Positions 1 through 64,000 of a stretch of 64,000 bases of DNA are shown here, piece by piece. The DNA is from Spirochaetota bacterium. Lineage in GTDB: Bacteria; Spirochaetota; Spirochaetia; Treponematales; UBA12059. The translations under genes were made by a program, and so were the position numbers. A model generated the notes under the pieces. The model made no database searches. It worked only from the letters and a program-made list of their open reading frames with translations, and had not been told where the DNA came from. The DNA lies in contig JADFDI010000001.1 of assembly GCA_018262985.1 (NCBI GenBank), positions 592,664 through 656,663 of the forward strand. Reading direction: 5' to 3'. Within the stretch, counting starts at the first letter, position 1. Every line of letters begins with the position of its first letter.

Positions 1-3000
1 GCGCTCACGGTCGGCGGCACGACGGCCGTGACGAACGCGGGGCTCTTCACGACTTCCGCGACGGCGCCGATCGTCTCAGGCGGCGCCTTCACTCAGGACG
101 GAGCCGGCGCGAACAGCCTCGGCGCTGACGTAACGATCTCGGGCGCGGACCTCTCGTTCCTCCGCGCGATCACGCTGACGGAGAACGTGCAGCTCTCGAG
201 CGGGGCGGGCGCGGGGAACATCGCGCTCTCGTCGACGGTGAACGCGGAAACGGCCGCGAGCGGCGAGAGCCTCACCCTCGTCGCGGGCTTGGGGAACATC
301 GTGGTGACTGGTCCCGTGGGCACGGGCGTCGCGAACCGCATCGGCGCCCTGACCGTCACGAGCGCAGTCGACGCGACTTTCTCCGGCGCGGTGTACGCTG
401 CGGGCTTCGCGCAGGCGGCGGGGACGGGCACGACGACCCTGAACGGCGCCGTGAACACCAGCGCGGCCGCTGGCGTGACGCTCACCGGAACGAACCTCGT
501 CCTGAACGCGGGTATCACGACGGCGGCTTCGGGCGTCGTCACCCTGAACCATTCCGGCACGACGACGATAGCGGCGGCGGGCGACATCAACGCCGACGGC
601 GCGGTATCGCTCGCGGCCACGGGCGGCATCACGACCGCGGGCGACGTGACGACGACGGCGGACGCCATCGGCTTCAACTCGCCGACGACGCTCTCGGGTT
701 CGATCGCGCTCGCGAGCGCGGGCGGAAACGTCACGTTCGCGTCGACGCTGAGCGGCACGACCGACGGCGCCGAAAACCTCAGGATAGCGGCGGGCGCGGG
801 CAACGTGAGCTTCGGTGGCGCGGTCGGCGCGACGCGGCTCGGCGTCGTGGACGTCGACAGCGCGGCGAACGTGACGTCGATCGGGCTCACGGCGGCCGCC
901 CTCAACCAGGACTCTGGCTCCGGCACGACGACCCTGAACGGCGCGGTGAACACCAGCGCGGCCGCTGGCGTGACGCTCACCGGAACGAACCTCGTCCTGA
1001 ACGCCCCCGTCACGACGGCGGCTTCGGGCGTCGTCACCCTGAACCATTCCGGCACGACGACGATAGCCGCGGCGGGCGACATCAACGCCGACGGCGCGGT
1101 GTCGATCGCGGCCACTGGCGGCATCTCCACCGCGGGCGACGTGACGACCACGGCGGACGCAATCGGCTTCAACTCGGCGACCACCTTCACCGACGCGGCC
1201 GCGCTTTCGAGCACTGGAGGCGCGATCGATTTCGCTGGCGCGGTAAGCGTCAACGCGAACCTTTCGGTCGATGCCGGTACCGCGCTCGCCGCCTTCGCCT
1301 CGATCCTGACCATCGCCGACGCGGTCGCCCTCGACTTCGGCGCCACCCGCTTCTCCGTCGCGACGCTCGACATGGCCGGCGCGGCCTCGCGCGTCCGCCT
1401 GAGCGGCGAAGCGAACCAGGCGGGCTCGACCATCGCGACCTTCGACGCGGCGCGAGGCGTCTTCGAGTACTACGGTCCGGGCGGCACGGTCTGGACCTCC
1501 GGATGGAACCCGTCGGGCACGCACTACTTCGATCTCGAGCTGAACGGCGATCCGGGTTCGAGCTTCGCCTTCGAAGGCGCCGCGACGCTCGCGGGATCGT
1601 TGACGCTCGACGAAGGCACGCTCGAGCTCGGCGGCGGAACGGACATCGGCGGCGACATACGAATCCGTGACGGCTCATCGCTCGACGTCACCGCCTCGAA
1701 CCACGCGCTCGTCGTCCGCGGCGCGAACTGGGTGAACGCGGTCGGACCCGCCGGTTTCGTCGCGCGGAACGGCACGGTCCGCTTCGACCCCGCGTCGATG
1801 ACCGTGGATATCTACGGCAACAACGACTGGTGGATCTTCTGGGTGGAAGGCTCGGGCCTGACGGTACGTTTCCAGAACGGGACCATGACCGCCCCGAGCG
1901 GCGAGCTCATCGCGGGCGACGTCATCACCCAGCGCGTGATCTCGGGCGGCTTGTTCAGGATACTCGGCACGGTCGGGAATCCGGACGACGTCGTACTGAC
2001 CCGAATCGACGCTACCAAGGGCGAACCGACGCTTCCCTCGCCTATCGTTCCCGGGGACGACAGGAAGTTCTGGTTCTTCGACCTCGTCCCCGGCGCGAGC
2101 CTCGACATGGCGTTCGCGACGGTACGGTATTCCAACGCCCGATCGAACCCGGTGTCGGTGCCGCCGGACGTGGTCGCATCCTATGCGGGCACCTTCAGCT
2201 TCAAGTGGCTTTCCCAGTGGTTCTCGCTGTATGGATACACCGAGGACTTCGACTACGACGGCAAGCTCGACCGGCTCAGGGTTACGGCGGAAGGCGCCGT
2301 CGGGAACGACTTCACTGGCTTCGCCGTAGAAGTGAGGAACGAATCGAGCGGAGAGGCGTACACGGTCGCCGGATTCGAACGACCGGTGCCCGGCGCGAAT
2401 TTCTACATCCTTCTCGAGGAGAAGCCCTACCTCGACTCGGGGGCGACCATCGTCTGGCGAGTGGTGTCGAACACCACGCTCTACGACGGCACTGCAGGTG
2501 ACAAGAAAGTGGGCAACCTGGCCAGCTCGAACCTAGCGCTGGCCGCCCCCGCCGGTTCCGATCCGGACCTCGGCGACTGGATGCGCGCGGGCGACACCGC
2601 CTGGCCGGTCATCGGCTACGCCCTCGGCCTCCCCGCCCTGGACGGCACCTTCGTCCATTTCTCCGAGGACCTCGGCGGACTTTCCCAGGCGGATTTCACC
2701 GGGGCGACGAGCTTCGCGATGATTTCCGGCGGCCCGGGTACCCGGGAAGCCCTGGTCGGACTCGGTGCCCGGAGCGTCGCGCAGTTGCTCGCTTCGCCCA
2801 CGTTCACGGTGACGCCGACGATCGCGGACCTCGGGACGCCGCCGTATTATGAAGCCAGCTATGCCGGCCAGGTCGCGGGCATGCCGTATCCGACCTATCC
2901 ATTCGTGGGCGGCGTTCCCGGCTACGTGGCCGACCCGAACGGCTATGACGCGGGAACCGACTATTTCGGAGCCGACCGTCCCGCCTTCGAGCTCGGACGC

Positions 3001-3978
3001 GGCGGCGAGAACGTCCATCGCCTCACCGACGTGTTGGTTTCCATCCGGCCCGCGACGGCAGCCGACGCCACCTACTTCGCCTGGCCCACCTGGGCCAAGG
3101 ACTCGGCCTACTTCCCCGGCGCGGATTCGAGCGAGCCGGAACTCCTCGACCTCGCGGTGCCGGATTCGGCGGCCTCCGACGCGTCCACCGCGAGCACGGT
3201 GGGACTCGTGCGCCGCTTCGACGGCTCGCAGTGGCTGCGCGACGAAGACTTCGACGTGCGCGTCCGGGTCAACCCCGCGCTATCGCCGGCCGATCTTTCC
3301 CTCGTCTACGATACCGACGTGCCTCCGGCCCTGCGCTCCGGACTCTCCGCCGCCGGCCTCTGGCTGCCCGCTTTCGCCGAAACCGCGTTCTCGGGCCTCG
3401 TGCCCTATCCGAACGTTCCCGGAACCGCGGGCGACCTGAACGCGCTCTCGGGCGTCGCCGACGCCACGCCGGGCTTCTGGAATTTCGCCGTCGACTCGTC
3501 CGATCCGGAGCTCCGAGATCGCGCGACCTTCGACTTCTTCCTGCACCTCGACGCGCCCGGCTCCATACCCGCGACGGATCCGCTCTACGTCGCGCGGCTC
3601 GACATCGCGCCGGGCGCCCCGGTGCCGACGGACTGGTATCGCCTCGTCCGGCCCTTCTCCCTGCGCATCCGCGACATCGAACCGCAGAAGGGCGGCGTCA
3701 CGATCATGAACAACGTCATCGACCCCGGGAAGGGCGAGACGGCGCGGCTCAACTATCGGCTCGCGGAAGCGGGCAGGGTGACGGTGCTGGTGCTCACGCT
3801 CGACGGCGACGTGGTGCGCGCCCTCTACCGCGGCACGCGCGCGGCGGGCGACTACACGGACGTCTGGGACGGCCGCAACGCCGCCGGAAATCCGGTCGCG
3901 CGCGGCGCCTACTTCATCCGCGTCGTCGGCCCCGGCGTCGACGAGATCCGCAAGGTCCTCGTGGTGAAGAACCCTTAG
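1..3978 (+). CDS. Large repeat-rich surface/adhesin-like protein, 5'-truncated by window
   Basis: The reading frame is already open at base 1, so the true start lies upstream; 1325 residues are visible. The first ~430 residues are low-complexity Thr/Ala/Gly/Ser beta-repeat sequence of the filamentous-haemagglutinin/autotransporter-passenger type. They contain an 85-residue segment (bases 427-681) repeated nearly exactly at 922-1176, a period of 165 residues. The middle part has more ordinary composition with many aromatic residues. The last ~80 residues resemble a FlgD-type Ig-like domain (R-V-T-V-L-V-L-T-L-D-G-D-V-V-R..., then W-D-G-R-N-A-A-G-N-P-V-A-R-G-A-Y), often found at the C-terminus of secreted and cell-surface proteins. 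Inferred role: exported surface structure or adhesin. There is no beta-barrel at the C-terminus, so a classical type V autotransporter is unlikely. The gene ends at a hairpin repeat. Confidence 0.75.
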   Translation, partial: ALTVGGTTAVTNAGLFTTSATAPIVSGGAFTQDGAGANSLGADVTISGADLSFLRAITLTENVQLSSGAGAGNIALSSTVNAETAASGESLTLVAGLGNIVVTGPVGTGVANRIGALTVTSAVDATFSGAVYAAGFAQAAGTGTTTLNGAVNTSAAAGVTLTGTNLVLNAGITTAASGVVTLNHSGTTTIAAAGDINADGAVSLAATGGITTAGDVTTTADAIGFNSPTTLSGSIALASAGGNVTFASTLSGTTDGAENLRIAAGAGNVSFGGAVGATRLGVVDVDSAANVTSIGLTAAALNQDSGSGTTTLNGAVNTSAAAGVTLTGTNLVLNAPVTTAASGVVTLNHSGTTTIAAAGDINADGAVSIAATGGISTAGDVTTTADAIGFNSATTFTDAAALSSTGGAIDFAGAVSVNANLSVDAGTALAAFASILTIADAVALDFGATRFSVATLDMAGAASRVRLSGEANQAGSTIATFDAARGVFEYYGPGGTVWTSGWNPSGTHYFDLELNGDPGSSFAFEGAATLAGSLTLDEGTLELGGGTDIGGDIRIRDGSSLDVTASNHALVVRGANWVNAVGPAGFVARNGTVRFDPASMTVDIYGNNDWWIFWVEGSGLTVRFQNGTMTAPSGELIAGDVITQRVISGGLFRILGTVGNPDDVVLTRIDATKGEPTLPSPIVPGDDRKFWFFDLVPGASLDMAFATVRYSNARSNPVSVPPDVVASYAGTFSFKWLSQWFSLYGYTEDFDYDGKLDRLRVTAEGAVGNDFTGFAVEVRNESSGEAYTVAGFERPVPGANFYILLEEKPYLDSGATIVWRVVSNTTLYDGTAGDKKVGNLASSNLALAAPAGSDPDLGDWMRAGDTAWPVIGYALGLPALDGTFVHFSEDLGGLSQADFTGATSFAMISGGPGTREALVGLGARSVAQLLASPTFTVTPTIADLGTPPYYEASYAGQVAGMPYPTYPFVGGVPGYVADPNGYDAGTDYFGADRPAFELGRGGENVHRLTDVLVSIRPATAADATYFAWPTWAKDSAYFPGADSSEPELLDLAVPDSAASDASTASTVGLVRRFDGSQWLRDEDFDVRVRVNPALSPADLSLVYDTDVPPALRSGLSAAGLWLPAFAETAFSGLVPYPNVPGTAGDLNALSGVADATPGFWNFAVDSSDPELRDRATFDFFLHLDAPGSIPATDPLYVARLDIAPGAPVPTDWYRLVRPFSLRIRDIEPQKGGVTIMNNVIDPGKGETARLNYRLAEAGRVTVLVLTLDGDVVRALYRGTRAAGDYTDVWDGRNAAGNPVARGAYFIRVVGPGVDEIRKVLVVKNP
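427..1176 (+). repeat. In-frame direct repeat, two 255-bp copies (427-681 and 922-1176)
   Basis: Both copies encode the same 85-residue unit running from G-T-T-T-L-N-G-A-V to I-G-F-N-S, with about a dozen base differences, several of them silent. The 495-bp spacing is a multiple of three. This is an internal protein repeat and not an intergenic element. It is likely to expand and contract by slippage or recombination. Confidence 0.9.
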
Positions 3979-3984
3979 GAGGAA

Positions 3985-4093
3985 CCGAACGCCGAGGCGC
4001 CGAGGAAGACGATCGAGGAAATGGCATGGAGGGAGGACCATGATGGGTTCTCCTTCCATGCCCCTCGGCTCGTCCGGCGCCTCGGCGCTTCCT
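3985..4093. repeat. Hairpin repeat family 2, copy A
   Basis: Terminal arms share GCCGAGGCGCCG in inverted orientation (left arm near 3991, right arm near 4076-4087). Inside them lies a second hairpin, GGCATGGAGGGAG against CTCCTTCCATGCC. The element begins within 10 bases of the preceding stop codon, and its right arm reaches the 3' end of the convergent DUF362 gene. Other copies are near 24.33, 38.13, 39.68 and 42.89 kb. It could double as a bidirectional terminator, though no T-run is seen. Confidence 0.65.
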
Positions 4094-4097
4094 TCGC

Positions 4098-5225
4098 TTA
4101 CAAGCCCTTCAACTCGTAGGCGCGGGAGCCGAGGCCGATCCGTTCACCGTGCTCGAGCTGGAGAGCGCCGCGGCTTTCGGGGTGCAGGGCCGCGAACTTG
4201 TCGTCGCCTTCGCCAGCCTTCCCCTCCAGCGCCGAGCCGCGCGCAGCGGGCGCCGCTCGCACCAGGTCCACGCTCGCCGCGTCGATCGCCACCGGGTCGG
4301 TCGAGGCCAGGATGCCCTGGTCGCCCACCACGGGCGCGTCGCTCCAGGGCGTGCAGTCGCAGTCGGGAATCACGTCGGTCACGAAGTTGAGGAAGAGCGT
4401 CTTGCCCTTTTTCCCGTGCAGGGCAGCGAGCGCGTACTCGGTCATCTTCTCGGTGAACTCCGGGATGTCCGCGTTCCAGTCCATGCCGATGGCGTCGAAC
4501 TTGCAGTGCAAAAGGCATTCGCCGCAGCCGATGCACTTCGCCTTGTCCACGAGCGCCTTCGCCTTCCGGTCGGACGGATTCCCGCCCTCGCGGCCGAGCG
4601 CGCCCGTCGGGCACCACTCGATGCACGCGCCGCAGGCGGTGCACTCCGCGCTCCGCACCTCGAACTTCATGCAGTGCTGCTCGCGCTTGCCCGCGGGCGG
4701 GGCGCAGCCCATGGCGATATTCTTGATGGCGCCGCCGAAGCCCGCCATGCCGTGGCCCTTCACGTGGCTGACCACGACCATCGCGTCCGCGTCGAGGAAG
4801 CCGCCCGCCACCTTCGCTTCCTTGAACCACTTCCCGTCCACCGGCACCGCGCGCCAATCCGAGCCCTTGAGCCCGTCCGCGATCAGCACCGGGGCGCCGA
4901 GCACCTCGGGCACGAAGCCGTGGCGCGCCGCGCTTTCGAGGTGCGCCTGCGCGTCCGAGCGCCCGCCCTTGTAGAGCGTGTTCGTGTCGGCGAAGAAGGG
5001 CCTGCCGCCCGCCTCGCGCACCTTGTCGGCCACGACGCGCGCGAACCACGGCGCGACGAAGGTGTGGTTCCCCGGCTCGCCGAAATGCACCTTGATGGCC
5101 ACGAGGTCGCCCTTCGCGACCACCGCGGAAAGGCCAGCCGCGTCGCAGAGGCGCGCGATCTTGGCCTCGGTGTTGGTCCGCGTCGAGCGGGAACGCAGGT
5201 CGGCGAAATGGACGGGAACGGGCAT
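4098..5225 (-). CDS. DUF362 domain protein with two 4Fe-4S clusters
   Basis: 375 residues. The N-terminal DUF362 region is followed by two ferredoxin-type cluster motifs, C-T-A-C-G-A-C-I-E-W-C-P and C-I-G-C-G-E-C-L-L-H-C, which resemble a 2[4Fe-4S] ferredoxin. Family members are cytoplasmic iron-sulphur proteins of unknown reaction, sometimes annotated as Fe-S centre proteins. The start was set at the ATG opening M-P-V-P-V-H-F, because GAGGAGA lies just upstream; a further 50 in-frame residues upstream are Arg/Pro-rich and look non-coding. The gene is monocistronic and faces away from glgA across an 800-bp gap holding two copies of the structured repeat. Family call is firm; function is unknown. 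Confidence 0.85.
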   Translation of the reverse strand: MPVPVHFADLRSRSTRTNTEAKIARLCDAAGLSAVVAKGDLVAIKVHFGEPGNHTFVAPWFARVVADKVREAGGRPFFADTNTLYKGGRSDAQAHLESAARHGFVPEVLGAPVLIADGLKGSDWRAVPVDGKWFKEAKVAGGFLDADAMVVVSHVKGHGMAGFGGAIKNIAMGCAPPAGKREQHCMKFEVRSAECTACGACIEWCPTGALGREGGNPSDRKAKALVDKAKCIGCGECLLHCKFDAIGMDWNADIPEFTEKMTEYALAALHGKKGKTLFLNFVTDVIPDCDCTPWSDAPVVGDQGILASTDPVAIDAASVDLVRAAPAARGSALEGKAGEGDDKFAALHPESRGALQLEHGERIGLGSRAYELKGL

Positions 5226-5410
5226 GATCACTCTCCTCGCCGGTCGATATCCGGTTTCCGCGATTCTACGCAACCGTGAATCGGGAGGGAAGGGGGGGAG
5301 GAAACCGCGGGCCACGCCCGGAAGCTCGCGGTGCGCGCCCCTCGGGCCACGCCTTTTTCTTCGCGGCGCCGCCAAAAGTCAGCGGCGCCTTCCAGAGTGC
5401 CTTCCCGAAA

Positions 5411-5591
5411 AGCCGGCGAGGTGCGTCAGCGGGACTATTCAGGGCGGGTCCTGACGAGCGAAAGCACAGGCCGACCCGCTTCGGGGTCGGTCCGCGCTTT
5501 CGCTCGTCACCCGCCGTCCTGACGGGTTCCGCGAGGCGCTGCGCCGGGTTTGCCCAAGCACGCCGGCCCGCCTGAGTTTTGGCGGGGCCGG
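5411..5591 (-). repeat. Structured repeat family 1, copy 1
   Basis: The core hairpin at 5453-5508 has a perfect 13-bp outer stem (GACGAGCGAAAGC with GCTTTCGCTCGTC) and an inner stem closed by CCGACCC/GGGTCGG. Flanks match the other copies: GGTTTGC at one side, and at the other GCCGGCGAGGTGCGTCAG, related to GCGGCGAAGGGCGTCATCAG in copies 2 and 3. An extra hairpin at 5563-5591 has GGCCCGCC/GGCGGGGCC arms. Strand is given for the orientation in which G-U pairs strengthen the stem. Also seen in this gene-free stretch is a separate 8-bp palindrome pair, GGCGCCGC/GCGGCGCC, at 5365-5389. Confidence 0.75.
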
Positions 5592-5707
5592 TAATCCGCT
5601 CGAGGGCGTTGTCATTGGCGCACCTATGCACAACACCTGCCCAACTGATCCGTGCGGGAACGTCGCGCTTGACGGCACCGCCATCGAACAGGCTCAAATC
5701 CGCAATG

Positions 5708-5925
5708 GCGGCGTGCGGTTGACCCGAACCCGACGGGCCGATCCGCGAGGCGACCGGCGCGGTGGGTGGTGGCGAAAAACGGACCCTCGAGCGCGAGCGA
5801 GAGGGCCTGTTCTTTCGCCGTCAGGCCCCGCGCAGTGAGGTTCGTGGCCCGGTCCCCCGCCGTTTCTCGGAATTGGCCGCTCCCCGCAGGCGGTCCTGAT
5901 AACGCCCTTCGCCGCGCTGGGGGGC
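5708..5925 (+). repeat. Structured repeat family 1, copy 5 (divergent, with insertion)
   Basis: The core at 5771-5819 pairs GGCGAAA with TTTCGCC. It holds the conserved inner motif GGACC...GAGCGCGAGCGA...GGCCTGT, then GTCAGGCCCCG as in copies 2 and 3. The conserved tail CTGATAACGCCCTTCGCCGC appears at about 5897, some 50 bases further away than expected, so this copy carries an insertion or has decayed. It lies opposite in orientation to copy 1 in the same intergenic gap. Confidence 0.65.
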
Positions 5926-5940
5926 AGATCCCCGCCGCCC

Positions 5941-5970
5941 TTGCCGATCGGGTGGCCCGCGCGGTAAAAT
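5941..5970 (+). promoter_or_regulatory. Candidate sigma-70 promoter of the glgA operon
   Basis: TTGCCG (5941-5946), an 18-base spacer, then TAAAAT (5965-5970), 54 bases before the glgA start codon. It is a local AT-rich spot in a very GC-rich gap. Pattern match only. Confidence 0.45.
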
Positions 5971-6023
5971 CTTGCTCTGCAAGCTTTGAAAACGTGCGCG
6001 ATCGCGCTTTGTGGAGGCTCTCG

Positions 6024-7514
6024 GTGAGGATCCTCATGGTATCGAGCGAGGTCGCTCCCTGGGCCAAGGCCGGAGGGCTGGCGGACGCCGTCGGAGCCCT
6101 CTCGGAAGCGCTCGCGCGCGCGGGCCACGAGCTCAAGGTGGTCATGCCCCGCTACTACCGCGTCGACCGCGACGCGCTCGAGGACACGGGGCTCCGGGTG
6201 GGCTCGGGATTCGGCGAGGCGGACGCGGCCGTGTACGCGACGCCGCTCGAGGATTCGGGCGGCACCCTCTACCTGCTCGACCGCGAGGACCTCTACGGCC
6301 GCGACGGCATATACGGGGTGCCGGGCGAGACCGATTTCCGCGACAACCCGGCCCGCTACGCCTTCCTTTGCCGCGGGGCGCTGGAACTCTGCCGGGTTCT
6401 GGAATGGGAACCCGACGTGGTGCATGCGCACGACTGGCCGACCGCCCTCATGGCCGTCCTCGTCGCGGAGGCGAGGGCCTCCGAATTGCCTTTCTTCCAT
6501 AAGACCGCTTCGGTGCTGAGCATCCACAACCTGGGCTACCAGGGCGTGTACCCGGCGACGGACTTCGAGCGCCTGGGCCTCGCGCCGGACCGCTTCGACC
6601 AGGCGGGTTTCGAGCACTACGGCCGCATGAACCTGCTCAAGGCTGGCCTGACCATGGCGGACGCCCTCTCCACCGTGTCGCCGACCTACGCCCGCGAGAT
6701 CCAGACGCCCGATTTCGGCTTCGGGCTCGACGGGCTGCTCCGCTGGCGCTCGGCCGACCTGGTGGGCATCCTGAACGGGGTGGATCTGGGGGACTGGAAC
6801 CCCGCGACCGATCCGTACATCGCCGCGCGCTACGACGCGGCGGACCTGTCGGGCAAAGCCGCCTGCAAGGCGGCGCTGCAGCGGGAGTTCGGGCTCCCCG
6901 AGAACCCCGACGTGCCGCTCGTGGCCATGATCTCGCGCCTCGCGGACCAGAAGGGCATCGGCGAGCTTTTCGGTCCCATGTACGGGGCCGCCTGGCCGAT
7001 CTGCTCCGAGATGGATCTGCAGTTCGCCGTGCTCGGTTCGGGCGAGGCCTGGTGCGAGCGCGAGCTGTCGATCCTCTCCTCGCGCCTCCCGAACTTCAAG
7101 GCGCGCGTGGGCATGGACGAGCGCCTCGCGCACGTGGTCGAGGCGGGGGCGGACTTCTTCCTGATGCCGAGCCGCTACGAACCCTGCGGGCTTTCGCAGC
7201 TCTATTCGCTGCGCTACGGAACCCTGCCCGTCGTCAGGCGTACGGGCGGGCTGGCCGACACGGTCGAGAACTACGAACAGGCGACGGGCGAAGGTACGGG
7301 TTTCGTCTTCGACGACCTCACCCCCCGCGCCATCTACGACACCGTGGGCTGGGCCGTCTGGGCCTGGTACAACAAGGGCGAACACATCGAAGCCATGCGC
7401 GCCCGCGCCATGGGCCGGGTGTTCTCGTGGGACCGGGCCGCGACCGAGTACCTGGCGCTGTACCGACGCGCCATCGCGCGCGCGCGCGGCGAACCGATCG
7501 AGGAGAACGAGTGA
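6024..7514 (+). CDS. glgA: Glycogen (starch) synthase, ADP-glucose type
   Basis: 496 residues, the usual GlgA length. Transfers glucose from ADP-glucose to the non-reducing end of alpha-1,4-glucan in the cytoplasm (GT5). The N-terminus carries the K-A-G-G-L-A-D-A-V donor-binding motif (Lys15). Near the C-terminus are P-S-R-Y-E-P-C-G-L-S-Q-L and R-R-T-G-G-L-A-D-T-V, typical of GT5 glucosyltransferases. The start is GTG, seven bases after GGAGG; the open frame extends further up but without homology. It leads a three-gene run with one- and four-base overlaps. It is the only glycogen gene seen here; an amylosucrase lies 50 kb away. Confidence 0.95.
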   Translation: MRILMVSSEVAPWAKAGGLADAVGALSEALARAGHELKVVMPRYYRVDRDALEDTGLRVGSGFGEADAAVYATPLEDSGGTLYLLDREDLYGRDGIYGVPGETDFRDNPARYAFLCRGALELCRVLEWEPDVVHAHDWPTALMAVLVAEARASELPFFHKTASVLSIHNLGYQGVYPATDFERLGLAPDRFDQAGFEHYGRMNLLKAGLTMADALSTVSPTYAREIQTPDFGFGLDGLLRWRSADLVGILNGVDLGDWNPATDPYIAARYDAADLSGKAACKAALQREFGLPENPDVPLVAMISRLADQKGIGELFGPMYGAAWPICSEMDLQFAVLGSGEAWCERELSILSSRLPNFKARVGMDERLAHVVEAGADFFLMPSRYEPCGLSQLYSLRYGTLPVVRRTGGLADTVENYEQATGEGTGFVFDDLTPRAIYDTVGWAVWAWYNKGEHIEAMRARAMGRVFSWDRAATEYLALYRRAIARARGEPIEENE

Positions 7515-8986
7515 TGGGCGGAACGGATACCAAGGTCTACGATTACAAAGCCGAGGCGGTGCGCGAAAAGCTCGTCCGGGCTTTCCGGGAATCGCGGGGC
7601 GAGGCGACGGGAGCCGACCTCGTGGCGCGCACGGGCCTGCCGGTCCACCAGGTGGAGACCGAGCTCCGGGCGGTGGCCGACGAGTACGGGGCGCGCGTGC
7701 GCGTCACCGAGTCGGGCGAGCCGCTCTGGTCCTTCCCGCGGGGCTTCCACAGCCGCTACCGGGGCTTCGGCCCCGCCTTCCGCAAGGGGCTCCGGACCTT
7801 CCGGAAGGGCGCGGCCGCCGTCGGGAAATTCCTCTTCAAGATCTGGATCGTCGTCATGCTCGTGGGCTACTTCGCCCTCTTCGTGGCGCTGGCGGTCCTG
7901 GCCCTGGTCGCCAGTTTCGCGGCCAGCTCCTCCGGGCGCGGCGACGACCGCCGTTCGAGCCGGGGGCGGGGCGGGATAGGCGGCGCCTACATGCTGACGC
8001 GCGTCATCGAGCTCGTCGTGCGCATCTGGTTCTACTCCGAATTCACGAAGTCCTCGCGCGACCCGTTCCGCGCCGCCGAGCGGCGTCGTGCGAAGAAGCC
8101 GCTCCACACGGCCATCTTCAGCTTCGTGTTCGGCGACCCGGATCCGGCCGCTTCCCGCGCCGAGGACGTGCGCTCGGCCTTCGCCGCCTATGTCCGCTCC
8201 CGGAAGGGCATGGCCACGGTCGAGGAGCTCTCGGCCCTCGCGGGCCTGACGCCGGCCGAGGCGGACGACGCCATGAACTCTCTCGCCTACGAGCTCGGCG
8301 GCAGCCCCGAGGTCTCGGACGAGGGCACCGTCTACTGGAAATTCGACGACCTGATGCGGAGCGCGGGCGGGGAGCGCGGCGTCGCCGACCCGGGCCCCCT
8401 GCCGCTCCGCCGCTTCTCCGCCAACCCTTCCTCGGCCAACGCCTGGTTCTGCGCCTTCAACGGCGTCAACCTGGCCTTCGGCGGCTACTTCCTGTTCTCC
8501 GTCCTCTCGGGCGCGCCGCTCGGAAATCCCGAGACGGGGTACACTTTCTACGGCTTCGTGACCGAGTTGGTCAGGAGCGTCGGGCTCGATCCGCAAGCGG
8601 CGATCGGCGTCGGCCTCGGCGTCGTGCCGGTGGTTTTCGCCATCCTCTTCTGGCTGGTGCCGGCCCTGCGCTTCCTCGCGCTCAAGGCCGACAACGCGCG
8701 GCGCGCCCGCGCCAACCTGCGCCGCCGCGCCGCCCGCGCCGTGCTCTCGTCCCCCGACCGGGTCGACCCTTCGGCCATCGCGGCGCGAGCGCCCGAGGAG
8801 GACGGCGACCCGGCGGCGCTCGTCGAGGAGCTCGCGGTCGCCTGGCAGGGCGAGCCGGAAGCCGATGGAACCTGGCGCTTCCCGGAGACCGCGCGACGCC
8901 TCCGCGACCTTTCGCTCGTCCGCTCGCGCGTGGACGAGTCGAAATGGGCGCTCGGCGGACAGGTCTTCGACACCGACGCGCCGTGA
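7514..8986 (+). CDS. Unknown membrane protein with winged-helix-like regions
   Basis: 490 residues, not recognised. The N-terminal ~75 residues (A-V-R-E-K-L-V-R-A-F, A-D-L-V-A-R-T-G-L-P-V) look like a winged-helix/DprA-like fold. Next come a strongly hydrophobic segment near residues 115-140, a Ser/Arg/Gly-rich linker, a second winged-helix-like region near 225-275 (V-E-E-L-S-A-L-A-G-L-T-P-A-E-A-D-D), and two more membrane segments near 320 and 370. A basic tail follows. The start codon overlaps the glgA stop (TGATG), implying translational coupling. The mix of paired helix-turn-helix-like modules with membrane segments suggests an integral membrane regulator or scaffold; this is inference. 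Confidence 0.7.
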   Translation: MGGTDTKVYDYKAEAVREKLVRAFRESRGEATGADLVARTGLPVHQVETELRAVADEYGARVRVTESGEPLWSFPRGFHSRYRGFGPAFRKGLRTFRKGAAAVGKFLFKIWIVVMLVGYFALFVALAVLALVASFAASSSGRGDDRRSSRGRGGIGGAYMLTRVIELVVRIWFYSEFTKSSRDPFRAAERRRAKKPLHTAIFSFVFGDPDPAASRAEDVRSAFAAYVRSRKGMATVEELSALAGLTPAEADDAMNSLAYELGGSPEVSDEGTVYWKFDDLMRSAGGERGVADPGPLPLRRFSANPSSANAWFCAFNGVNLAFGGYFLFSVLSGAPLGNPETGYTFYGFVTELVRSVGLDPQAAIGVGLGVVPVVFAILFWLVPALRFLALKADNARRARANLRRRAARAVLSSPDRVDPSAIAARAPEEDGDPAALVEELAVAWQGEPEADGTWRFPETARRLRDLSLVRSRVDESKWALGGQVFDTDAP

Positions 8987-9981
8987 GGCCGGACCTGGAC
9001 GCCGCGGCGGCCGCGGAGACGGAGGGCGACGCTCGGACGGCGCTCGTGCCGGGGCGCCCTCCGCACTCGTCGACAGCGGAACCCGGGAAGGGCTCCCGGG
9101 GCGCCGCGCCCGAGCGCGCGGCCGGCTTCATTTTCGCCCTCGTCTCGGCGCTGGGCTTTTCCGCCCTCGGCATCCTGGCGCGCGTAGTGTACGCGGAGGG
9201 GCTCGAACCGTTCCAGGCGCTGGCCTGGCGCTTCCTCGTCGCGGGGACCTCGCTCTGGGTCTGGGTGCTGATCACCGGCCGCGCGCGGGGACTCGGCGGA
9301 AGGCGGCTCGGCAAGCTCGTGCTGCTCGGGTTCGGCTTCGCCCTGCAGGCGGGGCTCTTCTTCTTCGCGGTGGAGGCGGTGGGACCGGCGGCCGCCTCGC
9401 TCCTCCTCTACCTCTACCCGGGCTTCGTGCTCGTCATCGCCGCGTTCGCCTTCCGCCGCAGGCCCACGCTCGCCCAAATCGCCAGCTTCGCGCTTTCCCT
9501 CGCGGGCTGCGCCCTGGCCTTCCTCAGGCCCGGCGCCTGGCCCGCGGGCGGCGTCGCGCTCGGGCTCGTCGTGGCGCTCACCTACGCGGCCTATCTCGCG
9601 GCGGGAGAAAAGGCGCTTCGGGGCGAGGACCCGATAGTCGCCACCGCCGTCCTGATGGCCGTGGCCGCGGCGACCTTCACAACCCTCTCGCTCGCCTCAG
9701 GCGGCCTGCCGCTCCCGAGTCCGAAAGCGGCGCTCGGCCTCGTCGGCATAGCCTTCGTCGCGACCTTGTTGCCGATCACGACCCTGTTCGCCTCGATACG
9801 CCGCATCGGCGCGAGCGACGCGAGCCTCGTCTCCACCGCCGAGCTGCCCGCGACCCTGCTGCTCGCCGCGCTCGCCCTCGGCGAGACCCTCGACGCCCGC
9901 GCGCTCGCCGGCGCCGCCCTCGTGACCGCCGGCGTCGTGCTCATCCACGTCGCCGAGCGACGCAATCCCTCGGAAGCCTGA
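8983..9981 (+). CDS. EamA/DMT-family transporter
   Basis: 332 residues with about ten hydrophobic segments in two homologous halves, as in the drug/metabolite transporter superfamily (EamA domains). Examples are G-F-I-F-A-L-V-S-A-L-G-F-S-A-L-G-I-L-A-R early and L-P-A-T-L-L-L-A-A-L-A-L-G-E-T-L-D-A in the second half. Substrate cannot be told from sequence. The start is placed at GTG, whose last two bases overlap the previous stop (GTGA). The first ~45 residues are an unusual non-membrane Ala/Glu-rich extension, so a later start is possible. Third gene of the glgA run. Confidence 0.85.
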   Translation: MRPDLDAAAAAETEGDARTALVPGRPPHSSTAEPGKGSRGAAPERAAGFIFALVSALGFSALGILARVVYAEGLEPFQALAWRFLVAGTSLWVWVLITGRARGLGGRRLGKLVLLGFGFALQAGLFFFAVEAVGPAAASLLLYLYPGFVLVIAAFAFRRRPTLAQIASFALSLAGCALAFLRPGAWPAGGVALGLVVALTYAAYLAAGEKALRGEDPIVATAVLMAVAAATFTTLSLASGGLPLPSPKAALGLVGIAFVATLLPITTLFASIRRIGASDASLVSTAELPATLLLAALALGETLDARALAGAALVTAGVVLIHVAERRNPSEA

Positions 9982-10032
9982 ACCCCGCCCGCGAAGCGCG
10001 CGACGCCCTCGAGGCAGTCGACGGAGCAGGCG

Positions 10033-10360
10033 GCGCGCGACCGCTTGCAGCGGTCACGGCGCCGAAGCCGCGGAACGGCTTCGGCGATCTCCGCCAGGCC
10101 CCGTCCCGTGGCGCGCACCGCCCCCGCCAAAAGCCTCGCCACGCCCGCGGAGCCCCTTCCGGAGAAAGCGGCGTGAAAGCGCAAACCCGACGAAGCGCCA
10201 CGCGCGGATAAGCAGGACGGCGGGTGACGCGCGAAAACGCGGACCGGCGAGCGATAGCGAGCCGGCCTGTGTTTTCGCGCGTCAGGCCCCGCCCTGTAAT
10301 TCCCTGATGACGCCCTTCGCCGCCTTTCCGGACTTGCCCGCCGCCTATTACGCCAGCGCC
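10033..10360 (+). repeat. Structured repeat family 1, copy 2
   Basis: Full-length copy that fills the gap between the EamA gene and the end of the hybrid kinase. From the left: side hairpin P1 (GACCGCT/AGCGGTC), side hairpin P2 (CGAAGCC/GGCTTCG), a linker, GCGCAAACCCGACGAAG, then the core hairpin with perfect 13-bp stem GACGCGCGAAAAC/GTTTTCGCGCGTC and the conserved loop GAGCGATAGCGAG. It ends with CTGATGACGCCCTTCGCCGC and runs into the last codons of the opposite-strand gene. Bases 10201-10360 match 12979-13138 with one difference. Confidence 0.85.
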
Positions 10361-12261
10361 AGGCGCACGCGCTCCATGAGGAATTCATGGCTGTACGGCT
10401 TGCTGATGAACTCGTCGAAGCCCGCGTTCATGCACGCCGCGCGGTCCTCCGCCGTGGAGTGGCCGGTGAGCGCGAAAGCCTTCACGCGGCCGTCGGCGCC
10501 GGCCTCCAGCGAGCGGATGGTCTTGAGCACGTCGATGCCGGTATGGAAGGGCATGGCGATGTCGAGGATGGCCAGGTCGTAGCGCTCGCGTCCGGCCAGG
10601 TCGATCGCCTCGGCTCCGTCGGCGGCCGCGAGGACCGTGTACCCGGCCTTGCGAAGGAGGAAATCCAGGGTCAGGCGGTTGATGGCGTCGTCCTCCGCGA
10701 TCAACACGGTCCGGTTCGGAGGGAAGGACGGCGACGGAACGGACCCAGGATACCCGGCCGCCCCGTCCTCCCGACCGGGCGGACCCGGCTCGCGGGCGGC
10801 GGATACCCCGCCGGGCTCTTCGCCCCTTTCATGGCCGATCGCGACCGGAATTTCGAAGCCGACCTCGGTGCCTTCGCCCGGTTTGCTGTCGATGGCGACG
10901 GTTCCGCCCAGCGCGGCCACGATGCGCCGGACCGTCCAGAGTCCGAGTCCGAGTCCGCGGTGGCGCTTCGTGTGGCTCGCCTCGGCCTGGAAAAAGCGCT
11001 CGCCGCTCCGTTCGAGCGTCCCGTCATCCATCCCGATGCCCGTGTCCTTCACCGAACCGAGGAGCTTTCCTTCCTCGGCCCGGAGCTCGAGGCTGATCGA
11101 GCCCGAGTCGGTGAACTTGATGGCGTTCGAGAGCAAGGCCTCCAGGACCACGACCAGCGCGCGGGGTCGGAGCTCGAGCTCCTTCCCGGCGATCAGATCC
11201 ACGAGGACGAAGTCCAGGCCCTTGGCCTCGGCCTTGGACCGGTAGCGGGCGATGACGCGGCCGAGCAGCGGACCGAGGGTCGTCCATACCGTTCCTTCGC
11301 TCGCGCCCGGATCCTCGTCCTGCGAAACGAGTACCAGGTCCACGAGCTCCGAGAGATCCTCCGCGGCCGTGAGCAGGTCGCGCGCGCTTTCCCGGGCCGA
11401 TTCGGGGAGTTCCGAGTCAGCGAGCATCCTCGCGATCCCGAGCATGCCCGAGACGGGCGTCCTGAGTTCGTGGCTTGTGTTCGCGAGGAACTCGCGCTCG
11501 CGGACCAGCTGACGCTCGGCCGCGTCCTTGGCGGCTCGGAGCGAGGCTTCGCGCAGGCGCGTCGCTTTCCTCGCCATCCCGAGCACCGCGATCCCCCCGG
11601 TCGAAATGAGGGCGAATGAGGCCATGGCGAGGAGCGAGAGTCGCCCCGAGGCCTCGAGCGAATCGCGGAGCGCCACGAACGCGAGCGCTTCCGCGTAACG
11701 GAGCCGGTCGTTCATTTCGCGCGCGGCGCGCATCGCCTCGAGCGCGGCCCCGCGGAGCGCCGCGGCTCCTTCGGCGGACAGGACGGCGCCGGATCCGAGC
11801 GCGGCGCCTTCGGCGCGGAGGGCTTCGAGCAGGGCCGGAAGCGGACCTTCGAGGGCAGCGAGCGCTTCGCGGAGCGCCGCGATGGTCTCTGGCCGTTCCG
11901 CGGACAGCACCGACTCGAAATAGGCGAGCTTGATGCCGGCGACGTTGGCGTATTGCGCGGCGATGGACACGCGGTAGGAAGCGAGTCTGGACGGGAGCTC
12001 CGCGCCGGGAATGGCCATGAGATCGTCCGAGGCCATTCCCGCGATGCGCAGGGTCATGTCGTGGAGGTGGAAGGCGGTCTCCATGGCGTGTTCCGAAAAA
12101 AGGGCGAAGCGGCGCCGGAGCTCGGCGCGTTGCCACGCGACCGCCACGATGCCGATCGCCGCCAGTACGACGATGGAGACGAGGATTATCCAGAAGGAGT
12201 CGCTTCGTTCCGCGCGCGCGGAGGAGCCTAGTCGGTAACGTCGATCCGGGTGAGCCACCAT
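10348..12261 (-). CDS. Hybrid sensor histidine kinase/response regulator
   Basis: 637 residues. Two membrane segments (about 22-44 and 208-229) flank a ~160-residue helical extracytoplasmic sensor region. The phosphoacceptor box F-L-A-N-T-S-H-E-L-R-T-P has His264. The HATPase_c domain shows N-A-I-K-F-T, D-T-G-I-G-M and G-L-G-L-W-T-V. A C-terminal receiver has I-A-E-D-D, phosphorylatable Asp567 (A-I-L-D-I-A-M-P) and Lys621. The start is uncertain: the ATG used overlaps the upstream lipoprotein gene by 34 bases and has no close ribosome site. The last codons and stop lie inside the structured repeat. No separate DNA-binding output is seen nearby. Likely senses a signal together with the coupled lipoprotein. 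Confidence 0.85.
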   Translation of the reverse strand: MVAHPDRRYRLGSSARAERSDSFWIILVSIVVLAAIGIVAVAWQRAELRRRFALFSEHAMETAFHLHDMTLRIAGMASDDLMAIPGAELPSRLASYRVSIAAQYANVAGIKLAYFESVLSAERPETIAALREALAALEGPLPALLEALRAEGAALGSGAVLSAEGAAALRGAALEAMRAAREMNDRLRYAEALAFVALRDSLEASGRLSLLAMASFALISTGGIAVLGMARKATRLREASLRAAKDAAERQLVREREFLANTSHELRTPVSGMLGIARMLADSELPESARESARDLLTAAEDLSELVDLVLVSQDEDPGASEGTVWTTLGPLLGRVIARYRSKAEAKGLDFVLVDLIAGKELELRPRALVVVLEALLSNAIKFTDSGSISLELRAEEGKLLGSVKDTGIGMDDGTLERSGERFFQAEASHTKRHRGLGLGLWTVRRIVAALGGTVAIDSKPGEGTEVGFEIPVAIGHERGEEPGGVSAAREPGPPGREDGAAGYPGSVPSPSFPPNRTVLIAEDDAINRLTLDFLLRKAGYTVLAAADGAEAIDLAGRERYDLAILDIAMPFHTGIDVLKTIRSLEAGADGRVKAFALTGHSTAEDRAACMNAGFDEFISKPYSHEFLMERVRLALA

Positions 12262-12794
12262 ACGTAGTTGAGCTTGTGCTCCTCCATGTCGACGCCGGGG
12301 AAGGACTCGTGGGGGAAGGCCACCGTCAGGGGACCCTTGTTGCGCTCGTCGGGGAACTCGTCGTAGCGCTTGCCGTCCTCCTCCCATACGAGCGCGTAGC
12401 CGAGCCGACGGAGCTCCTCGAGCGCGATGACGACGGAATAATCGTTCAACGCGACGAGGCGGACCTTGCGGGCGCGCGCGTCGAGGCCGAGCGCTTCGAG
12501 CAGGGGCGCCAACGCCACCCCGCGATACCGCGCCTTTCCGGGGATCCAAGGATCCTCGCTCGTGAACTCGGTCCGCGGAAGCGCCTCGAGAGCCGCCAGC
12601 GAAAGGAACCCGGGTGCGCCCCCGTTCACGAGGCCGGAGAGCTCGACCACCGTATCGGAACCCCGCTCCGCGGTTATGGGGATCTTGTCGGGCCAGCGTT
12701 CCGAGGCGCCGCCCGGAGCTTTGGCGCACGAGAATCCGGACACCAGCGCCAATAAGGCCAGGAGGGACGGCACGCTCCGATGATGGGCACGCAT
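12228..12794 (-). CDS. Lipoprotein with molybdopterin-oxidoreductase-like fold (no Moco cysteine)
   Basis: 188 residues. A short lipoprotein-type signal (L-L-A-L-L-A-L-V-S-G-F-S-C) precedes a single Oxidored_molyb-like domain: W-I-P-G-K-A-R-Y-R-G-V-A-L-A-P-L-L, V-A-L-N-D-Y-S-V-V-I, and a final W-W-L-T-R-I-D-V. In catalytic family members a conserved Cys binds the molybdenum cofactor; here no Cys remains after the lipobox, so a binding rather than enzymatic role is likely. The start was chosen at M-R-A-H-H-R to give the signal peptide. It overlaps the kinase gene downstream, which suggests a periplasmic sensing partner. The family match is moderate. Confidence 0.7.
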   Translation of the reverse strand: MRAHHRSVPSLLALLALVSGFSCAKAPGGASERWPDKIPITAERGSDTVVELSGLVNGGAPGFLSLAALEALPRTEFTSEDPWIPGKARYRGVALAPLLEALGLDARARKVRLVALNDYSVVIALEELRRLGYALVWEEDGKRYDEFPDERNKGPLTVAFPHESFPGVDMEEHKLNYVWWLTRIDVTD

Positions 12795-12833
12795 GGTTCT
12801 ATGGTCGCGGTCCGAAGGGTTCCAGTCAAGTCG

Positions 12834-13138
12834 CCGCGCGACCGCTTGCGGCGCTCGCGGCGCCGAAGCCGAAGAACGGCTTCGGCGATTTCCTCCGGCC
12901 CTGCCTCCAGGCTGGCACCGCACCATGCAGCAATCGTCGGAGCAGGCGGCGTGAAAGCGCAAACCCGGCGAAGCGCCTCGCGCGGATAAGCAGGACGGCG
13001 GGTGACGCGCGAAAATGCGGACCGGCGAGCGATAGCGAGCCGGCCTGTGTTTTCGCGCGTCAGGCCCCGCCCTGTAATTCCCTGATGACGCCCTTCGCCG
13101 CCTTTCCGGACTTGCCCGCCGCCTATTACGCCAGCGCC
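12834..13138 (+). repeat. Structured repeat family 1, copy 3
   Basis: Same order of parts as copy 2: P1 (GCGACCGC/GCGCTCGC, imperfect), P2 (CGAAGCC/GGCTTCG), AAGCGCAAACCCGGCGAAG, then the core hairpin with loop GAGCGATAGCGAG and the CTGATGACGCCCTTCGCC tail. It ends inside the last codons of the opposite-strand unknown gene. The linker between P2 and the core differs from copy 2 in both length and sequence, in contrast to the nearly identical right-hand 160 bp. Confidence 0.85.
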
Positions 13139-13968
13139 TTCGCGAGCTTCGCGAGCTCCCCGTCGTCGACGTCCAGCGGCACGATCGACGGCTCGTCGAA
13201 ACCGGGGGAAAGCACGGCTCCGCCCGCGAGCGACTTCCGCCTGAAGGCGGCGTAGGCTTCCGGGCTTTCGGCGCGCGCGTAGAGGTAGGGACCGCGCCGC
13301 TCGAAGAAGGGCGCGAGCCGCCGGTCGATCTTGCGGTAGAGCGCGTCGGAGTAATCGCGCGCCATGAGGTCGCGGTCGTCGAGGGCGCGCTGGGAGGGAA
13401 AGGTCGAGACGCCCTCGAGCACCTCCCCTTCGAGACGGGCGGCCAGGGCGGCTTCGCCTCCGCCGCGGCCCGCGCGCACCACGAGGCCCGCGCACCCGAG
13501 GGGGCCGGGCAGGGCGGGGGGGCAGAGCAGCACGGGAGCGGCGGCGAGCGCCATCAGGGCCGCCCCGCCCGCGAAGGGCCTGTCGACCGCGCCCGGCGCG
13601 TCCTGAGGCGGCACCGTGGAACGCAGGGCTGGGTCGAAGAGGCGTTCGCGCCGGATTTCCTCGCCGGCCGCGCGCGACCACGCCGCGAGGGCCATCCCGC
13701 AGTCGCGGAAGAGGAAGGCCTTGGCGCCTTCGCCGCCCTTCTTCGCGAGCGCGCGCTCGAGCCGAGCCTGGTAGGCGTCGGGCGCGCTCTTGAGCAGCGC
13801 GCGGTCGAGGGCGTTCTTGGCCCAGGTGCCGGCCAAGCGGCCCTTGGCGCCGACGAAGCCCGCGCCGTCCAGGAAGCGCAGGTCGAGGAAGCGCTCCCCG
13901 TTCCGCGCGTAGAGCCGCCAGGCGCGCATCCGCCCGATAGGCGGCAATTCCCTCAGCAACTCGTCCAT
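13126..13968 (-). CDS. Unknown protein, 280 residues
   Basis: No family recognised. The protein is Ala/Arg/Leu-rich, without signal peptide or clear membrane helices apart from a hydrophobic stretch near residues 135-160 (A-L-M-A-L-A-A-A-P-V-L-L). The N-terminus (R-A-W-R-L-Y-A-R-N-G-E-R-F-L-D-L-R-F-L-D-G) and C-terminus (G-P-Y-L-Y-A-R-A-E-S-P-E-A-Y) are typical soluble sequence. Its start overlaps the end of pcrA by 16 bases, with AAGGTGGA upstream, so it is probably co-translated with the helicase. Its last three codons and stop are provided by structured repeat copy 3. Confidence 0.65.
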   Translation of the reverse strand: MDELLRELPPIGRMRAWRLYARNGERFLDLRFLDGAGFVGAKGRLAGTWAKNALDRALLKSAPDAYQARLERALAKKGGEGAKAFLFRDCGMALAAWSRAAGEEIRRERLFDPALRSTVPPQDAPGAVDRPFAGGAALMALAAAPVLLCPPALPGPLGCAGLVVRAGRGGGEAALAARLEGEVLEGVSTFPSQRALDDRDLMARDYSDALYRKIDRRLAPFFERRGPYLYARAESPEAYAAFRRKSLAGGAVLSPGFDEPSIVPLDVDDGELAKLAKALA

Positions 13969-16163
13969 GATCCACCTTGGCCTTTACCCAGGATTTCCAG
14001 CTTGCTCGTGTATTTCGGGAAGAACTGCAGGACGCGGCCGGTCTCGAAGCGCACGGACACGACGACGCCCGCCTCTCCCGCGGGTTTGACCGCGGTGACG
14101 AAGCCCGAGCCGTGGTCGTCGTGGTAGACGGCGAGCCCGGGCTTCCAAGGCCCCGCGGCGGCCGAGAGGGCGCCCGCGTGCAGGGCGCCGCCCACCGTAT
14201 CGTAGAGGCCCTTCCCGATCTCGCCGAGGAAGATCGAGGGCGGGTTCTCCATTGGCCTGCCGCGGTAGAGCCGGCGACGGCAGCAGACGAGGTGGAGCTC
14301 GTCCTTCGCGCGCGTCGCGGCCACGTAGAAAAGGCGGCGCTGCTCCTCGAGGTCCTCGCCCGAGTCGTCCTCGCGGGGGAAGAGGCCCTGCTCGAGCCCC
14401 GTCACGATGACGCAGGGGAACTCGAGGCCCTTCGTGTTGTGCATGGTGATGAGGGTGACCGCGTCGGAGGCCTCGTCGGCGTCGGCCATGCGGCGGTCGA
14501 GCTCGATGGTCTCGAGGAAGGCCGCGAGTCCCTCGCGGTTCGCCGGCCAGTCGGCGGCCGCGTTGACGAGCTCGTCGATGTTGGCGACCTTCTGCGTCGC
14601 GGCCACGGCGTCCTGTGCCTTGTGGTACTCCACCAGGCCCGAGTCCTTGGCGACGCGCTCGACCACGACGGAGAGCTTCGGCAGGGAGGAGTCGAGGCGG
14701 GGCGAGTCGCCCGCGGGGTCGAAGGGATCCGCGCCCGGCGCGAGGGAAGGGGCGCCGCTTCCGAGCAGCTCCGAGAAGCCGCGCGCCATGGCCACGAAGG
14801 CGGCGACGCCGTTCCGCGTCTTCGCGCTCTTCAGCGTGTCGCGCGCGGCCTCTGCCGCCGCCACGAGGTCGCCCGTCGTTTCGGTCGCCGCCTCGACGAT
14901 GCAGTCGAGGCTCGTGTCGCCGATGCCGCGCGAGGGCTTGTTGACGACGCGGCGGAAGGCCACCTCGTCGCGGGGATTGGACGCGAGCTGGAGCCAGGCC
15001 AGCACGTCCTTCACCTCCTCGCGCTCGTAGAAGCGGACCGAGCCGACGATGCGGTAGGGGATGCCGCGCCGCGCGAAGAACTTCTCGAAGGCGAGGCTCT
15101 GCGCGTTGTTGCGGTAGAGGATGGCCACGTCGGACCAGGAGCCGCCCGAGCGGGCGCGGCGCTCGGCCACGCGCGAGCAGTAGGGCGCTTCCTCGTCGGC
15201 GTCGGCCAGCACGGCCACGGTCGGCTTCGGCCCGCCTTCCTTGACCGCGACGAGGTCCTTGCCGAGGCGCCCGGAGTTCTTCGCGACGACGGAGCCCGCG
15301 ACGTCGAGGATGGCCTGGTGCGAGCGGTAGTTCCGCGTCAGGCGCACCACCTCGGTGCCCGGGAAGATTTCGGGGAAGGAGAGGATGTTGCGGATCTCGG
15401 CGCCGCGGAAACGGTAGATCGATTGATCGTCGTCGCCGACCACGCAGACGTAGGTGTCGGGCCCGGCGAGCGCGCGCAGGAGTTCGTACTGGGCGACGTT
15501 GGTGTCCTGGTACTCGTCCACGAGGATGACGCGGAAGCGCTGCCGGAAGCGGCGGCGGAGGGCCTCGTCCGCCTCGAGCGCGCGCGCGGGCAGGAGTATG
15601 AGGTCGCCGAAGTCGACGTTGCCGGTGGCCCGGAGCCGCTTCTCGTACTCGGCGTAGCGGCGGCGGAAGGCGCGTTCGGTGAACTCGCGCTCGAGCTCCG
15701 GATGGTCCGGGGCCATCGCCTTGTCCTTGGCCCGCGAAACGGCGCGCGCCAGGGTCTGGGCGTCGCGGAGCTGGCCGTCGCCCTCCATCGCCTTGACGAG
15801 CGTCGCCTGGTCGTCGTCGTCGTAGATGGCGAAGTCGGAGCGGAGGCCCAGGGCCGCGGCGTTGCGCCTCAAGAACCAGGCGCCGAAGGAGTGGAAGGTG
15901 CGGATCATGGTCCGCTCGCAGCGGCTCTCGATGGAACGGGCGCGCTCGGCCATCTCGCGCGCGGCCTTGTTGGTGAAGGTGACGGCCAGGATGGACTCGG
16001 GTTCGTAGCCTTTCTCGCGGATCAGCCAGGCTATCTTGGTGGTGATGACGCGCGTCTTGCCCGAGCCCGCGCCCGCGAGGATGAGCAGGCTCCGCCCTTC
16101 GTGCGTGACGGCCGCGAGCTGCTCGGGATTCAAGGGTTCGAGATAGGCGGGCAGGTCGGCCAC
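13953..16163 (-). CDS. pcrA: ATP-dependent DNA helicase, UvrD/PcrA/Rep family
   Basis: 736 residues, normal for PcrA/UvrD. Superfamily 1A 3'-5' helicase motifs appear in order: L-N-P-E-Q-L-A-A-V (Q motif), A-G-A-G-S-G-K-T-R-V (Walker A), T-F-T-N-K-A-A-R-E-M, V-D-E-Y-Q-D-T-N (Walker B), G-D-D-D-Q-S-I-Y-R-F-R-G-A, R-L-T-R-N-Y-R-S, and T-M-H-N-T-K-G-L-E-F with V-A-A-T-R-A near the end. The C-terminus holds a Tudor-like RNA-polymerase-binding segment (G-L-A-V-Y-H-D-D-H-G-S-G-F-V). Acts in excision repair and removal of replication blocks. Start is GTG just after the rimO stop; a TTG three codons earlier overlaps that stop and is an alternative. Confidence 0.93.
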   Translation of the reverse strand: MADLPAYLEPLNPEQLAAVTHEGRSLLILAGAGSGKTRVITTKIAWLIREKGYEPESILAVTFTNKAAREMAERARSIESRCERTMIRTFHSFGAWFLRRNAAALGLRSDFAIYDDDDQATLVKAMEGDGQLRDAQTLARAVSRAKDKAMAPDHPELEREFTERAFRRRYAEYEKRLRATGNVDFGDLILLPARALEADEALRRRFRQRFRVILVDEYQDTNVAQYELLRALAGPDTYVCVVGDDDQSIYRFRGAEIRNILSFPEIFPGTEVVRLTRNYRSHQAILDVAGSVVAKNSGRLGKDLVAVKEGGPKPTVAVLADADEEAPYCSRVAERRARSGGSWSDVAILYRNNAQSLAFEKFFARRGIPYRIVGSVRFYEREEVKDVLAWLQLASNPRDEVAFRRVVNKPSRGIGDTSLDCIVEAATETTGDLVAAAEAARDTLKSAKTRNGVAAFVAMARGFSELLGSGAPSLAPGADPFDPAGDSPRLDSSLPKLSVVVERVAKDSGLVEYHKAQDAVAATQKVANIDELVNAAADWPANREGLAAFLETIELDRRMADADEASDAVTLITMHNTKGLEFPCVIVTGLEQGLFPREDDSGEDLEEQRRLFYVAATRAKDELHLVCCRRRLYRGRPMENPPSIFLGEIGKGLYDTVGGALHAGALSAAAGPWKPGLAVYHDDHGSGFVTAVKPAGEAGVVVSVRFETGRVLQFFPKYTSKLEILGKGQGGSWTSC

Positions 16164-16168
16164 GGCGT

Positions 16169-17539
16169 TCAAGTCCCGACCGGATCGGCCTCGAGGTCCA
16201 CGCCGCGGAGCGCGAAGGTCCGCGCCTTCACGACCGTGCCCGGTTCGAAAGAACCGCGGACCACGCAGAGGCCGTCGACCTCCGGGGCCTGGAACCAGGC
16301 GCGGCCGAGGGAGAAGGCTTCGTCGTTCCCGTTCGCCTCCGCGCCTTCGCCGTCGGGGGCCTCGATGCGCTCCTCGATCAGCACTTCGAATTCGCGCCCG
16401 ACGAAGCGGGTCATGCGTTCCTCGGTGATCGGACCTTGAGCGGCCTCGAGCCCGGCCTTGCGGCGTTCCGCGAGCTTCTTCGGCACCGCGCCCTTCATGG
16501 CGGCCGCCGCCGTGCCTTCTTCCTTCGAGTACGCGAAGGCGCCGAGCCAGTCGAGCCGCGCCCTGTCCTGGAAATCGCGGAGCAGGGCGAAGTCCTCGTC
16601 GGTCTCGCCCGGGAAGCCGACCAGGAAGGTGGAGCGGACGACGGCGTCCGGGAGCCGGGCGCGGATCTTCCCGATCAGGGCCAGGTACGCTTCCGGGTCG
16701 CCCTTCCTTCCCATGGCCTTGAGGATCTTCGGGCTGCCGTGCTGGAAGGGAATGTCGAAGTAGGGCAGCACGCGCGGATCGCGCTCGCAGGCGTCGAGGA
16801 TTTCCAGGGGGAAGCGGTCGGGGTGGATGTAGAGCATGCGCACCCGGAAATCGCCCGGCAGCGCGGAGAGGCGCGAGAGCAGGGCCGGCAGCAGCTGCTC
16901 GCCGCCCGAGTCGCGGCCGTAGCTCCCCAGGTCCTGGCCGATCAGGTCGATCTCGTATACGCCGCGCGCGAGGAGGCTCCCGATCTCGGCGACCACGTCG
17001 TCCACGGGGCGCGAGTCGATGTCGCCGCGTATGAGGGGGATGGCGCAGAAGCTGCATCGATTCGAGCAGCCCTCCGCGATCTTGACGTAGGCGGAGCCCT
17101 TCCAGCCGAAAAGCTCCTTCCGCTCGAGGGGCCGGTAGGGGACGCGCGCCGGAGCCAGCACGGGGCGCGTGCCCGCGAGGGCAGCCTCGGCCGCCTCGAC
17201 CACGCGGGAAAGGTCCGCGTTGCCGAAAACGGCGTCCGCCTCGGAGAGGGCCTCGCCGAGCTCGTCGGGGTAGCGTTGCGAAAGGCAGCCGGCCAGCATG
17301 ACGCGGGCGGACGGCCGGGCGGCCTTGTGGCCGATCACCGCGTCGATACTTTCCTTCTTGGCGCTCTCGATGAAGCCGCAGGAGTTCACCAGGACGAGGT
17401 CGGCCTCGTCGGCGTCGGCGACGCGGGTCCAGCCGGCCGCCACGAGCCGCGTGCCGATCTCCTCCGCGTCGACCTGGTTCTTGGCGCAGCCGTAGAGGTC
17501 GATGAAGAAACGGCGCGAAGCGGCGGCCTTACTCGACAT
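16169..17539 (-). CDS. rimO: Ribosomal protein S12 methylthiotransferase
   Basis: 456 residues. Radical-SAM methylthiotransferase that modifies Asp88/89 of S12. The N-terminal UPF0004 domain has G-C-A-K-N-Q-V-D (Cys18) and V-N-S-C-G-F. The radical-SAM cluster motif is C-S-N-R-C-S-F-C followed by A-I-P-L-I-R-G. A C-terminal TRAM domain closes the protein. G-C-A-K-N-Q-V-D and the A-I-P-L-I-R-G context point to RimO rather than the tRNA enzyme MiaB. The ATG overlaps the stop of the upstream rodZ-like gene by 11 bases. Confidence 0.93.
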   Translation of the reverse strand: MSSKAAASRRFFIDLYGCAKNQVDAEEIGTRLVAAGWTRVADADEADLVLVNSCGFIESAKKESIDAVIGHKAARPSARVMLAGCLSQRYPDELGEALSEADAVFGNADLSRVVEAAEAALAGTRPVLAPARVPYRPLERKELFGWKGSAYVKIAEGCSNRCSFCAIPLIRGDIDSRPVDDVVAEIGSLLARGVYEIDLIGQDLGSYGRDSGGEQLLPALLSRLSALPGDFRVRMLYIHPDRFPLEILDACERDPRVLPYFDIPFQHGSPKILKAMGRKGDPEAYLALIGKIRARLPDAVVRSTFLVGFPGETDEDFALLRDFQDRARLDWLGAFAYSKEEGTAAAAMKGAVPKKLAERRKAGLEAAQGPITEERMTRFVGREFEVLIEERIEAPDGEGAEANGNDEAFSLGRAWFQAPEVDGLCVVRGSFEPGTVVKARTFALRGVDLEADPVGT

Positions 17540-18698
17540 CCGACATCGCGAGGATCCAGTCTCCCGCCTCGCCGCGGTACCAGTAGATGCGCTTGACCGC
17601 GACCTCGCCGGGCGAGCCGAGCTCGAGGACGGCGGTCTTGCCGCCGGAGGCCTGCACGGTCAAGCGGGCCGAGCCGGCGTTGGAGGTCCAGATCTTGATG
17701 GCGTTGTTCGCGTTGACGGTCAGGGTGTCGCCTTTCCGGTAATAGCGTTCGTCGCGGTCGCGGCGATCCACTTCGTAGCGGAACATGGCGTAGTTCGAGA
17801 AGGTGCCGGTCAGCACGAAGGGGTAGGTCGTCACGTTGCCCGTGAAGATGTCCGTAACCTTCGCGCCGGCGGGCGGCGCCTCCGCGATCGAGGCGGGAGC
17901 GGCGGCGGGCGCGGGGGTCGGGACGGCGGCTTCGGGGGACGCGGCGGTCGCGCCCGGCGTCGCGGAGCCGGCGGGGGCCGCGGCCGCGAGGGCCTGGGCC
18001 AGGGCGCCGGAGGCCACGATGCGGAGCAGGGCGCCCTTGTCGGCCTGGCCGCTCGAGAAGTCGGCCACGAAGACGAGCAGGTCCGAGAGATTGTCGCGGT
18101 CGAGGTCGATGGTGCCTTCCTCGCCGAGCATGAAGCGGAGGACGCCGCCCGGGGTCTCGAGGGCGACGCGGTCGGTGATGGCGGCGACTCCGACCGAGTA
18201 GGAGCGGTCGGCGAAAGCCACCTCGAGGGAGTCGCCCGGGTAGACGCGGCGTTCGAACGGCGCGGCGCCGAGCTCGTAGGTCTCGGGTTCGCGCTTCGCC
18301 TCCGCGGCGCGCGCCTCGCTGGCCGCCGCCCTGTCGCGGACGGCGTCATAGACGAGGTAGACGGCTCCCGCGAGGGCGACGAGCGCGAGCGGCAGGCCGA
18401 CCAGCAGGAGCGGCGAGGCTTTCTTCCTCGCGGGAATCAGGCGCTCGAGCGGAACCGGCTGCTCCTGGATGCGCATGCTCTTAAAGGCGCCGACGAAGTC
18501 GCGCGCCTCGAGGCCCAGGTATTCCGCGTAGTTGCGGAGGAATCCGATGATGTACGGATCGCCGGGGAAGACCGAGAAGTCCTCGGATTCCAGGGCGCCC
18601 AGATAGCGGCGGGCGATGTTCGTCTCGTCGGCCACCTGGTCGAGGCTCAGGCCTTTCTTCTCGCGCGCCGCGCGAAGTTCCTCACCGATCGCAAGCAT
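17529..18698 (-). CDS. RodZ-like helix-turn-helix membrane protein
   Basis: 389 residues. Cytoplasmic N-terminal HTH_25 domain (E-E-L-R-A-A-R-E-K-K-G-L-S-L-D-Q-V-A, then Y-L-G-A-L-E), a single membrane helix near residues 107-127, and an Ala/Pro-rich periplasmic linker within a C-terminal DUF4115-type beta domain (ending V-A-V-K-R-I-Y-W-Y-R-G). This matches RodZ, which links MreB to the elongation machinery. Length is slightly above the E. coli protein. ATG was chosen over the adjacent upstream GTG because AAGGCGGA spaces better. Part of a minus-strand run: TPR gene, lolA, this gene, rimO, pcrA. Confidence 0.82.
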   Translation of the reverse strand: MLAIGEELRAAREKKGLSLDQVADETNIARRYLGALESEDFSVFPGDPYIIGFLRNYAEYLGLEARDFVGAFKSMRIQEQPVPLERLIPARKKASPLLLVGLPLALVALAGAVYLVYDAVRDRAAASEARAAEAKREPETYELGAAPFERRVYPGDSLEVAFADRSYSVGVAAITDRVALETPGGVLRFMLGEEGTIDLDRDNLSDLLVFVADFSSGQADKGALLRIVASGALAQALAAAAPAGSATPGATAASPEAAVPTPAPAAAPASIAEAPPAGAKVTDIFTGNVTTYPFVLTGTFSNYAMFRYEVDRRDRDERYYRKGDTLTVNANNAIKIWTSNAGSARLTVQASGGKTAVLELGSPGEVAVKRIYWYRGEAGDWILAMSDVE

Positions 18699-18750
18699 CA
18701 CGTTCCGCCTTCGGTTTTTTGTCGTCTTTCGCGCCGTCCGGACGAACCAC

Positions 18751-19443
18751 TCACTCCTCGGGCTTGAAGAGGAAGTTCGAGTAGGTGTTGGCGGAGTTGG
18801 GCGCGTCGTAGATGAAGCGCGAGGGGGCGATGCCCTGGTCGGTCTTCACGGCCGTGAAGTCGAACACGATGGTCTCGTTGGCCACCGTGGTGCCCTCGAT
18901 GCGCCGGATCAGCTTCGTGTCGGCGGAGACGGACAGGACGATGGTCCTGAAGCCTTCGGCGACGGTCTTGCGGTTCAGCACCAGGCGGACCACCTTCTCC
19001 GAGGTTCCCGCGAGCTCGACGGGCTCCGGGCCTTTCTCGTAGGCGGCCGAATAGTTGCGCCTCAGGGTTCGGAGGCCCTCGGCGGTGGCGACTCCGGCGC
19101 TGCCGGCCGCGCCGCCCTCCTCGGGCGCGCGGACGGTCTGGCTCAGGATGGCGCGCAGCTCCGGCACGTACACGAGCAGGGTGGCGCCGTCGTAGGAGAT
19201 GACCTGGCCGGCGGGGTTCGAGAAGTCGATGCGGAGGAGGTTCGGCGCCTTGTGGAGGACCGTGCCTTCCTGGGTGCCGCGGCTCGTGGTGATGACGAGG
19301 CGGCCTTCGTAATCGGCGATCGCCGCGTAACGCTCGCCGACCTGCTGGAGGAAACGGTCGGCGGTCAATATCTCCTGCGCGCCGGCGAGTAGCGCCGCGC
19401 CGGCGAGGATGAGGGCCAGGATCGCTAGCTTGCTGCGTGTCAC
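18751..19443 (-). CDS. lolA: Outer-membrane lipoprotein carrier-like protein
   Basis: 230 residues starting at GTG (AAGGA eight bases upstream). Sec signal peptide over residues 1-22 (cleavage after A-L-L-A-G-A). A single LolA fold follows: F-L-Q-Q-V-G-E-R-Y early, K-A-P-N-L-L-R-I-D-F, T-L-L-V-Y-V-P-E, and L-R-R-I-E-G-T-T near the C-terminus. Periplasmic chaperone that shuttles lipoproteins to the outer membrane. Family members in didermic spirochaetes are often annotated only as LolA-family. Located just upstream of the rodZ-like gene, consistent with an envelope cluster. Confidence 0.8.
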   Translation of the reverse strand: MTRSKLAILALILAGAALLAGAQEILTADRFLQQVGERYAAIADYEGRLVITTSRGTQEGTVLHKAPNLLRIDFSNPAGQVISYDGATLLVYVPELRAILSQTVRAPEEGGAAGSAGVATAEGLRTLRRNYSAAYEKGPEPVELAGTSEKVVRLVLNRKTVAEGFRTIVLSVSADTKLIRRIEGTTVANETIVFDFTAVKTDQGIAPSRFIYDAPNSANTYSNFLFKPEE

Positions 19444-19558
19444 GTGGGCTGTCCTTCGCGCGCTTGCCTCGGACCGTCGGACGGCGCCCTGAGGCTCGCG
19501 GCGCTGTCGCGGATAGTACCTTGCCGGAGCGCGAAATGCAATACGCGCGGGCGCGCGC

Positions 19559-22018
19559 TCAGCCGGAGCGGGCGGCTTTCGCGAGCCCCTCGTGCACCAG
19601 GTAGCGGAGCCGCTCGTCGTTCAGCTTGAGCGGCACGCCGCATTCGGGGCACGTCATCCGGCCGTCCTCCCCGACGGCCTCCTTCCGGCAGCCCACGCAC
19701 CAGATCCGGCCGCAGCCCGGGCAGGATCCGGCGGGCACCCCGTCGGGCGGCACGATCCTGAGGCTTCTCGCGCTGGTCGGCGGGACGGGGCGTGGCACGC
19801 GCCAATCGCGTCCGCAACCCGAGCAGGAGAGCCGTTCCATGGAGACCTCGAGGAAATCCGCCTCGAGCTTGGCGGCCCGCTCCGGGTCGAGCGCGGCGAG
19901 CCGGTCGAGCTCCTCGCGGAACCGGGCGTCGCGCCTGCGGATCAGGTAGTTCCTCGCCAGCGCCTCCCTGCTCCCCGCGTTCCCGGGTTCGAGCTCGAGG
20001 ACGGCCCTCCAGGCGGCCTCGGCGCGCACCAGGTCGCCGAGCTCCTCGGCGACGCGGGCGGCCAGCGCGTAGCCGCGGGCGCCGGGCGCCTCGGAGAGCG
20101 CGAGCCGGACGCACTCCTCGGCGTCCGACCAGCGGCCGAGCTCGATGAGGCAGGCGGCCAGGTTCTCGCGGTACTCCGCGGTCGACCGGGGGGCCGCTCC
20201 TGACCTGGCCGAGGTTCCGATCGCGAGCGCGTAGGCTTCCGCGGCCTCCTCGAGCCTGCCGAGGGCGACCAGGGCGTTGCCCTTCAGGTTGAGCGCCCGG
20301 GCGTCCTCCTCGAAGCGGGCGAGGATGCCGAGGCCCTCTTCGGCGCGGCCCGACGCCGCGAGGAGGGCCGCCAGGTTCAGCGCGGGGTCGACTTCCCCGG
20401 GCAGGGCGGCGACGGCCGCGCGGAAACGCGCCTCGGCGAGTCCCGCGTCGCCTCCGGCCTGCGCGACCATGCCGTCCAGGTTCGATATCCAACCGTCCTC
20501 GGGCGCCAGCTCGAGGGCCTTCGCGAGCTCGTCGCCGACATCCCGGCCGGACAGGAAGCGCGCCTCCGCCAGCCGGAACCGGAACGGGGCGAAGTCCGGT
20601 TCGAGCGCGACGGCCTTCTCGAGGAAGGGGAGGGCGCCTTCCCGATCCCCGCGCCGGGAGCGCAGGAGGCCGGCCAGGTACCATACCGAGGAATCCGCGG
20701 TCCCGGCCTTCGCGAGGCGTTCGAGGGCTTTGGACGCCTCGTCGAAGCGGCCCTCGGCGTAGAGCAGGCGCGCGCGCAGGGCGCCCAGGTCCGGATCGCG
20801 CGGCGCGAGCGAGGCGATGCGTTCGATGGCGCCGCGCAGGTCGTCGACGGCTTCCTCCATGGCGAAGCTGCGCGCGGCGCGGCGCCACGATTCGAGCGCC
20901 TCCGAGCGTCGCCCGGCTTCCTCGAGGGCCCTCGCGCGGTTGGCCTCGAAGATGGGCATGCCGCTCTCGAGCTCGGCCGCGCGGCCGTAGGCGGCGGCCG
21001 CGCCCTCCCAATCCCCCGAATTCCAGAGCGCGTGCCCGAGCAGGTTCGAGAGCCTCGGGCTCGCCTGAGTGCGCTCGCGGTCGCCTTCCAGCAGCTCGCG
21101 GAGCTCGCCGTGGCGCGAGCGGAGGTAGAGCAGGTTGGCGCGCTCTTCGCGGGCGTCGGCGCGATCGGGCTCGAGCCGCAGGCAGGCGTCGAGGGAGGAG
21201 CCCGCCTCGTCCCAGAGCTCGAGCCGGATGGCCGCCTCGGCGCGGAGGAAGCAGGCGTCGGCGTCGAGCGGCTCGTCCTTCTCGGAGCGGCGCAGCTGGA
21301 CCAGGGCGGCGAGCTGCGATCCGTCGGCGTGGAGGCTCCTCGCCAGGGACAGCCGCGCCGCGGGCGTGGGCGCCATGCCGGCGAGCCAGGCCCAGTGCGC
21401 CTTCTCGATCTCGCCCGGGCGCGTCTCGAGCGCCAGGCCCCTGAGCGAGAACCTGGCGCGGGGGCAATCGGCGTAGGTTTGCGCCGCGAAGGCGAGCGAG
21501 CCGGACTCGGCGGTCTCGTCCTCCGCCTCGAAGGCCCAGGCGCCATCGACGAAGACGGTCCAGACCGCGCCGCGCGCCGTGACCCGGAGCTCGAACTCCG
21601 GTCCGGGGACGGAGCGGAGCTCGGTCCAGGGCACCACTGTCCGCGGATCGCCGTTGAACACCGCGTCCATCCTCACGTAGCCGCGGTTCGAGACGAGCAC
21701 GTGGACGAAGTCGCGTTCGCCCGAGGCCCTGAAGATGAGGCCGGCGGCTGCGTGGCCGGGGACCTCGTCGAAGCCGACGCGCGCCTGGCAGGCGAAGTCC
21801 GAGGCCTGCCTGGCCGGCGCCTCGGACCAGGCGAAGAGCGAACCTTTCCCGAGTTCGAGCTCGAGGGCCCCGTTCGCGGGCCGAACCGCGTAGCGTTCAT
21901 CCGTCGAGAGGCGGAATCCGGCCGACTCCGGGTTTTCGAGAGGGGCAGTCCAGAGTTCGCCTTCGTCGCCACCCTCGTCCTGGCGGGCGCCGAACAGCCT
22001 GCGAAGGAATCCGAGCAT
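19559..22018 (-). CDS. TPR-repeat protein with N-terminal beta domain and C-terminal zinc ribbons
   Basis: 819 residues, no specific family recognised. Residues ~20-200 look like a concanavalin/LamG-type beta sandwich (S-L-F-A-W-S-E-A-P, F-E-L-R-V-T-A-R-G-A-V-W-T-V-F-V-D-G). Residues ~215-740 are 12 or more tetratricopeptide-like repeats (e.g. N-L-L-G-H-A-L-W-N-S-G-D-W-E-G-A). The last 75 residues hold three CxxC-type knuckles: C-S-G-C, C-P-G-C...C-V-G-C and C-P-E-C. There is no signal peptide, so it is presumably a cytoplasmic scaffold. Start follows GGGGGACGG. It heads the envelope/repair run on this strand. Confidence 0.75.
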   Translation of the reverse strand: MLGFLRRLFGARQDEGGDEGELWTAPLENPESAGFRLSTDERYAVRPANGALELELGKGSLFAWSEAPARQASDFACQARVGFDEVPGHAAAGLIFRASGERDFVHVLVSNRGYVRMDAVFNGDPRTVVPWTELRSVPGPEFELRVTARGAVWTVFVDGAWAFEAEDETAESGSLAFAAQTYADCPRARFSLRGLALETRPGEIEKAHWAWLAGMAPTPAARLSLARSLHADGSQLAALVQLRRSEKDEPLDADACFLRAEAAIRLELWDEAGSSLDACLRLEPDRADAREERANLLYLRSRHGELRELLEGDRERTQASPRLSNLLGHALWNSGDWEGAAAAYGRAAELESGMPIFEANRARALEEAGRRSEALESWRRAARSFAMEEAVDDLRGAIERIASLAPRDPDLGALRARLLYAEGRFDEASKALERLAKAGTADSSVWYLAGLLRSRRGDREGALPFLEKAVALEPDFAPFRFRLAEARFLSGRDVGDELAKALELAPEDGWISNLDGMVAQAGGDAGLAEARFRAAVAALPGEVDPALNLAALLAASGRAEEGLGILARFEEDARALNLKGNALVALGRLEEAAEAYALAIGTSARSGAAPRSTAEYRENLAACLIELGRWSDAEECVRLALSEAPGARGYALAARVAEELGDLVRAEAAWRAVLELEPGNAGSREALARNYLIRRRDARFREELDRLAALDPERAAKLEADFLEVSMERLSCSGCGRDWRVPRPVPPTSARSLRIVPPDGVPAGSCPGCGRIWCVGCRKEAVGEDGRMTCPECGVPLKLNDERLRYLVHEGLAKAARSG

Positions 22019-22291
22019 CCGTCCCCCGTTTTTCCGGCAAGCGCGCGCGGGGTTCCCTGTCGGGACCGCCCGCGCCTCGCCTCCGTGCTTTCCGCGTCGG
22101 CGATACTAGCGCGAAGGCGCCGCCCCGGCAATACGTTCCGGAGGAGGCGGCCTTGATGCCCGTCCCGCCGCGGGATATGGTTTCGTGGAAGGCGCGGGGC
22201 TTCCGGCGGCGGCGTTCCGCGCAGACCGAGCCCGAGCCCGGGCTCCTGCCGCGCTTTCCTCGCCCGTTTCCCGGACCGAACGGAGGCTTCC

Positions 22292-24328
22292 ATGTATCCC
22301 GAGCGCGAAATTCGCAGCAAGGACCGACGCGCCCCGAGCGCGGGCCTCCCGCGGACCGAGGGCCGCGCGCCCGACTCCCTGGCTCGCTCCCGGTCCGTAA
22401 TGGCGATCCTCTCGCTCCTTGTCGCCTGCGGGAATCCGGGAAGCCGGAGCGAAGCCGTCGAGGCCGCGGCGCCCGCGCCCGCGACGGATCCCGTCGTCGC
22501 CAGGGGCCTCGAGCTGCGCGTCGTGTACGTCGAAGGAGAGGCGCTCGCGTTCGGGGCCGGGGGCGAGCGCCGGCTCGAACCGGGCGACGCCATCGAGGCG
22601 GGCGAAACCTTGCGCACGGGGGCGCGCTCGGCCCTCGAATTCGAAGCGGGCGACCTCGCGACCGTCCGGCTCTCCGCCGACTCGTCCCTGTCGGTTGACC
22701 TCGCGGTGGCCGAAGCCTTCGGTTCCGAGCGTCGCGCGCGCGCGAGCCTCGGCCTGTCGGCCGGCTCCGTGTTCTCCAAGGTCCGCGCCCTCGCGGGCGG
22801 CGACGCTTTCCGGATCTCCACCGAGCACGCCTACTGCGGCGTGCGCGGCACCGAATTCCTCGTGTCCGTGGCGGACGGCGACTCGACGCGCGTGGTCGTC
22901 AAGGAGGGAAGGGTCGCCGCCCTGCACGCGGGACCGGTGATCGACAGGCTAGCCGCCGCCTCGGGCTCCGACGGCCTCGCGCGCGCGGCGCTGGGGGTGC
23001 TGGCCGTGCTGGCCCCGAGCGCCGGCGCCGGCGAAACCCTGGTGATCGGCGCCGCGGACGCCGCGAAGGCCGACGCGGCCCTCGGCGCCCTCGAACGCGA
23101 ACTTTCCTCGGCCGCGCGGGCCGCACCCTCCACCGAGGGCTTTCCCTGGGATCCCTTCGCCGCGAATCCGGCCGGCGCCGAGGACGGCGCGGGACCGAGC
23201 GGGGACGAGCTGGCCGCGGGCCGCCGCCTCGTGGCGCCGTCGCTGGTGCTTCCCGTCAAGGCTTCCCGCGAGGATCTCGAAGCCTTCGGCGCGAAGGCTC
23301 CGCCCGCCCCCGAGCCGAAACCCGGCGCCCGGGCCCCGGCCCTGCCGCATCCGGCCATCGCGGCCGGCTGGACCGTCTCCGCCCGGCCCGCCCGCGGCGC
23401 CCTCGTGCAGGTGCCGGGCCTCGACCGTTTCGTGCTGCTCTCGGTCGACTCAGGCGGATCGCTCGCGGCGAGCGACGGAACGGGCGCCGTGCTCTGGCGC
23501 AAGTACGTGGAAGGCGCCCAGGGCGGTCATCCGGTCACCTACAAGGGGCGGATCTACGTCTCCGGCTCGCGGGAACTCGTCGTGCTCGACGGCGCCACCG
23601 GGCTCGAGCTGGCCAGGCGACCCGTGGAACCGGGCGCCGGCGACCGGGCCGCGCCCTTCCCCGACGGCGTGCTTCTGGCTTCGGCTACGGGTTTCGACCT
23701 CATCGACCCGGACACGGCCGCGACCCTGCGCGAAATCCGGGTGGAGGGCGGAGTCTCCATGTCGCCGGTCCACTTCCAGGGGCTGGCAGCCATCGTCGAC
23801 AAGGGGGGGCGCTTCATGCTCTACGACGTGGCCTCGGGCGAAAAGCGGCTCGAAATCGCCACCTCCGCGAGGAACCCCCTCCCCTCCGCCCCGCGCGTCT
23901 TCGAGAATCTCGCCTGCTTCGGCGATTCGAGCGGACTCGTGGTGCTCGTGGACCTGGGCGCCGGGAAGGTGCGCTGGGAGCGTCGCATGAGCGAGGGCCC
24001 CGCTTCCGAGCTCGAGCTCAACGCCTCGGGAGCGGTGGCGTTCTCGGGCGACACCATACGCGCCTGGGACGCGGACGGGCATGAGCTGATGGCGCCCATA
24101 CGGGGCGTCTCCGCCCCGCCGCTCCTGTCCCGCGACACGCTGTACTTCGGGACGGTCTCGGGCGAGCTGGTGGCCTGGCGCATCGGGCCGCCCCCGCCCG
24201 CGAAGACCGGTTCGGCGGCGCTCGGCGATGTCGCCAGCGCGCGGCCCCTGCTCGCAGGCGGCTTCCTCTATATCGGCACCCGCGGCGGCAAGCTGGTCAA
24301 GCTCGACCCCGCCAAGCTGTCGCCGTAA
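22292..24328 (+). CDS. FecR-domain lipoprotein with PQQ-like beta-propeller
   Basis: 678 residues. Start chosen for GGAGG five bases upstream. That gives a 37-residue charged leader before a hydrophobic segment and lipobox L-L-V-A-C (Cys46), a long n-region for a lipoprotein signal; M37 is an alternative start. Residues ~75-215 form a FecR domain (E-P-G-D-A-I-E-A-G-E-T-L-R-T-G, then Y-C-G-V-R-G-T-E-F-L-V). After a Pro/Ala linker, residues ~360-675 carry PQQ-like propeller blades (G-R-I-Y-V-S-G-S-R-E-L-V-V-L-D-G; L-Y-I-G-T-R-G-G-K-L-V-K-L-D). Probably an envelope lipoprotein that senses or binds; no adjacent FecI-type sigma or TonB gene is present. Confidence 0.78.
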   Translation: MYPEREIRSKDRRAPSAGLPRTEGRAPDSLARSRSVMAILSLLVACGNPGSRSEAVEAAAPAPATDPVVARGLELRVVYVEGEALAFGAGGERRLEPGDAIEAGETLRTGARSALEFEAGDLATVRLSADSSLSVDLAVAEAFGSERRARASLGLSAGSVFSKVRALAGGDAFRISTEHAYCGVRGTEFLVSVADGDSTRVVVKEGRVAALHAGPVIDRLAAASGSDGLARAALGVLAVLAPSAGAGETLVIGAADAAKADAALGALERELSSAARAAPSTEGFPWDPFAANPAGAEDGAGPSGDELAAGRRLVAPSLVLPVKASREDLEAFGAKAPPAPEPKPGARAPALPHPAIAAGWTVSARPARGALVQVPGLDRFVLLSVDSGGSLAASDGTGAVLWRKYVEGAQGGHPVTYKGRIYVSGSRELVVLDGATGLELARRPVEPGAGDRAAPFPDGVLLASATGFDLIDPDTAATLREIRVEGGVSMSPVHFQGLAAIVDKGGRFMLYDVASGEKRLEIATSARNPLPSAPRVFENLACFGDSSGLVVLVDLGAGKVRWERRMSEGPASELELNASGAVAFSGDTIRAWDADGHELMAPIRGVSAPPLLSRDTLYFGTVSGELVAWRIGPPPPAKTGSAALGDVASARPLLAGGFLYIGTRGGKLVKLDPAKLSP

Positions 24329-24329
24329 G

Positions 24330-24425
24330 GAAACGACGCCGAGACGCCGAGGCGCCGAGGCAAGGAGTGCAGCGGAAGGGAGCGAGGAGCTCGTCCCTTC
24401 CATTCACTCCGCCGCGGCACCCCGG
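24330..24425. repeat. Hairpin repeat family 2, copy B
   Basis: Starts right after the FecR gene stop with GACGCCGAGACGCCGAGG, close to the left arm of copy A. A central hairpin pairs GGAAGGGA with TCCCTTCC. The right arm (CGCCGCGGCACCCCGGCG) is degenerate. It fills the space up to the end of the convergent pfp gene and could serve as a shared terminator. Confidence 0.55.
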
Positions 24426-24438
24426 CGGTCTCTTCGCG

Positions 24439-26100
24439 CTACCGCGCTTTTTCGAGGAGCAGGGTTTCGGTGGGGCGGTCGCAGACTTCCGCCGGGCCGT
24501 AGTACTGGATGGCCCCGGGGAATCGGTAGGCGGTCTCGACCGCCCAGGCGCCGCGCGCCGCGGCGAAGGCCTTGAAGGGCGCGCCGTCGAGCTCGACCAG
24601 GGCCTTGCGGATGACGGGCTTCCGCTCGCCGTGCCGCCGCTCGAGGTTCATCATCATGGTCAGGGGGATGCCGCCGGCCACCCACTCGCGCGCGGGCTTC
24701 TCGAGGCCGCGCACCGACGAGAGGTATCCGGTCAGGCCGTTCGCCGCGAGCAGGGCCGCGGAGTGGCCGAGCGAGTAGCAGTAGTCGGCGTCGAAATTCG
24801 AGGGGAAGGCGCAGCGGCCTTCGTACCCGAAGAAGTGCGCCAGCGCCGAGAACCTGCCCGGGTAGCGGCCTTCCTTCGACAGCTCCTTGAGCCTCCGCTC
24901 CACGAGCGCGACGAGCAGCTTCTCGGTCTCGATGCGGCTGACCTGGACGTTGCCGTGCGGGTCGCGATCCATGGCCAGCTGCGAGCGGATGTCCGCCGGC
25001 AGGCTCGCGTAGAGCGGGGCGGAATCGGCCGGGAGCCGCGAGCGGACGAACTCGAGGCGGGCGGCGTCGTCGGCGAGGGCTCCGAAGGCCGCCGCCTCGC
25101 GGGCCAGGAGCTCGTTGAGCGAGGCGATCAGCGCCTTGAACTCCGGCACGAACTCGACGAGCCCCTCGGGCACCAGCACGACGCCGAAGTTCATGCCCTT
25201 CTCGGCGCGCGCGACGATGGAGCGGACGAGCTCCTCGACCACCTGGGCGATGGTCATGGACTTCGCCTCGATCTCCTCCGAGATCAGCGCGACGTTCGGC
25301 CGGGTCTGCAGGGCCACCTCGAGCGCGATGTGGCTCGCGGAACGGCCCATCAGCTTGATGAAGTGCCAGTACTTCCTCGCGCTGGCGGCGTCCCGCTCGA
25401 TGTTGCCGACGAGCTCCGCGTAGGTCTTGGTGGCCGTGTCGAAGCCGAAGCTGGTCTCCACGTACTCGTTCTTGAGGTCGCCGTCGATGGTCTTCGGGAC
25501 GCCGACCACGGCGACCGGCGCGCCTTCCTTGACGAAGTACTCGGCCAGCAGGGCGGCGTTGGTGTTGGAGTCGTCGCCGCCGACCACCACCACGGCGTCA
25601 AGGCCGCGCTTCCGCGCCGTCGCGAGGCTGGCGGCGAACTGCTCGCTCGTCTCGATCTTGGTCCGGCCGGAGCCGATCATGTCGAAGCCGCCGGTGTTGC
25701 GGTAGCCGGCCAGGAGCTTCGCGTCGATCTCGACCGCCTTGTCGTCCACCAGTCCGGAGGGGCCGCCCTTGAAGCCGATCAGCGTCGACCCGTCGTTGAG
25801 CCGCTTGAGCCCGTCGAAGAGGCCCGCGATGACGTTGTGGCCGCCCGGCGCCTGGCCGCCGGAGAGGATGACGCCGACCTTGAGCGGCCTGCGCGAACCG
25901 ACGTTCGCCTTGCCGGGAACGAAGCGGGCGATAGGTTTGCCGTAGGTGGCCTTGAAGAGGGCCTTGAGCTCGTCGCGGTCCGCGACCGCCTCGGTGGGTT
26001 CGCCGAGCTCGACGGCGACGGAGGCCGGGTCGGTCCCGAGCGCGCCGGGCAATTTGGGTGCGTACGCGTAGCGCGCTTCCTGGAGGGGAGAGATGTCCAT
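24439..26100 (-). CDS. pfp: Pyrophosphate-dependent 6-phosphofructokinase, long form
   Basis: 553 residues, as for the long (plant beta-subunit-like) PPi-PFK found in spirochaetes; ATP-PFKs are ~320. Catalyses reversible fructose-6-phosphate + PPi to fructose-1,6-bisphosphate + Pi. Visible: [13 protein letters not shown] near residue 83, [10 protein letters not shown] (GGDD marks PPi use), P-K-T-I-D-G-D-L with the catalytic Asp, and M-G-R-S-A-S-H-I-A. Start set at M-D-I-S-P-L because GAGGAG precedes it. Monocistronic. Confidence 0.95.
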
Positions 26101-26287
26101 GCCTTGCTCCTCGTGGGGAGGTATGATTATCGAAGGCAAAGCATAGCGAACGGGAGGGGATGCGGAAAGACCCTCGGGCGGAGAGGTCCTCGGGCGGAGC
26201 GGCCGTAAACCTGCGTCGGGCGGGTCGGAGCTCCGGGGCCAAGGGTCCCGGGCGCCGGTACCGGACCTCGGGCGTCGCGCGCTCCGG

Positions 26288-27442
26288 TCAGGTCGGTATG
26301 CGCTCGGCCGCCTCGGCCTTGGTCAGCGCGCGCAGGACGCGCACGCCGGTCTCGCTGGTCTGGACTATCACTTCCTTGCCGTCGGGCGTGCGCACGCCGA
26401 GCACCTGCACCACGGGGTAGCGCGGATTCTCGGCGTTGACGTCCACCACCTGCGCGCTCTTGCCGTTCGTGAGCAGCACGTAGGAGCCGACCGGGAAGAT
26501 GGAGAGCGAGTACACGAGGGCCTTGATGACGGTCTCGTCGTACTGCCTGCCCTCGTTGCGGAGCAGCTCGAGCATGCTCGCCGAGCCGCCGCGCGCCTCC
26601 TTGAACGGGCGCGCGGCCGTCAGCGCGTCGTAGGAGCATGCCACCGCGATGATGCGCGCGTAGAGCGATATCTTCTCGCCGGTCACGCGCCGCGGGTAGC
26701 CGGCGCCGTTCATCCGCTCGTGGTGCTCGAGGGCGGCCAGGCAGATGGCGAGCGGGAACTGCTTCTCCTTGAGGATCTTGTAGCCGAGCAGGGGGTGCGC
26801 GGAGATCGAGGTGCGCTCCTGGTCGGTCAGCTTGCGGTCCGCCATGTAGAGCTGGGGCGGGAGGCGCACCATGCCGATCTCGTGGACCACGGACGCCATG
26901 CAGAGCTCGATGAGGCGGTGCGCCGGCAGCTTGAGGGCCTGTCCGAGCACGACCGCCAGCACCGTCGAGCGCGCCGCGTGCGCGACGAGGTAGTTCGAGT
27001 GGGGCGGCACCGTCCCGATGACGCGGAGCATGAGCTTGCGGTGCTCGGCCACGGTCTCGACCAGGGACTTCGAGCGGTCGGTGATCTCCTTGAGGCCAAC
27101 TTCGTTGCGGGTGACGTAGCGGGTGAAGAGCGCCTCGACCCAGGCGACGAAATCCTCGTAGAACGACCGTATGCGCTCCAGGCGCTCGGCGTCGGCCACC
27201 ACGGTTCCGGCCGCCACGACCTTGGCTTCGGAGCCGTCGGATTCGGCGGCGGTCTGGACCTCGATGCGTTCGCCCGGGGTGCCCTCGCTGCGCACCTGCC
27301 TGTAATCCCATTCCTGCAATGCCGTGACGAGCTGCTTGGTCACGGGCGTCTCGGGCGTCAGCAGTATGTAGTCGTCGTCGAGGAAGACCGGCGCGTTGTA
27401 GTAGTCGTCGGGCCTGAGATCCTTGACCGGCACTCCGTTCAT
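26288..27442 (-). CDS. HD-GYP-family protein with altered active-site residues
   Basis: 384 residues. The N-terminal ~110 residues resemble the DUF3391-type leader found before HD-GYP domains. The HD-GYP domain follows (about 145-300), but the metal-binding HD is His187-Glu188 (V-V-H-E-I-G-M instead of H-D-I-G-K). The [11 protein letters not shown] motif is kept at 240-250, and the usual V-A-D is V-A-C at 267-269. C-terminal ~70 residues form a beta-rich tail. HD-GYP proteins hydrolyse cyclic di-GMP; these changes make activity doubtful, so it may act as a binding effector. Ribosome site GGGGGACGG. Confidence 0.82.
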
Positions 27443-27552
27443 CCGTCCCCCATTGACCCCGTGCCGTCGCGATCGTACACTCGACTTTTCGCGAAGCCCG
27501 GGACGCTAAGGTCCCCTTAAGGCCTTTCCCTATATTATTGGAGCCGATCCGC

Positions 27553-28410
27553 ATGAAGTTTACGACTATTTTCGTTCTTTTCAACGCGGTTTTCGCCTTC
27601 TCCTTCCTGTTCATCTTCCTCATGCCCTTCGTCGTGCTCGGCGCCGGGTCCTCCGCCGGTTTCTGGTCCGCCAACTGGCCGATGGCCGCCTTCTTCGCGG
27701 CAGCGCTCGCGGCGCTCAACGGCTTCTTCCTGGCCAACCGCCGCGTGTTCACGCTCGTCGAGAAGGAGGACTGGGCCGGACTCTCGTCGCTGCTCTCCGA
27801 CCGGATGTACCGGAAGGGCGCCTTCCGCGGGCAGTACGTCCGCCTCATGGTCAACGCCTCGCTCCTCCGCGCGGACCTCGCGGGGGTCGAGCGCCTCGAA
27901 GCCGAGCTCCGGACCCGGAAGCCCGCCATGCTCAGGCGCAACGCCGTCGTCTTCGCGGTGCCGCGCCTCTTGCGCAACGATCCGGCCGCGGTGCTGGCCT
28001 TCTGCGAGGAATTCCTCGGCGCGGCCGACGTCGACAACCGCGAGTGGCTGACCTTCTTCCACGCCTTCGCCCTCGTGCTCCTGAAGCGCGGCGCCGAGGC
28101 CGCCCCGGAGCTCGGCAAGACCGCGGGCTCGAAGGACGCGACCCTCGGCCTCCTCTCGGCCTACCTGCTGGCCAACCTGGCCGCGCCCGCCCTGGACGAT
28201 CCGGACGAGGCGAAACGCCTCGACGAGCTCGCCCGGGCGCGCCGCGCCGCGCTCAAGGCCCGCTGGCGCAAGAGCGAGGCCTGGGCCCGCGAGGCGGAAC
28301 GGGCCAGGGCGGAGGTCCACGTGGTCATCCTCTCGAAGATACTCGACGACGCGGGACGCTGGCTCTTCGAGGATCGCGCCGAAACCCCGATCGCGGAATC
28401 ACGCGGCTAA
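27553..28410 (+). CDS. Unknown membrane-anchored protein
   Basis: 285 residues. Two membrane helices at the N-terminus (about 5-30 and 43-62), then a ~220-residue helical cytoplasmic domain that is Ala/Leu/Arg-rich with possible TPR-like spacing (L-L-S-D-R-M-Y-R-K-G-A-F, A-V-L-A-F-C-E-E-F-L-G-A-A). Ends in a charged segment. Start chosen at ATG with GGAG nine bases upstream; an in-frame TTG lies five codons earlier. Short gap to the LysM gene downstream suggests a shared transcript. No family recognised. Confidence 0.7.
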   Translation: MKFTTIFVLFNAVFAFSFLFIFLMPFVVLGAGSSAGFWSANWPMAAFFAAALAALNGFFLANRRVFTLVEKEDWAGLSSLLSDRMYRKGAFRGQYVRLMVNASLLRADLAGVERLEAELRTRKPAMLRRNAVVFAVPRLLRNDPAAVLAFCEEFLGAADVDNREWLTFFHAFALVLLKRGAEAAPELGKTAGSKDATLGLLSAYLLANLAAPALDDPDEAKRLDELARARRAALKARWRKSEAWAREAERARAEVHVVILSKILDDAGRWLFEDRAETPIAESRG

Positions 28411-28444
28411 ACAGTTCGCGCTTTCACGCCGATGATCGGAGCGG

Positions 28445-29320
28445 ATGCGTAACGCCCGAACCCCCGCGGTACTCCTGGCCGCCCTGCTCGTAGCCGCCTC
28501 GCCCCTCGCCGCGGCCGACCCCGTCTGGCACGTGCTCGGCAAGGGCGAAACCGTGTATTCGCTGTCCCGGACCTACGGGGTGAGCGCCGAGGCCATCCTC
28601 AAGGCCAACGGCATCGGCGATCCGCGCAAGCTGTCGGTCGGCGCGCGCCTGCTCATCCCCGCCGTCCACGTGGTCGACAAGGGCGAGACGCTCTACGGCA
28701 TCGCCCGCCGCTACGGAATCCCGCTCGCCGAACTGCTCTCGCTCAACGGCCTCAAGGCGGACGCCCTCATCCGCCCGGGCGACCGCCTCCTCGTGCCCGG
28801 ATCGGCCGCGCCCGCTTCGCCCGCCGCCGGAAGCGCCGCGGCCTCCCCTTCGACCGGTCCTGGCGCGTCCGGAACCGCGGCCGCGGGAGCCGCCGGAAAG
28901 CCCCCGTCGGGCGAGGCCGAGCCGGGGAAGGCCGCGATAGCGACGAAGCCCGCCGCGGCCGGGGGGGCCTGGCCGGTCGCGGGACCGCAACGCTATCTCG
29001 AAGGCAAGCTTTTCGGCATAGCGATCGACGCGTCGGCGTCCGCCGGCATCGTGGCCGTTCGCTCGGGCACCGTGGTTTCAGCGGGCCCCTTCCGCGGCTT
29101 CGGCCGCGTCGCGTTCGTGCAGGCCGGCGACGGCCTCATCTACGTCTACGGCGGCGCGGACAAGCTCGAGGTCAAGGTGGGCGATCCGGTTTCGCCGGGG
29201 ACCCGCATCGGCTCGGTCGGCATCGACCTGGCCGAGCGCAAGCCCGTGGCCTACTTCATGGTCTTCCGGAACGGGGAGGCGATAGATCCCCGGAGCGCGC
29301 CGCGCGAGGCCACGTTCTGA
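28445..29320 (+). CDS. LysM/M23-like envelope protein lacking metal ligands
   Basis: 291 residues. Signal peptide to about residue 24 (L-V-A-A-S-P-L-A-A-A). Two LysM domains: G-K-G-E-T-V-Y-S-L-S-R-T-Y-G-V-S and D-K-G-E-T-L-Y-G-I-A-R-R-Y-G. An Ala/Pro/Gly linker of ~60 residues leads to a C-terminal M23-like beta domain (G-I-V-A-V-R-S-G-T-V-V-S-A-G-P-F-R-G-F-G-R-V). The HxxxD and HxH zinc ligands of M23 endopeptidases are absent, so, like EnvC/NlpD, it probably binds peptidoglycan and activates an amidase rather than cutting. Ribosome site GGAGCGG. Confidence 0.85.
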   Translation: MRNARTPAVLLAALLVAASPLAAADPVWHVLGKGETVYSLSRTYGVSAEAILKANGIGDPRKLSVGARLLIPAVHVVDKGETLYGIARRYGIPLAELLSLNGLKADALIRPGDRLLVPGSAAPASPAAGSAAASPSTGPGASGTAAAGAAGKPPSGEAEPGKAAIATKPAAAGGAWPVAGPQRYLEGKLFGIAIDASASAGIVAVRSGTVVSAGPFRGFGRVAFVQAGDGLIYVYGGADKLEVKVGDPVSPGTRIGSVGIDLAERKPVAYFMVFRNGEAIDPRSAPREATF

Positions 29321-29356
29321 ACCGCGAAAAATTCGCGGGAAAAAGGGCCGGGAAAT

Positions 29357-29385
29357 TTGATAAGCGAATATACATGCGTTAAACT
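29357..29385 (+). promoter_or_regulatory. Sigma-70-type promoter of the sigma factor gene
   Basis: TTGATA (29357-29362), 17-base spacer, TAAACT (29380-29385), in the only AT-rich patch of the 148-base gap; the start codon is 83 bases further on. A small palindrome CCGCGAA/TTCGCGG (29322-29338) precedes it. Confidence 0.65.
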
Positions 29386-29468
29386 ACTCTAGCCGTTCCC
29401 CGGGACGGACGCCAGCGCCTATTCCGGGCGTTCCTTCGTCCCCGGACCGGAAAAAAGGGGAGAGCCGG

Positions 29469-30491
29469 ATGAGCGAAAACGTGGCATCCAAGCAGCCGCC
29501 GACCAAGAAGAAGAAACCCCGGACCACCCTCGCCATCAAGAAAAAGGCCAAGACCCGACATCAGAAGGAAACCGATCCGCTCGCCCTCTACCTCAAGCAG
29601 ATCTCCCGCTTCCCCCTGCTGACGGCCGCGGAGGAGCTCCAGCTCGGCGAGCGCATCCAGAAGACGCGCGCCCGCTCCAAGGAGATCGTCGCGCTGTCGG
29701 CCGACGGCGTGGACCTTTCGCGCCTCGACTCCGCCCTGCTCGCCGAGAAGGCGGACGTCGATTCCGAGCTCATGCGCTGCAAGAACCGCATGATCTCGTC
29801 GAACCTGCGCCTCGTGGTGTCCATCGCGAAGAATTACCAGCACCGCGGGCTCTCACTCCTCGACCTGATCGACGAAGGCAACATCGGCCTCATCGAGGCC
29901 GTCGAGCGCTTCGACTACACCCGCGGCTGCCGCTTCTCGACCTACGGCACCTGGTGGATCCGCCAGGCCATCATCAAGAGCCTCGCGGACAAGGGGCGGG
30001 TCATCCGCATTCCCATCCACATGCTCAACACCATCAAGAAGGTCTACTTCGTCGCCAAGCAGCTGACCCAGGAGCTCGGGCGCGATCCGAATCCCGAGGA
30101 ACTGGCGCAGAAGCTCGGCATGGACTCGCGCAAGGTCAAGGAGATCATGAAGCTCTCGCAGGAGACGGCCAGCCTCGACACGACGGTGGACGAGGACAAC
30201 GTCACCCACCTGTCGGACCTGATCCGCGACGAGAACGCCGTCGAGCCCTTCGAGGAAGTCTTCTCGATGACCCTGCAGGACACCCTCGGCACGGTGCTCA
30301 AGAGCCTCTCGCAGCGCGAGATGACCATCATCACCCTGCGCTACGGCCTCAACGGCGAAGGCCCGCGCACCCTCGAGGAGACCGGCCGCATCCTCGGCAT
30401 CACCCGCGAGCGCGTGCGGCAGATCCAGGAAAAGGCCATCCAGAAGCTCAAGGAGCTCCAGCAGCTCAGCGAATACCAGAACGAGGTCTGA
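29469..30491 (+). CDS. Group 2 RNA polymerase sigma-70 factor (RpoS/RpoD-like)
   Basis: 340 residues. Lys-rich N-terminus, then region 1.2 (D-P-L-A-L-Y-L-K-Q-I), region 2 (N-L-R-L-V-V-S-I-A, D-L-I-D-E-G-N-I-G-L-I-E-A-V-E-R-F-D, F-S-T-Y-G-T-W-W-I-R-Q-A-I), region 3 and region 4 (R-T-L-E-E-T-G-R-I-L-G-I-T-R-E-R-V-R-Q-I-Q). No long region 1.1 or non-conserved insert, so it is shorter than a housekeeping RpoD and fits a group 2 factor. Some spirochaete main sigma factors are also unusual, so the housekeeping role is not excluded. Two bases separate it from the dehydrogenase gene. Confidence 0.88.
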   Translation: MSENVASKQPPTKKKKPRTTLAIKKKAKTRHQKETDPLALYLKQISRFPLLTAAEELQLGERIQKTRARSKEIVALSADGVDLSRLDSALLAEKADVDSELMRCKNRMISSNLRLVVSIAKNYQHRGLSLLDLIDEGNIGLIEAVERFDYTRGCRFSTYGTWWIRQAIIKSLADKGRVIRIPIHMLNTIKKVYFVAKQLTQELGRDPNPEELAQKLGMDSRKVKEIMKLSQETASLDTTVDEDNVTHLSDLIRDENAVEPFEEVFSMTLQDTLGTVLKSLSQREMTIITLRYGLNGEGPRTLEETGRILGITRERVRQIQEKAIQKLKELQQLSEYQNEV

Positions 30492-30493
30492 CG

Positions 30494-31474
30494 ATGAAGA
30501 TCGGGTTTTGCATGCCCTTGAACGCGGTGTGGCGGCGCGAGGTGGACAGGCTCAAGGACGCTCTGCCGGAGGTCGAGTTCGAGGCCGACATGGAGAGGGC
30601 GATCGCGGGCATCGACGCCTTCGACGCCATCGTGGCGAACCCCCTGCCGCGCGAGCGCCTCGAGGCCGCCCGCGCCCTCAAGGCCCTGTTCGTGCCCTTC
30701 GTCGGCCTCAACCATCTGCCCGCGGACCTGCTCCTCGGACGCGGCGTGTCCGTCTTCAACTGCCACGGCAACGCGGAGAGCGTCGCCGAGCGCGCGCTCG
30801 CCATGACCCTCGACTTCTTCGGCCGAATCACCGAGTTCCACAACGACCTCGCCCGAGAGCGCTGGCACGGCTTCTGGGTGGGCAAGGGCGCCGAGGACTT
30901 CTGGCATTCGATCTACCGCCGCAAGGCCCTCGTCCTCGGCACCGGGGCCATCGGCCTCGAGCTCGCCAAGCTCCTCAAGGCTTTCGGCTGCGACGTGACC
31001 GGCTACCGCCGCCGTTCCTCGCTCGGCGCTCCGGCGGGTTTCGACCGGGTCGTCTCGGACCTGGACGCCGCGCTGGACGCGGCCGAGCTCGTCTTCGTCA
31101 CCCTGCCGCACACGGGCGAGACCGAAGGCCTCCTGTCGAAGGAGCGCCTGCTCCGCATGAAGGGCAAATTCCTGGTCAACGTCGGCAGGGCCGCGGTCGT
31201 CGACGAGGAGGGCCTCTGGCTCGCCCTCAAGGACGGCATCCTCGCCGGCGCGGGCATCGACGTCTGGTACACCTACCCCCAGGGCGGCTCGACCGAGGGC
31301 GCCCCCTCGCGCTTCGCCATCCATACGCTGCCGAACGTCATCCTCTCGCCGCACGTCGGCGGCTCCACCCACGAGGCCGTCGACATCAACGCCGCGGCCA
31401 CCGTGGACAACGTCATCGAGTGGGTCCGGACCGGGGAGTGCAGGACGCGCGTGGATCTGAAGGCGGCGTACTAG
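30494..31474 (+). CDS. D-isomer 2-hydroxyacid dehydrogenase family protein
   Basis: 326 residues, NAD(P)-dependent family. The Rossmann motif is L-G-T-G-A-I-G-L-E-L-A. The catalytic Arg/Glu/His region is only partly classical: V-N-V-G-R-A-A-V-V-D-E-E precedes G-A-G-I-D-V-W, and the acid-base His lies in L-S-P-H-V-G-G-S. N-C-H-G-N-A-E-S-V-A-E-R-A is the usual substrate-side helix. An inserted H-G-F-W-V-G-K-G-A-E-D-F-W-H segment is atypical. Substrate unknown. Probably co-transcribed with the sigma factor gene (two-base gap). A structured repeat follows its stop. Confidence 0.85.
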   Translation: MKIGFCMPLNAVWRREVDRLKDALPEVEFEADMERAIAGIDAFDAIVANPLPRERLEAARALKALFVPFVGLNHLPADLLLGRGVSVFNCHGNAESVAERALAMTLDFFGRITEFHNDLARERWHGFWVGKGAEDFWHSIYRRKALVLGTGAIGLELAKLLKAFGCDVTGYRRRSSLGAPAGFDRVVSDLDAALDAAELVFVTLPHTGETEGLLSKERLLRMKGKFLVNVGRAAVVDEEGLWLALKDGILAGAGIDVWYTYPQGGSTEGAPSRFAIHTLPNVILSPHVGGSTHEAVDINAAATVDNVIEWVRTGECRTRVDLKAAY

Positions 31475-31486
31475 TCGCCCCTGAGC

Positions 31487-31728
31487 GCGGCGAAGAACCT
31501 TTATTTTGGCCGGCCAGGGGTGGGCCTGGCACGTGGAAATACATCCCGCTCGCTGGCGCTCGGGGACGTCTTTCCACGTGCCACCCCCCGCGCGGCCGGT
31601 CAGATATGGGTTATTAGCAGGTTTCGGGCCTAGGACGCCGCCTATGTGCGGTTGAGTGGCCTCGGGAGATCGACGAAGCCTTTCCGAGGCTTCGTCGCCG
31701 CGACCGCTTCAAGCGGTCGCGCGCCACC
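31487..31728 (-). repeat. Structured repeat family 1, copy 4 (diverged, stems conserved)
   Basis: Begins just after the dehydrogenase stop with GCGGCGAAGAAC, like the gene-proximal end of copies 2 and 3. The core hairpin at 31528-31582 has GGCACGTGGAAA/TTTCCACGTGCC and loop CGCTCGCTGGCGCTCG, i.e. GAGCGCCAGCGAG on the other strand. P2 (GACGAAGCCT/AGGCTTCGTC, 31672-31696) and P1 (GCGACCGCTT/AAGCGGTCGC, 31700-31720) are perfect here. The remaining gap to 31970 shows no gene I would support. Confidence 0.75.
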
Positions 31729-31970
31729 CGCGGCCCTGCCAACCCCGCGCGGTGCTTCGCCGATTCGGCTGACCAGCACGCCGCATGCGCAGGTGTAGAC
31801 TCCCCGCCTCGCCTGCGCGACAGCTGTGAGTTCGATCTGGGGCATAGCACGCCGCGCTTTTCGCGGGTGTCTTACCCGGGAAACACGGTGGATCGATTGA
31901 GCCGCGCGGATTGGAATTTCGCCGGCGGATTCGTTACCCTATCGCTCAACCCATCCTTGAGAGGTTCTCC

Positions 31971-32381
31971 ATGGCATTCTTCGAATGGGACGACAAGCTG
32001 TCCACCGGCATCCCTGTGATCGACGAGCAGCACCGGAAGCTCGTTTCCTTCGTCAACCAGCTGCACGAGGCGATGCTTCAACGCAAGGCGAAGGCGGTCC
32101 TCGGCGACATCATCGACGGGCTCGCCAAGTACACCGACTACCACTTCGGCACCGAGGAGCGAGCGTTCGCCCGGTACGGCTACGAAGGCGCCGCGGGCCA
32201 CGTCAAGTCGCACAAGGCGCTGCTCGCGCGGGTGGAGGAGCTCGCGTCCAGGCACGCGCGCGGCGAGCTCGCGGTGACGGTGGAAACCCTGAACTTCCTC
32301 ATCGACTGGGTGGGAACCCACATCATGAAGGAAGACATGCGGTACGTCCCCCTGCTTAAGGGCAAGGAGATAGCGGTCTAG
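31971..32381 (+). CDS. Bacteriohemerythrin
   Basis: 136 residues, single-domain hemerythrin. All seven di-iron ligands are present: His21 (D-E-Q-H), His58 and Glu62 (H-F-G-T-E-E), His77 and His81 (H-V-K-S-H), His117 and Asp122 (H-I-M-K-E-D). The four-helix bundle binds O2 through a non-haem di-iron centre. In microaerophilic or anaerobic bacteria such proteins store, deliver or sense oxygen. GAGAGG lies upstream of the ATG. Monocistronic. Confidence 0.93.
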   Translation: MAFFEWDDKLSTGIPVIDEQHRKLVSFVNQLHEAMLQRKAKAVLGDIIDGLAKYTDYHFGTEERAFARYGYEGAAGHVKSHKALLARVEELASRHARGELAVTVETLNFLIDWVGTHIMKEDMRYVPLLKGKEIAV

Positions 32382-32474
32382 GAGCCGTCAGGCATCGGCG
32401 TTCGCTTCCCCCGCCCGATGCGGGCGCCGTCGGGCGCCCGCTCCGATCCGCTCAGGTCGTTCGGCTGGATCGCT

Positions 32475-34286
32475 TCATTTCCAGAGTTCGGCGGGCGCCT
32501 CGAGGAGCAGGTCGGGATAGGCTCGGTACGCGTTCATGGCCTCGTAGAGCAGCGAGAAGCCCGTGGCGTCGCGGTCGAAGGCCAGGAAGGGCCACTGCTC
32601 GAGCACCCGCTCCCAACCGCGCGCTGGCCTGTCGTCAAGGACGAAGACGGTTTCGAGGTCCTGGGCCTCCTTGAGCGAGGCCAGGGCCAGGGAGGGCGTG
32701 CGCGTGGCGAAGAAGAGCCGCGCCTGGAAGCTCCGCTGCGGATCCAGCGAGAACGCGCGCGAGAGCTCGTAGTAGTGCTCCGGCGCGGAAAACGCGTCCG
32801 CGAGCTTGCGCACGTGCTGCCGGGCGGGCAGGGCCGCGTTGGACCACAGCACGAGCTGCCACAGGGTGAAGGGATTTTCCTTGAGGAGCTCCCGGGCGGC
32901 GCGCGCGGCCCGCGCTATGGTCTCCGGATCGTCCGCCGACAGCAGGAGGGTCACCGAGTTGGCCAGGCGTTCCGGCGCCAGCGTCAGGCGGTCGATGGCC
33001 CCGGCGCCGCGGAGGTCGGCGAAGGCCGTGAACCCGCCCCGCTCCGGCGCGAAGTTCGGCGTGGTGGGGACGTTCCAGGCGACGTCGAAGCTTTCCTCGA
33101 AGGCGCCGATCGCGTCCACGAGGTCGTCCTCGTCGAGCCAGTCGGTTTCGAGCACGTAGTAGGGAGGGCGCTCGAGGAACTCCTTGATGCCGAGCCCCGT
33201 CGGGTCCGAGCGCCAGCGGCTGCCGGGCGCGACCGCGAGCGGCTGCACGTCGGCGTCCTGCCCGAGTCCCGCCATGCCGAGGAAGTCGAAGCCGTCGATG
33301 ATGGAATCATAATCCTCGCCGGGCAGGCCGATGCGCAAGCCCGCGCGCGTGCGCACCCCCGAGTTCCAAAGCGCCTCCGCCCCGCGCTCGAAAGCCTCGC
33401 GGTCGAAGACCAGCCCGAGCGTCTCGAGCGCCGCCGGATTGACCGTCGGCAGTTCGCGGCGGATTGTCTCGACGGCCGCGTCGGCGGCCAGGCGGGCCGC
33501 TTCCTCCGAGACGCGGGCCGGGTCCATGACGAGCTCCACGGGCACGCCTGAATCGTTGGCGCCCGCGAGCTCCTTGAAGGGGAGTAGCGGGTCGGCGCCC
33601 GGGGCCACCGGCTCCAGCAGCAGGAGTTCCTCCGCCCGGCTTTTGGAAGCCAGCCGGGCCACCCTGGCCGAGAGGCCTTCGACCAGGGGCAGGGGCTCGA
33701 GTCCCTCGCGGGGCGCCCAGGCCATGGAATACGGGTTGGAGCCGCGCACCGCCTCGACCCGGACTCGTCGCGCGGGGTTCACCTTGAGCACGCCGGAAAG
33801 ATAGGGGTCGACGATCGCGCCGGGGGACACGCGCGTCGAGGCCCGGTACCGGTGCTTGTGCGACCTGAGGGCGCGGTCCGCGAGGAACTCGGCGAAGGCG
33901 ATCTCGCCCTCGCCCTCGATGATCACGTCGAAGGGACCCTGCTTTATCGCGTCGTCGTCGGGAACGGCGGCGGGTCCGCCGGCCAGCAACACCGTGCCCG
34001 GCAAGCGGGGGCGGAGCTTCCGGGCCATCCAGAGCGAGCGGTCGAGGTTCCAGTCGAACAGGCTGAACACCGCGACCTCGGGTTGGGCCTCGGCCAGCGC
34101 GGCGCAGATGGCGGCGTCGCCGCCATGGTCGACGAGGTCGCCGTCGAGGATGAGGCACTCGTCCCGCTGGAGCAGCCCCGCGCGCTCGGCGGCGCCGATG
34201 AGGAGCCCCGCGGCGTACGGTTCGTTGTCCCGGGCTCCTTCGCCCAGGCTCTCCTGCAACGGCAATTGGACGAACGCGATCCTCAT
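32475..34286 (-). CDS. B12-binding/radical-SAM-like protein without cluster cysteines
   Basis: 603 residues. Layout matches cobalamin-binding radical-SAM proteins: an N-terminal Rossmann-like domain (A-V-F-S-L-F-D-W-N, L-A-G-G-P-A-A-V-P, D-V-I-I-E-G-E-G-E-I-A-F), a TIM-barrel-like middle (G-L-R-I-G-L-P-G-E-D-Y-D-S-I) and a C-terminal extension. At the place of R-G-C-P-x-x-C-x-F-C the sequence reads V-R-G-S-N-P-Y-S-M-A-W (about 180-190). I find only two Cys in the whole protein (44 and 61), so no CxxxCxxC and no SAM 4Fe-4S cluster. Probably a paralogue with another role. No partner gene adjacent. Confidence 0.7.
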   Translation of the reverse strand: MRIAFVQLPLQESLGEGARDNEPYAAGLLIGAAERAGLLQRDECLILDGDLVDHGGDAAICAALAEAQPEVAVFSLFDWNLDRSLWMARKLRPRLPGTVLLAGGPAAVPDDDAIKQGPFDVIIEGEGEIAFAEFLADRALRSHKHRYRASTRVSPGAIVDPYLSGVLKVNPARRVRVEAVRGSNPYSMAWAPREGLEPLPLVEGLSARVARLASKSRAEELLLLEPVAPGADPLLPFKELAGANDSGVPVELVMDPARVSEEAARLAADAAVETIRRELPTVNPAALETLGLVFDREAFERGAEALWNSGVRTRAGLRIGLPGEDYDSIIDGFDFLGMAGLGQDADVQPLAVAPGSRWRSDPTGLGIKEFLERPPYYVLETDWLDEDDLVDAIGAFEESFDVAWNVPTTPNFAPERGGFTAFADLRGAGAIDRLTLAPERLANSVTLLLSADDPETIARAARAARELLKENPFTLWQLVLWSNAALPARQHVRKLADAFSAPEHYYELSRAFSLDPQRSFQARLFFATRTPSLALASLKEAQDLETVFVLDDRPARGWERVLEQWPFLAFDRDATGFSLLYEAMNAYRAYPDLLLEAPAELWK

Positions 34287-34361
34287 AAAGGCAGACCTTT
34301 CATGCCGGAGCTCCGGACAGGCATCCACTATAGGGGAAAGGAAGCGCTTGCGCCAGAAGCC

Positions 34362-35138
34362 TCAGGGCAGTCCGCCCGCGAGGATTCGTTCCATGGCGGC
34401 CGAACGGGGGAAGTCGGGCCAGAGCGTCGCCCACGAGCCCTTCCTCGACGGAGCCCCGACGGCGGCCCGTAGCCGCTCGAGGTAAGCGTCCCGGGGAATT
34501 TCCCTGCCGCCGAGGCTGGCGACGTGGTCGGTGCGGACCTGGCTGTCGATCAGCGCGATCCCGTCCTCGCGCAGGACCAGGGCCAGGGCCAGGAAGGCGG
34601 CCTTCGAAGCGTCGTCCGCGAGGCTGAACATGGACTCGCCGAAGAACGCGTCCCCGATGGAGATGCCGTAACAGCCCCCGACCAGCTCGCCGTCGAGCCG
34701 GGCCTCGGCCGAGTGTGCCCAACCGAGCGCGTGGAGCCGGACGTAGGCCTCGATCATGTCGCGGGTGATCCAGGTGCCTTTCTGGCCCGGCCGTTCGCGG
34801 GCGGCGCAGGCCTCGACGACGGCGCGGAAATCGCGGTCGGTCGAGAGCTCGAAGCGGCCGGAGCGGAAGACGCGCCGCATGGTGCGCGAGACGTGCAGCT
34901 CGTCCGGCACGAGCACGAAGCGAGGGTCGGGCGACCACCAGAGGATGGGGTCGTCGTCGTTGAACCAAGGGAAGATGCCCTGCCGGTACGCGGAGAGCAG
35001 CATGCCCGGCGAGAGGTTCCCGCCCGAGCAGAGGACGCCGAAGGGATCCGCCAGCGAGGGCTCGGGGAATTCGAAGGTCCGCTCCTCCCCGAGCCACGGA
35101 AAGCCGGGGTCGTCGCGCGACGCCGGCGACCTGCTCAT
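34362..35138 (-). CDS. aat: Leucyl/phenylalanyl-tRNA--protein transferase
   Basis: 258 residues. Adds Leu or Phe from charged tRNA to proteins with N-terminal Lys/Arg, creating primary N-degrons. Typical core: G-N-L-S-P-G-M-L-L-S-A-Y-R-Q-G-I-F-P-W-F, W-W-S-P-D-P-R, A-H-S-A-E-A-R-L-D-G-E-L-V-G-G and F-F-G-E-S-M-F-S. The start codon overlaps the clpA stop by four bases (ATGA), so it is translationally coupled to the protease subunit that destroys its products. Confidence 0.95.
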   Translation of the reverse strand: MSRSPASRDDPGFPWLGEERTFEFPEPSLADPFGVLCSGGNLSPGMLLSAYRQGIFPWFNDDDPILWWSPDPRFVLVPDELHVSRTMRRVFRSGRFELSTDRDFRAVVEACAARERPGQKGTWITRDMIEAYVRLHALGWAHSAEARLDGELVGGCYGISIGDAFFGESMFSLADDASKAAFLALALVLREDGIALIDSQVRTDHVASLGGREIPRDAYLERLRAAVGAPSRKGSWATLWPDFPRSAAMERILAGGLP

Positions 35139-37645
35139 GCCCCGACGCCGCTTCCCGCCGCGGAGTCGGACCGTCCCGCGGGCGCCGGGCTCTCCGTCGC
35201 GGCCTTGCGCGGGGCCCGTTTCCTCGGCGGCGCGGAAGGCTCCGCGGCGGACAGCACCTCGATGGCGATCTCCCCTTCCTTCAGGTCGACGCGCGCCGCG
35301 CCGCCCGAGGCGAGGCGTCCGAAGAGCACCTCGTCCACGAACCAGCCCTTCACCTTGTCCTCGACCAGGCGGCCGATGTTGCGGGCCCCGAATTCTCGGC
35401 TGTAGCCGCGGTCCGCCAGCCACGACACGGCGTCCGCGGACACTTCGAGGCTGACTTTCTTCTCGGCCAGCTGGGCTCGGAAATCGTCGAGGGCCTTGGC
35501 GACGATGCGTTCGATGATCTCCTTCGGCAGGTTCGCGAAGCGCACCACCGCGTCGAGGCGGTTGCGGAACTCCGGCGTGAAGGCCTTCTGGACGGCGTCG
35601 TCGATGGCCGCCTCGGTGAAGGCGCGCTCGCCGAAGCCGATCATGGGCTTGCCGATGTCGCGGGCGCCCGCGTTGCTCGTCATGATGAGGATGACGTTGC
35701 GGAAGTCCGCCTTGCGGCCCTGGTTGTCGGTCAGCGTCGCGTAGTCCATGATCTGCAACAGGATGTTGTACACGTCCGGGTGGGCCTTCTCGATCTCGTC
35801 GAGCAGCACCACGGCGTGCGGCGTCTTCCGCACCGCGTCGGTCAGGAGCCCGCCCTCCTCGTAGCCGACGTAGCCGGGCGGCGAGCCGATCAGGCGCGAC
35901 ACCGTGTGCTTCTCCTGGTATTCGCTCATGTCGTAGCGGTGGAGCGCCACGCCGAGCCGCTCGGCCAGGCGCTTCGCGAGCTCGGTCTTGCCGACGCCCG
36001 TCGGGCCGACGAAGAGGAAATTCGCCACCGGCTTGTCCGGCGCGCGGAAGCCCGCGCGCGAGCGCTTGACCGCCTTGGCCACCGCCTCGACCGCGGCGTC
36101 CTGCCCGAACACGCTCGATTTCAGCTCGGTCTCGAGCCCGGCCAGCTTGTCGCGCTCGTCCGAGGTGACCGTGGCCTCGGGAATGCGCGCGATGCGCGCC
36201 ACCACGGTCTCGATCTCCTTGCGTCCGATCGGCAGCACCGCCTCCTCGGGAAGCGCGCCTTCCGCGCCCTCCGACGGGGCTCCCGCGGCCGCCTCGGCGG
36301 CTTCCTTGTAGGCCCGCATGCGCGCCCACGCGCCCGCCTCGTCGATCACGTCGATGGCCTTGTCCGGCAGGCGGCGCTCGACCACGTACTGGGCCGAGAG
36401 CTTGACCGCCAGCTCGATCGCCTCGTCGTCGTAGGAAACCTTGTGGAATTCCTCGTACTTGGCGCGGAGTCCCTTGAGTATCTCGACGGCCTCCGCGTGG
36501 GTCGGCTCGGCGATGTCGATCTTCTGGAAACGGCGCGAGAGCGCGCGATCCTTGTCGAAGAACTTCTGGTACTCCTCGAAGGTGGTGGAGCCGATGCAGC
36601 GGAGCTTGCCCGAGGTGAGCGCGGGCTTGAGCAGGTTCGAGGCGTCCATCGAGCCGCCGGACACCGCGCCCGCGCCGACTATGGTGTGGATCTCGTCGAT
36701 GAAGAGGATGGCCTTGTCCTTCTTGAGGAGCTCGTCCACCACGCGCTTGACCCGTTCCTCGAAGTCGCCGCGGAACTTGGTGCCCGCCAGCAGCGAGCCC
36801 ATGTCCAGGCTGTAGATGGTGTAGCCGCGGAGCCGCGGCGGCACCAGGTCGGACACGATGCGCTGGGCGAGCCCCTCGGTGACGGCCGTCTTGCCGACGC
36901 CCGCCTCCCCGACGTGGATGGGGTTGTTCTTGAGGCGGCGGCAGAGCACCTGGACGGTGCGCTCGATCTCCAGGTCGCGCCCGATGACCGGCTCGAGCCG
37001 CCCCTCGCGGGCGAGCTTCGTCAGGTCCGTGGCGAAGCGCTCGAGGGCGCCGGCGCGCACCGAGGCCCGCGCCTTGAGTCCGGGGCGTTCCTCGCCCGCT
37101 TCCTCGTCGTCCTCCGCGGTTCCGCCGGGCAGCTCCTCGGGACCCGCGTCGGCCTCGTCGGCCTCGTCGCTCCCCGGGGCCGCCTCGCCGTCCAGGCCTT
37201 GCGTCCCGGGAGCGAAGGAGCCGCCGTCCGGGCCGTGGCTGATGACCTCGAGCAGCTGGATGCGCTTGATGCCCGACTTGCGGAGGTAGTACGCGGAATA
37301 GTTCCGCTCCTCGTCGAAGAGCGAAACGAGGACGTCGGCCACGCGGACCTCGTCCTTGCCCGACGCCTGCGCCTGCAGCACGGCGCGCTCGATGACCGAC
37401 TGGAAGCCCGCGGTCTGGATGGGCTCCTGGTTCTTCACCGCCGGGATCTTCTGGTCGAAGTACGACTCCATGCCCGCGCGGATCTGCTCGATGTCGGCCT
37501 CGCAGCCCTCGAGGATCACCCGGACCGACTCGAAGGACAGGGACGCGAAGAGTATGTGCTCCGGAGTCAGGTACTCGTGGCTCCTGAGCTTCGCCTCGTT
37601 ATACGCGGCGTTGAATATTGCCTGGACTTCCTGGCTGACGTTCAT
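35135..37645 (-). CDS. clpA: ATP-dependent Clp protease ATP-binding subunit ClpA
   Basis: 836 residues. N-domain (double Clp repeat, [10 protein letters not shown]), a long acidic Gly/Glu/Asp linker (about 145-190), and two AAA+ modules with Walker [10 protein letters not shown] and G-P-T-G-V-G-K-T-E, each with a Walker B D-E. No ClpB-type middle coiled coil. Unfolds substrates for the ClpP peptidase. The linker is longer than in E. coli ClpA (758 residues). Second gene of a clpS-clpA-aat operon. Confidence 0.95.
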
Positions 37646-37648
37646 GCC

Positions 37649-37960
37649 TTATGCCTTCTCCATGGTGCAGCGGAGGGGGAACCCGTTCTCGCGAGCGAGC
37701 TCGTGGACCCTCCCGATCTTGGTGGCCGCGATGTCGTAGGGGTAGGTCCCCACGACGCCCCGGCCCTTCCTGTGTACGTCGAGCATGATGCGCGTAGCCT
37801 CCGGTATCGAGCGGTGGAAGACCGAAACGACCACCGCCACGACGAAGTCCATGGTCGTGTAGTCGTCGTTGAGGAGTAGGACGCGGTATTCGTCGGGTTC
37901 CCCGGTCCGCTCGTCCACCTTTTCGAGGACGGCGCCGTCAGTGCGGCTTTGGTTCGCCAT
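37649..37960 (-). CDS. clpS: ATP-dependent Clp protease adaptor ClpS
   Basis: 103 residues. Binds N-degron residues and hands substrates to ClpA. Signature L-L-N-D-D-Y-T-T-M-D-F-V (hydrophobic pocket) and M-L-D-V-H-R-K-G-R-G (His of the pocket) are present, with a flexible N-terminal tail. Start set by GGGAGAGC before the ATG; the upstream open frame is not coding. Three bases separate it from clpA. Confidence 0.95.
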   Translation of the reverse strand: MANQSRTDGAVLEKVDERTGEPDEYRVLLLNDDYTTMDFVVAVVVSVFHRSIPEATRIMLDVHRKGRGVVGTYPYDIAATKIGRVHELARENGFPLRCTMEKA

Positions 37961-37973
37961 GAGCTCTCCCAGT

Positions 37974-38002
37974 AAAATACCCGTCCGGAGCCTAAAAAAC
38001 AA
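37974..38002 (-). promoter_or_regulatory. Candidate promoter of the clpS-clpA-aat operon
   Basis: Reading the minus strand: TTGTTT (38002-37997), 17-base spacer, TATTTT (37979-37974), 14 bases before the clpS start. It sits in an AT-rich spot in GC-rich DNA. Confidence 0.5.
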
Positions 38003-38119
38003 GCTCCGCGTCCCTTCGGGAAAGGGCAACTCGGCCGCCCGCGCGGTTCGGGCGACGGGTGCTGGCGTCGGCACCTGAAAGCTCGCTTCGCCCGCCCGCC
38101 GCACCGAGCGCGGCCGCCC

Positions 38120-38270
38120 ATTATGCGGCAATCGGACCGCGGAGCCGCGGAGGGAAGATGAGGAAGGCAGGAAAATGAGAGCGGTGGCATGAAGGGACGG
38201 ATTGAGGACCATCCCGTTTGCCTTGATTCCCTCCGCGTCCTCCGCGTCTTCGCGGTTATCCTCGCGGGAA
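38120..38270. repeat. Hairpin repeat family 2, copy C
   Basis: Left arm ACCGCGGAGCCGCGGAGGGAA and right arm TTCCCTCCGCGTCCTCCGCG...CGCGGTT are inverted repeats about 90 bases apart. This is the clearest pair of arms in the family. It lies between the clpS promoter and the ECF sigma gene; the rest of that 350-base gap holds only the promoter described. Confidence 0.65.
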
Positions 38271-38312
38271 ATTCCCAACACCGCCCGCCCGGGCGGCGTA
38301 GTATTCATCGTG

Positions 38313-38894
38313 ATGGATGCGATGCCTGAATCCGAGCGGCGCGCGCTGCGCGACGCCGCGCTCGCGGGCGGGAACGCCGCCCGCGGAGCCTTCGAGGCCC
38401 TCTGGACGCGCTTCAGGGCGCGGCTCGTGGTCTACGCGCGCTCGTGGCGAGCCTTCGGCCCCGCCGACGCGGACGACGCGGCCTCCGAGGCCCTCATCGC
38501 GGCGTTCCGGGGCCTCGCGCGCTACGACAGCGCCCGGCCGCTCGAGCCCTGGGTCTACGCGGTGGCCTCGCGGCGCTTCGCCGACCTCGCGCGCGCGGCG
38601 AAGCGCCGCCCGGCGCGGGCCTTCGCCGAGGGCGAGCTCGACGCGCTGGCCGACGGCGCGCGCGCCCATGACGAGGGTCTGGCCCGCGGCGACCTGGCCG
38701 GGCGCGTCCGCGCCGCCATCGCGGAGCTGCCTTGGCCCGAGCGGCGGCTCGCCGTGCTCGCCTTCTACGAGGAAATGAGCTCGGCCGACATCGGCCGCGT
38801 CCTTTCAATGCCGCCCGGCACGGTGCGCTGGCGCATATCGGTCCTGCGCCGCCGCCTCGGGGCGGCATTCCCGGAGGCAGCCCATGCGTACTGA
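38313..38894 (+). CDS. ECF-type sigma factor
   Basis: 193 residues. Region 2 (A-F-E-A-L-W-T-R-F-R-A-R-L, D-A-A-S-E-A-L-I-A-A-F-R-G-L-A-R-Y) and region 4 (L-P-W-P-E-R-R-L-A-V-L-A-F-Y-E-E-M-S-S-A-D-I-G-R-V-L). The pattern of group IV sigma factors is clear, though sequence is very Ala/Arg-rich. No clear ribosome site; an adjacent GTG one codon up is an alternative start. It overlaps the next gene by 11 bases. The gene pair suggests sigma/anti-sigma regulation. Confidence 0.82.
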   Translation: MDAMPESERRALRDAALAGGNAARGAFEALWTRFRARLVVYARSWRAFGPADADDAASEALIAAFRGLARYDSARPLEPWVYAVASRRFADLARAAKRRPARAFAEGELDALADGARAHDEGLARGDLAGRVRAAIAELPWPERRLAVLAFYEEMSSADIGRVLSMPPGTVRWRISVLRRRLGAAFPEAAHAY

Positions 38895-39228
38895 ACGAGC
38901 TTCCGATCCCTTCCGCGAGGCCTACGCCCGCGAGCTTTCTCTCGTGGCGCCACGCGCCGCGTCCCCGTCGGAGCTCGCGCGGGCGCTCGAGCCCGAGCCT
39001 CGCCGGGCGCCCGCGACCGGTCTCCTGCCCGCGTGGCTCGGCGCGGCCGCCGCCCTCGCCGTCGCGGCGGCGTCCGTGGCCTCGCCCGCCGCGGACGAGG
39101 CGAGCCTTTCCTCGCTCATCGCGCGTTCCTGGCCGGCCGACGCCGAAGCCCGGATCGCGACCTTCGCCGCGTCAGCCGGCGAAGCATTCAACGCGGGGCC
39201 TTCGAACGCCCCGAGGAGCATTCCATGA
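38884..39228 (+). CDS. Small single-span membrane protein, candidate anti-sigma factor
   Basis: 114 residues, not matched to a family. ~45 residues N-terminal of one hydrophobic helix (about 48-68, W-L-G-A-A-A-A-L-A-V-A-A-A-S-V-A), and a ~45-residue tail with L-S-S-L-I-A-R-S-W-P. It overlaps the ECF sigma gene and the next gene's start (ATGA). Size, topology and position fit an anti-sigma factor; no zinc-binding HxxxCxxC motif is seen, so this is inference from context. Confidence 0.65.
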   Translation: MRTERASDPFREAYARELSLVAPRAASPSELARALEPEPRRAPATGLLPAWLGAAAALAVAAASVASPAADEASLSSLIARSWPADAEARIATFAASAGEAFNAGPSNAPRSIP

Positions 39229-39677
39229 TCGCCCTGATCCTTCCCGTCGCCATCGCCGCGGCATCCGTCCTGTTCGTGATCTTCGTCAGCGGCGGCCTGC
39301 CGTACCTGCTCGCCTTCGTCGACCTGCCGAGCCTCATCCTGGTCCCGGTTACGGCCTGGCTCTGCGCGGCGGCCGGGTTCGGTTGGAAGCGCTCGTTCGC
39401 CGCATGGAGGGCCCCGCTCGACCCGGGCGCCGACGCCGCGGCCCTCCGCTCCGCCCTGGCTTGGACCGGGGCGCTGGCCGGCTGGATCGCGTCCTTCGCC
39501 GCCCTCGGGCTCTTCATGGGCCTGGTGTTCATCCTGGCCAACCTCGACGACGCGAGCAAGCTCGGCCGCAACCTCGCGGTCGCCGTGCTCGTCTCGGCCT
39601 ACGCCGCCGTTTCGATGCTGGTGCTCGTCCTGCCCGCCCGCACCATCGCCGCCCGCCGCCTCGCCGAACAGGCCTGA
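39225..39677 (+). CDS. Small MotA-like membrane protein
   Basis: 150 residues, four hydrophobic segments. The stretches F-V-D-L-P-S-L-I-L-V-P-V (after helix 1) and D-D-A-S-K-L-G-R-N-L-A-V-A-V-L-V-S-A-Y-A recall MotA's I-D-I-P-S-L and (D-D-P-S-K-)hG-P-x-x-A-x-A-h-h-T-T-h-Y regions, but the long cytoplasmic loop of MotA (full length about 260 or more) is missing. Probably a reduced MotA/TolQ/ExbB-like channel or an unrelated look-alike. No MotB/ExbD partner nearby. GAGGAG precedes the ATG; coupled to the previous gene. Confidence 0.6.
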   Translation: MIALILPVAIAAASVLFVIFVSGGLPYLLAFVDLPSLILVPVTAWLCAAAGFGWKRSFAAWRAPLDPGADAAALRSALAWTGALAGWIASFAALGLFMGLVFILANLDDASKLGRNLAVAVLVSAYAAVSMLVLVLPARTIAARRLAEQA

Positions 39678-39681
39678 TCCC

Positions 39682-39825
39682 TAAAGAAACCGCAGAGGCG
39701 CAGAGACGCCGAGATCGAGGATTGAGAGAATCGGGTTGAGGAACCGGAGCCTCGGGGCTGCCTCCCGGCTTGTTTCTTCTCCGCTCGCCGTTCTCGGCGC
39801 CTCTGCGATCGTCTTCACGGTGGAG
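39682..39825. repeat. Hairpin repeat family 2, copy D
   Basis: Begins four bases after the MotA-like gene's stop: AACCGCAGAGGCGCAGAG...GCCGAGA at left and TCTCGGCGCCTCTGCG at right form an inverted pair. The spacer is unlike that of other copies. Together with the T-box leader it accounts for the whole 700-base gap up to thrS. Confidence 0.65.
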
Positions 39826-39873
39826 TCCTTGACGCGGGGGGCGGCGGGGGATATGTTCTCCTTTACAGGCTTT

Positions 39874-40219
39874 GACGGAGAAGAGTAGCCGGAGACCGGC
39901 GCCGACAGAGAGGGCGCCCCGAGGCTGAGAGGGTCCGACGACCGGACCGGCGAAAACCACTCCCGAGCCGCCCGGGTGAACCGACCCTGGAGGTCGCGGT
40001 AATCCGGGCCGGGTGCGCCCGTGATAGCGGTGAAGAGTGCGGCGCGCGTGGCGGCGAGGGGGCGGGAAACCGTCCGACCGCCGGCCGGGCGCCGAAGCAA
40101 GGTGGTACCGCGGATGCCGCGGGGGACCTCGTCGAGGGCCTCTCCGGAATTCGTCCTTGCGCGAGAGGGGAAGTCCCCCCGAGCGCGAAGACGCGTTCCC
40201 GAGGGGCCTTCCGCTTTTT
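39874..40219 (+). promoter_or_regulatory. T-box leader (threonine) with terminator, upstream of thrS
   Basis: Classic tRNA-sensing T-box layout. Stem I features AGAGAGGGCGCC and GGCTGAGAGGG are at 39907-39932. The specifier loop is CGAAAACCACTCC, giving threonine codon ACC at 39956-39958. The T-box/antiterminator sequence AAGCAAGGTGGTACCGCGG is at 40095-40113. A rho-independent terminator follows: GGAAG-CCCC with GGGG-CTTCC, then GCTTTTT (40169-40219). Uncharged tRNA-Thr pairs with ACC and with the TGGT bulge, favouring read-through into thrS. The specifier agrees with the downstream gene. Confidence 0.92.
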
Positions 40220-40373
40220 CTCGGGATCCGGCGGCCGCCCTCAAGAGAGGGGGTAGCGGAGAACACCGCAGGACAAGGCCGGCAGGCCTTGGCCGAGGAG
40301 TTCGAAGCGAGGGGGATGCTTCCCCCTTTTAAAATCCGGATCCGATCGCCCCGAACGGGCGAAGGAGTACCCC

Positions 40374-42110
40374 ATGTCCGCGAACGTCGAGACCATCCGG
40401 CATTCCGCCTCCCACGTCATGGCCGAGGCCGTGCTGCGCCTCAGGCCCGGCAGCAAGGTGGCCATCGGGCCCGCCATCGACGACGGGTTCTACTACGACT
40501 TCCAGCTCAGCGAGCCGATCCGCGAGGAGGACTTTCCCGCCATCGAGAAGGAGATGCGGAAGATCATCGCCTCGGGCGCGAAGTTCGAGCGCCGCGAGGT
40601 GTCGAAGGACGAGGCGAAGCAGCTCTTCGCCGCCGAGCCCTTCAAGCTCGAGCTGATCGAGGGCCTCGAGGAGGGGACCATCAGCCTCTACGAGCAGGAC
40701 GGCTTCGTCGACCTCTGTCGCGGTCCCCACGTCGAGTCGACCCGCGAGATCCGCCCCGACAGCTTCAAGCTGCGCTCGGTGGCCGGCGCGTACTGGCGCG
40801 GCGACGAGAAGCGCCCCATGCTGACCCGCCTCTACGCGTACTGCTTCGCGTCCAAGGCGGAGCTCGAGGCCCACCTCAAGCTGCTCGAGGAGGCCGAGAA
40901 GCGCGACAACCGCCGCCTCGGCAAGGAGCTCGACCTGTTCAGCACCCACGAGGAGGCGGGCGCGGGGCTCGTGTACTGGCACCCGAAGGGCGGGCGCTTC
41001 CGCGTGGCGCTCGAGAACTGGTGGCGCGACGAGCACTACGCGAACGGCTACGAGATCCTCTTCACCCCGCACATCGGCAAGAGCTGGCTCTGGGAGACCT
41101 CGGGCCACCTGGGCTTCTACAAGGAAGGCATGTACTCGTCGATGAAGATCGACGAGGACGACTACTACATCAAGCCGATGAACTGCCCCTTCCACATCAT
41201 GATCTACAACTCGAACGCGCACTCGTACCGCGACCTGCCCCTCCGCTGGGCGGAGCTCGGCACCGTCTACCGCTACGAGCGCTCCGGCACCCTGCACGGC
41301 CTCATGCGCGTGCGCGGCTTCACCCAGGACGACGCCCACATCATCTGCACCCCGGCGCAGATCGGGGACGAGATCGCCGAGGTGCTGCGCTTCAGCCTCC
41401 ACATGCACCGGACCCTCGGCTTCAAGGACATCAAGGCCTACCTGGCCACCCGGCCCGCGGGCGACGGCGCGGTCGGGGCGCCCGAGATGTGGGACACCGC
41501 GCTCGAGAGCCTCCGCAAGGCGGTCGAGAAGGAAGGTCTCGCCTACGAGATGGACGAGGGCGGCGGCGCCTTCTACGGTCCCAAGATCGACATCAAGGTC
41601 AAGGACGCCATCGGCCGCGAGTGGCAGCTGACCACCATCCAGTTCGACTTCAACGAGCCCGAGCGCTTCGACATGACCTACGTCGACTCCGACGGGCAGA
41701 AGAAGCGGCCTTACATGGTGCACCGCGCCCTGCTCGGTTCCATCGAGCGCTTCTTCGGCGTCTACCTCGAGCACACCGCGGGCGCCTTCCCGCTGTGGCT
41801 CTCGCCCGAGCACGCCGTGGTGGTACCCGTGGCGCCGACCTTCGACGAGTACGCCAAGGCGGTCGAGGGCAGGCTCCGCGCCGCGGGCCTGCGCGCCAAG
41901 GCGGACCTTTCCGACTCGCGCATGAACGCGAAGATCCGCGACGCGCAGAACCAGAAGGTGCCGTACGTGCTCGTGGTCGGCGGCCGCGAGGCGGAGGAAG
42001 GGACCGTGGCGGTGCGGGTGCGCGGCGGCGAGCAGCTGCCGCCCATGAAGGTGGAAGCCTTCGTCGAGCGGGCCAAGGCCAAGCTCGCCGAAAAGGCCCT
42101 GGACCTGTAG
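40374..42110 (+). CDS. thrS: Threonyl-tRNA synthetase without N-terminal TGS domain
   Basis: 578 residues versus ~640 for E. coli ThrRS. The protein begins directly with the editing-domain-like H-S-A-S-H-V-M-A-E-A-V (H-x-x-x-H) and I-G-P-A-I-D-D-G-F-Y-Y-D-F, so the ~60-residue TGS domain is absent. The class II catalytic core (P-M-N-C-P-F-H, R-Y-E-R-S-G-T-L-H-G-L-M-R-V-R-G-F) and the anticodon domain follow. The start is an ATG after GGAGTACC. Controlled by the threonine T-box upstream. TGS-less forms are known in some bacteria, so this is not necessarily damage. Confidence 0.95.
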   Translation: MSANVETIRHSASHVMAEAVLRLRPGSKVAIGPAIDDGFYYDFQLSEPIREEDFPAIEKEMRKIIASGAKFERREVSKDEAKQLFAAEPFKLELIEGLEEGTISLYEQDGFVDLCRGPHVESTREIRPDSFKLRSVAGAYWRGDEKRPMLTRLYAYCFASKAELEAHLKLLEEAEKRDNRRLGKELDLFSTHEEAGAGLVYWHPKGGRFRVALENWWRDEHYANGYEILFTPHIGKSWLWETSGHLGFYKEGMYSSMKIDEDDYYIKPMNCPFHIMIYNSNAHSYRDLPLRWAELGTVYRYERSGTLHGLMRVRGFTQDDAHIICTPAQIGDEIAEVLRFSLHMHRTLGFKDIKAYLATRPAGDGAVGAPEMWDTALESLRKAVEKEGLAYEMDEGGGAFYGPKIDIKVKDAIGREWQLTTIQFDFNEPERFDMTYVDSDGQKKRPYMVHRALLGSIERFFGVYLEHTAGAFPLWLSPEHAVVVPVAPTFDEYAKAVEGRLRAAGLRAKADLSDSRMNAKIRDAQNQKVPYVLVVGGREAEEGTVAVRVRGGEQLPPMKVEAFVERAKAKLAEKALDL

Positions 42111-42125
42111 CCGGCGAGAAGCCAT

Positions 42126-42154
42126 GGAGGCGCGGACACCTCATCCGCGCCTCC
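42126..42154. terminator. Perfect 11-bp hairpin after thrS
   Basis: GGAGGCGCGGA/TCCGCGCCTCC with a 7-base loop, 15 bases after the thrS stop. No T-run follows, so it is either a weak terminator or an RNA stabiliser between thrS and the DUF1361 gene. Confidence 0.4.
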
Positions 42155-42187
42155 GCGGCGGAAGTCCCGATTGGAGTGCATGTGCGG

Positions 42188-42883
42188 ATGAAGGGTATCG
42201 GGAAGGCGCTGTGGTTGCCGCTCGCGGCGTTCGCGGGGGCGGCGCCGCTCGTCGCGGTGCGCGCGGCCGCGACCGGAGTATGGCTCTACGGGTTCCTGCT
42301 CTGGAACCTCTTCCTGGCCTGCGTGCCGTACTTCGTCGCGTACGCGCAGTCGGCCCTCGCTTCGCGCGCGCGCGAAGCCTCCGCGCCGGCGCGCTGGCTC
42401 GCGGGCCTGGCCATGGCGGCGGCGACGCTTGCGTGGCTCGTGTTCTACCCGAACGCGCCGTACATCTTCACCGATTTCATCCACGTGGTGGAGGGCGGCT
42501 GGCTCCGCCGCGACGGCTCGCGCCTCGTGGGTCCCAACGCCCTGCTCTGGTACGACATCCTCATGAGCGCGGCCTTCGCCTTCGCCGGCCACATGGCGGG
42601 CCTCGCGTCCATACGGCTGGAATACAAGGCGCTCGCCCTCGCGTGGGGGAGGGCCGCCGCGACCGCGATCGTTTCGTTCGCGGTCCTGGCCTCGGGCTTC
42701 GGCATCTACCTCGGACGCTTCGCCCGGCTCAATTCCTGGGACCTGCTGACGGATCCGGTCGGCACCATGTCCGCCATGGCGCGCGACTTCGCCGATCCGA
42801 AGGCGGTGCTCTTCGCGCTGGCCTCCAGCTTCTTCGTGGGAGCCAGCTACCTCGTGGCCGCCGCGTTCCGGAAGGTCGACTGA
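42188..42883 (+). CDS. DUF1361 membrane protein
   Basis: 231 residues with seven or so hydrophobic segments. Characteristic P-N-A-P-Y-I-F-T-D-F-I-H motif (about residue 92) and L-W-Y-D-I-L-M-S identify the DUF1361 family, whose function is unknown. ATG used; a GTG two codons upstream (42182) sits five bases after GGAG and may be the real start. Follows thrS by about 75 bases, so it may share the T-box-controlled transcript. Confidence 0.8.
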   Translation: MKGIGKALWLPLAAFAGAAPLVAVRAAATGVWLYGFLLWNLFLACVPYFVAYAQSALASRAREASAPARWLAGLAMAAATLAWLVFYPNAPYIFTDFIHVVEGGWLRRDGSRLVGPNALLWYDILMSAAFAFAGHMAGLASIRLEYKALALAWGRAAATAIVSFAVLASGFGIYLGRFARLNSWDLLTDPVGTMSAMARDFADPKAVLFALASSFFVGASYLVAAAFRKVD

Positions 42884-42887
42884 GTAA

Positions 42888-43010
42888 AAGCGGAACCGCG
42901 GAGACGCGGAGACTCTGGAGAAGGAGGGAGAGGACGGGCTCCGGTGCTCCCCGGGGAACTTGGCAAATTCTCCCATTTGGCTTCCCTGCCTCTGCGTCTC
43001 TATGTCCCTG
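42888..43010. repeat. Hairpin repeat family 2, copy E
   Basis: Left arm GGAACCGCGGAGACGCGGAGA directly after the DUF1361 stop, right arm TGCCTCTGCGTCTCTATG. Same arm chemistry as copies A-D, but with a mismatched right arm. Confidence 0.55.
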
Positions 43011-43022
43011 TGCCCGGTCTCG

Positions 43023-43056
43023 AAAAAAAAGCCCCGGCGCAAGGCCGGGGCTTTTT
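43023..43056. terminator. Bidirectional rho-independent terminator
   Basis: AGCCCCGGC/GCCGGGGCT with a short GCAAG loop, an A-run on the left and TTTTT on the right. It serves the plus-strand DUF1361 side and the minus-strand end of the oligopeptide operon. Confidence 0.9.
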
Positions 43057-43080
43057 CGTTTCAGGTTCCGATGGACGGGG

Positions 43081-44097
43081 TCAGATTTCCTTCCACCTTC
43101 TGCATGCGTGCATGTGGCCGCCGCCGATATCTTCGAGTTCGGGCTCGGGGAGGGTCTTGCACTCGTCGGTCGCGTAGGGGCAGCGGGTGTGGAAGCGGCA
43201 GCCCGCGGGAATGTTCGCCGGGCTGGGAATCTCGCCCGAAATGGGGAGCTCCTTGATCACGTCGACCTTGCCCGACTCCGGCTCCGGCACCGCGTCGATG
43301 AGGGCCTTGGTGTAGGGGTGCAGGGGCTTGTCGATGATCATGTCCGCGGGGCCCATCTCCACGATGCGGCCGAGGTACATGACCGCGATGCGGTCCGCGA
43401 AGTAGCGGGCGGTCGAGAGGTCGTGCGTGATGTAGAGGTAGGTCAGCCCCAGGTCGCGCTGGACGTCCTTCATCATGTGGAGGATCTCGGCGCGGGTCGA
43501 GAGGTCGATCATGGACACCGGCTCGTCCGCGACGAGCATCTTCGGGTTGAGGATCAGCGTGCGCGCGGTGGCGACGCGCTGGCGCTGTCCGCCCGAGAGC
43601 ATGTGCGGGAAGCGGGTCATGAACTCCTCGGGCGGGGTGATCTTCACTTCCTCGAGGGCCTTGACGATCATCTCGTCGTGCCTGGCGCGGTCGCCTTCGA
43701 TGCGGTGGATCGAGAGCGGCTCCTCGAGCACGTCCCGGATCTTGAAGCGCGGGTTCATCGAGGCGTAGGGATCCTGGAAGATCATCTGCACCTTGCGGCG
43801 GTAGGCTTCGAGCTGCTTCTTGGCTATCGAGGTGACGTCTTCGCCGTCGAAGATCATGGTGCCCGAGGTGGGCTCGATGAGCTTCATGACGAGCTTGCCG
43901 GTGGTGGTCTTGCCGGAGCCCGATTCGCCGATCAGCGCGAAGATCTCGCCCTTCTTGATGTCGAAGCTGATGCCGTCGACGGCCTTGACGACCTTGCGGG
44001 CCTTGCCGAGCGAGGCCGCGAGCCCCATGTGCGGGGTGAAGTGCTTCTTGAGGTTCTCGACCTTGAGCAGCACCTCGGGGTTCTTGTTCTCGCTCAT
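43081..44097 (-). CDS. oppF: Oligopeptide ABC transporter ATP-binding protein, OppF-type
   Basis: 338 residues. Walker A G-E-S-G-S-G-K-T-T-T, signature L-S-G-G-Q-R-Q-R-V, Walker B L-V-A-D-E-P, plus the C-terminal oligopeptide_ABC extension with spaced cysteines (C-R-F-H-T-R-C-P-Y). That Cys-rich tail marks the Opp/Dpp family. ATG overlaps the oppD stop (ATGA). Last gene of the minus-strand operon, followed by the terminator. Energises peptide or nickel uptake; the exact substrate is unknown. Confidence 0.9.
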   Translation of the reverse strand: MSENKNPEVLLKVENLKKHFTPHMGLAASLGKARKVVKAVDGISFDIKKGEIFALIGESGSGKTTTGKLVMKLIEPTSGTMIFDGEDVTSIAKKQLEAYRRKVQMIFQDPYASMNPRFKIRDVLEEPLSIHRIEGDRARHDEMIVKALEEVKITPPEEFMTRFPHMLSGGQRQRVATARTLILNPKMLVADEPVSMIDLSTRAEILHMMKDVQRDLGLTYLYITHDLSTARYFADRIAVMYLGRIVEMGPADMIIDKPLHPYTKALIDAVPEPESGKVDVIKELPISGEIPSPANIPAGCRFHTRCPYATDECKTLPEPELEDIGGGHMHACRRWKEI

Positions 44098-45062
44098 TTC
44101 TCAAGCCTCCAGCAGGCGACCATGTGGCCGGGTTCCACTTCCTTGAGCGGCGGCTCCTCGACGTAGCACTTGTCCATCACCTTGTGGCAGCGCGGGTTGA
44201 AGCGGCAACCCTTCGGCGGGTCGATCAGGTCGGGCGGGGTGCCGGGGATGAACGAAAGGCTTTCCACCTTCCTGTGGAGGCGCGGGGTCGCAGCGAGGAG
44301 CTTCTCGGTGTACGGGTGCATGGGACCCTGCTTGCCGAAGATCTGCGCGTTGGTCCCCAGCTCCGCGATCTTGCCCGCGTACATGACGCAGATGCGGTCC
44401 GCCACCTCGGCCTCGAGCGCGAGGTCGTGGGTGATGAAGATGAACGAGAGGTCGAAGGTCTTCTTGAGCTTCTTGAGGAGGTTGATGATCTGCGCCTGCA
44501 CGATCACGTCGAGCGCGGTGGTCGGCTCGTCGAGGATGACGAACTTGGGCTTGAGGAAGAGGGCGGTCGCGATGACCACGCGCTGCTTCATGCCGCCCGA
44601 GAGCTCGTGCGGGTAGCGCTTCATCACCTCGCCCGGAAGGCCCACGAGCCCGAGGTACTCGCGGATGAGCTCCTCGGCCTGCTCCTTCTCCATGTCGCGA
44701 TGCTCCTGGAGGGTCTCGAGCATCTGCTTGCCGATGGTGTAGACCGGCGTGAGGCAGTTCATGGCCCCCTGGAAGACCATGGCGACCTCTTCCCAGCGCA
44801 CGTTCTTGCGCACGTCCTTCTCGGGCAGGGGAATGATGTCCCGGCCGTCGATCAGGATCTGGCCGCCGTCGTAGCGCCCGGGGGCCGTGGGCATGCGCAG
44901 CAGCGCGGTGCCGGTGGTGGTCTTGCCGCAGCCCGACTCGCCGACGAGGCCGAGGGTCTCGCCCTTGTAGAGGTCGAAGCTCACGTCGTCGAGCGCTTTG
45001 ACGACGCCCTTCGACGTGTGGTAGTAGAGCTTGAGGTTCTTGACTTCGAGGATCTTGTCCAT
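44094..45062 (-). CDS. oppD: Oligopeptide ABC transporter ATP-binding protein, OppD-type
   Basis: 322 residues. Walker A G-E-S-G-C-G-K-T-T-T, signature L-S-G-G-M-K-Q-R-V, Walker B F-V-I-L-D-E-P-T, and the family's C-terminal Cys-rich tail (C-R-F-N-P-R-C). The signature carries M-K in place of the common M-R. Pairs with the OppF protein as the two ATPase halves of one importer. Confidence 0.9.
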   Translation of the reverse strand: MDKILEVKNLKLYYHTSKGVVKALDDVSFDLYKGETLGLVGESGCGKTTTGTALLRMPTAPGRYDGGQILIDGRDIIPLPEKDVRKNVRWEEVAMVFQGAMNCLTPVYTIGKQMLETLQEHRDMEKEQAEELIREYLGLVGLPGEVMKRYPHELSGGMKQRVVIATALFLKPKFVILDEPTTALDVIVQAQIINLLKKLKKTFDLSFIFITHDLALEAEVADRICVMYAGKIAELGTNAQIFGKQGPMHPYTEKLLAATPRLHRKVESLSFIPGTPPDLIDPPKGCRFNPRCHKVMDKCYVEEPPLKEVEPGHMVACWRLEK

Positions 45063-45065
45063 CGC

Positions 45066-46469
45066 TTACCTCGTCCTGAGTTTCGGGTGCAGGATCTTGT
45101 CCATCGCGGAGCCGATGAAGGCGAAGGACATGCCCATGATGGCGATGCTGAATCCCGGCGGCACGACCCACCACCACAGCCCGTTGAGCACGGCGCCGCT
45201 CGAGAGCGCGTCGTGGAGGATCTGTCCCCAGGTCGTGATGGTCGCGTCGCCGAGGCCGAGCAGCGATACGGAGGCCTCGTAGAGGATGGCGCCCGGCACG
45301 GAGAGCGCCATGCTGGCGAAGGAATAGGGGATGAGGAGCGGCAGCATGTGCTTGAAGATGATGCGCCACTTGCCCGCGCCGAGGGCGCGCGCCGCCTCGA
45401 TGTAGGTCTCTTCCTTGATCTGCATGGCCATGGACCGCACGGTCTTGACGGGGCCGGTCCAGGAGAAGACGACCAGGGCCGCGATGATGAACCAGATGCT
45501 CGGCTTGAACACCGCGGAGATGACGATCAGGATGGGCAGCACCGGCATCGACACGAAGAGCTCGTAGATGAAGTTCATGGTGCTGTCGATGGCGCCGCCG
45601 AAATAGGCGCTGATGATGCCGTAGAGCACGCCGAGCAGCACGGAGATGAAGCTGGTGACGAAGCCGATGAGCAGGGCCCACTTGAGGCCGGCCAGGAGGC
45701 CGGAGAAGAGGTCGCGCTTGCCGGTGTCGCTGCCGAGGATGCCGGAAACGGAACCGACCACGGTGAAGTGGGCGTTGTCGATGCGGACGTCCTCGCTCAT
45801 GACCATGGTCTGGACGATGAACTTGTACTTGCCCGTCAGGGCGACCGGCGCGGTGGCCATGGACGGGGAAGCCTCGGAGAACATGATGACCATCGGCTTG
45901 ACCGAGTAGGAGTCGTAGTTGGCCATGTCGGCCTCGCTGGCGTTGACGGCGAGGAACTGGTAGGCGGCCGACTTCGAGTCGTTGGCCAGCGTGACGCGGA
46001 GGTCGTCCCCGTCGAGTCCTTCGGCCACGTACTGATAGAGGTCGATGACCTGCCCGTCGGGGCGCTCGACCGAAACCAGGATGGGGAAGGTGCCCCAGCC
46101 TTCGGCCCGGAAGATGACGTCGAGGGGCGGCTGGTCGTACCGGTAGGAATAGTCGAATTCATAGCGGCGGATGGATACCCCGTCGCCTTCGATCTCTTCC
46201 TTCCGGGGTCTGTCCAGGCTGGTGGTGACCGCCTTCTTCTCCGACGAGAAGGCGTTGGTCCACGCGGGCGGGGCGCCGGAGGAGTTGTCCTCCCAGTAGT
46301 TGATGTCGCGCCACTTGGAATTGACTTCCTTGAACGGGACGATGACCGGTTCGAAGATGATCGCCAGGATGGCCACGACCAGTATGGCCAGGCCGATGAG
46401 GCCCGCCTTGTCGCGCCGGAACTCGCTCCAGAAATCGGAGAGTCCGGCCAGGAAATCCTTCAGGTTCAT
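45066..46469 (-). CDS. oppC: Oligopeptide ABC permease, OppC-type, with large periplasmic insert
   Basis: 467 residues against ~300 for typical OppC. TM1 near 22-44, then ~200 extra residues of soluble sequence (about 50-240, including R-R-Y-E-F-D-Y-S-Y-R-Y-D and V-R-I-D-N-A-H-F-T-V-V-G), followed by the normal remainder with five membrane helices. The cytoplasmic E-A-A-x-x-x-G loop (E-A-A-R-A-L-G-A-G-K-W-R-I-I-F-K-H) contacts the ATPases. Topology predicts that the insert is extracytoplasmic, where it may touch the binding protein. Ribosome site GGAGGCAAGG; it overlaps oppB by four bases. Confidence 0.88.
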   Translation of the reverse strand: MNLKDFLAGLSDFWSEFRRDKAGLIGLAILVVAILAIIFEPVIVPFKEVNSKWRDINYWEDNSSGAPPAWTNAFSSEKKAVTTSLDRPRKEEIEGDGVSIRRYEFDYSYRYDQPPLDVIFRAEGWGTFPILVSVERPDGQVIDLYQYVAEGLDGDDLRVTLANDSKSAAYQFLAVNASEADMANYDSYSVKPMVIMFSEASPSMATAPVALTGKYKFIVQTMVMSEDVRIDNAHFTVVGSVSGILGSDTGKRDLFSGLLAGLKWALLIGFVTSFISVLLGVLYGIISAYFGGAIDSTMNFIYELFVSMPVLPILIVISAVFKPSIWFIIAALVVFSWTGPVKTVRSMAMQIKEETYIEAARALGAGKWRIIFKHMLPLLIPYSFASMALSVPGAILYEASVSLLGLGDATITTWGQILHDALSSGAVLNGLWWWVVPPGFSIAIMGMSFAFIGSAMDKILHPKLRTR

Positions 46470-47509
46470 GCCTTGCCTCCAACCTTGATGCGCGGGTCGA
46501 GGAATCCGTAGATGAGGTCGAGGAAGACGAGCCCGCCCAGGTAGATCCCCGTCGTTATCGCGAGGTCGCCGAGCAGCACCGGTATGTCGTTCTGCTGGAC
46601 CGCCACCCAGTACAGGTTGCCGAGGCCGGGCCAGGAGAAGATGCCTTCGAAGAGGATGGCGCCGGAAATGGACGCGAGCAGGGAGAGGAGCCCCATGGTG
46701 ACGAGGGGCGGAGCGGCCGAGCGGAGGGTGTGGCCGAATAGCACCTTGTTCTCGGGCACGCCGCGGGCGCGGGCGCTCATGATGTAGTCTTCCTGCAGGA
46801 TGCCGAGCACGATGTTGCGCACGATGTACGCGAGGCCCCAGAAGCCGATCAGGAGGAGCGTGATCATCGGGAGCGCCATGTGCCAGAGCACGTCGAGGAG
46901 CCGGAGGAACCCGTTGTCGGGCGGCGGGACGGAAAGGATGCCGCCGGAGGGGAAGATCTTGATGGCGTAGACGAAGGTCATCATCAGCATCATGCCGAGC
47001 CACCAGGACGGGAGGCCGTAGACCACCATCGTGACGATGCTGGTCGTGCGGTCGAGGGCGCTGCCCGGCTTCTGCGCCTTCTTGAAGCCGAGATAGACGC
47101 CGATCAGCAGCTCTATGGCTATAGCCGAGGTGAACAGGAGTATCGTCCTCGGCAGGGCTTCCCCGATTATGTCGATGACCATGCGGGAGCCGCCCGACGA
47201 CTTCATGATCGTCGAATTCCCGAAGCGGAAGGTCACCGTGTTGAGGGCGCGGACCACTATCCGTTCGATCACCGGCCGGTCGAGGCGATACATCTTGATC
47301 AGACGCTCGGTCTCGTCGGCCCGGTACTTCTCTATCTGCTCGGGCTTGAGGTCCTTGAGGCGGTTGACCTTCATGGCCACCTCCTCCCGGATGCCGGCGC
47401 GTTGCGTCTTCTCGCTCACCGTGTTGAACAGGGCGGAGAAGACGAACATGAGCAGCGTGAACATTACGACGCCGCGGAGTATCCGCTTGAGCGCGAACCA
47501 CTTGTACAT
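46466..47509 (-). CDS. oppB: Oligopeptide ABC permease, OppB-type
   Basis: 347 residues, six membrane helices. A ~60-residue charged periplasmic segment after TM1 (K-V-N-R-L-K-D-L-K-P-E-Q-I-E-K-Y) is longer than usual. The cytoplasmic loop reads M-S-A-R-A-R-G-V-P-E-N-K-V-L-F-G-H, as in OppB/DppB. Start ATG follows AGGTGGCAC. First permease after the binding-protein gene, from which it is separated by a hairpin. Confidence 0.9.
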   Translation of the reverse strand: MYKWFALKRILRGVVMFTLLMFVFSALFNTVSEKTQRAGIREEVAMKVNRLKDLKPEQIEKYRADETERLIKMYRLDRPVIERIVVRALNTVTFRFGNSTIMKSSGGSRMVIDIIGEALPRTILLFTSAIAIELLIGVYLGFKKAQKPGSALDRTTSIVTMVVYGLPSWWLGMMLMMTFVYAIKIFPSGGILSVPPPDNGFLRLLDVLWHMALPMITLLLIGFWGLAYIVRNIVLGILQEDYIMSARARGVPENKVLFGHTLRSAAPPLVTMGLLSLLASISGAILFEGIFSWPGLGNLYWVAVQQNDIPVLLGDLAITTGIYLGGLVFLDLIYGFLDPRIKVGGKA

Positions 47510-47600
47510 AGTGCCACCTGGGTAGGGAGAGTCTCCGATACGGTACCGACTTTCGCAGGAACTAAGGCTGCCGGTGTGCCGGCGCCGCGTCGGCGACCGC

Positions 47601-47631
47601 GAAAAGGGCGGCGCCCCGATGGGGCGCCGCC
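47601..47631 (-). terminator. Strong hairpin between binding-protein and oppB genes
   Basis: Perfect 12-bp stem GGGCGGCGCCCC/GGGGCGCCGCCC with a 3-base loop; on the minus strand it is followed by TTTT. Lies 17 bases after the binding-protein stop. Probably a partial terminator or 3'-end stabiliser that lets the binding protein exceed the permease. Confidence 0.8.
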
Positions 47632-47647
47632 CGATTGGACGGTGCGA

Positions 47648-50176
47648 TCAGAAGAGGACGAGGGTCTCCGGGGAGACCGAGGGGGTCTCGGTGCCGATCG
47701 CGGACTGGATGACGACCGTGTAGGAACCGGCCTTGAGGGCGCCGAGATCCTTGGCGGGGATCGTCACGGTGTAGGTGCCGGCGGCGCCGGCCTTGGCGTC
47801 GTAGACCTTCTCCGAACCGTCGGGCATCTGGAGGGCGCCCGTGACCTTCGCCTTGGCGAGCGGGGTCTTCGCGGTGTCGGGGTACATGTAGGAGCTGACC
47901 TTGACGGTGATGACCGCGTCCTTGGCGCGGGTGGCGCCGACGGGCATGGTCACGGAGTCGATCGAGGAGAGCTGCATGCGGAAGGCCTTGGCCCAGTAGT
48001 CGCTCTTGTAGGGGTAGCTGTCGCGGAAGGCGGTCAGCTCGACGTAGTTGGCGACGGTGTCGATCTTGTTGATGTAGAAGGGGCCGTTGCCGATGAACGC
48101 GTGCTTGTACGTGTCGATGAACTTGATCGACGCGTCGTAGCGGGCGATCGCCTCGGCTTCGGTGATGAAGCCCTTGAGCGGCGCGGGGATGAACTTTTTG
48201 GCCTTCAGTTCCTCGAGCTTGGCCTTGATGTCGGCGACGCAGGACGGAACCTTGACGTCGACCTCGACGATGGAGGCGTCGTCGGAGTACTGGAAGGTGT
48301 AGGTGGTGCCGGACTTGGAGCCCTCGGCGACCATCTGGGCCAGCGCTTCGTAGATCTGCCAGGGCACCGCGGCGTTGTAGCCGGGGTTGGCGGCGACCAC
48401 GCTGAGCGCGGGGGCGGAGCGGGCGGGCTCCATCGGGAACTGGGCGTCGACCCAGGCCTGGACGGTCTTGCCCTTGTAGTTCCAGACCTGGCCCTTGGTC
48501 AGCTTGAGGGCCTCGAGGTAGAGGGAGCTGAGGGCCTCGTCGTAGTACTTGTCGCCTTCGCCGTCCTTGTTCGACCACTCGTAGGCGAACGCGGTGGCGT
48601 AGACCATGTCGGCCATGGTTTCGGGCTGGCCGTCGTGCCACTTGCCCCAGAGGTAGCCGGAGGTGCCGGTGGTCCAGGCGGTGACGCCCGAGCCGACGGG
48701 CTTCCAGGTCTTGGACGCGCTGTCGTAGGTGACGGCGGTGGCCGGGACCGCGAGCTTGCCCTCGATCTCGCCCTTGGCGTTGAGCGCCACGGAGGTCTGG
48801 AGCTTCTTCTCGTCGAAGACGGAGCGGAGCTTGGTGGTCAGCGCGGTGTTCGGCGCCTCGAAGGTGCCGGTGTCGACCACGAGGCCGCGGATGCCGGCCA
48901 CGTAGCTGTCGGAGAAGCCGTCGCCGCCGACCGGGTCCCACGCGAACATGAAGAGCGAGCCGCGCGAGCTGAACTGCGTGACGCGGAGGACCTTGAGACC
49001 CTTGTTCGGGCCGGAGGTCTCGGGCTTCACGTCGGCGGTGCGGAGCGACCACTCGTTCGGGCCGTCGCCGAGGCCGTACGCGAAGCGGCCGGTGAAGCGG
49101 GCCTTGTTCGCCACGAAGCGGGCTTCGGAGGCGGAGATGTAGATGCGAACCGCTTCCTCGAGGCCGATCTTCTGGGCCTTGAGCACGCCGTCCCAATAGT
49201 CCTTCTCGGTCAGGAAGCTGTTGTTGACGATGGGCTCGAGGATGGTGTCGATCTCGTCGTTGGTGTAGTTCCAGATCTCGGGATCGGTGTAGCCGGGCAT
49301 GTTGCCGTAGTAGGGGGCGTACATCTGGGCGACGATGTGGGCCCAGTAGGCGCGGGTGGCGCCGGCGCCCCAGCCCTCGGTGTACATGTGCCACACGGCG
49401 TCCTTGGGATCGGTCCCGTAGACGGTGTTGATGCACTTCGAGCGGTCGAATTCCTGGCGCTCGACCTTGATGCCGACCTTCTCGAGCTGGTCGGACACGT
49501 AGCGGCCGAGGAGCAGGCGGCCGGTGGGGTCGTCGACGCGGATCAGGAACTTGATGGTGACGGGCTGGCCGTCGAAGGTCCACCAGGCGCCGGACTTGAC
49601 CAGGCGGCCCTTGTTGGCGGGCAGCGCGGCGGCGGCGTTGAGCGCGGCCTCCATGTCGGTCATGGCCTTCTTCTCGTTGCCGCGGGCGCTCATGCCGAGC
49701 TGGCTGGCGACGAGGTTGTACTTGTAGGTACCGGGCTGGCCGGGGGTGCCCATGGTGAACATCGGGAAGCCCGCGCCCATGAGGATCTCGTTCACGATCT
49801 TCTGACGGTCGATCAGCCAGTTCATCGCGTAGCGGAACTCGCGGATGGCGAAGGGGTTGAACTGGGTCTTGCCTTCGACGTCCAGGGTGAACGGGGCCTT
49901 GTTCGGGGCCGGGTTCATGATGAGCGAGAAGGTCAGGCTGGGGACGGTGTAGACGTCCAGCTTGGCCTTGTCCGCGTCGCTGAGCTTGTTGAAGTAGACG
50001 GCCGGCACTTCTCCGAAGAAGATGTCGGTCTTGCCTTCAACGGTGTCCTTGAGGGCGATGTTCTGGTCCATGCGGACATCGAAGATCACCTTGTCGACGG
50101 CGGGTCCGACCTTGACCTGCGCGAACGCGGTCACGGCACAGAGGACGAGCGCCAGTACGACTAACCCTTTCTTCAT
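47648..50176 (-). CDS. Large extracellular solute-binding protein, family 5
   Basis: 842 residues, much longer than the usual 520-600. Sec signal peptide (M-K-K-G-L-V-V-L-A-L-V-L-C-A-V-T-A-F-A, cleavage near 19), no lipobox Cys. SBP_bac_5 features: I-L-M-G-A-G-F-P, A-V-P-W-Q-I-Y-E-A-L-A-Q-M-V, and a C-terminal beta domain (about 760-842) that looks Ig-like (T-G-A-L-Q-M-P-D-G-S, G-T-Y-T-V-T-I-P-A). Captures peptides or similar ligands for the neighbouring permease. Start follows AAGGAGG; a promoter lies just upstream. Confidence 0.85.
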   Translation of the reverse strand: MKKGLVVLALVLCAVTAFAQVKVGPAVDKVIFDVRMDQNIALKDTVEGKTDIFFGEVPAVYFNKLSDADKAKLDVYTVPSLTFSLIMNPAPNKAPFTLDVEGKTQFNPFAIREFRYAMNWLIDRQKIVNEILMGAGFPMFTMGTPGQPGTYKYNLVASQLGMSARGNEKKAMTDMEAALNAAAALPANKGRLVKSGAWWTFDGQPVTIKFLIRVDDPTGRLLLGRYVSDQLEKVGIKVERQEFDRSKCINTVYGTDPKDAVWHMYTEGWGAGATRAYWAHIVAQMYAPYYGNMPGYTDPEIWNYTNDEIDTILEPIVNNSFLTEKDYWDGVLKAQKIGLEEAVRIYISASEARFVANKARFTGRFAYGLGDGPNEWSLRTADVKPETSGPNKGLKVLRVTQFSSRGSLFMFAWDPVGGDGFSDSYVAGIRGLVVDTGTFEAPNTALTTKLRSVFDEKKLQTSVALNAKGEIEGKLAVPATAVTYDSASKTWKPVGSGVTAWTTGTSGYLWGKWHDGQPETMADMVYATAFAYEWSNKDGEGDKYYDEALSSLYLEALKLTKGQVWNYKGKTVQAWVDAQFPMEPARSAPALSVVAANPGYNAAVPWQIYEALAQMVAEGSKSGTTYTFQYSDDASIVEVDVKVPSCVADIKAKLEELKAKKFIPAPLKGFITEAEAIARYDASIKFIDTYKHAFIGNGPFYINKIDTVANYVELTAFRDSYPYKSDYWAKAFRMQLSSIDSVTMPVGATRAKDAVITVKVSSYMYPDTAKTPLAKAKVTGALQMPDGSEKVYDAKAGAAGTYTVTIPAKDLGALKAGSYTVVIQSAIGTETPSVSPETLVLF

Positions 50177-50211
50177 GGAAGCCTCCTTGGAAAGGTGTGG
50201 AAGTTCCGCGT

Positions 50212-50240
50212 ATTCTGAACCACCGACAAGCATTTGTAAA
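50212..50240 (-). promoter_or_regulatory. Promoter of the minus-strand oligopeptide operon
   Basis: Minus strand: TTTACA (50240-50235), 17-base spacer, CAGAAT (50217-50212), 35 bases before the binding-protein start. Confidence 0.6.
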
Positions 50241-50425
50241 GGTTTTTTGGGGCTCTCGGGCAAGCGCCCCGGTCGATGCCACCGATAGCTTCCATTAAAT
50301 ACGCTCGCGGTCGTCGAGTCGCGTCGAACCGCGAGCCGCGGCGATGCCGGCCGGACGATCCGCCGCTCGGAGGCGGGTTCTCGCGGTCCCGTTCGGGCGC
50401 CGGACTCCATATGGACAAAAACAGG

Positions 50426-50453
50426 TTGCATCGTCCGTCATGTGTGGTATGCT
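50426..50453 (+). promoter_or_regulatory. Promoter of the plus-strand oligopeptide operon
   Basis: TTGCAT (50426-50431), 16-base spacer, TATGCT (50448-50453) preceded by TGG, an extended -10. 79 bases before the oppA start. The -35 hexamer is the same as in the sugar operon promoter near 60.14 kb. The two divergent promoters account for the regulatory part of this 356-base gap; the stretch between them shows no other feature I can name. Confidence 0.6.
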
Positions 50454-50532
50454 AGGCCCCGCGAATCCGGCCGGACCGGCGCCGCGAGGCCCGGCTCCCC
50501 CGGACGCCCCACATTCCCAGGAGGTTTCCCGC

Positions 50533-52122
50533 ATGGCAAAGAAAGTCGCGTTGTTCGCCGTCGTGTTGATGGCGCTTCTCGCGTCCTGCTCGAACGTTGG
50601 CGGTCCCGCCGTCAACCTGAACATCAACCTCGGCAACGAACCGCCGAACCTCGACCAGCACACGACCACCGACACCATCTCCATCCAGATGCTCAGCCTG
50701 GTCGTCGAAGGCCTCGTGCGCTACGACGACAAGGGTGGCTACATGCCCGGCATGGCCGAGAAGTGGGAAGTCTCCCCCGACGGCACCGTCTACACCTTCA
50801 CGCTCCGCAAGGGCGCGCAGTGGTCCAACGGCGACCCGGTCAAGGCCGAGGACTTCGTGTACGGCCTCCGCCGCGCCCTCGACCCGGCCACGGCTTCCGA
50901 GTACGCCTACATCCTCTATCCGATCAAGAACGCGCAGGCCGTCAACGAAGGCACCCTGCCCGTCGACCAGGTCGGCGTCGCCGCGGACGGCAACAAGGTC
51001 ATCTACACCCTCGAGCGCCCGACCCCGTACATCCTGTCCATCCTGAACTTCCCGACCGCCATGCCCGGCAACCAGGCCTTCATCGAGGCCCAGGGCGCCG
51101 AGTACGCGTCCGAGGCGGACAAGCACCTGTTCAACGGCCCCTACACGATCAAGGAGTGGCTGCACTCCGACAAGATCGTCCTCGCGAAGAACCCGAAGTA
51201 CTGGAACGCGAAGAACATCAAGCTCGACACCATCACGGGCTACATGATCGCCGACTCCAACACCTCGATCACCATGTTCTTCAATAAGGAACTGGACATG
51301 ATCGGCGTCCCGGGCACCCGCCTCAAGGACTTCACCGACAAGGGCTACGCCACTCCGACCTACTCGGACGGCGCCGTCTTCTACCTCGAGTTCAACACCC
51401 TCGACCCGGTCCTCGCCAACGCCAAGATCCGCAAGGCCCTTTCCTTCGCGGTCGATCGCGCCGCGTTCACCAAGAACGTGCTCATGGACCAGTCGCAGCC
51501 CGCCATGTCGATCGTCGCCCCCTACATCAGCTCCGGCGCCGGCAGCATCTACCGCGACGTGGTTCCCCAGTACTTCAACGACCACGACGTCGCCGCCGCG
51601 AAGGCCATGCTCGCCGAGGGCATGCAGGAGCTCGGCCTGACCGCGCTTCCCTCCTTCTCGATGATCTCCGACGACGGCGACCGCGCCAAGAGCATGGCCG
51701 CCGCCATACAGGACATGGTCCGCACCGCCCTCGGCGTCGAGTTCACCGTCGACCCGATGCCCTTCAAGGCCCGCCTCCAGAAGATGACCGACAAGGACTT
51801 CCAGATCGTCTTCGCCGGCTGGGGTCCCGACTACAACGACCCGATGACCTTCCTCGACATGTGGACCACCGGCAACGGCAACAACCACACCTCGTACGCC
51901 AGCGCCGCCTTCGACGACCTCATCCTCAAGGCCACCAACGAGACCGACCTGGCCAAGCGCCTCGAGATCCTCAAGTCGGCCGAGAAGATGCTCATGGACG
52001 ACATGCCGATCGCCCCGGTGTACTTCCGCATGCGCAACTGGGCGCACCAGGAGAACATCTCCGGCGTGGTCCGCCGCAACGTCGGCCCCGATCCGGACCT
52101 CTACTGGACCGTCAAGAAGTAA
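50533..52122 (+). CDS. oppA: Oligopeptide-binding lipoprotein, OppA-type
   Basis: 529 residues. Lipoprotein signal with lipobox L-L-A-S-C (Cys19). SBP_bac_5 fold: N-E-P-P-N-L-D-Q-H near the N-terminus, V-V-E-G-L-V-R-Y, A-E-K-W-E-V-S-P-D-G-T-V-Y-T-F-T-L-R, and Y-W-N-A-K-N-I-K-L-D. Closest in style to OppA/MppA peptide receptors. AGGAGG precedes the start. It leads a plus-strand operon: oppA, oppB, oppC, oppD, oppF. Confidence 0.93.
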   Translation: MAKKVALFAVVLMALLASCSNVGGPAVNLNINLGNEPPNLDQHTTTDTISIQMLSLVVEGLVRYDDKGGYMPGMAEKWEVSPDGTVYTFTLRKGAQWSNGDPVKAEDFVYGLRRALDPATASEYAYILYPIKNAQAVNEGTLPVDQVGVAADGNKVIYTLERPTPYILSILNFPTAMPGNQAFIEAQGAEYASEADKHLFNGPYTIKEWLHSDKIVLAKNPKYWNAKNIKLDTITGYMIADSNTSITMFFNKELDMIGVPGTRLKDFTDKGYATPTYSDGAVFYLEFNTLDPVLANAKIRKALSFAVDRAAFTKNVLMDQSQPAMSIVAPYISSGAGSIYRDVVPQYFNDHDVAAAKAMLAEGMQELGLTALPSFSMISDDGDRAKSMAAAIQDMVRTALGVEFTVDPMPFKARLQKMTDKDFQIVFAGWGPDYNDPMTFLDMWTTGNGNNHTSYASAAFDDLILKATNETDLAKRLEILKSAEKMLMDDMPIAPVYFRMRNWAHQENISGVVRRNVGPDPDLYWTVKK

Positions 52123-52130
52123 GAGACCCC

Positions 52131-52208
52131 GCGCGGCGGCCTCGCGCCGCCGCGCTCCTCATTCCCCTCGAATGGGCTCCGGGCCTCGTCAATGACGAGG
52201 CCCGGAGC
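52131..52208 (+). terminator. Two hairpins between oppA and oppB
   Basis: The first (52131-52155) pairs GCGCGGCGGC/GCCGCCGCGC. The second (52176-52208) is a perfect 15-bp stem, GCTCCGGGCCTCGTC/GACGAGGCCCGGAGC, with a 3-base loop. It ends 17 bases before the GTG start of oppB. No T-run. Likely an mRNA stabiliser/attenuator for differential expression. Confidence 0.75.
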
Positions 52209-52225
52209 GTAAGCAGGAGACCTCC

Positions 52226-53197
52226 GTGTCGCTATTCAGCTACATCATGAGAAGAGTGCTCATCTCGCTCGTGACCGTCTTCGTGGTCGTGAGCCTCACC
52301 TTCTTCCTCATGAACCTCATGCCGGGCGATCCCTTCATCGGCAACAAAGCCGTGCCGAAGGCGATCAAGGACAACCTCTACGCGAAGTACGGGCTCGACA
52401 AGCCGCTCTTCGAACGGTATCTCATGTACCTCGGCAACCTGGCCAAGGGCGACCTCGGGATGTCGATGACGTACAAGAACCAGAAGGTGGTCAACGTCAT
52501 CAAGCAGGCCTTCCCCGTCTCCGCGGACCTCGGCATCCGGTCGCTGCTGTTCGGCGTGATCGGCGGGCTGCTGCTCGGGGTGGTCGCCGCCTTGCACCAC
52601 AACGGGCCATGGGACACCACCGCGACCTTGCTGGCCATAATAGGAGTGTCCATCCCGGGCTTCCTGATAGGCACTTTGGTGCAATACATATTCGGCTTCC
52701 TTTTTTCCAACGTCATCAAGGACATCTTCAACACGAGCTACCAGCTCATCCCGATCGCGCGCTGGGAAGGCTTCCGCTACACGCTGCTCCCCTCCTTCGC
52801 CCTCGGGTTCGCGTCGCTGGCGCTGACTTCGCGCATGATGCGCACCTCGATGCTCGACGTGCTGCACCAGGACTACATCAAGACCGCGAAGTCCAAGGGG
52901 TTGACCCCCCTTCAGGTCACCTGGAAACACACGATCCGCAACGCGATCCTCCCCGTCATCACCGTGCTCGGTCCCCTGACCGCGGCCGTCATGACGGGCA
53001 CCTTCGTCATCGAGCGGATCTTCGCCATACCGGGCCTCGGCAAGTTCTTCGTGCAGAGCGTGCAGATGTACGACTACACGATGATCCTCGGGCTCACCCT
53101 GTTCTTCGCCACCTTCCTCATCTTCATGAACCTGGTGGTGGATATCGCCTACGGTCTCATCGACCCGCGCATCCGCCTCGCGAAAGGCAAGGCATGA
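52226..53197 (+). CDS. oppB: Oligopeptide ABC permease OppB
   Basis: 323 residues, six membrane helices. Family features: F-L-M-N-L-M-P-G-D-P-F near residue 31, R-M-M-R-T-S-M-L-D-V-L-H-Q-D-Y-I-K-T-A-K-S-K-G (coupling loop), and G-T-F-V-I-E-R-I-F-A-I-P-G-L-G. GTG start with CAGGAGACC upstream. Overlaps oppC by four bases. Confidence 0.95.
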   Translation: MSLFSYIMRRVLISLVTVFVVVSLTFFLMNLMPGDPFIGNKAVPKAIKDNLYAKYGLDKPLFERYLMYLGNLAKGDLGMSMTYKNQKVVNVIKQAFPVSADLGIRSLLFGVIGGLLLGVVAALHHNGPWDTTATLLAIIGVSIPGFLIGTLVQYIFGFLFSNVIKDIFNTSYQLIPIARWEGFRYTLLPSFALGFASLALTSRMMRTSMLDVLHQDYIKTAKSKGLTPLQVTWKHTIRNAILPVITVLGPLTAAVMTGTFVIERIFAIPGLGKFFVQSVQMYDYTMILGLTLFFATFLIFMNLVVDIAYGLIDPRIRLAKGKA

Positions 53198-54123
53198 GCA
53201 TGGAAACCACGATCAAGCTCGCCCCGGACGCCTTCGAGCGCGTCCCCAAGGACATAGCCCAGAGCCAGGCCCTCGTCCGGCCCTCGCTCACCTACTGGAA
53301 GGACGCCTGGCGGCGCCTCAAGAAGAACAAGGTCGCCATGGTGTGCCTCGTCTTCATCGGATTCATCGCTTTGATCGCGATCGCCGGACCGATCGCGTAC
53401 CCGAACTACCGGGCGAACAACCTCGAGAAGACCTTCGCGGAACCGGACTCGGAGAACTGGTTCGGCACCGACGACCTCGGGCGCGACCAGTTCGCGCGCG
53501 TGCTCCGCGGCGGCCGCGTCTCGCTCTTCATCGGCATCACCGTCTCGCTCATCTCGCTGACCATCGGCATCGTCTACGGCGGCCTCTCGGGCTACCTCGG
53601 AGGCTGGGTGGACGACCTGATGATGCGCATCGTCGACATCCTGATCACGATACCCGACATGGTCATCCTGATCCTGCTGCTCGTCATGCTCGAGCCGGGC
53701 ATCGGCACCCTGATCCTGGCCATGTCGCTGACCGGCTGGACGGGCATGGCCCGCCTCGTGCGCGGCCAGGTGCTCCAGATCAAGGAATCCGATTTCGTGC
53801 TCGTCTCCAAGGTGCTCGGCGCGGGCACGTTCCGCATCATCACGAAGCACCTGATCCCCAACACGATCGGCATCATCATCGTCCGGCTCATGATGAGCAT
53901 CCCCGGCGTCATCTTCAGCGAGGCCTTCCTGAGCTACATCGGCCTCGGCGTGCGGGTGCCGGAGGCGAGCTGGGGCAACCTGGCGGAGGCGGGGGCGCTC
54001 CAGTTCCCGAACCACCTCTACATGTTCTTCATCCCGGCCGTGTTCATCATGCTCACGATGCTGGCGTTCAACCTCTTCGGCGACGGGCTCCGCGACGCCC
54101 TCGATCCGAAGATGAGGAAGTAG
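53194..54123 (+). CDS. oppC: Oligopeptide ABC permease OppC
   Basis: 309 residues, standard length and without the insert of the neighbouring system's OppC. N-terminal cytoplasmic segment, TM1 near 46-68, then the typical N-W-F-G-T-D-D-L-G-R-D and a coupling loop V-S-K-V-L-G-A-G-T-F-R-I-I-T-K-H. F-L-S-Y-I-G-L-G-V lies near the C-terminus. Overlaps oppB; six bases before oppD. Confidence 0.95.
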   Translation: MSMETTIKLAPDAFERVPKDIAQSQALVRPSLTYWKDAWRRLKKNKVAMVCLVFIGFIALIAIAGPIAYPNYRANNLEKTFAEPDSENWFGTDDLGRDQFARVLRGGRVSLFIGITVSLISLTIGIVYGGLSGYLGGWVDDLMMRIVDILITIPDMVILILLLVMLEPGIGTLILAMSLTGWTGMARLVRGQVLQIKESDFVLVSKVLGAGTFRIITKHLIPNTIGIIIVRLMMSIPGVIFSEAFLSYIGLGVRVPEASWGNLAEAGALQFPNHLYMFFIPAVFIMLTMLAFNLFGDGLRDALDPKMRK

Positions 54124-54129
54124 GTTCAT

Positions 54130-55165
54130 ATGCTGCTCGAACTCAAGGACCTCAAGATTTCCTTCGATACCTACGCCGGCGAGGTGCAGGCCGTGCGCGG
54201 CGTGTCGTTCAGCCTCGACAAGGGCGAGGTGGTGGCGCTGGTCGGCGAGTCCGGCTGCGGGAAGTCCGTGACCGCGCAATCGGTGATGGGCCTGCTCGCC
54301 AAGCCAGCCGGCCGCGTCAAGTCCGGCTCGATCAAGATCGACGGCGTCGAAGCCTCGACCTTCACCGAACGGCAGTGGGAAGGCATCCGGGGAAAGAAGA
54401 TCGGCATGATCTTCCAGGACCCGATGACCTCGCTCAACCCGACCATGACCATCGGCGCGCAGATCTCCGAAGGGCTCATCCGCCACCAGGGAATGAACAA
54501 GAAGCAGGCCCTCGCGCGCGCGGAGGAGATGCTCAAGCTGGTGGAGATCCCCAACGTCAAGGAACGCCTCCACCAGTACCCGCACGAGTTCTCGGGCGGC
54601 ATGCGGCAGCGCGCGATGATCGCCATCGCGCTCGCGTGCAACCCCGAGCTCGTCATCGCGGACGAGCCGACCACGGCCCTCGACGTCACCATCCAGGCCC
54701 AGGTGCTCGACCTCCTCAAGGGCCTCCAGCAGAAGCTGAAGACCGCGGTGATCATCATCACCCACGACCTCGGCGTCGTGGCCAGCATCGCCCAGCGCGT
54801 GATGGTCATGTACGGCGGCATCATCGTGGAGGCGGGCAACCTCAAGGACATCTACTACGACGCGAAGCACCCCTACACCTGGGGGCTCATGAACTCCATC
54901 CCCCGCCTGGACCGCACGAAGGAAGACGAGCTGTCGCCCATCGAGGGAACGCCGCCCGACCTCTTCGCGCCGCCCGCCGGCTGCCCCTTCGCGGACCGCT
55001 GCGACTGGTGCATGAAGGTGTGCAGGACCGACATGCCGCCGATCCGCCAGGTGAACGAGACCCACTCGGCCGCCTGCTGGCTGCTGCACGAGGGCGCCCC
55101 GAAGGTGGTCTCGCCGCTCGTCCGCCACGGCGACACCGGGGCGGCCAAGGCCAAAGGAGCCAAGC

Positions 55166-55173
<8 letters not shown>
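54130..55173 (+). CDS. oppD: Oligopeptide ABC ATP-binding protein OppD
   Basis: 347 residues. Walker A G-E-S-G-C-G-K-S-V-T, signature F-S-G-G-M-R-Q-R, Walker B L-V-I-A-D-E-P-T, and the OppD-type C-terminal Cys-rich tail (C-P-F-A-D-R-C-D-W-C). Last ~25 residues are Ala/Lys-rich. Overlaps the next ATPase gene by eight bases. Confidence 0.95.
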
Positions 55174-56125
<952 letters not shown>

Positions 56126-56194
56126 GCGCGCCCGACGATCCGGGCCGAGATCGGCCACGCGTCGGATGAAACTAAAACGAGACGAAACGAAACG

Positions 56195-56225
56195 AAAAGG
56201 CCGCCGGAGCGATCCGGCGGCCTTT
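56195..56225. terminator. Bidirectional rho-independent terminator
   Basis: AAAA, GGCCGCCGGA/TCCGGCGGCC with loop GCGA, then TTT. It ends the plus-strand opp operon and the convergent uridine-kinase gene, whose stop is 19 bases away. Confidence 0.9.
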
Positions 56226-56243
56226 CCTTTCCCGGAGCCTCGG

Positions 56244-57899
56244 CTAGTATTTGAACTCGCTTTCTCCAATGAATTCGCGCAGGATCGAGTCGCGCGGCAC
56301 GAGGTGGGTCGGTATGGGCGCGATGTTGCCGAGGAAGGCGAGGAGCCGCGAGGCTTCCGCGTACTCCGGCGACACGGGCTTGACCGTGCGCAGGAGCGGT
56401 TCCGCGTAGACGTCGAGCACGCCGAGCTCGTAGTCGAGCGCCGAGTTGAAGGCCGCGTCGGCGAGGTTCTGGAAGGGGAAGATGTGGAGGCGCTCGCCGC
56501 GCTGGACGCTCGGCCACATGCGGAGCGTGTCGAGCGCGGAGTGCCCGCGGAACTGCCAGTCGCGCACCATGCGGCGGAGCAGGCGGTTGTCGGTGGTCGA
56601 CACGCGGTTGTGGTCGTCGAGGTTGAGCTGGGTCAGGGCCGACACGTAGATCCTGAACTTCTGCTCCTTCGGGATGCGGGGCGTCAGGCGCTCGTTGAGG
56701 CCGTGGATGCCCTCCATGACGAGCAGGTCCCGCGGGCCGAGCTTCAGTTTTTTGCCCGAGGGCCGACGCGCGCCGAGCTTGAAGTCGAAGGTCGGCAGCT
56801 CGATCTCCTTGCCCGCGAAGAGCTCGACGAGCTGCTCGTTGAGGTACTCGACGTCGAGCGCCTCGAGGCACTCGAAATCGTACTCGCCCTTCTCGTCCCG
56901 CGGGGTGCGCTCGCGGTCGACGAAGTAGTCGTCGAGGGCGATGATGACGGGCCGGAAGCCGAGCACGGTCAGCTGCACCGCGAGCTTCTTCGAGGTGGTG
57001 GTCTTGCCCGAGCTCGAGGGGCCCGCGATCAGCACCACCTTGACCTTGTCGGCGCGCTCGGCGACGCGGTCGGCGATCTCCGCGATCTTCTTGTTCTGCA
57101 GCGCCTCGGCGACGCGGATGAATTCGCGCATCTTCTGGGGCGTGGCCAGGCGGTTGAGCGCGCCTATGGAACGGACGCCGTGGATCTTCCCCCGCCTTCG
57201 GTACTCGTCGGCGATGGCGTAGAGGGTCGGGTCGTCCTCGAAGGGCTCGAGGCGGTCGGGCGTCTCCTTGTGCGGGTAGCGGAGGAGGAAGCCTTCGTGG
57301 TAGGGACGGAGCTCGAAGGTCTTGAGTATGCCCGTGGACGGCACGAGCGGCGTGATGAAGAGGTCGCGGTAGCCGCCGCACTCGTTCAGGGGAATGCGGG
57401 AATCGTTGCGGTGCTCGAGGAGGAGCAGCGTGTCTAGCTGCTTGCGCTCCTCGAAGTAGCGCGCCGCCTCGGCCCACCCGAACCATTCGAGGGTGATGGG
57501 CACGTCCTTCTCGACGAGGGCGCGCATGCGCGCCTCGAGCGCGCGGAGCTCGGCCTGGGTGGGCCGCTCCTCGTCCTCGAAGAAATGGTAGAAGCCGTTG
57601 CCGATGGCCATGCCCGCGATCAGGCGCCGGTCCGGGTGCAGCTCGCGCGCGGCCATGGACAGGAGGAAGCAGAGGCTCTTCCGGTAGATGAACGCGCCGC
57701 GCGAATCGGTCACCGGCAGGCTCTCCACCGCGCAGTCGATGATGACCCGCTCGTCGAGGGCGGTCGCCTCGTTGTTCACGAGAAGCGCGGCGAGCGGCGC
57801 CGGTACCGGGGCGAGCGCCTGGGCGATCACGGAGGCCTTGATGCCGAAGGGATAGCCGCGCGTCTCGCCGCCGGGCAGGGTTACTTGGATCTCTTTCAT
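56244..57899 (-). CDS. TGS-domain nucleoside (uridine-type) kinase
   Basis: 551 residues. Residues 1-~65 are a TGS domain; ~65-200 resemble the ThrRS second additional domain (I-A-G-M-A-I-G-N-G-F-Y-H-F-F matches the editing-domain pattern, but its H-x-x-x-H is lost). From ~285 on is a phosphoribulokinase/uridine kinase P-loop domain (G-P-S-S-S-G-K-T-T; D-D-Y-F-V-D-R-E; L-L-V-M-E-G-I-H-G-L-N-E). This fusion is known, including in Thermotoga; phosphorylation of uridine or other nucleosides is inferred. Start set by AGGAGGAG. Confidence 0.88.
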   Translation of the reverse strand: MKEIQVTLPGGETRGYPFGIKASVIAQALAPVPAPLAALLVNNEATALDERVIIDCAVESLPVTDSRGAFIYRKSLCFLLSMAARELHPDRRLIAGMAIGNGFYHFFEDEERPTQAELRALEARMRALVEKDVPITLEWFGWAEAARYFEERKQLDTLLLLEHRNDSRIPLNECGGYRDLFITPLVPSTGILKTFELRPYHEGFLLRYPHKETPDRLEPFEDDPTLYAIADEYRRRGKIHGVRSIGALNRLATPQKMREFIRVAEALQNKKIAEIADRVAERADKVKVVLIAGPSSSGKTTTSKKLAVQLTVLGFRPVIIALDDYFVDRERTPRDEKGEYDFECLEALDVEYLNEQLVELFAGKEIELPTFDFKLGARRPSGKKLKLGPRDLLVMEGIHGLNERLTPRIPKEQKFRIYVSALTQLNLDDHNRVSTTDNRLLRRMVRDWQFRGHSALDTLRMWPSVQRGERLHIFPFQNLADAAFNSALDYELGVLDVYAEPLLRTVKPVSPEYAEASRLLAFLGNIAPIPTHLVPRDSILREFIGESEFKY

Positions 57900-58069
57900 C
57901 GGGGCGCTCCTCCTGCTTCGGACGGATCCCGGCACGATACCCGCGCCGCGGCGGGTTCCCTCGCGGTCGCCGGCGTCCGATCCGATGGAACAATCCTAGC
58001 GCAGCGGCGGCGGGAAAGGTAGGGCGAGCGTCGCGCGCCGGCCAGGGTTCGCGCCGGTCGCGACCGGGA

Positions 58070-60064
58070 TCAGGCGCCGGCTTTCCGCTCCGGAGCGGCG
58101 AGCGCGATCCAGGCCAGGGCGTAGGGCCCGAGCGCGATCTCTCCGGTCCCGGGCTCGAGCACGGAAGGGGCGTCCTCGTCGGCGAGCAGGTCGCGCGCGG
58201 GGGCGCCGAGGCCGGCGGGGAGTTCCTGGAAGCGGACGGCGCGGCTTTTGGCGGTGAAATTGGCCGCGACCAGGATGCGGGCTTTCGCCGCGGCCTCCTT
58301 GGGGCTCCGCAGGCAGAGGACGAGATGTTCGTCCTGCGCGTGCAGGACCTCGAAGGGCGCGTCCGGCGCGAAGGCGGGGACGTCCTTCCGCAGGCGCAGG
58401 AAGCGGGCGATGCCGTTCATGACGCGCGACTCGACGGTATCCGCGACCTCGGATCGCGCGAGCGCTTCCGGATCGAGGCGGGGCCGGTGCATCCAGCGGT
58501 TGTCGTCGGCGAGCGCGGGGTCGTCGAGCCAGGAGAAGTCGTTCACGAGGCCGAGCTCGTCGCCCGAGAAAACCAGGGGAATGCCCGTCAGCGAGGCGGC
58601 GAGGCCGTGCAGGAGCATGATCCGCTTGACCGCCAGGTCGACGGCGGCTCCGTCCCCCTCCTCGAGCGCCTTCTCGAGGCCGCAGAGCGAGGCGCAGGTG
58701 CCGGAGATGCGCGCGTCGCCGGTGCGCGGGTCTTCCATGAAAAGCCGGCCCCGCGCGAAGGAACCGGGGTAGCGTCCCGAGTAGAAGTCGAGGAGGAAGC
58801 GGCGGTGGGCCCGCGGGGTGAAGCCCGCGCGGAGGATCTTCTCCTCGTCGTAGCCGAGACCGATGTCGTCGTGGCAGCGCGCGTAGCTCAGCCAGCCGGT
58901 GCCGGGGGCGAGGCGGGTCTCCTCGCCGAACGAGCGGGAGAGCACCGCCGTCTTGCCCGTCGCGAGCGCGTCCCAGAGCAGGACCATCAGGGAGGCGTGG
59001 TAGGCCAGCTGGCACTCCTCGACGCGACCTGAGTCCAGGTAGCGCACGATTTCCGAAGGCTGGACAATGGCTTCGGCGAGGAAGGCCAGGCCCGGGGCGG
59101 CGACGTCGGCGCAGGCCTTCAGCAGGCGTACGATATCGTGGGCCTCGTCCAGGTTGCGGCAGTCCGTGCCCTCGCGCTTCCAGAGGTAGGGCACGGCGTC
59201 GAGCCTGAGGATGTCGATGCCCCTATTCGCGAGTTCGAGGAGGATGCCGAGCATTTCGACGAACACTTCGGGGTTGGACCAGTCGAGATCCCACTGGAAG
59301 CGGTGGAACACCGTCATCACCCAGGCGTCGAGTTCGGGCACCCAGGTGAAGTTCCCAGGAGCCGTTTCCGGGAAGACCTCGGGCATGGCGCGTCCGTAGC
59401 GTTCCGCCGCGGCGCGGTCCGGGAAGACGTGGAAGTAGTCCCGGTAGCGCCGTTCGCCGCGCTTGGCGGCCAGCGCCCATGGGTGCTCGTCGGAGCAGTG
59501 GTTGAGGACGAGGTCGGCGGCCAGGTACAGGCCGCGCCGGTGGAGCTCGCGGGCGGCCTCGACCAAATCCGCCACGGTGCCGAGCCGGGGATCGACGCCG
59601 AGGTAGTCGGAGACCGCGTAGCCTCCGTCGTTGTTGCCCGCGGGGCAGGGGAAGAAGGGCATTAGGTGGACGATGCGCGCGCCGAGGCGCTCAAGGTGCG
59701 GCAGGCGTTCTCGGAAGCCGCGGAAGTCGCCCGAGAAGCGGTCGAGGTAGGCCATGTAGGCCGCGAGCCCCGGCTCGAGGAACCAAGGCTCCCGGCCCTC
59801 GGCGACGCGCGCTTCGCGCTCCGCGTCGCCCGCCCGGAGCTCGGTCGGACGGGACGCGTGGGCCCCGGCGAGCAGGTCGGCGACGCGCAGGACGAAAGCG
59901 TCCGGATCGTCGAGCCGCGGGGCGTAGAGCCTCAGGACCAGGTCGGCGATGGCGTCGAAACGGTAGCCGAACCGGGCGAGGAAGGCCGGATCGGCGCGCG
60001 GGGTATTCCCGCGGGAGGAGAGCCAGCGGGCGAGCAGGGCCCGCGGGCTTGAGGGCTGTACCAT
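58070..60064 (-). CDS. ams: Amylosucrase-like GH13 enzyme
   Basis: 664 residues, close to amylosucrase (about 636). GH13 regions: V-L-N-H, R-L-D-A-V-P-Y-L-W-K (nucleophile Asp289), L-A-E-A-I-V (acid/base Glu331), and A-R-C-H-D-D-I-G (Asp399). Amylosucrase-specific context: P-G-N-F-T-W-V-P-E-L, Q-W-D-L-D-W-S-N-P-E-V-F, F-L-L-D-F-Y-S-G-R-Y-P-G-S-F-A-R-G. No signal peptide, so cytoplasmic. Converts sucrose into an alpha-1,4-glucan plus fructose; some relatives hydrolyse or isomerise it instead. AGAGGAAGG precedes the ATG. Divergent from the sugar ABC operon. Confidence 0.9.
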   Translation of the reverse strand: MVQPSSPRALLARWLSSRGNTPRADPAFLARFGYRFDAIADLVLRLYAPRLDDPDAFVLRVADLLAGAHASRPTELRAGDAEREARVAEGREPWFLEPGLAAYMAYLDRFSGDFRGFRERLPHLERLGARIVHLMPFFPCPAGNNDGGYAVSDYLGVDPRLGTVADLVEAARELHRRGLYLAADLVLNHCSDEHPWALAAKRGERRYRDYFHVFPDRAAAERYGRAMPEVFPETAPGNFTWVPELDAWVMTVFHRFQWDLDWSNPEVFVEMLGILLELANRGIDILRLDAVPYLWKREGTDCRNLDEAHDIVRLLKACADVAAPGLAFLAEAIVQPSEIVRYLDSGRVEECQLAYHASLMVLLWDALATGKTAVLSRSFGEETRLAPGTGWLSYARCHDDIGLGYDEEKILRAGFTPRAHRRFLLDFYSGRYPGSFARGRLFMEDPRTGDARISGTCASLCGLEKALEEGDGAAVDLAVKRIMLLHGLAASLTGIPLVFSGDELGLVNDFSWLDDPALADDNRWMHRPRLDPEALARSEVADTVESRVMNGIARFLRLRKDVPAFAPDAPFEVLHAQDEHLVLCLRSPKEAAAKARILVAANFTAKSRAVRFQELPAGLGAPARDLLADEDAPSVLEPGTGEIALGPYALAWIALAAPERKAGA

Positions 60065-60134
60065 GGCGGCCTTCCTCTTTCCGGGTCGGGCCCGCATTTG
60101 CGAAAACCCGTGCGCATTTTACGCGCGTACCCGC

Positions 60135-60162
60135 TTGCATTTCGGGGCGCATCCAGTATAGT
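60135..60162 (+). promoter_or_regulatory. Promoter of the sugar ABC operon
   Basis: TTGCAT (60135-60140), 16-base spacer, TATAGT (60157-60162), 122 bases before the binding-protein start. The LacI-type operator begins eight bases later. Confidence 0.7.
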
Positions 60163-60170
60163 ACCAGATA

Positions 60171-60182
60171 TAAACCGGTTTA
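60171..60182. promoter_or_regulatory. LacI-family operator TAAACCGGTTTA
   Basis: Perfect 12-bp palindrome with central CG, matching the LacI/PurR-type operator pattern. It falls on the expected transcription start, where bound repressor would block RNA polymerase. A LacI-family gene is the last of this locus (63568), so autoregulation and control of both the ABC operon and divergent amylosucrase are plausible. Confidence 0.8.
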
Positions 60183-60284
60183 GCCCGACGGGCTCAACCA
60201 TTTCACGCGTAGTATGCCGCGAAGGCAGCCGGAGAGCAAATCCGTCCTCCGCGGGCGTACGCACATTCCGAAAGGAGGAATGAC

Positions 60285-61529
60285 ATGAAGAAGGCATTCG
60301 CCGTCCTCGTCGCGCTCGCGCTCGTCGCGGGCCTCATGATCGGCTGCAAGGCCGCCCCCGCGACGCTCACGCTCGCCCAGGGCAAGCCCGAGATCGACGC
60401 CATGCTCAAGGCCTACGCCGCCGAGTGGGGCAAGGCCAACGGCATCGAGGTGACGATCAAGTCGATCGGCGGCTCGAGCAACATCAGCCTCGGCCAGCAG
60501 CTCAAGGCCGACTACGCCGCGGGCGACATGCCCGACATCTTCGGCATCAACGGCCCCGAGGACTACAAGGAGTGGCAGGCCATCGTCGCCGACCTCTCCG
60601 CCGAGAAGTGGGTCGCCAAGACCTCCGTGGCCTTCACCTACGAGGGCAAGGTCTACGGCTTCCCGGTCGCGGTCGAAGGCTGGGGCATGGCCTACAACAA
60701 GGACCTCCTCGACAAGGCCGGCATCGATCCCGCCACGCTCAACAGCTTCGGCGCCTACGAGGCCGCCTTCGCCAAGCTCGACGGAATGAAGGCCGAGCTC
60801 GGCGTCGACTCCGTGGTGTCCATGGCCGCCGCCGCCGACATGGGCTGGGTCACCGCCCACCACAATTTCAACTCGCTCCTCTCGAACGGCCTGCCCTACG
60901 GCGACACCTCCGTCGCCGACGCCCTCATCGCCGGCAAGGTCGACGCGACCCGCCTGGCCGAGTACGCCGACTGGGTCGAGCTCCTGTTCAAGTACGCCGA
61001 CAAGAAGGTCCTGACCACCGGCAACTACGACTCGCAGGTCGGCGCCTTCGCCACCGGCAAGGCCGTGTTCCTCCACCAGGGCAACTGGACCGATCCCAAC
61101 ATGGCCCAGGCCAACGCCACCTTCGCGATGGGCTTCGCGCCCCACGGCTCGATGAAGGCCGTCACCGACGGCATCTTCGTCTCCGCCCCCTCGTTCTACG
61201 TCGTCAACAGCGAGTCGAAGAACAAGAAGGCCGCCCTCAAGTTCCTCGAGGACCTTGCCCTGACCGAAGCCGGCGCCAAGTACATGGTGCAGGAAGCGGG
61301 CATGATCCCGGCCTTCGCCGGCATCAGCCTCAATCCCGCCGGCCAGCTCTCGAAGTCCGTCCAGCAGTGGTCGGCGGCCGGCAAGGTCTACAGCTGGAAC
61401 CAGTACCTCTTCTCCGGCGATTTCCGCGACAAGACCCTCGCGCCCATCTATAATCAGTTCGCGAACGGCGCCATCGACAAGGCGCAGTTCATCGCCCTGA
61501 TGACGGACGCCTTCGTAAGCCGCAAGTAA
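60285..61529 (+). CDS. Carbohydrate ABC transporter binding lipoprotein
   Basis: 414 residues, CUT1-type SBP_bac_1. Lipobox G-L-M-I-G-C (Cys21). Typical features: A-A-G-D-M-P-D-I-F-G-I-N-G-P, G-F-P-V-A-V-E-G-W-G-M-A-Y-N-K-D-L-L-D-K-A-G-I and F-A-T-G-K-A-V-F-L-H-Q-G-N-W. GGAGG upstream. The substrate is not set by sequence; amylosucrase next door suggests sucrose or a related alpha-glucoside. First gene of the operon. Confidence 0.9.
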   Translation: MKKAFAVLVALALVAGLMIGCKAAPATLTLAQGKPEIDAMLKAYAAEWGKANGIEVTIKSIGGSSNISLGQQLKADYAAGDMPDIFGINGPEDYKEWQAIVADLSAEKWVAKTSVAFTYEGKVYGFPVAVEGWGMAYNKDLLDKAGIDPATLNSFGAYEAAFAKLDGMKAELGVDSVVSMAAAADMGWVTAHHNFNSLLSNGLPYGDTSVADALIAGKVDATRLAEYADWVELLFKYADKKVLTTGNYDSQVGAFATGKAVFLHQGNWTDPNMAQANATFAMGFAPHGSMKAVTDGIFVSAPSFYVVNSESKNKKAALKFLEDLALTEAGAKYMVQEAGMIPAFAGISLNPAGQLSKSVQQWSAAGKVYSWNQYLFSGDFRDKTLAPIYNQFANGAIDKAQFIALMTDAFVSRK

Positions 61530-61566
61530 GCAGATCCGGACGCCGGTCGCGCTAGGCGGCCGGCGT

Positions 61567-61602
61567 CGTTTCCGCGCGCCCCCTCGCGGGCGCGCGGAAA
61601 CG
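61567..61602 (+). terminator. Perfect 15-bp hairpin between binding-protein and permease genes
   Basis: CGTTTCCGCGCGCCC/GGGCGCGCGGAAACG with a 6-base loop, 38 bases after the binding-protein stop. No T-run. Same placement as in both opp operons. Confidence 0.8.
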
Positions 61603-61641
61603 CGGGCCCGCGGGCCCGCCGACGGAACAGGGGGGAAGCCG

Positions 61642-62559
61642 ATGAGAGCGCGCGCCGAAAACAAGCTGGTCTTCTGGCTCTTCCTGGCTCCGGCCCTTTT
61701 CGCCTTCGTCATGGTCATCCTGGTGCCCTTCGGCCTCGGCGTCTGGTACTCGTTCACGAACTGGTCCTCGTCGCCCCGTACCGGAGCCGGCATCGCCTTC
61801 GTGGGCCTCGACAATTTCGTCCGGAGCTTCCGCGATCCTTCGTTCCTCTACTCCTTCACCATCACCACCGCGTACACGATCGTGAACGTGGCCCTCGTCA
61901 ACGTCGTCGCCTTCGCCCTCGCGCTGCTCGTCACGAGCGCCATCCGCTTCCGCAATTTCTACCGGGCGGGCTTCTTCGTGCCGAACCTCATCGGCGGCCT
62001 GATACTCGGCTACATCTGGCAATTCATCTTCAACAACGCGATTCCCTCGCTCGGAGAGCTGGTCGGCATAGCGGCCTGGTCCGAGCCCGCGAACCTGATG
62101 CTGGCGCGGAGCCCCACGGCCATACTGGCGATCGTGATCGCCGGGACCTGGCAGTACGCCGGCTACATCATGGTCATCTACGTGGCGGCCCTGGAGAACG
62201 TGCCGGTCGAGCTGCACGAGGCGGCCCAGATCGACGGCGCGAGCCCCTGGCAGCGGCTCCGCGCGGTGACCCTGCCCATGGTCTCGCAGGCCTTCACCAT
62301 CACGCTCTTCCTCACCCTCGTGAACTCCTTCAAGCAGTTCGACACCAACACCTCGCTCACGAACGGCGGCCCGTCCGCCATGTTCATGGGCAAGCCGATC
62401 TTCGGCACCGAGCTGCTCGCGATGAACATATACAACACGGCCTTCATCTCGAACGACCTCGCGATGGGTCAGGCCCGGGCGGTGATCTTCTTCCTGGTCA
62501 TCGCGCTCATCTCGACCGCCCAGGTCCGGGCGAACAAGAAGCGGGAGATCGAACTGTGA
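61642..62559 (+). CDS. Carbohydrate ABC permease, MalF-like
   Basis: 305 residues, six membrane helices. W-Y-S-F-T-N-W near residue 37 is the common CUT1 first-loop motif, and the E-A-A-Q-I-D-G-A-S-P-W-Q coupling loop near 190 contacts the ATPase. Ribosome site GGGGGGAAG. Partner of the following permease (four-base overlap). No ATPase gene lies in this operon up to the window edge, so a shared MsmK/MalK-like ATPase elsewhere is likely. Confidence 0.9.
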   Translation: MRARAENKLVFWLFLAPALFAFVMVILVPFGLGVWYSFTNWSSSPRTGAGIAFVGLDNFVRSFRDPSFLYSFTITTAYTIVNVALVNVVAFALALLVTSAIRFRNFYRAGFFVPNLIGGLILGYIWQFIFNNAIPSLGELVGIAAWSEPANLMLARSPTAILAIVIAGTWQYAGYIMVIYVAALENVPVELHEAAQIDGASPWQRLRAVTLPMVSQAFTITLFLTLVNSFKQFDTNTSLTNGGPSAMFMGKPIFGTELLAMNIYNTAFISNDLAMGQARAVIFFLVIALISTAQVRANKKREIEL

Positions 62560-63413
62560 ACGCCCGACGCCTCCGCGCGCTGCCGCTCGAGATAGCCGCC
62601 GCGACGCTCTTCGCGCTCTTCTTCGCCCCCTTCGTCCTGGTGCTGGTCAACTCGGCCAAAGGCGCCTTCCAGATCACCAACGCGCCGCTCGCGCTCCCCG
62701 AGGACTGGAGCCAGCTCTTCCGGAACGTCGCGACGATCTGGACGAGCGACAACATCCGCTACGGCTCTTCGTTCGCCTCGTCGCTCGTCATCACGGCCGG
62801 CTCGCTCGTCCTCATCGACCTGGTGGCGTCGCAGGCCGCCTGGGCGCTCGTAAGGACCAAAAGCCGCGTCTCGTCGACGGTGTTCATCGTGTTCGTCGCC
62901 GCCATGGTCGTGCCGTTCCAGATCGTCATGTTCCCGCTCCTCTCGTGGTTCCGCAAGGTCACCGACTTCACCGGAGTGCCCCTGCTCCGGAACTACGCGG
63001 GAATTTTCCTGGCCTACGTGGGCTTCGGCATGGCCCAGTCCATCTTCATGTTCCACGGCTTCATCAAGAGCATTCCCCTCGAGCTCGAGGAGGCCGCCAC
63101 GATCGACGGCTGCCGCAGGCACGAGATCTTCTACCGCATAGTCTTTCCCATCCTGAAGCCGATCCACGCGACCGTGCTGGTCCTCAACGGCATCTGGATC
63201 TGGAACGACTACCTGCTGCCCGTGCTGGTGCTCGGCAAGGGCAACAAGGTGATGACGCTTCCGTTGGCCGTCTCCAATTTCGCGGGCGCCTTCGTCAAGC
63301 AGTGGGATCTGATCATGACGGCCATCCTCATGGCCATGATTCCCGTCGTGGTGTTCTTCCTCTTCGCGCAGAAGTCGATCATCAAGGGAATGGTCGCCGG
63401 ATCGATCAAGTGA
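62556..63413 (+). CDS. Carbohydrate ABC permease, MalG-like
   Basis: 285 residues, six membrane helices. Coupling loop E-E-A-A-T-I-D-G-C-R-R-H-E-I-F near 180. GTG start overlapping the previous stop (GTGAAC). Completes the two-permease pore of a CUT1 importer. Confidence 0.9.
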   Translation: MNARRLRALPLEIAAATLFALFFAPFVLVLVNSAKGAFQITNAPLALPEDWSQLFRNVATIWTSDNIRYGSSFASSLVITAGSLVLIDLVASQAAWALVRTKSRVSSTVFIVFVAAMVVPFQIVMFPLLSWFRKVTDFTGVPLLRNYAGIFLAYVGFGMAQSIFMFHGFIKSIPLELEEAATIDGCRRHEIFYRIVFPILKPIHATVLVLNGIWIWNDYLLPVLVLGKGNKVMTLPLAVSNFAGAFVKQWDLIMTAILMAMIPVVVFFLFAQKSIIKGMVAGSIK

Positions 63414-63567
63414 AAGGTCCCGCGCCGCTCATCGTCGCCGCGGCCCTCGCCGCGACGGCGAGGCTCATGCTACACTCGCCTTCCGCCGGCGTTCGCCGGC
63501 CAGCCTCACAGGACCCAGGGTCGGGTACCGCGCCGCCCCGCCGCGACGCGGACCGGAAGAACGCAAC

Positions 63568-64000
63568 ATGAGAATAACCATCAAGGACATCGCCGAACGG
63601 GCGGGTGTCTCGAAGACGACGGTCTCGTTCGCTTTCAACGAGCCGGGCAAGATATCGAAAGAGACCTACGAGCGCGTCATGGCCATAGCCGGCGAGCTCG
63701 GGTACGTGCCCGATCCGGTCGCGCGCACCCTGACCACCAAGCGCATCGGCGCCATCGGGCTGCTCCTGCCGCAGCCGATCCCGGAGGCCCTCCGGAACCC
63801 GTACCTGCACGAGCTCATGCAGGGCATCGGAGCGGCCTGCCACGAGCATGACTTCGCGCTCACCGTGATACCGCCCGTCAAGGGCCGCATCATCGAGGCC
63901 GCGCGCCGCGCCGCGGTGGACGCGATCCTGACCATCGGCGTGGGTCCGGGCGGCAGCATCGTCGACCTGCTCCAGAAGCGCCACGTACCCTTCGTCACCA
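63568..64000 (+). CDS. LacI-family transcriptional regulator, 3'-truncated by window
   Basis: The first ~144 residues are visible. N-terminal helix-turn-helix with hinge: I-T-I-K-D-I-A-E-R-A-G-V-S-K-T-T-V-S-F-A-F-N, then R-T-L-T-T-K-R-I-G-A-I-G-L-L-L-P (hinge into the sugar-binding core). Likely binds TAAACCGGTTTA upstream of the operon and responds to its sugar. ATG start; weak GGAAGA upstream, 155 bases after the permease gene. Confidence 0.92.
   Translation, partial: MRITIKDIAERAGVSKTTVSFAFNEPGKISKETYERVMAIAGELGYVPDPVARTLTTKRIGAIGLLLPQPIPEALRNPYLHELMQGIGAACHEHDFALTVIPPVKGRIIEAARRAAVDAILTIGVGPGGSIVDLLQKRHVPFVT

Follow-up and report, generated by a model that had tools for sequence, protein, structure and literature searches.

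Element A, a YPAL/ERIC-like palindromic repeat of spirochaete genomes, as possible portable homology beside genes

The Yersinia palindromic sequence (YPAL, also RU-2) is an intergenic repeat of ~168 bp with internal inverted repeats, present in tens of copies, and a link to upstream genes has been reported for it (PMC2229807, PMC2267715). For ERIC, a terminal TA is listed (PMC2229807), and the hairpin unit of REP sequences spans 20-40 bp (PMC3733652). Here we describe a repeat, element A, found in a stretch of 64,000 nucleotides (the window) from the 3.44 Mb genome of an uncultured Spirochaetales species, the host, which is assembled in 22 contigs and in which our census of the element is a lower bound. 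It was compared with two congeners, both Spirochaetales metagenome assemblies, and with relatives in other genera. Element A is a dispersed, non-coding, imperfect palindrome that falls in the 100-170 bp range of ERIC/YPAL-like repeats, and its family matched no paper that we found in the open-access literature. On the best reading of the evidence, it is a new palindromic repeat family, similar to YPAL and ERIC, that serves as portable homology.

The two window copies and their surroundings

The first-pass annotation of the window described two 160-bp blocks (10201-10360 and 12979-13138) with a single difference between them, both reaching the last codons and stop of minus-strand genes, and alignment bears this out. 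The blocks share the end GGCGCTGGCGTAATAG, which reads Ala-Leu-Ala-stop in a gene here called U (13126-13968, minus) and Leu-Ala-Leu-Ala-stop in a hybrid kinase gene (10348-12261, minus). Self-comparison of the window gives 98% identity over 201 bp (10160-10360 against 12938-13138), and the two copies differ at three positions over 193 bp (98.4%). Past the far side of each block comes a second module, made up of two small hairpins, whose copies (10028-10100 and 12829-12901) are 85% identical, so that the whole repeated unit measures ~330 bp. The identity had been called local, but the likeness of this pair continues past the block into the second module. Three more copies of the element lie within the window, at 5413-5567, 5708-5843 and 31487-31642. 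The features are as follows.

10167-10323, minus: element A, copy behind the hybrid kinase gene; nhmmer 125 bits, covariance model 153 bits
12945-13101, minus: element A, copy behind U; matches the element model, 97.5% identical to the kinase copy
10324-10360, minus: shared tail, last codons and stop of the kinase gene; a tail known only at the two window loci
13102-13138, minus: shared tail, last codons and stop of U; Ala-Lys-Ala-Leu-Ala is native coding sequence
10026-10093, minus: second repeat module, with two small hairpins, next after the kinase copy; from window self-comparison
12827-12894, minus: second repeat module, following the U copy; from window self-comparison
12228-12773, minus: inserted block, gene 1; weak match to a molybdopterin-binding oxidoreductase domain, below the Pfam cut-off
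10348-12261, minus: inserted block, gene 2, hybrid histidine kinase; HisKA, HATPase and receiver domains
13126-13968, minus: U, flanking gene, conserved protein of unknown function; no Pfam match, neighbour of the EamA gene in other genera
8983-9981, plus: EamA-family transporter, flanking gene; convergent with U in other genera
5413-5567, plus: element A, another copy; tail-to-tail with 5708-5843
5708-5843, minus: element A, diverged copy; matches the element model
31487-31642, plus: element A, diverged copy, then second module; matches the element model

Over element A alone, the window pair is 97.5% identical, while the next-best pair within the genome reaches 81.8% and 45 copies average 68% (SD 6%), which rules out chance as the cause of the near-identity. 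Elsewhere in the window, positions 397-1191 hold a 300-bp direct repeat at 89% identity with 495-bp spacing.

Structure, spread and gene neighbours of element A

A DNA search returned at least 28 matches in the host genome and strong matches in both congeners, with only traces elsewhere. A covariance model placed element A at at least 45 distinct sites in the host and gave 64, 61 and 47 matches in the three genomes of the genus, some of them double matches to both strands of the palindrome. Outside the genus, it matched 17 times in G004 and seven times in G008, which belong to other genera, and three times in G025, of another family (best match 116 bits). Alignment of 45 copies reveals an imperfect palindrome of ~155 bp with conserved ends, GCGGCG...CGCCGC, and a conserved hairpin base, GGGKCCTG...CACCC, with a three-base bulge on one side. 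The long stem varies in sequence from copy to copy while its pairing is kept. Standard pairs fill 95.9% of 1258 stem pair cells as against 80.7% in shuffles, 157 cells are changed on both sides in a compensatory manner (39 in shuffles), and pairing falls to ~42% once the partner is slid by one base. The copies of element A are thus one structured family.

Element A also forms the core of a larger palindrome of 280-310 bp, with termini GGGGGAGC...GCTCCCCC, in G004, in G025 and in two host copies. Sites of this extended palindrome, spread over three genera, are L018:1454-1734, L136, L193, L194, L200, L190 and L192, and in G004 the likeness extends further rightward. An extra hairpin, CCGCTTTCGG...GCGCGCGACCTCATC, sits at the tip of element A in two copies (L151:3225-3445 and G000 C20:20736-20947); the same tip motif is found behind some RAYT genes too.

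Where do the copies lie relative to genes? We called the gene neighbours of 59 copies from the host and the two congeners with a home-made codon-score script. Element A adjoins genes, most often following a stop codon closely, and its gene-proximal end is the GCGGCG end; between the opposite end and the next gene the distance is much larger (p ~5e-13). At the GCGGCG side the neighbouring gene ends in 36 of the 59 cases and starts in 23, a preference for stops over starts that does not differ significantly from that on the other side (28/55; Fisher p 0.35). Stop codon and element are separated by 3-219 bp (median 24; no more than 70 bp in 33 of the 36), mostly by 3-65 bp at loci other than the two in the window. 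The first-pass annotation had proposed that genes are joined to the repeat at a fixed point. Across copies the distance varies, 23 copies adjoin gene starts, and the Ala-Leu-Ala-stop tail is restricted to the window loci: GGCGTARWAGGCGGCGGGCAAGTCCGGAA, which bears the shared stop codon, occurs only at these two places in each of the three genomes. A fixed gene-repeat junction is therefore rejected. In other genera, U reads ...AKALA and then a few more residues (for example, AKALAKGAGD), which identifies the last residues, AKALA, as U's own coding sequence.

Could element A act at the RNA level, terminating or stabilising transcripts as a 3'-end hairpin that selection maintains at gene ends? 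Such a role would suit the compensatory changes in the arms and the 33 of 59 copies that, read in the sense direction, start no more than 70 bp after a stop codon. However, 23 of the 59 copies lie beside gene starts, and among the changed pairs on the gene strand, A-C mismatches (~21) outnumber G-U pairs (~10), which is not what RNA pairing predicts, although the signal is weak, the copies being related. Upkeep at the level of gene-strand RNA is accordingly not favoured. In an Rfam search, all listed matches, mostly to miRNA or viral hairpins, scored below the gathering score, and element A was rejected as a known RNA family since none of those listed reached the threshold. An RNA role by itself would also leave the exchange described below unexplained, and we judge this explanation decidedly unlikely. 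The hairpin is probably kept intact by the element's own spread or by palindrome repair, rather than as a gene-strand transcript.

A second proposal places element A among the REP/BIME-type repeats and attributes its spread to a RAYT (TnpA-REP) transposase. The element is a hairpin repeat, and a search for the REP-associated transposase envisaged in the first-pass annotation did recover RAYT genes, with six Y1_Tnp genes in the host and three apiece in the congeners. Yet upstream of the RAYT genes that we inspected there are commonly GGGGACAGAGCTC-type repeats, and element A does not flank these genes, except for a single copy that lies roughly 0.5 kb from one gene; moreover, ~155 bp is far from the 20-40 bp of REPs (PMC3733652). 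Because the RAYT genes are accompanied by GGGGACAGAGCTC repeats instead of element A, we rejected spread by RAYT as highly unlikely. At L151:3560-4580 (G000 C1), a gene of unknown family (3824-4540) accompanies an expanded GGGACAGAGCTCGCGC-like array, where a congener (L113:1380-1560) has a single GGGGACAGAGCTC; the repeats of this array also precede several RAYT (Y1_Tnp) genes. The GGGACAGAGCTCGCGC/GGGGACAGAGCTC-type repeats may be the RAYT-linked ones, and they may flank gained genes.

Exchange and gene blocks between direct copies

Why are the two window copies so alike? The first-pass annotation had asked whether strains differ in the gene that follows the repeat. Gene order is identical in three species, the host and its two congeners, where U and the kinase gene each have element A behind them. 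Within the congener genomes the U copy and the kinase copy are 72% and 59.5% identical, compared with 98.4% over 193 bp in the host. The stop-codon tail has changed in concert, reading TAATAG at both ends in the host and TAGAAG at both in the congeners. The spacer behind the host kinase gene is of the U type (84% and 82% to the congener U copies, z ~14), while it scores z -0.6 and 1.3 against that of its own kinase orthologues in the congeners. The spacer behind host U is, in turn, partly of the kinase type (z 6.1 and 4.2). Kinase-type spacer persists behind the second module of the host kinase gene (z ~8), and the tract that moved behind this gene comprises element A, spacer and second module. 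Since spacer types are swapped at both loci, sequence moved both ways. The two window copies exchanged sequence in the host species after its split from its relatives.

Recent movement or gene conversion had both been suggested for the pair; the outlier identity (97.5% against 82%) and the two-way exchange of flanks favour conversion or exchange between homologous sequences, which explains the near-identity. Short-read assembly can collapse short near-identical repeats, and the likeness might then be an assembly artefact of the metagenome bin. This is extremely unlikely, as two further species, assembled separately, have both copies at these two gene ends, and the host copies differ at three positions over 193 bp. 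Nearby inverted copies behave likewise: at one locus, a host copy and a congener copy have a 71-bp tip in common in inverted orientation.

What lies between the copies? U and the EamA gene are direct convergent neighbours in seven relatives drawn from several genera (gap -44 to 52 bp); in four further genomes, other sequence separates the two. In the host genus, a molybdopterin-domain-like gene and the hybrid kinase gene stand between U and EamA, flanked by direct copies of element A. Other genera lack the two-gene block, here bounded by copies in the same orientation, between these two neighbours. In G015, at another site, a homologue of the gene at 12228-12773 forms a pair with a histidine kinase gene, so this kind of gene pair also occurs independently of the window site. 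A similar arrangement is found at HAD/dnaE. The HAD hydrolase gene and dnaE are convergent (gap -4 to 103 bp) in 10 of 12 relatives; the host genus has the order HAD-A-clostripain-like gene-A, with direct copies, and an FAA-hydrolase gene behind dnaE. The other genera lack element A at both HAD/dnaE and U/EamA, and added genes blur the junctions there. A mazEF toxin-antitoxin pair likewise lies between two direct copies. That direct pairs always enclose accessory genes was rejected, one pair on contig C10 enclosing plsY and its upstream gene, not obvious accessory genes. Adjacent pairs of copies less than 4 kb apart number 10 against 2.25 expected, a count reached in none of 5000 simulations, and many copies are solitary. 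A dienelactone-hydrolase-like gene between tail-to-tail copies in the host (L146:3130-4230) is missing from the same place in G001 (L082). An intermediate state, the flanking genes with one element A and no block, was not found among the genomes compared, so the order of insertion events is one that we infer.

Does the gene-A-gene-A order make element A the recombination site of a dispersed cassette system? In an integron-like scheme with a different core, a gene and the element A behind it would move together, a recombinase placing them behind another copy. The order recurs, with the orientation unchanged, at three places (the window locus, HAD/dnaE and mazEF); the arms of the element vary while its ends and bulge are conserved, and two of the three genomes have a gene for a full-length integron integrase. 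Against this, the GTTRRRY/RYYYAAC core is found in 0 of 45 copies, no element A lies on the contig stretches fetched around the integrase gene, the distance to genes is variable, and many copies stand alone. The observed exchange spread through and beyond the element instead of occurring at one point, and a congener retains the mazEF unit at its site (comparison of G000 and G001 showed no insert polymorphism, the pair being present in both). We consider cassette recombination at element A unlikely. Its more specific form, a dispersed spirochaete system in which accessory genes (sensor operons, mazEF, secreted proteases) with their element A were inserted behind a resident copy through attC-like hairpin recognition with a different core, seems quite improbable.

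Of the cassette likeness first drawn for this locus, what stands is a two-gene block inserted relative to other genera and the repetition of the pattern at HAD/dnaE; the defining integron features, the core and the integrase neighbourhood, are missing. The search for a recombinase did find the integron integrase (G000 C13 and G001 C27), with no element A on the contig stretches fetched there. With the core motif absent from 45 of 45 copies and no element A on those stretches around the integrase gene, identity with integron attC was rejected. Short matches of a junction query beside the integrase gene were rejected as element A, as the element model finds nothing there. The integrase has an N-terminal extension (L159:6926-8239, G000 C13; G001 C27), and there is no recognisable cassette array on the fetched stretches.

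Homologous recombination between copies is the simplest account. We give a probability of about two in three to element A being a dispersed non-coding palindrome akin to ERIC and YPAL whose copies recombine and have acted as portable homology for the entry of the block. The exchange between the window copies would be ordinary RecA-type recombination of direct repeats, whose conversion tracts presumably stop where homology ceases, just within the end of each reading frame. Between repeats of this sort, exchange and conversion could take place, and DNA entering the cell with a copy of its own could integrate at a resident one; the block most likely entered in this way, by recombination between a resident element A and a copy on incoming DNA. 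The family presents intergenic hairpin repeats that convert each other and also bracket blocks gained between core genes that otherwise lie side by side. Whether repeats of this kind only spread, or offer landing sites to new genes, becomes testable with element A, and its covarying arms, sampled across genera, provide a data set for separating DNA-level from RNA-level upkeep of the palindrome.

Comparison with known repeats and recombination sites

Like integron attC sites, element A is a hairpin with variable stems, a conserved bulge and conserved polarity, placed behind genes, and at some loci the order gene-site-gene-site resembles that of integron cassettes. Unlike attC, it has no GTTRRRY core (45 of 45 copies), lies away from the integrase gene, is dispersed and keeps a variable distance to genes. 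With REP/BIME it shares the character of a high-copy extragenic palindrome, some copies being tail to tail, but it is far longer and the RAYT genes here are associated with another repeat.

The likeness to ERIC/IRU (127 bp) and to MITE-like repeats lies in a dispersed, non-coding, intergenic imperfect palindrome. Some copies of ERIC carry insertions at the hairpin tip, as do copies 20 and 21 of element A. The extended element ends in GGGGGAGC...GCTCCCCC, however, without the terminal TA of ERIC. Target-site duplications are known for YPAL. Element A is similar to YPAL in length and is, like it, an imperfect palindrome with internal inverted repeats, not A+T-rich, intergenic and present in tens of copies. 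It differs from YPAL in belonging to a different phylum and in having arms that are rewritten between copies; the likeness is one of length, form, setting and copy number.
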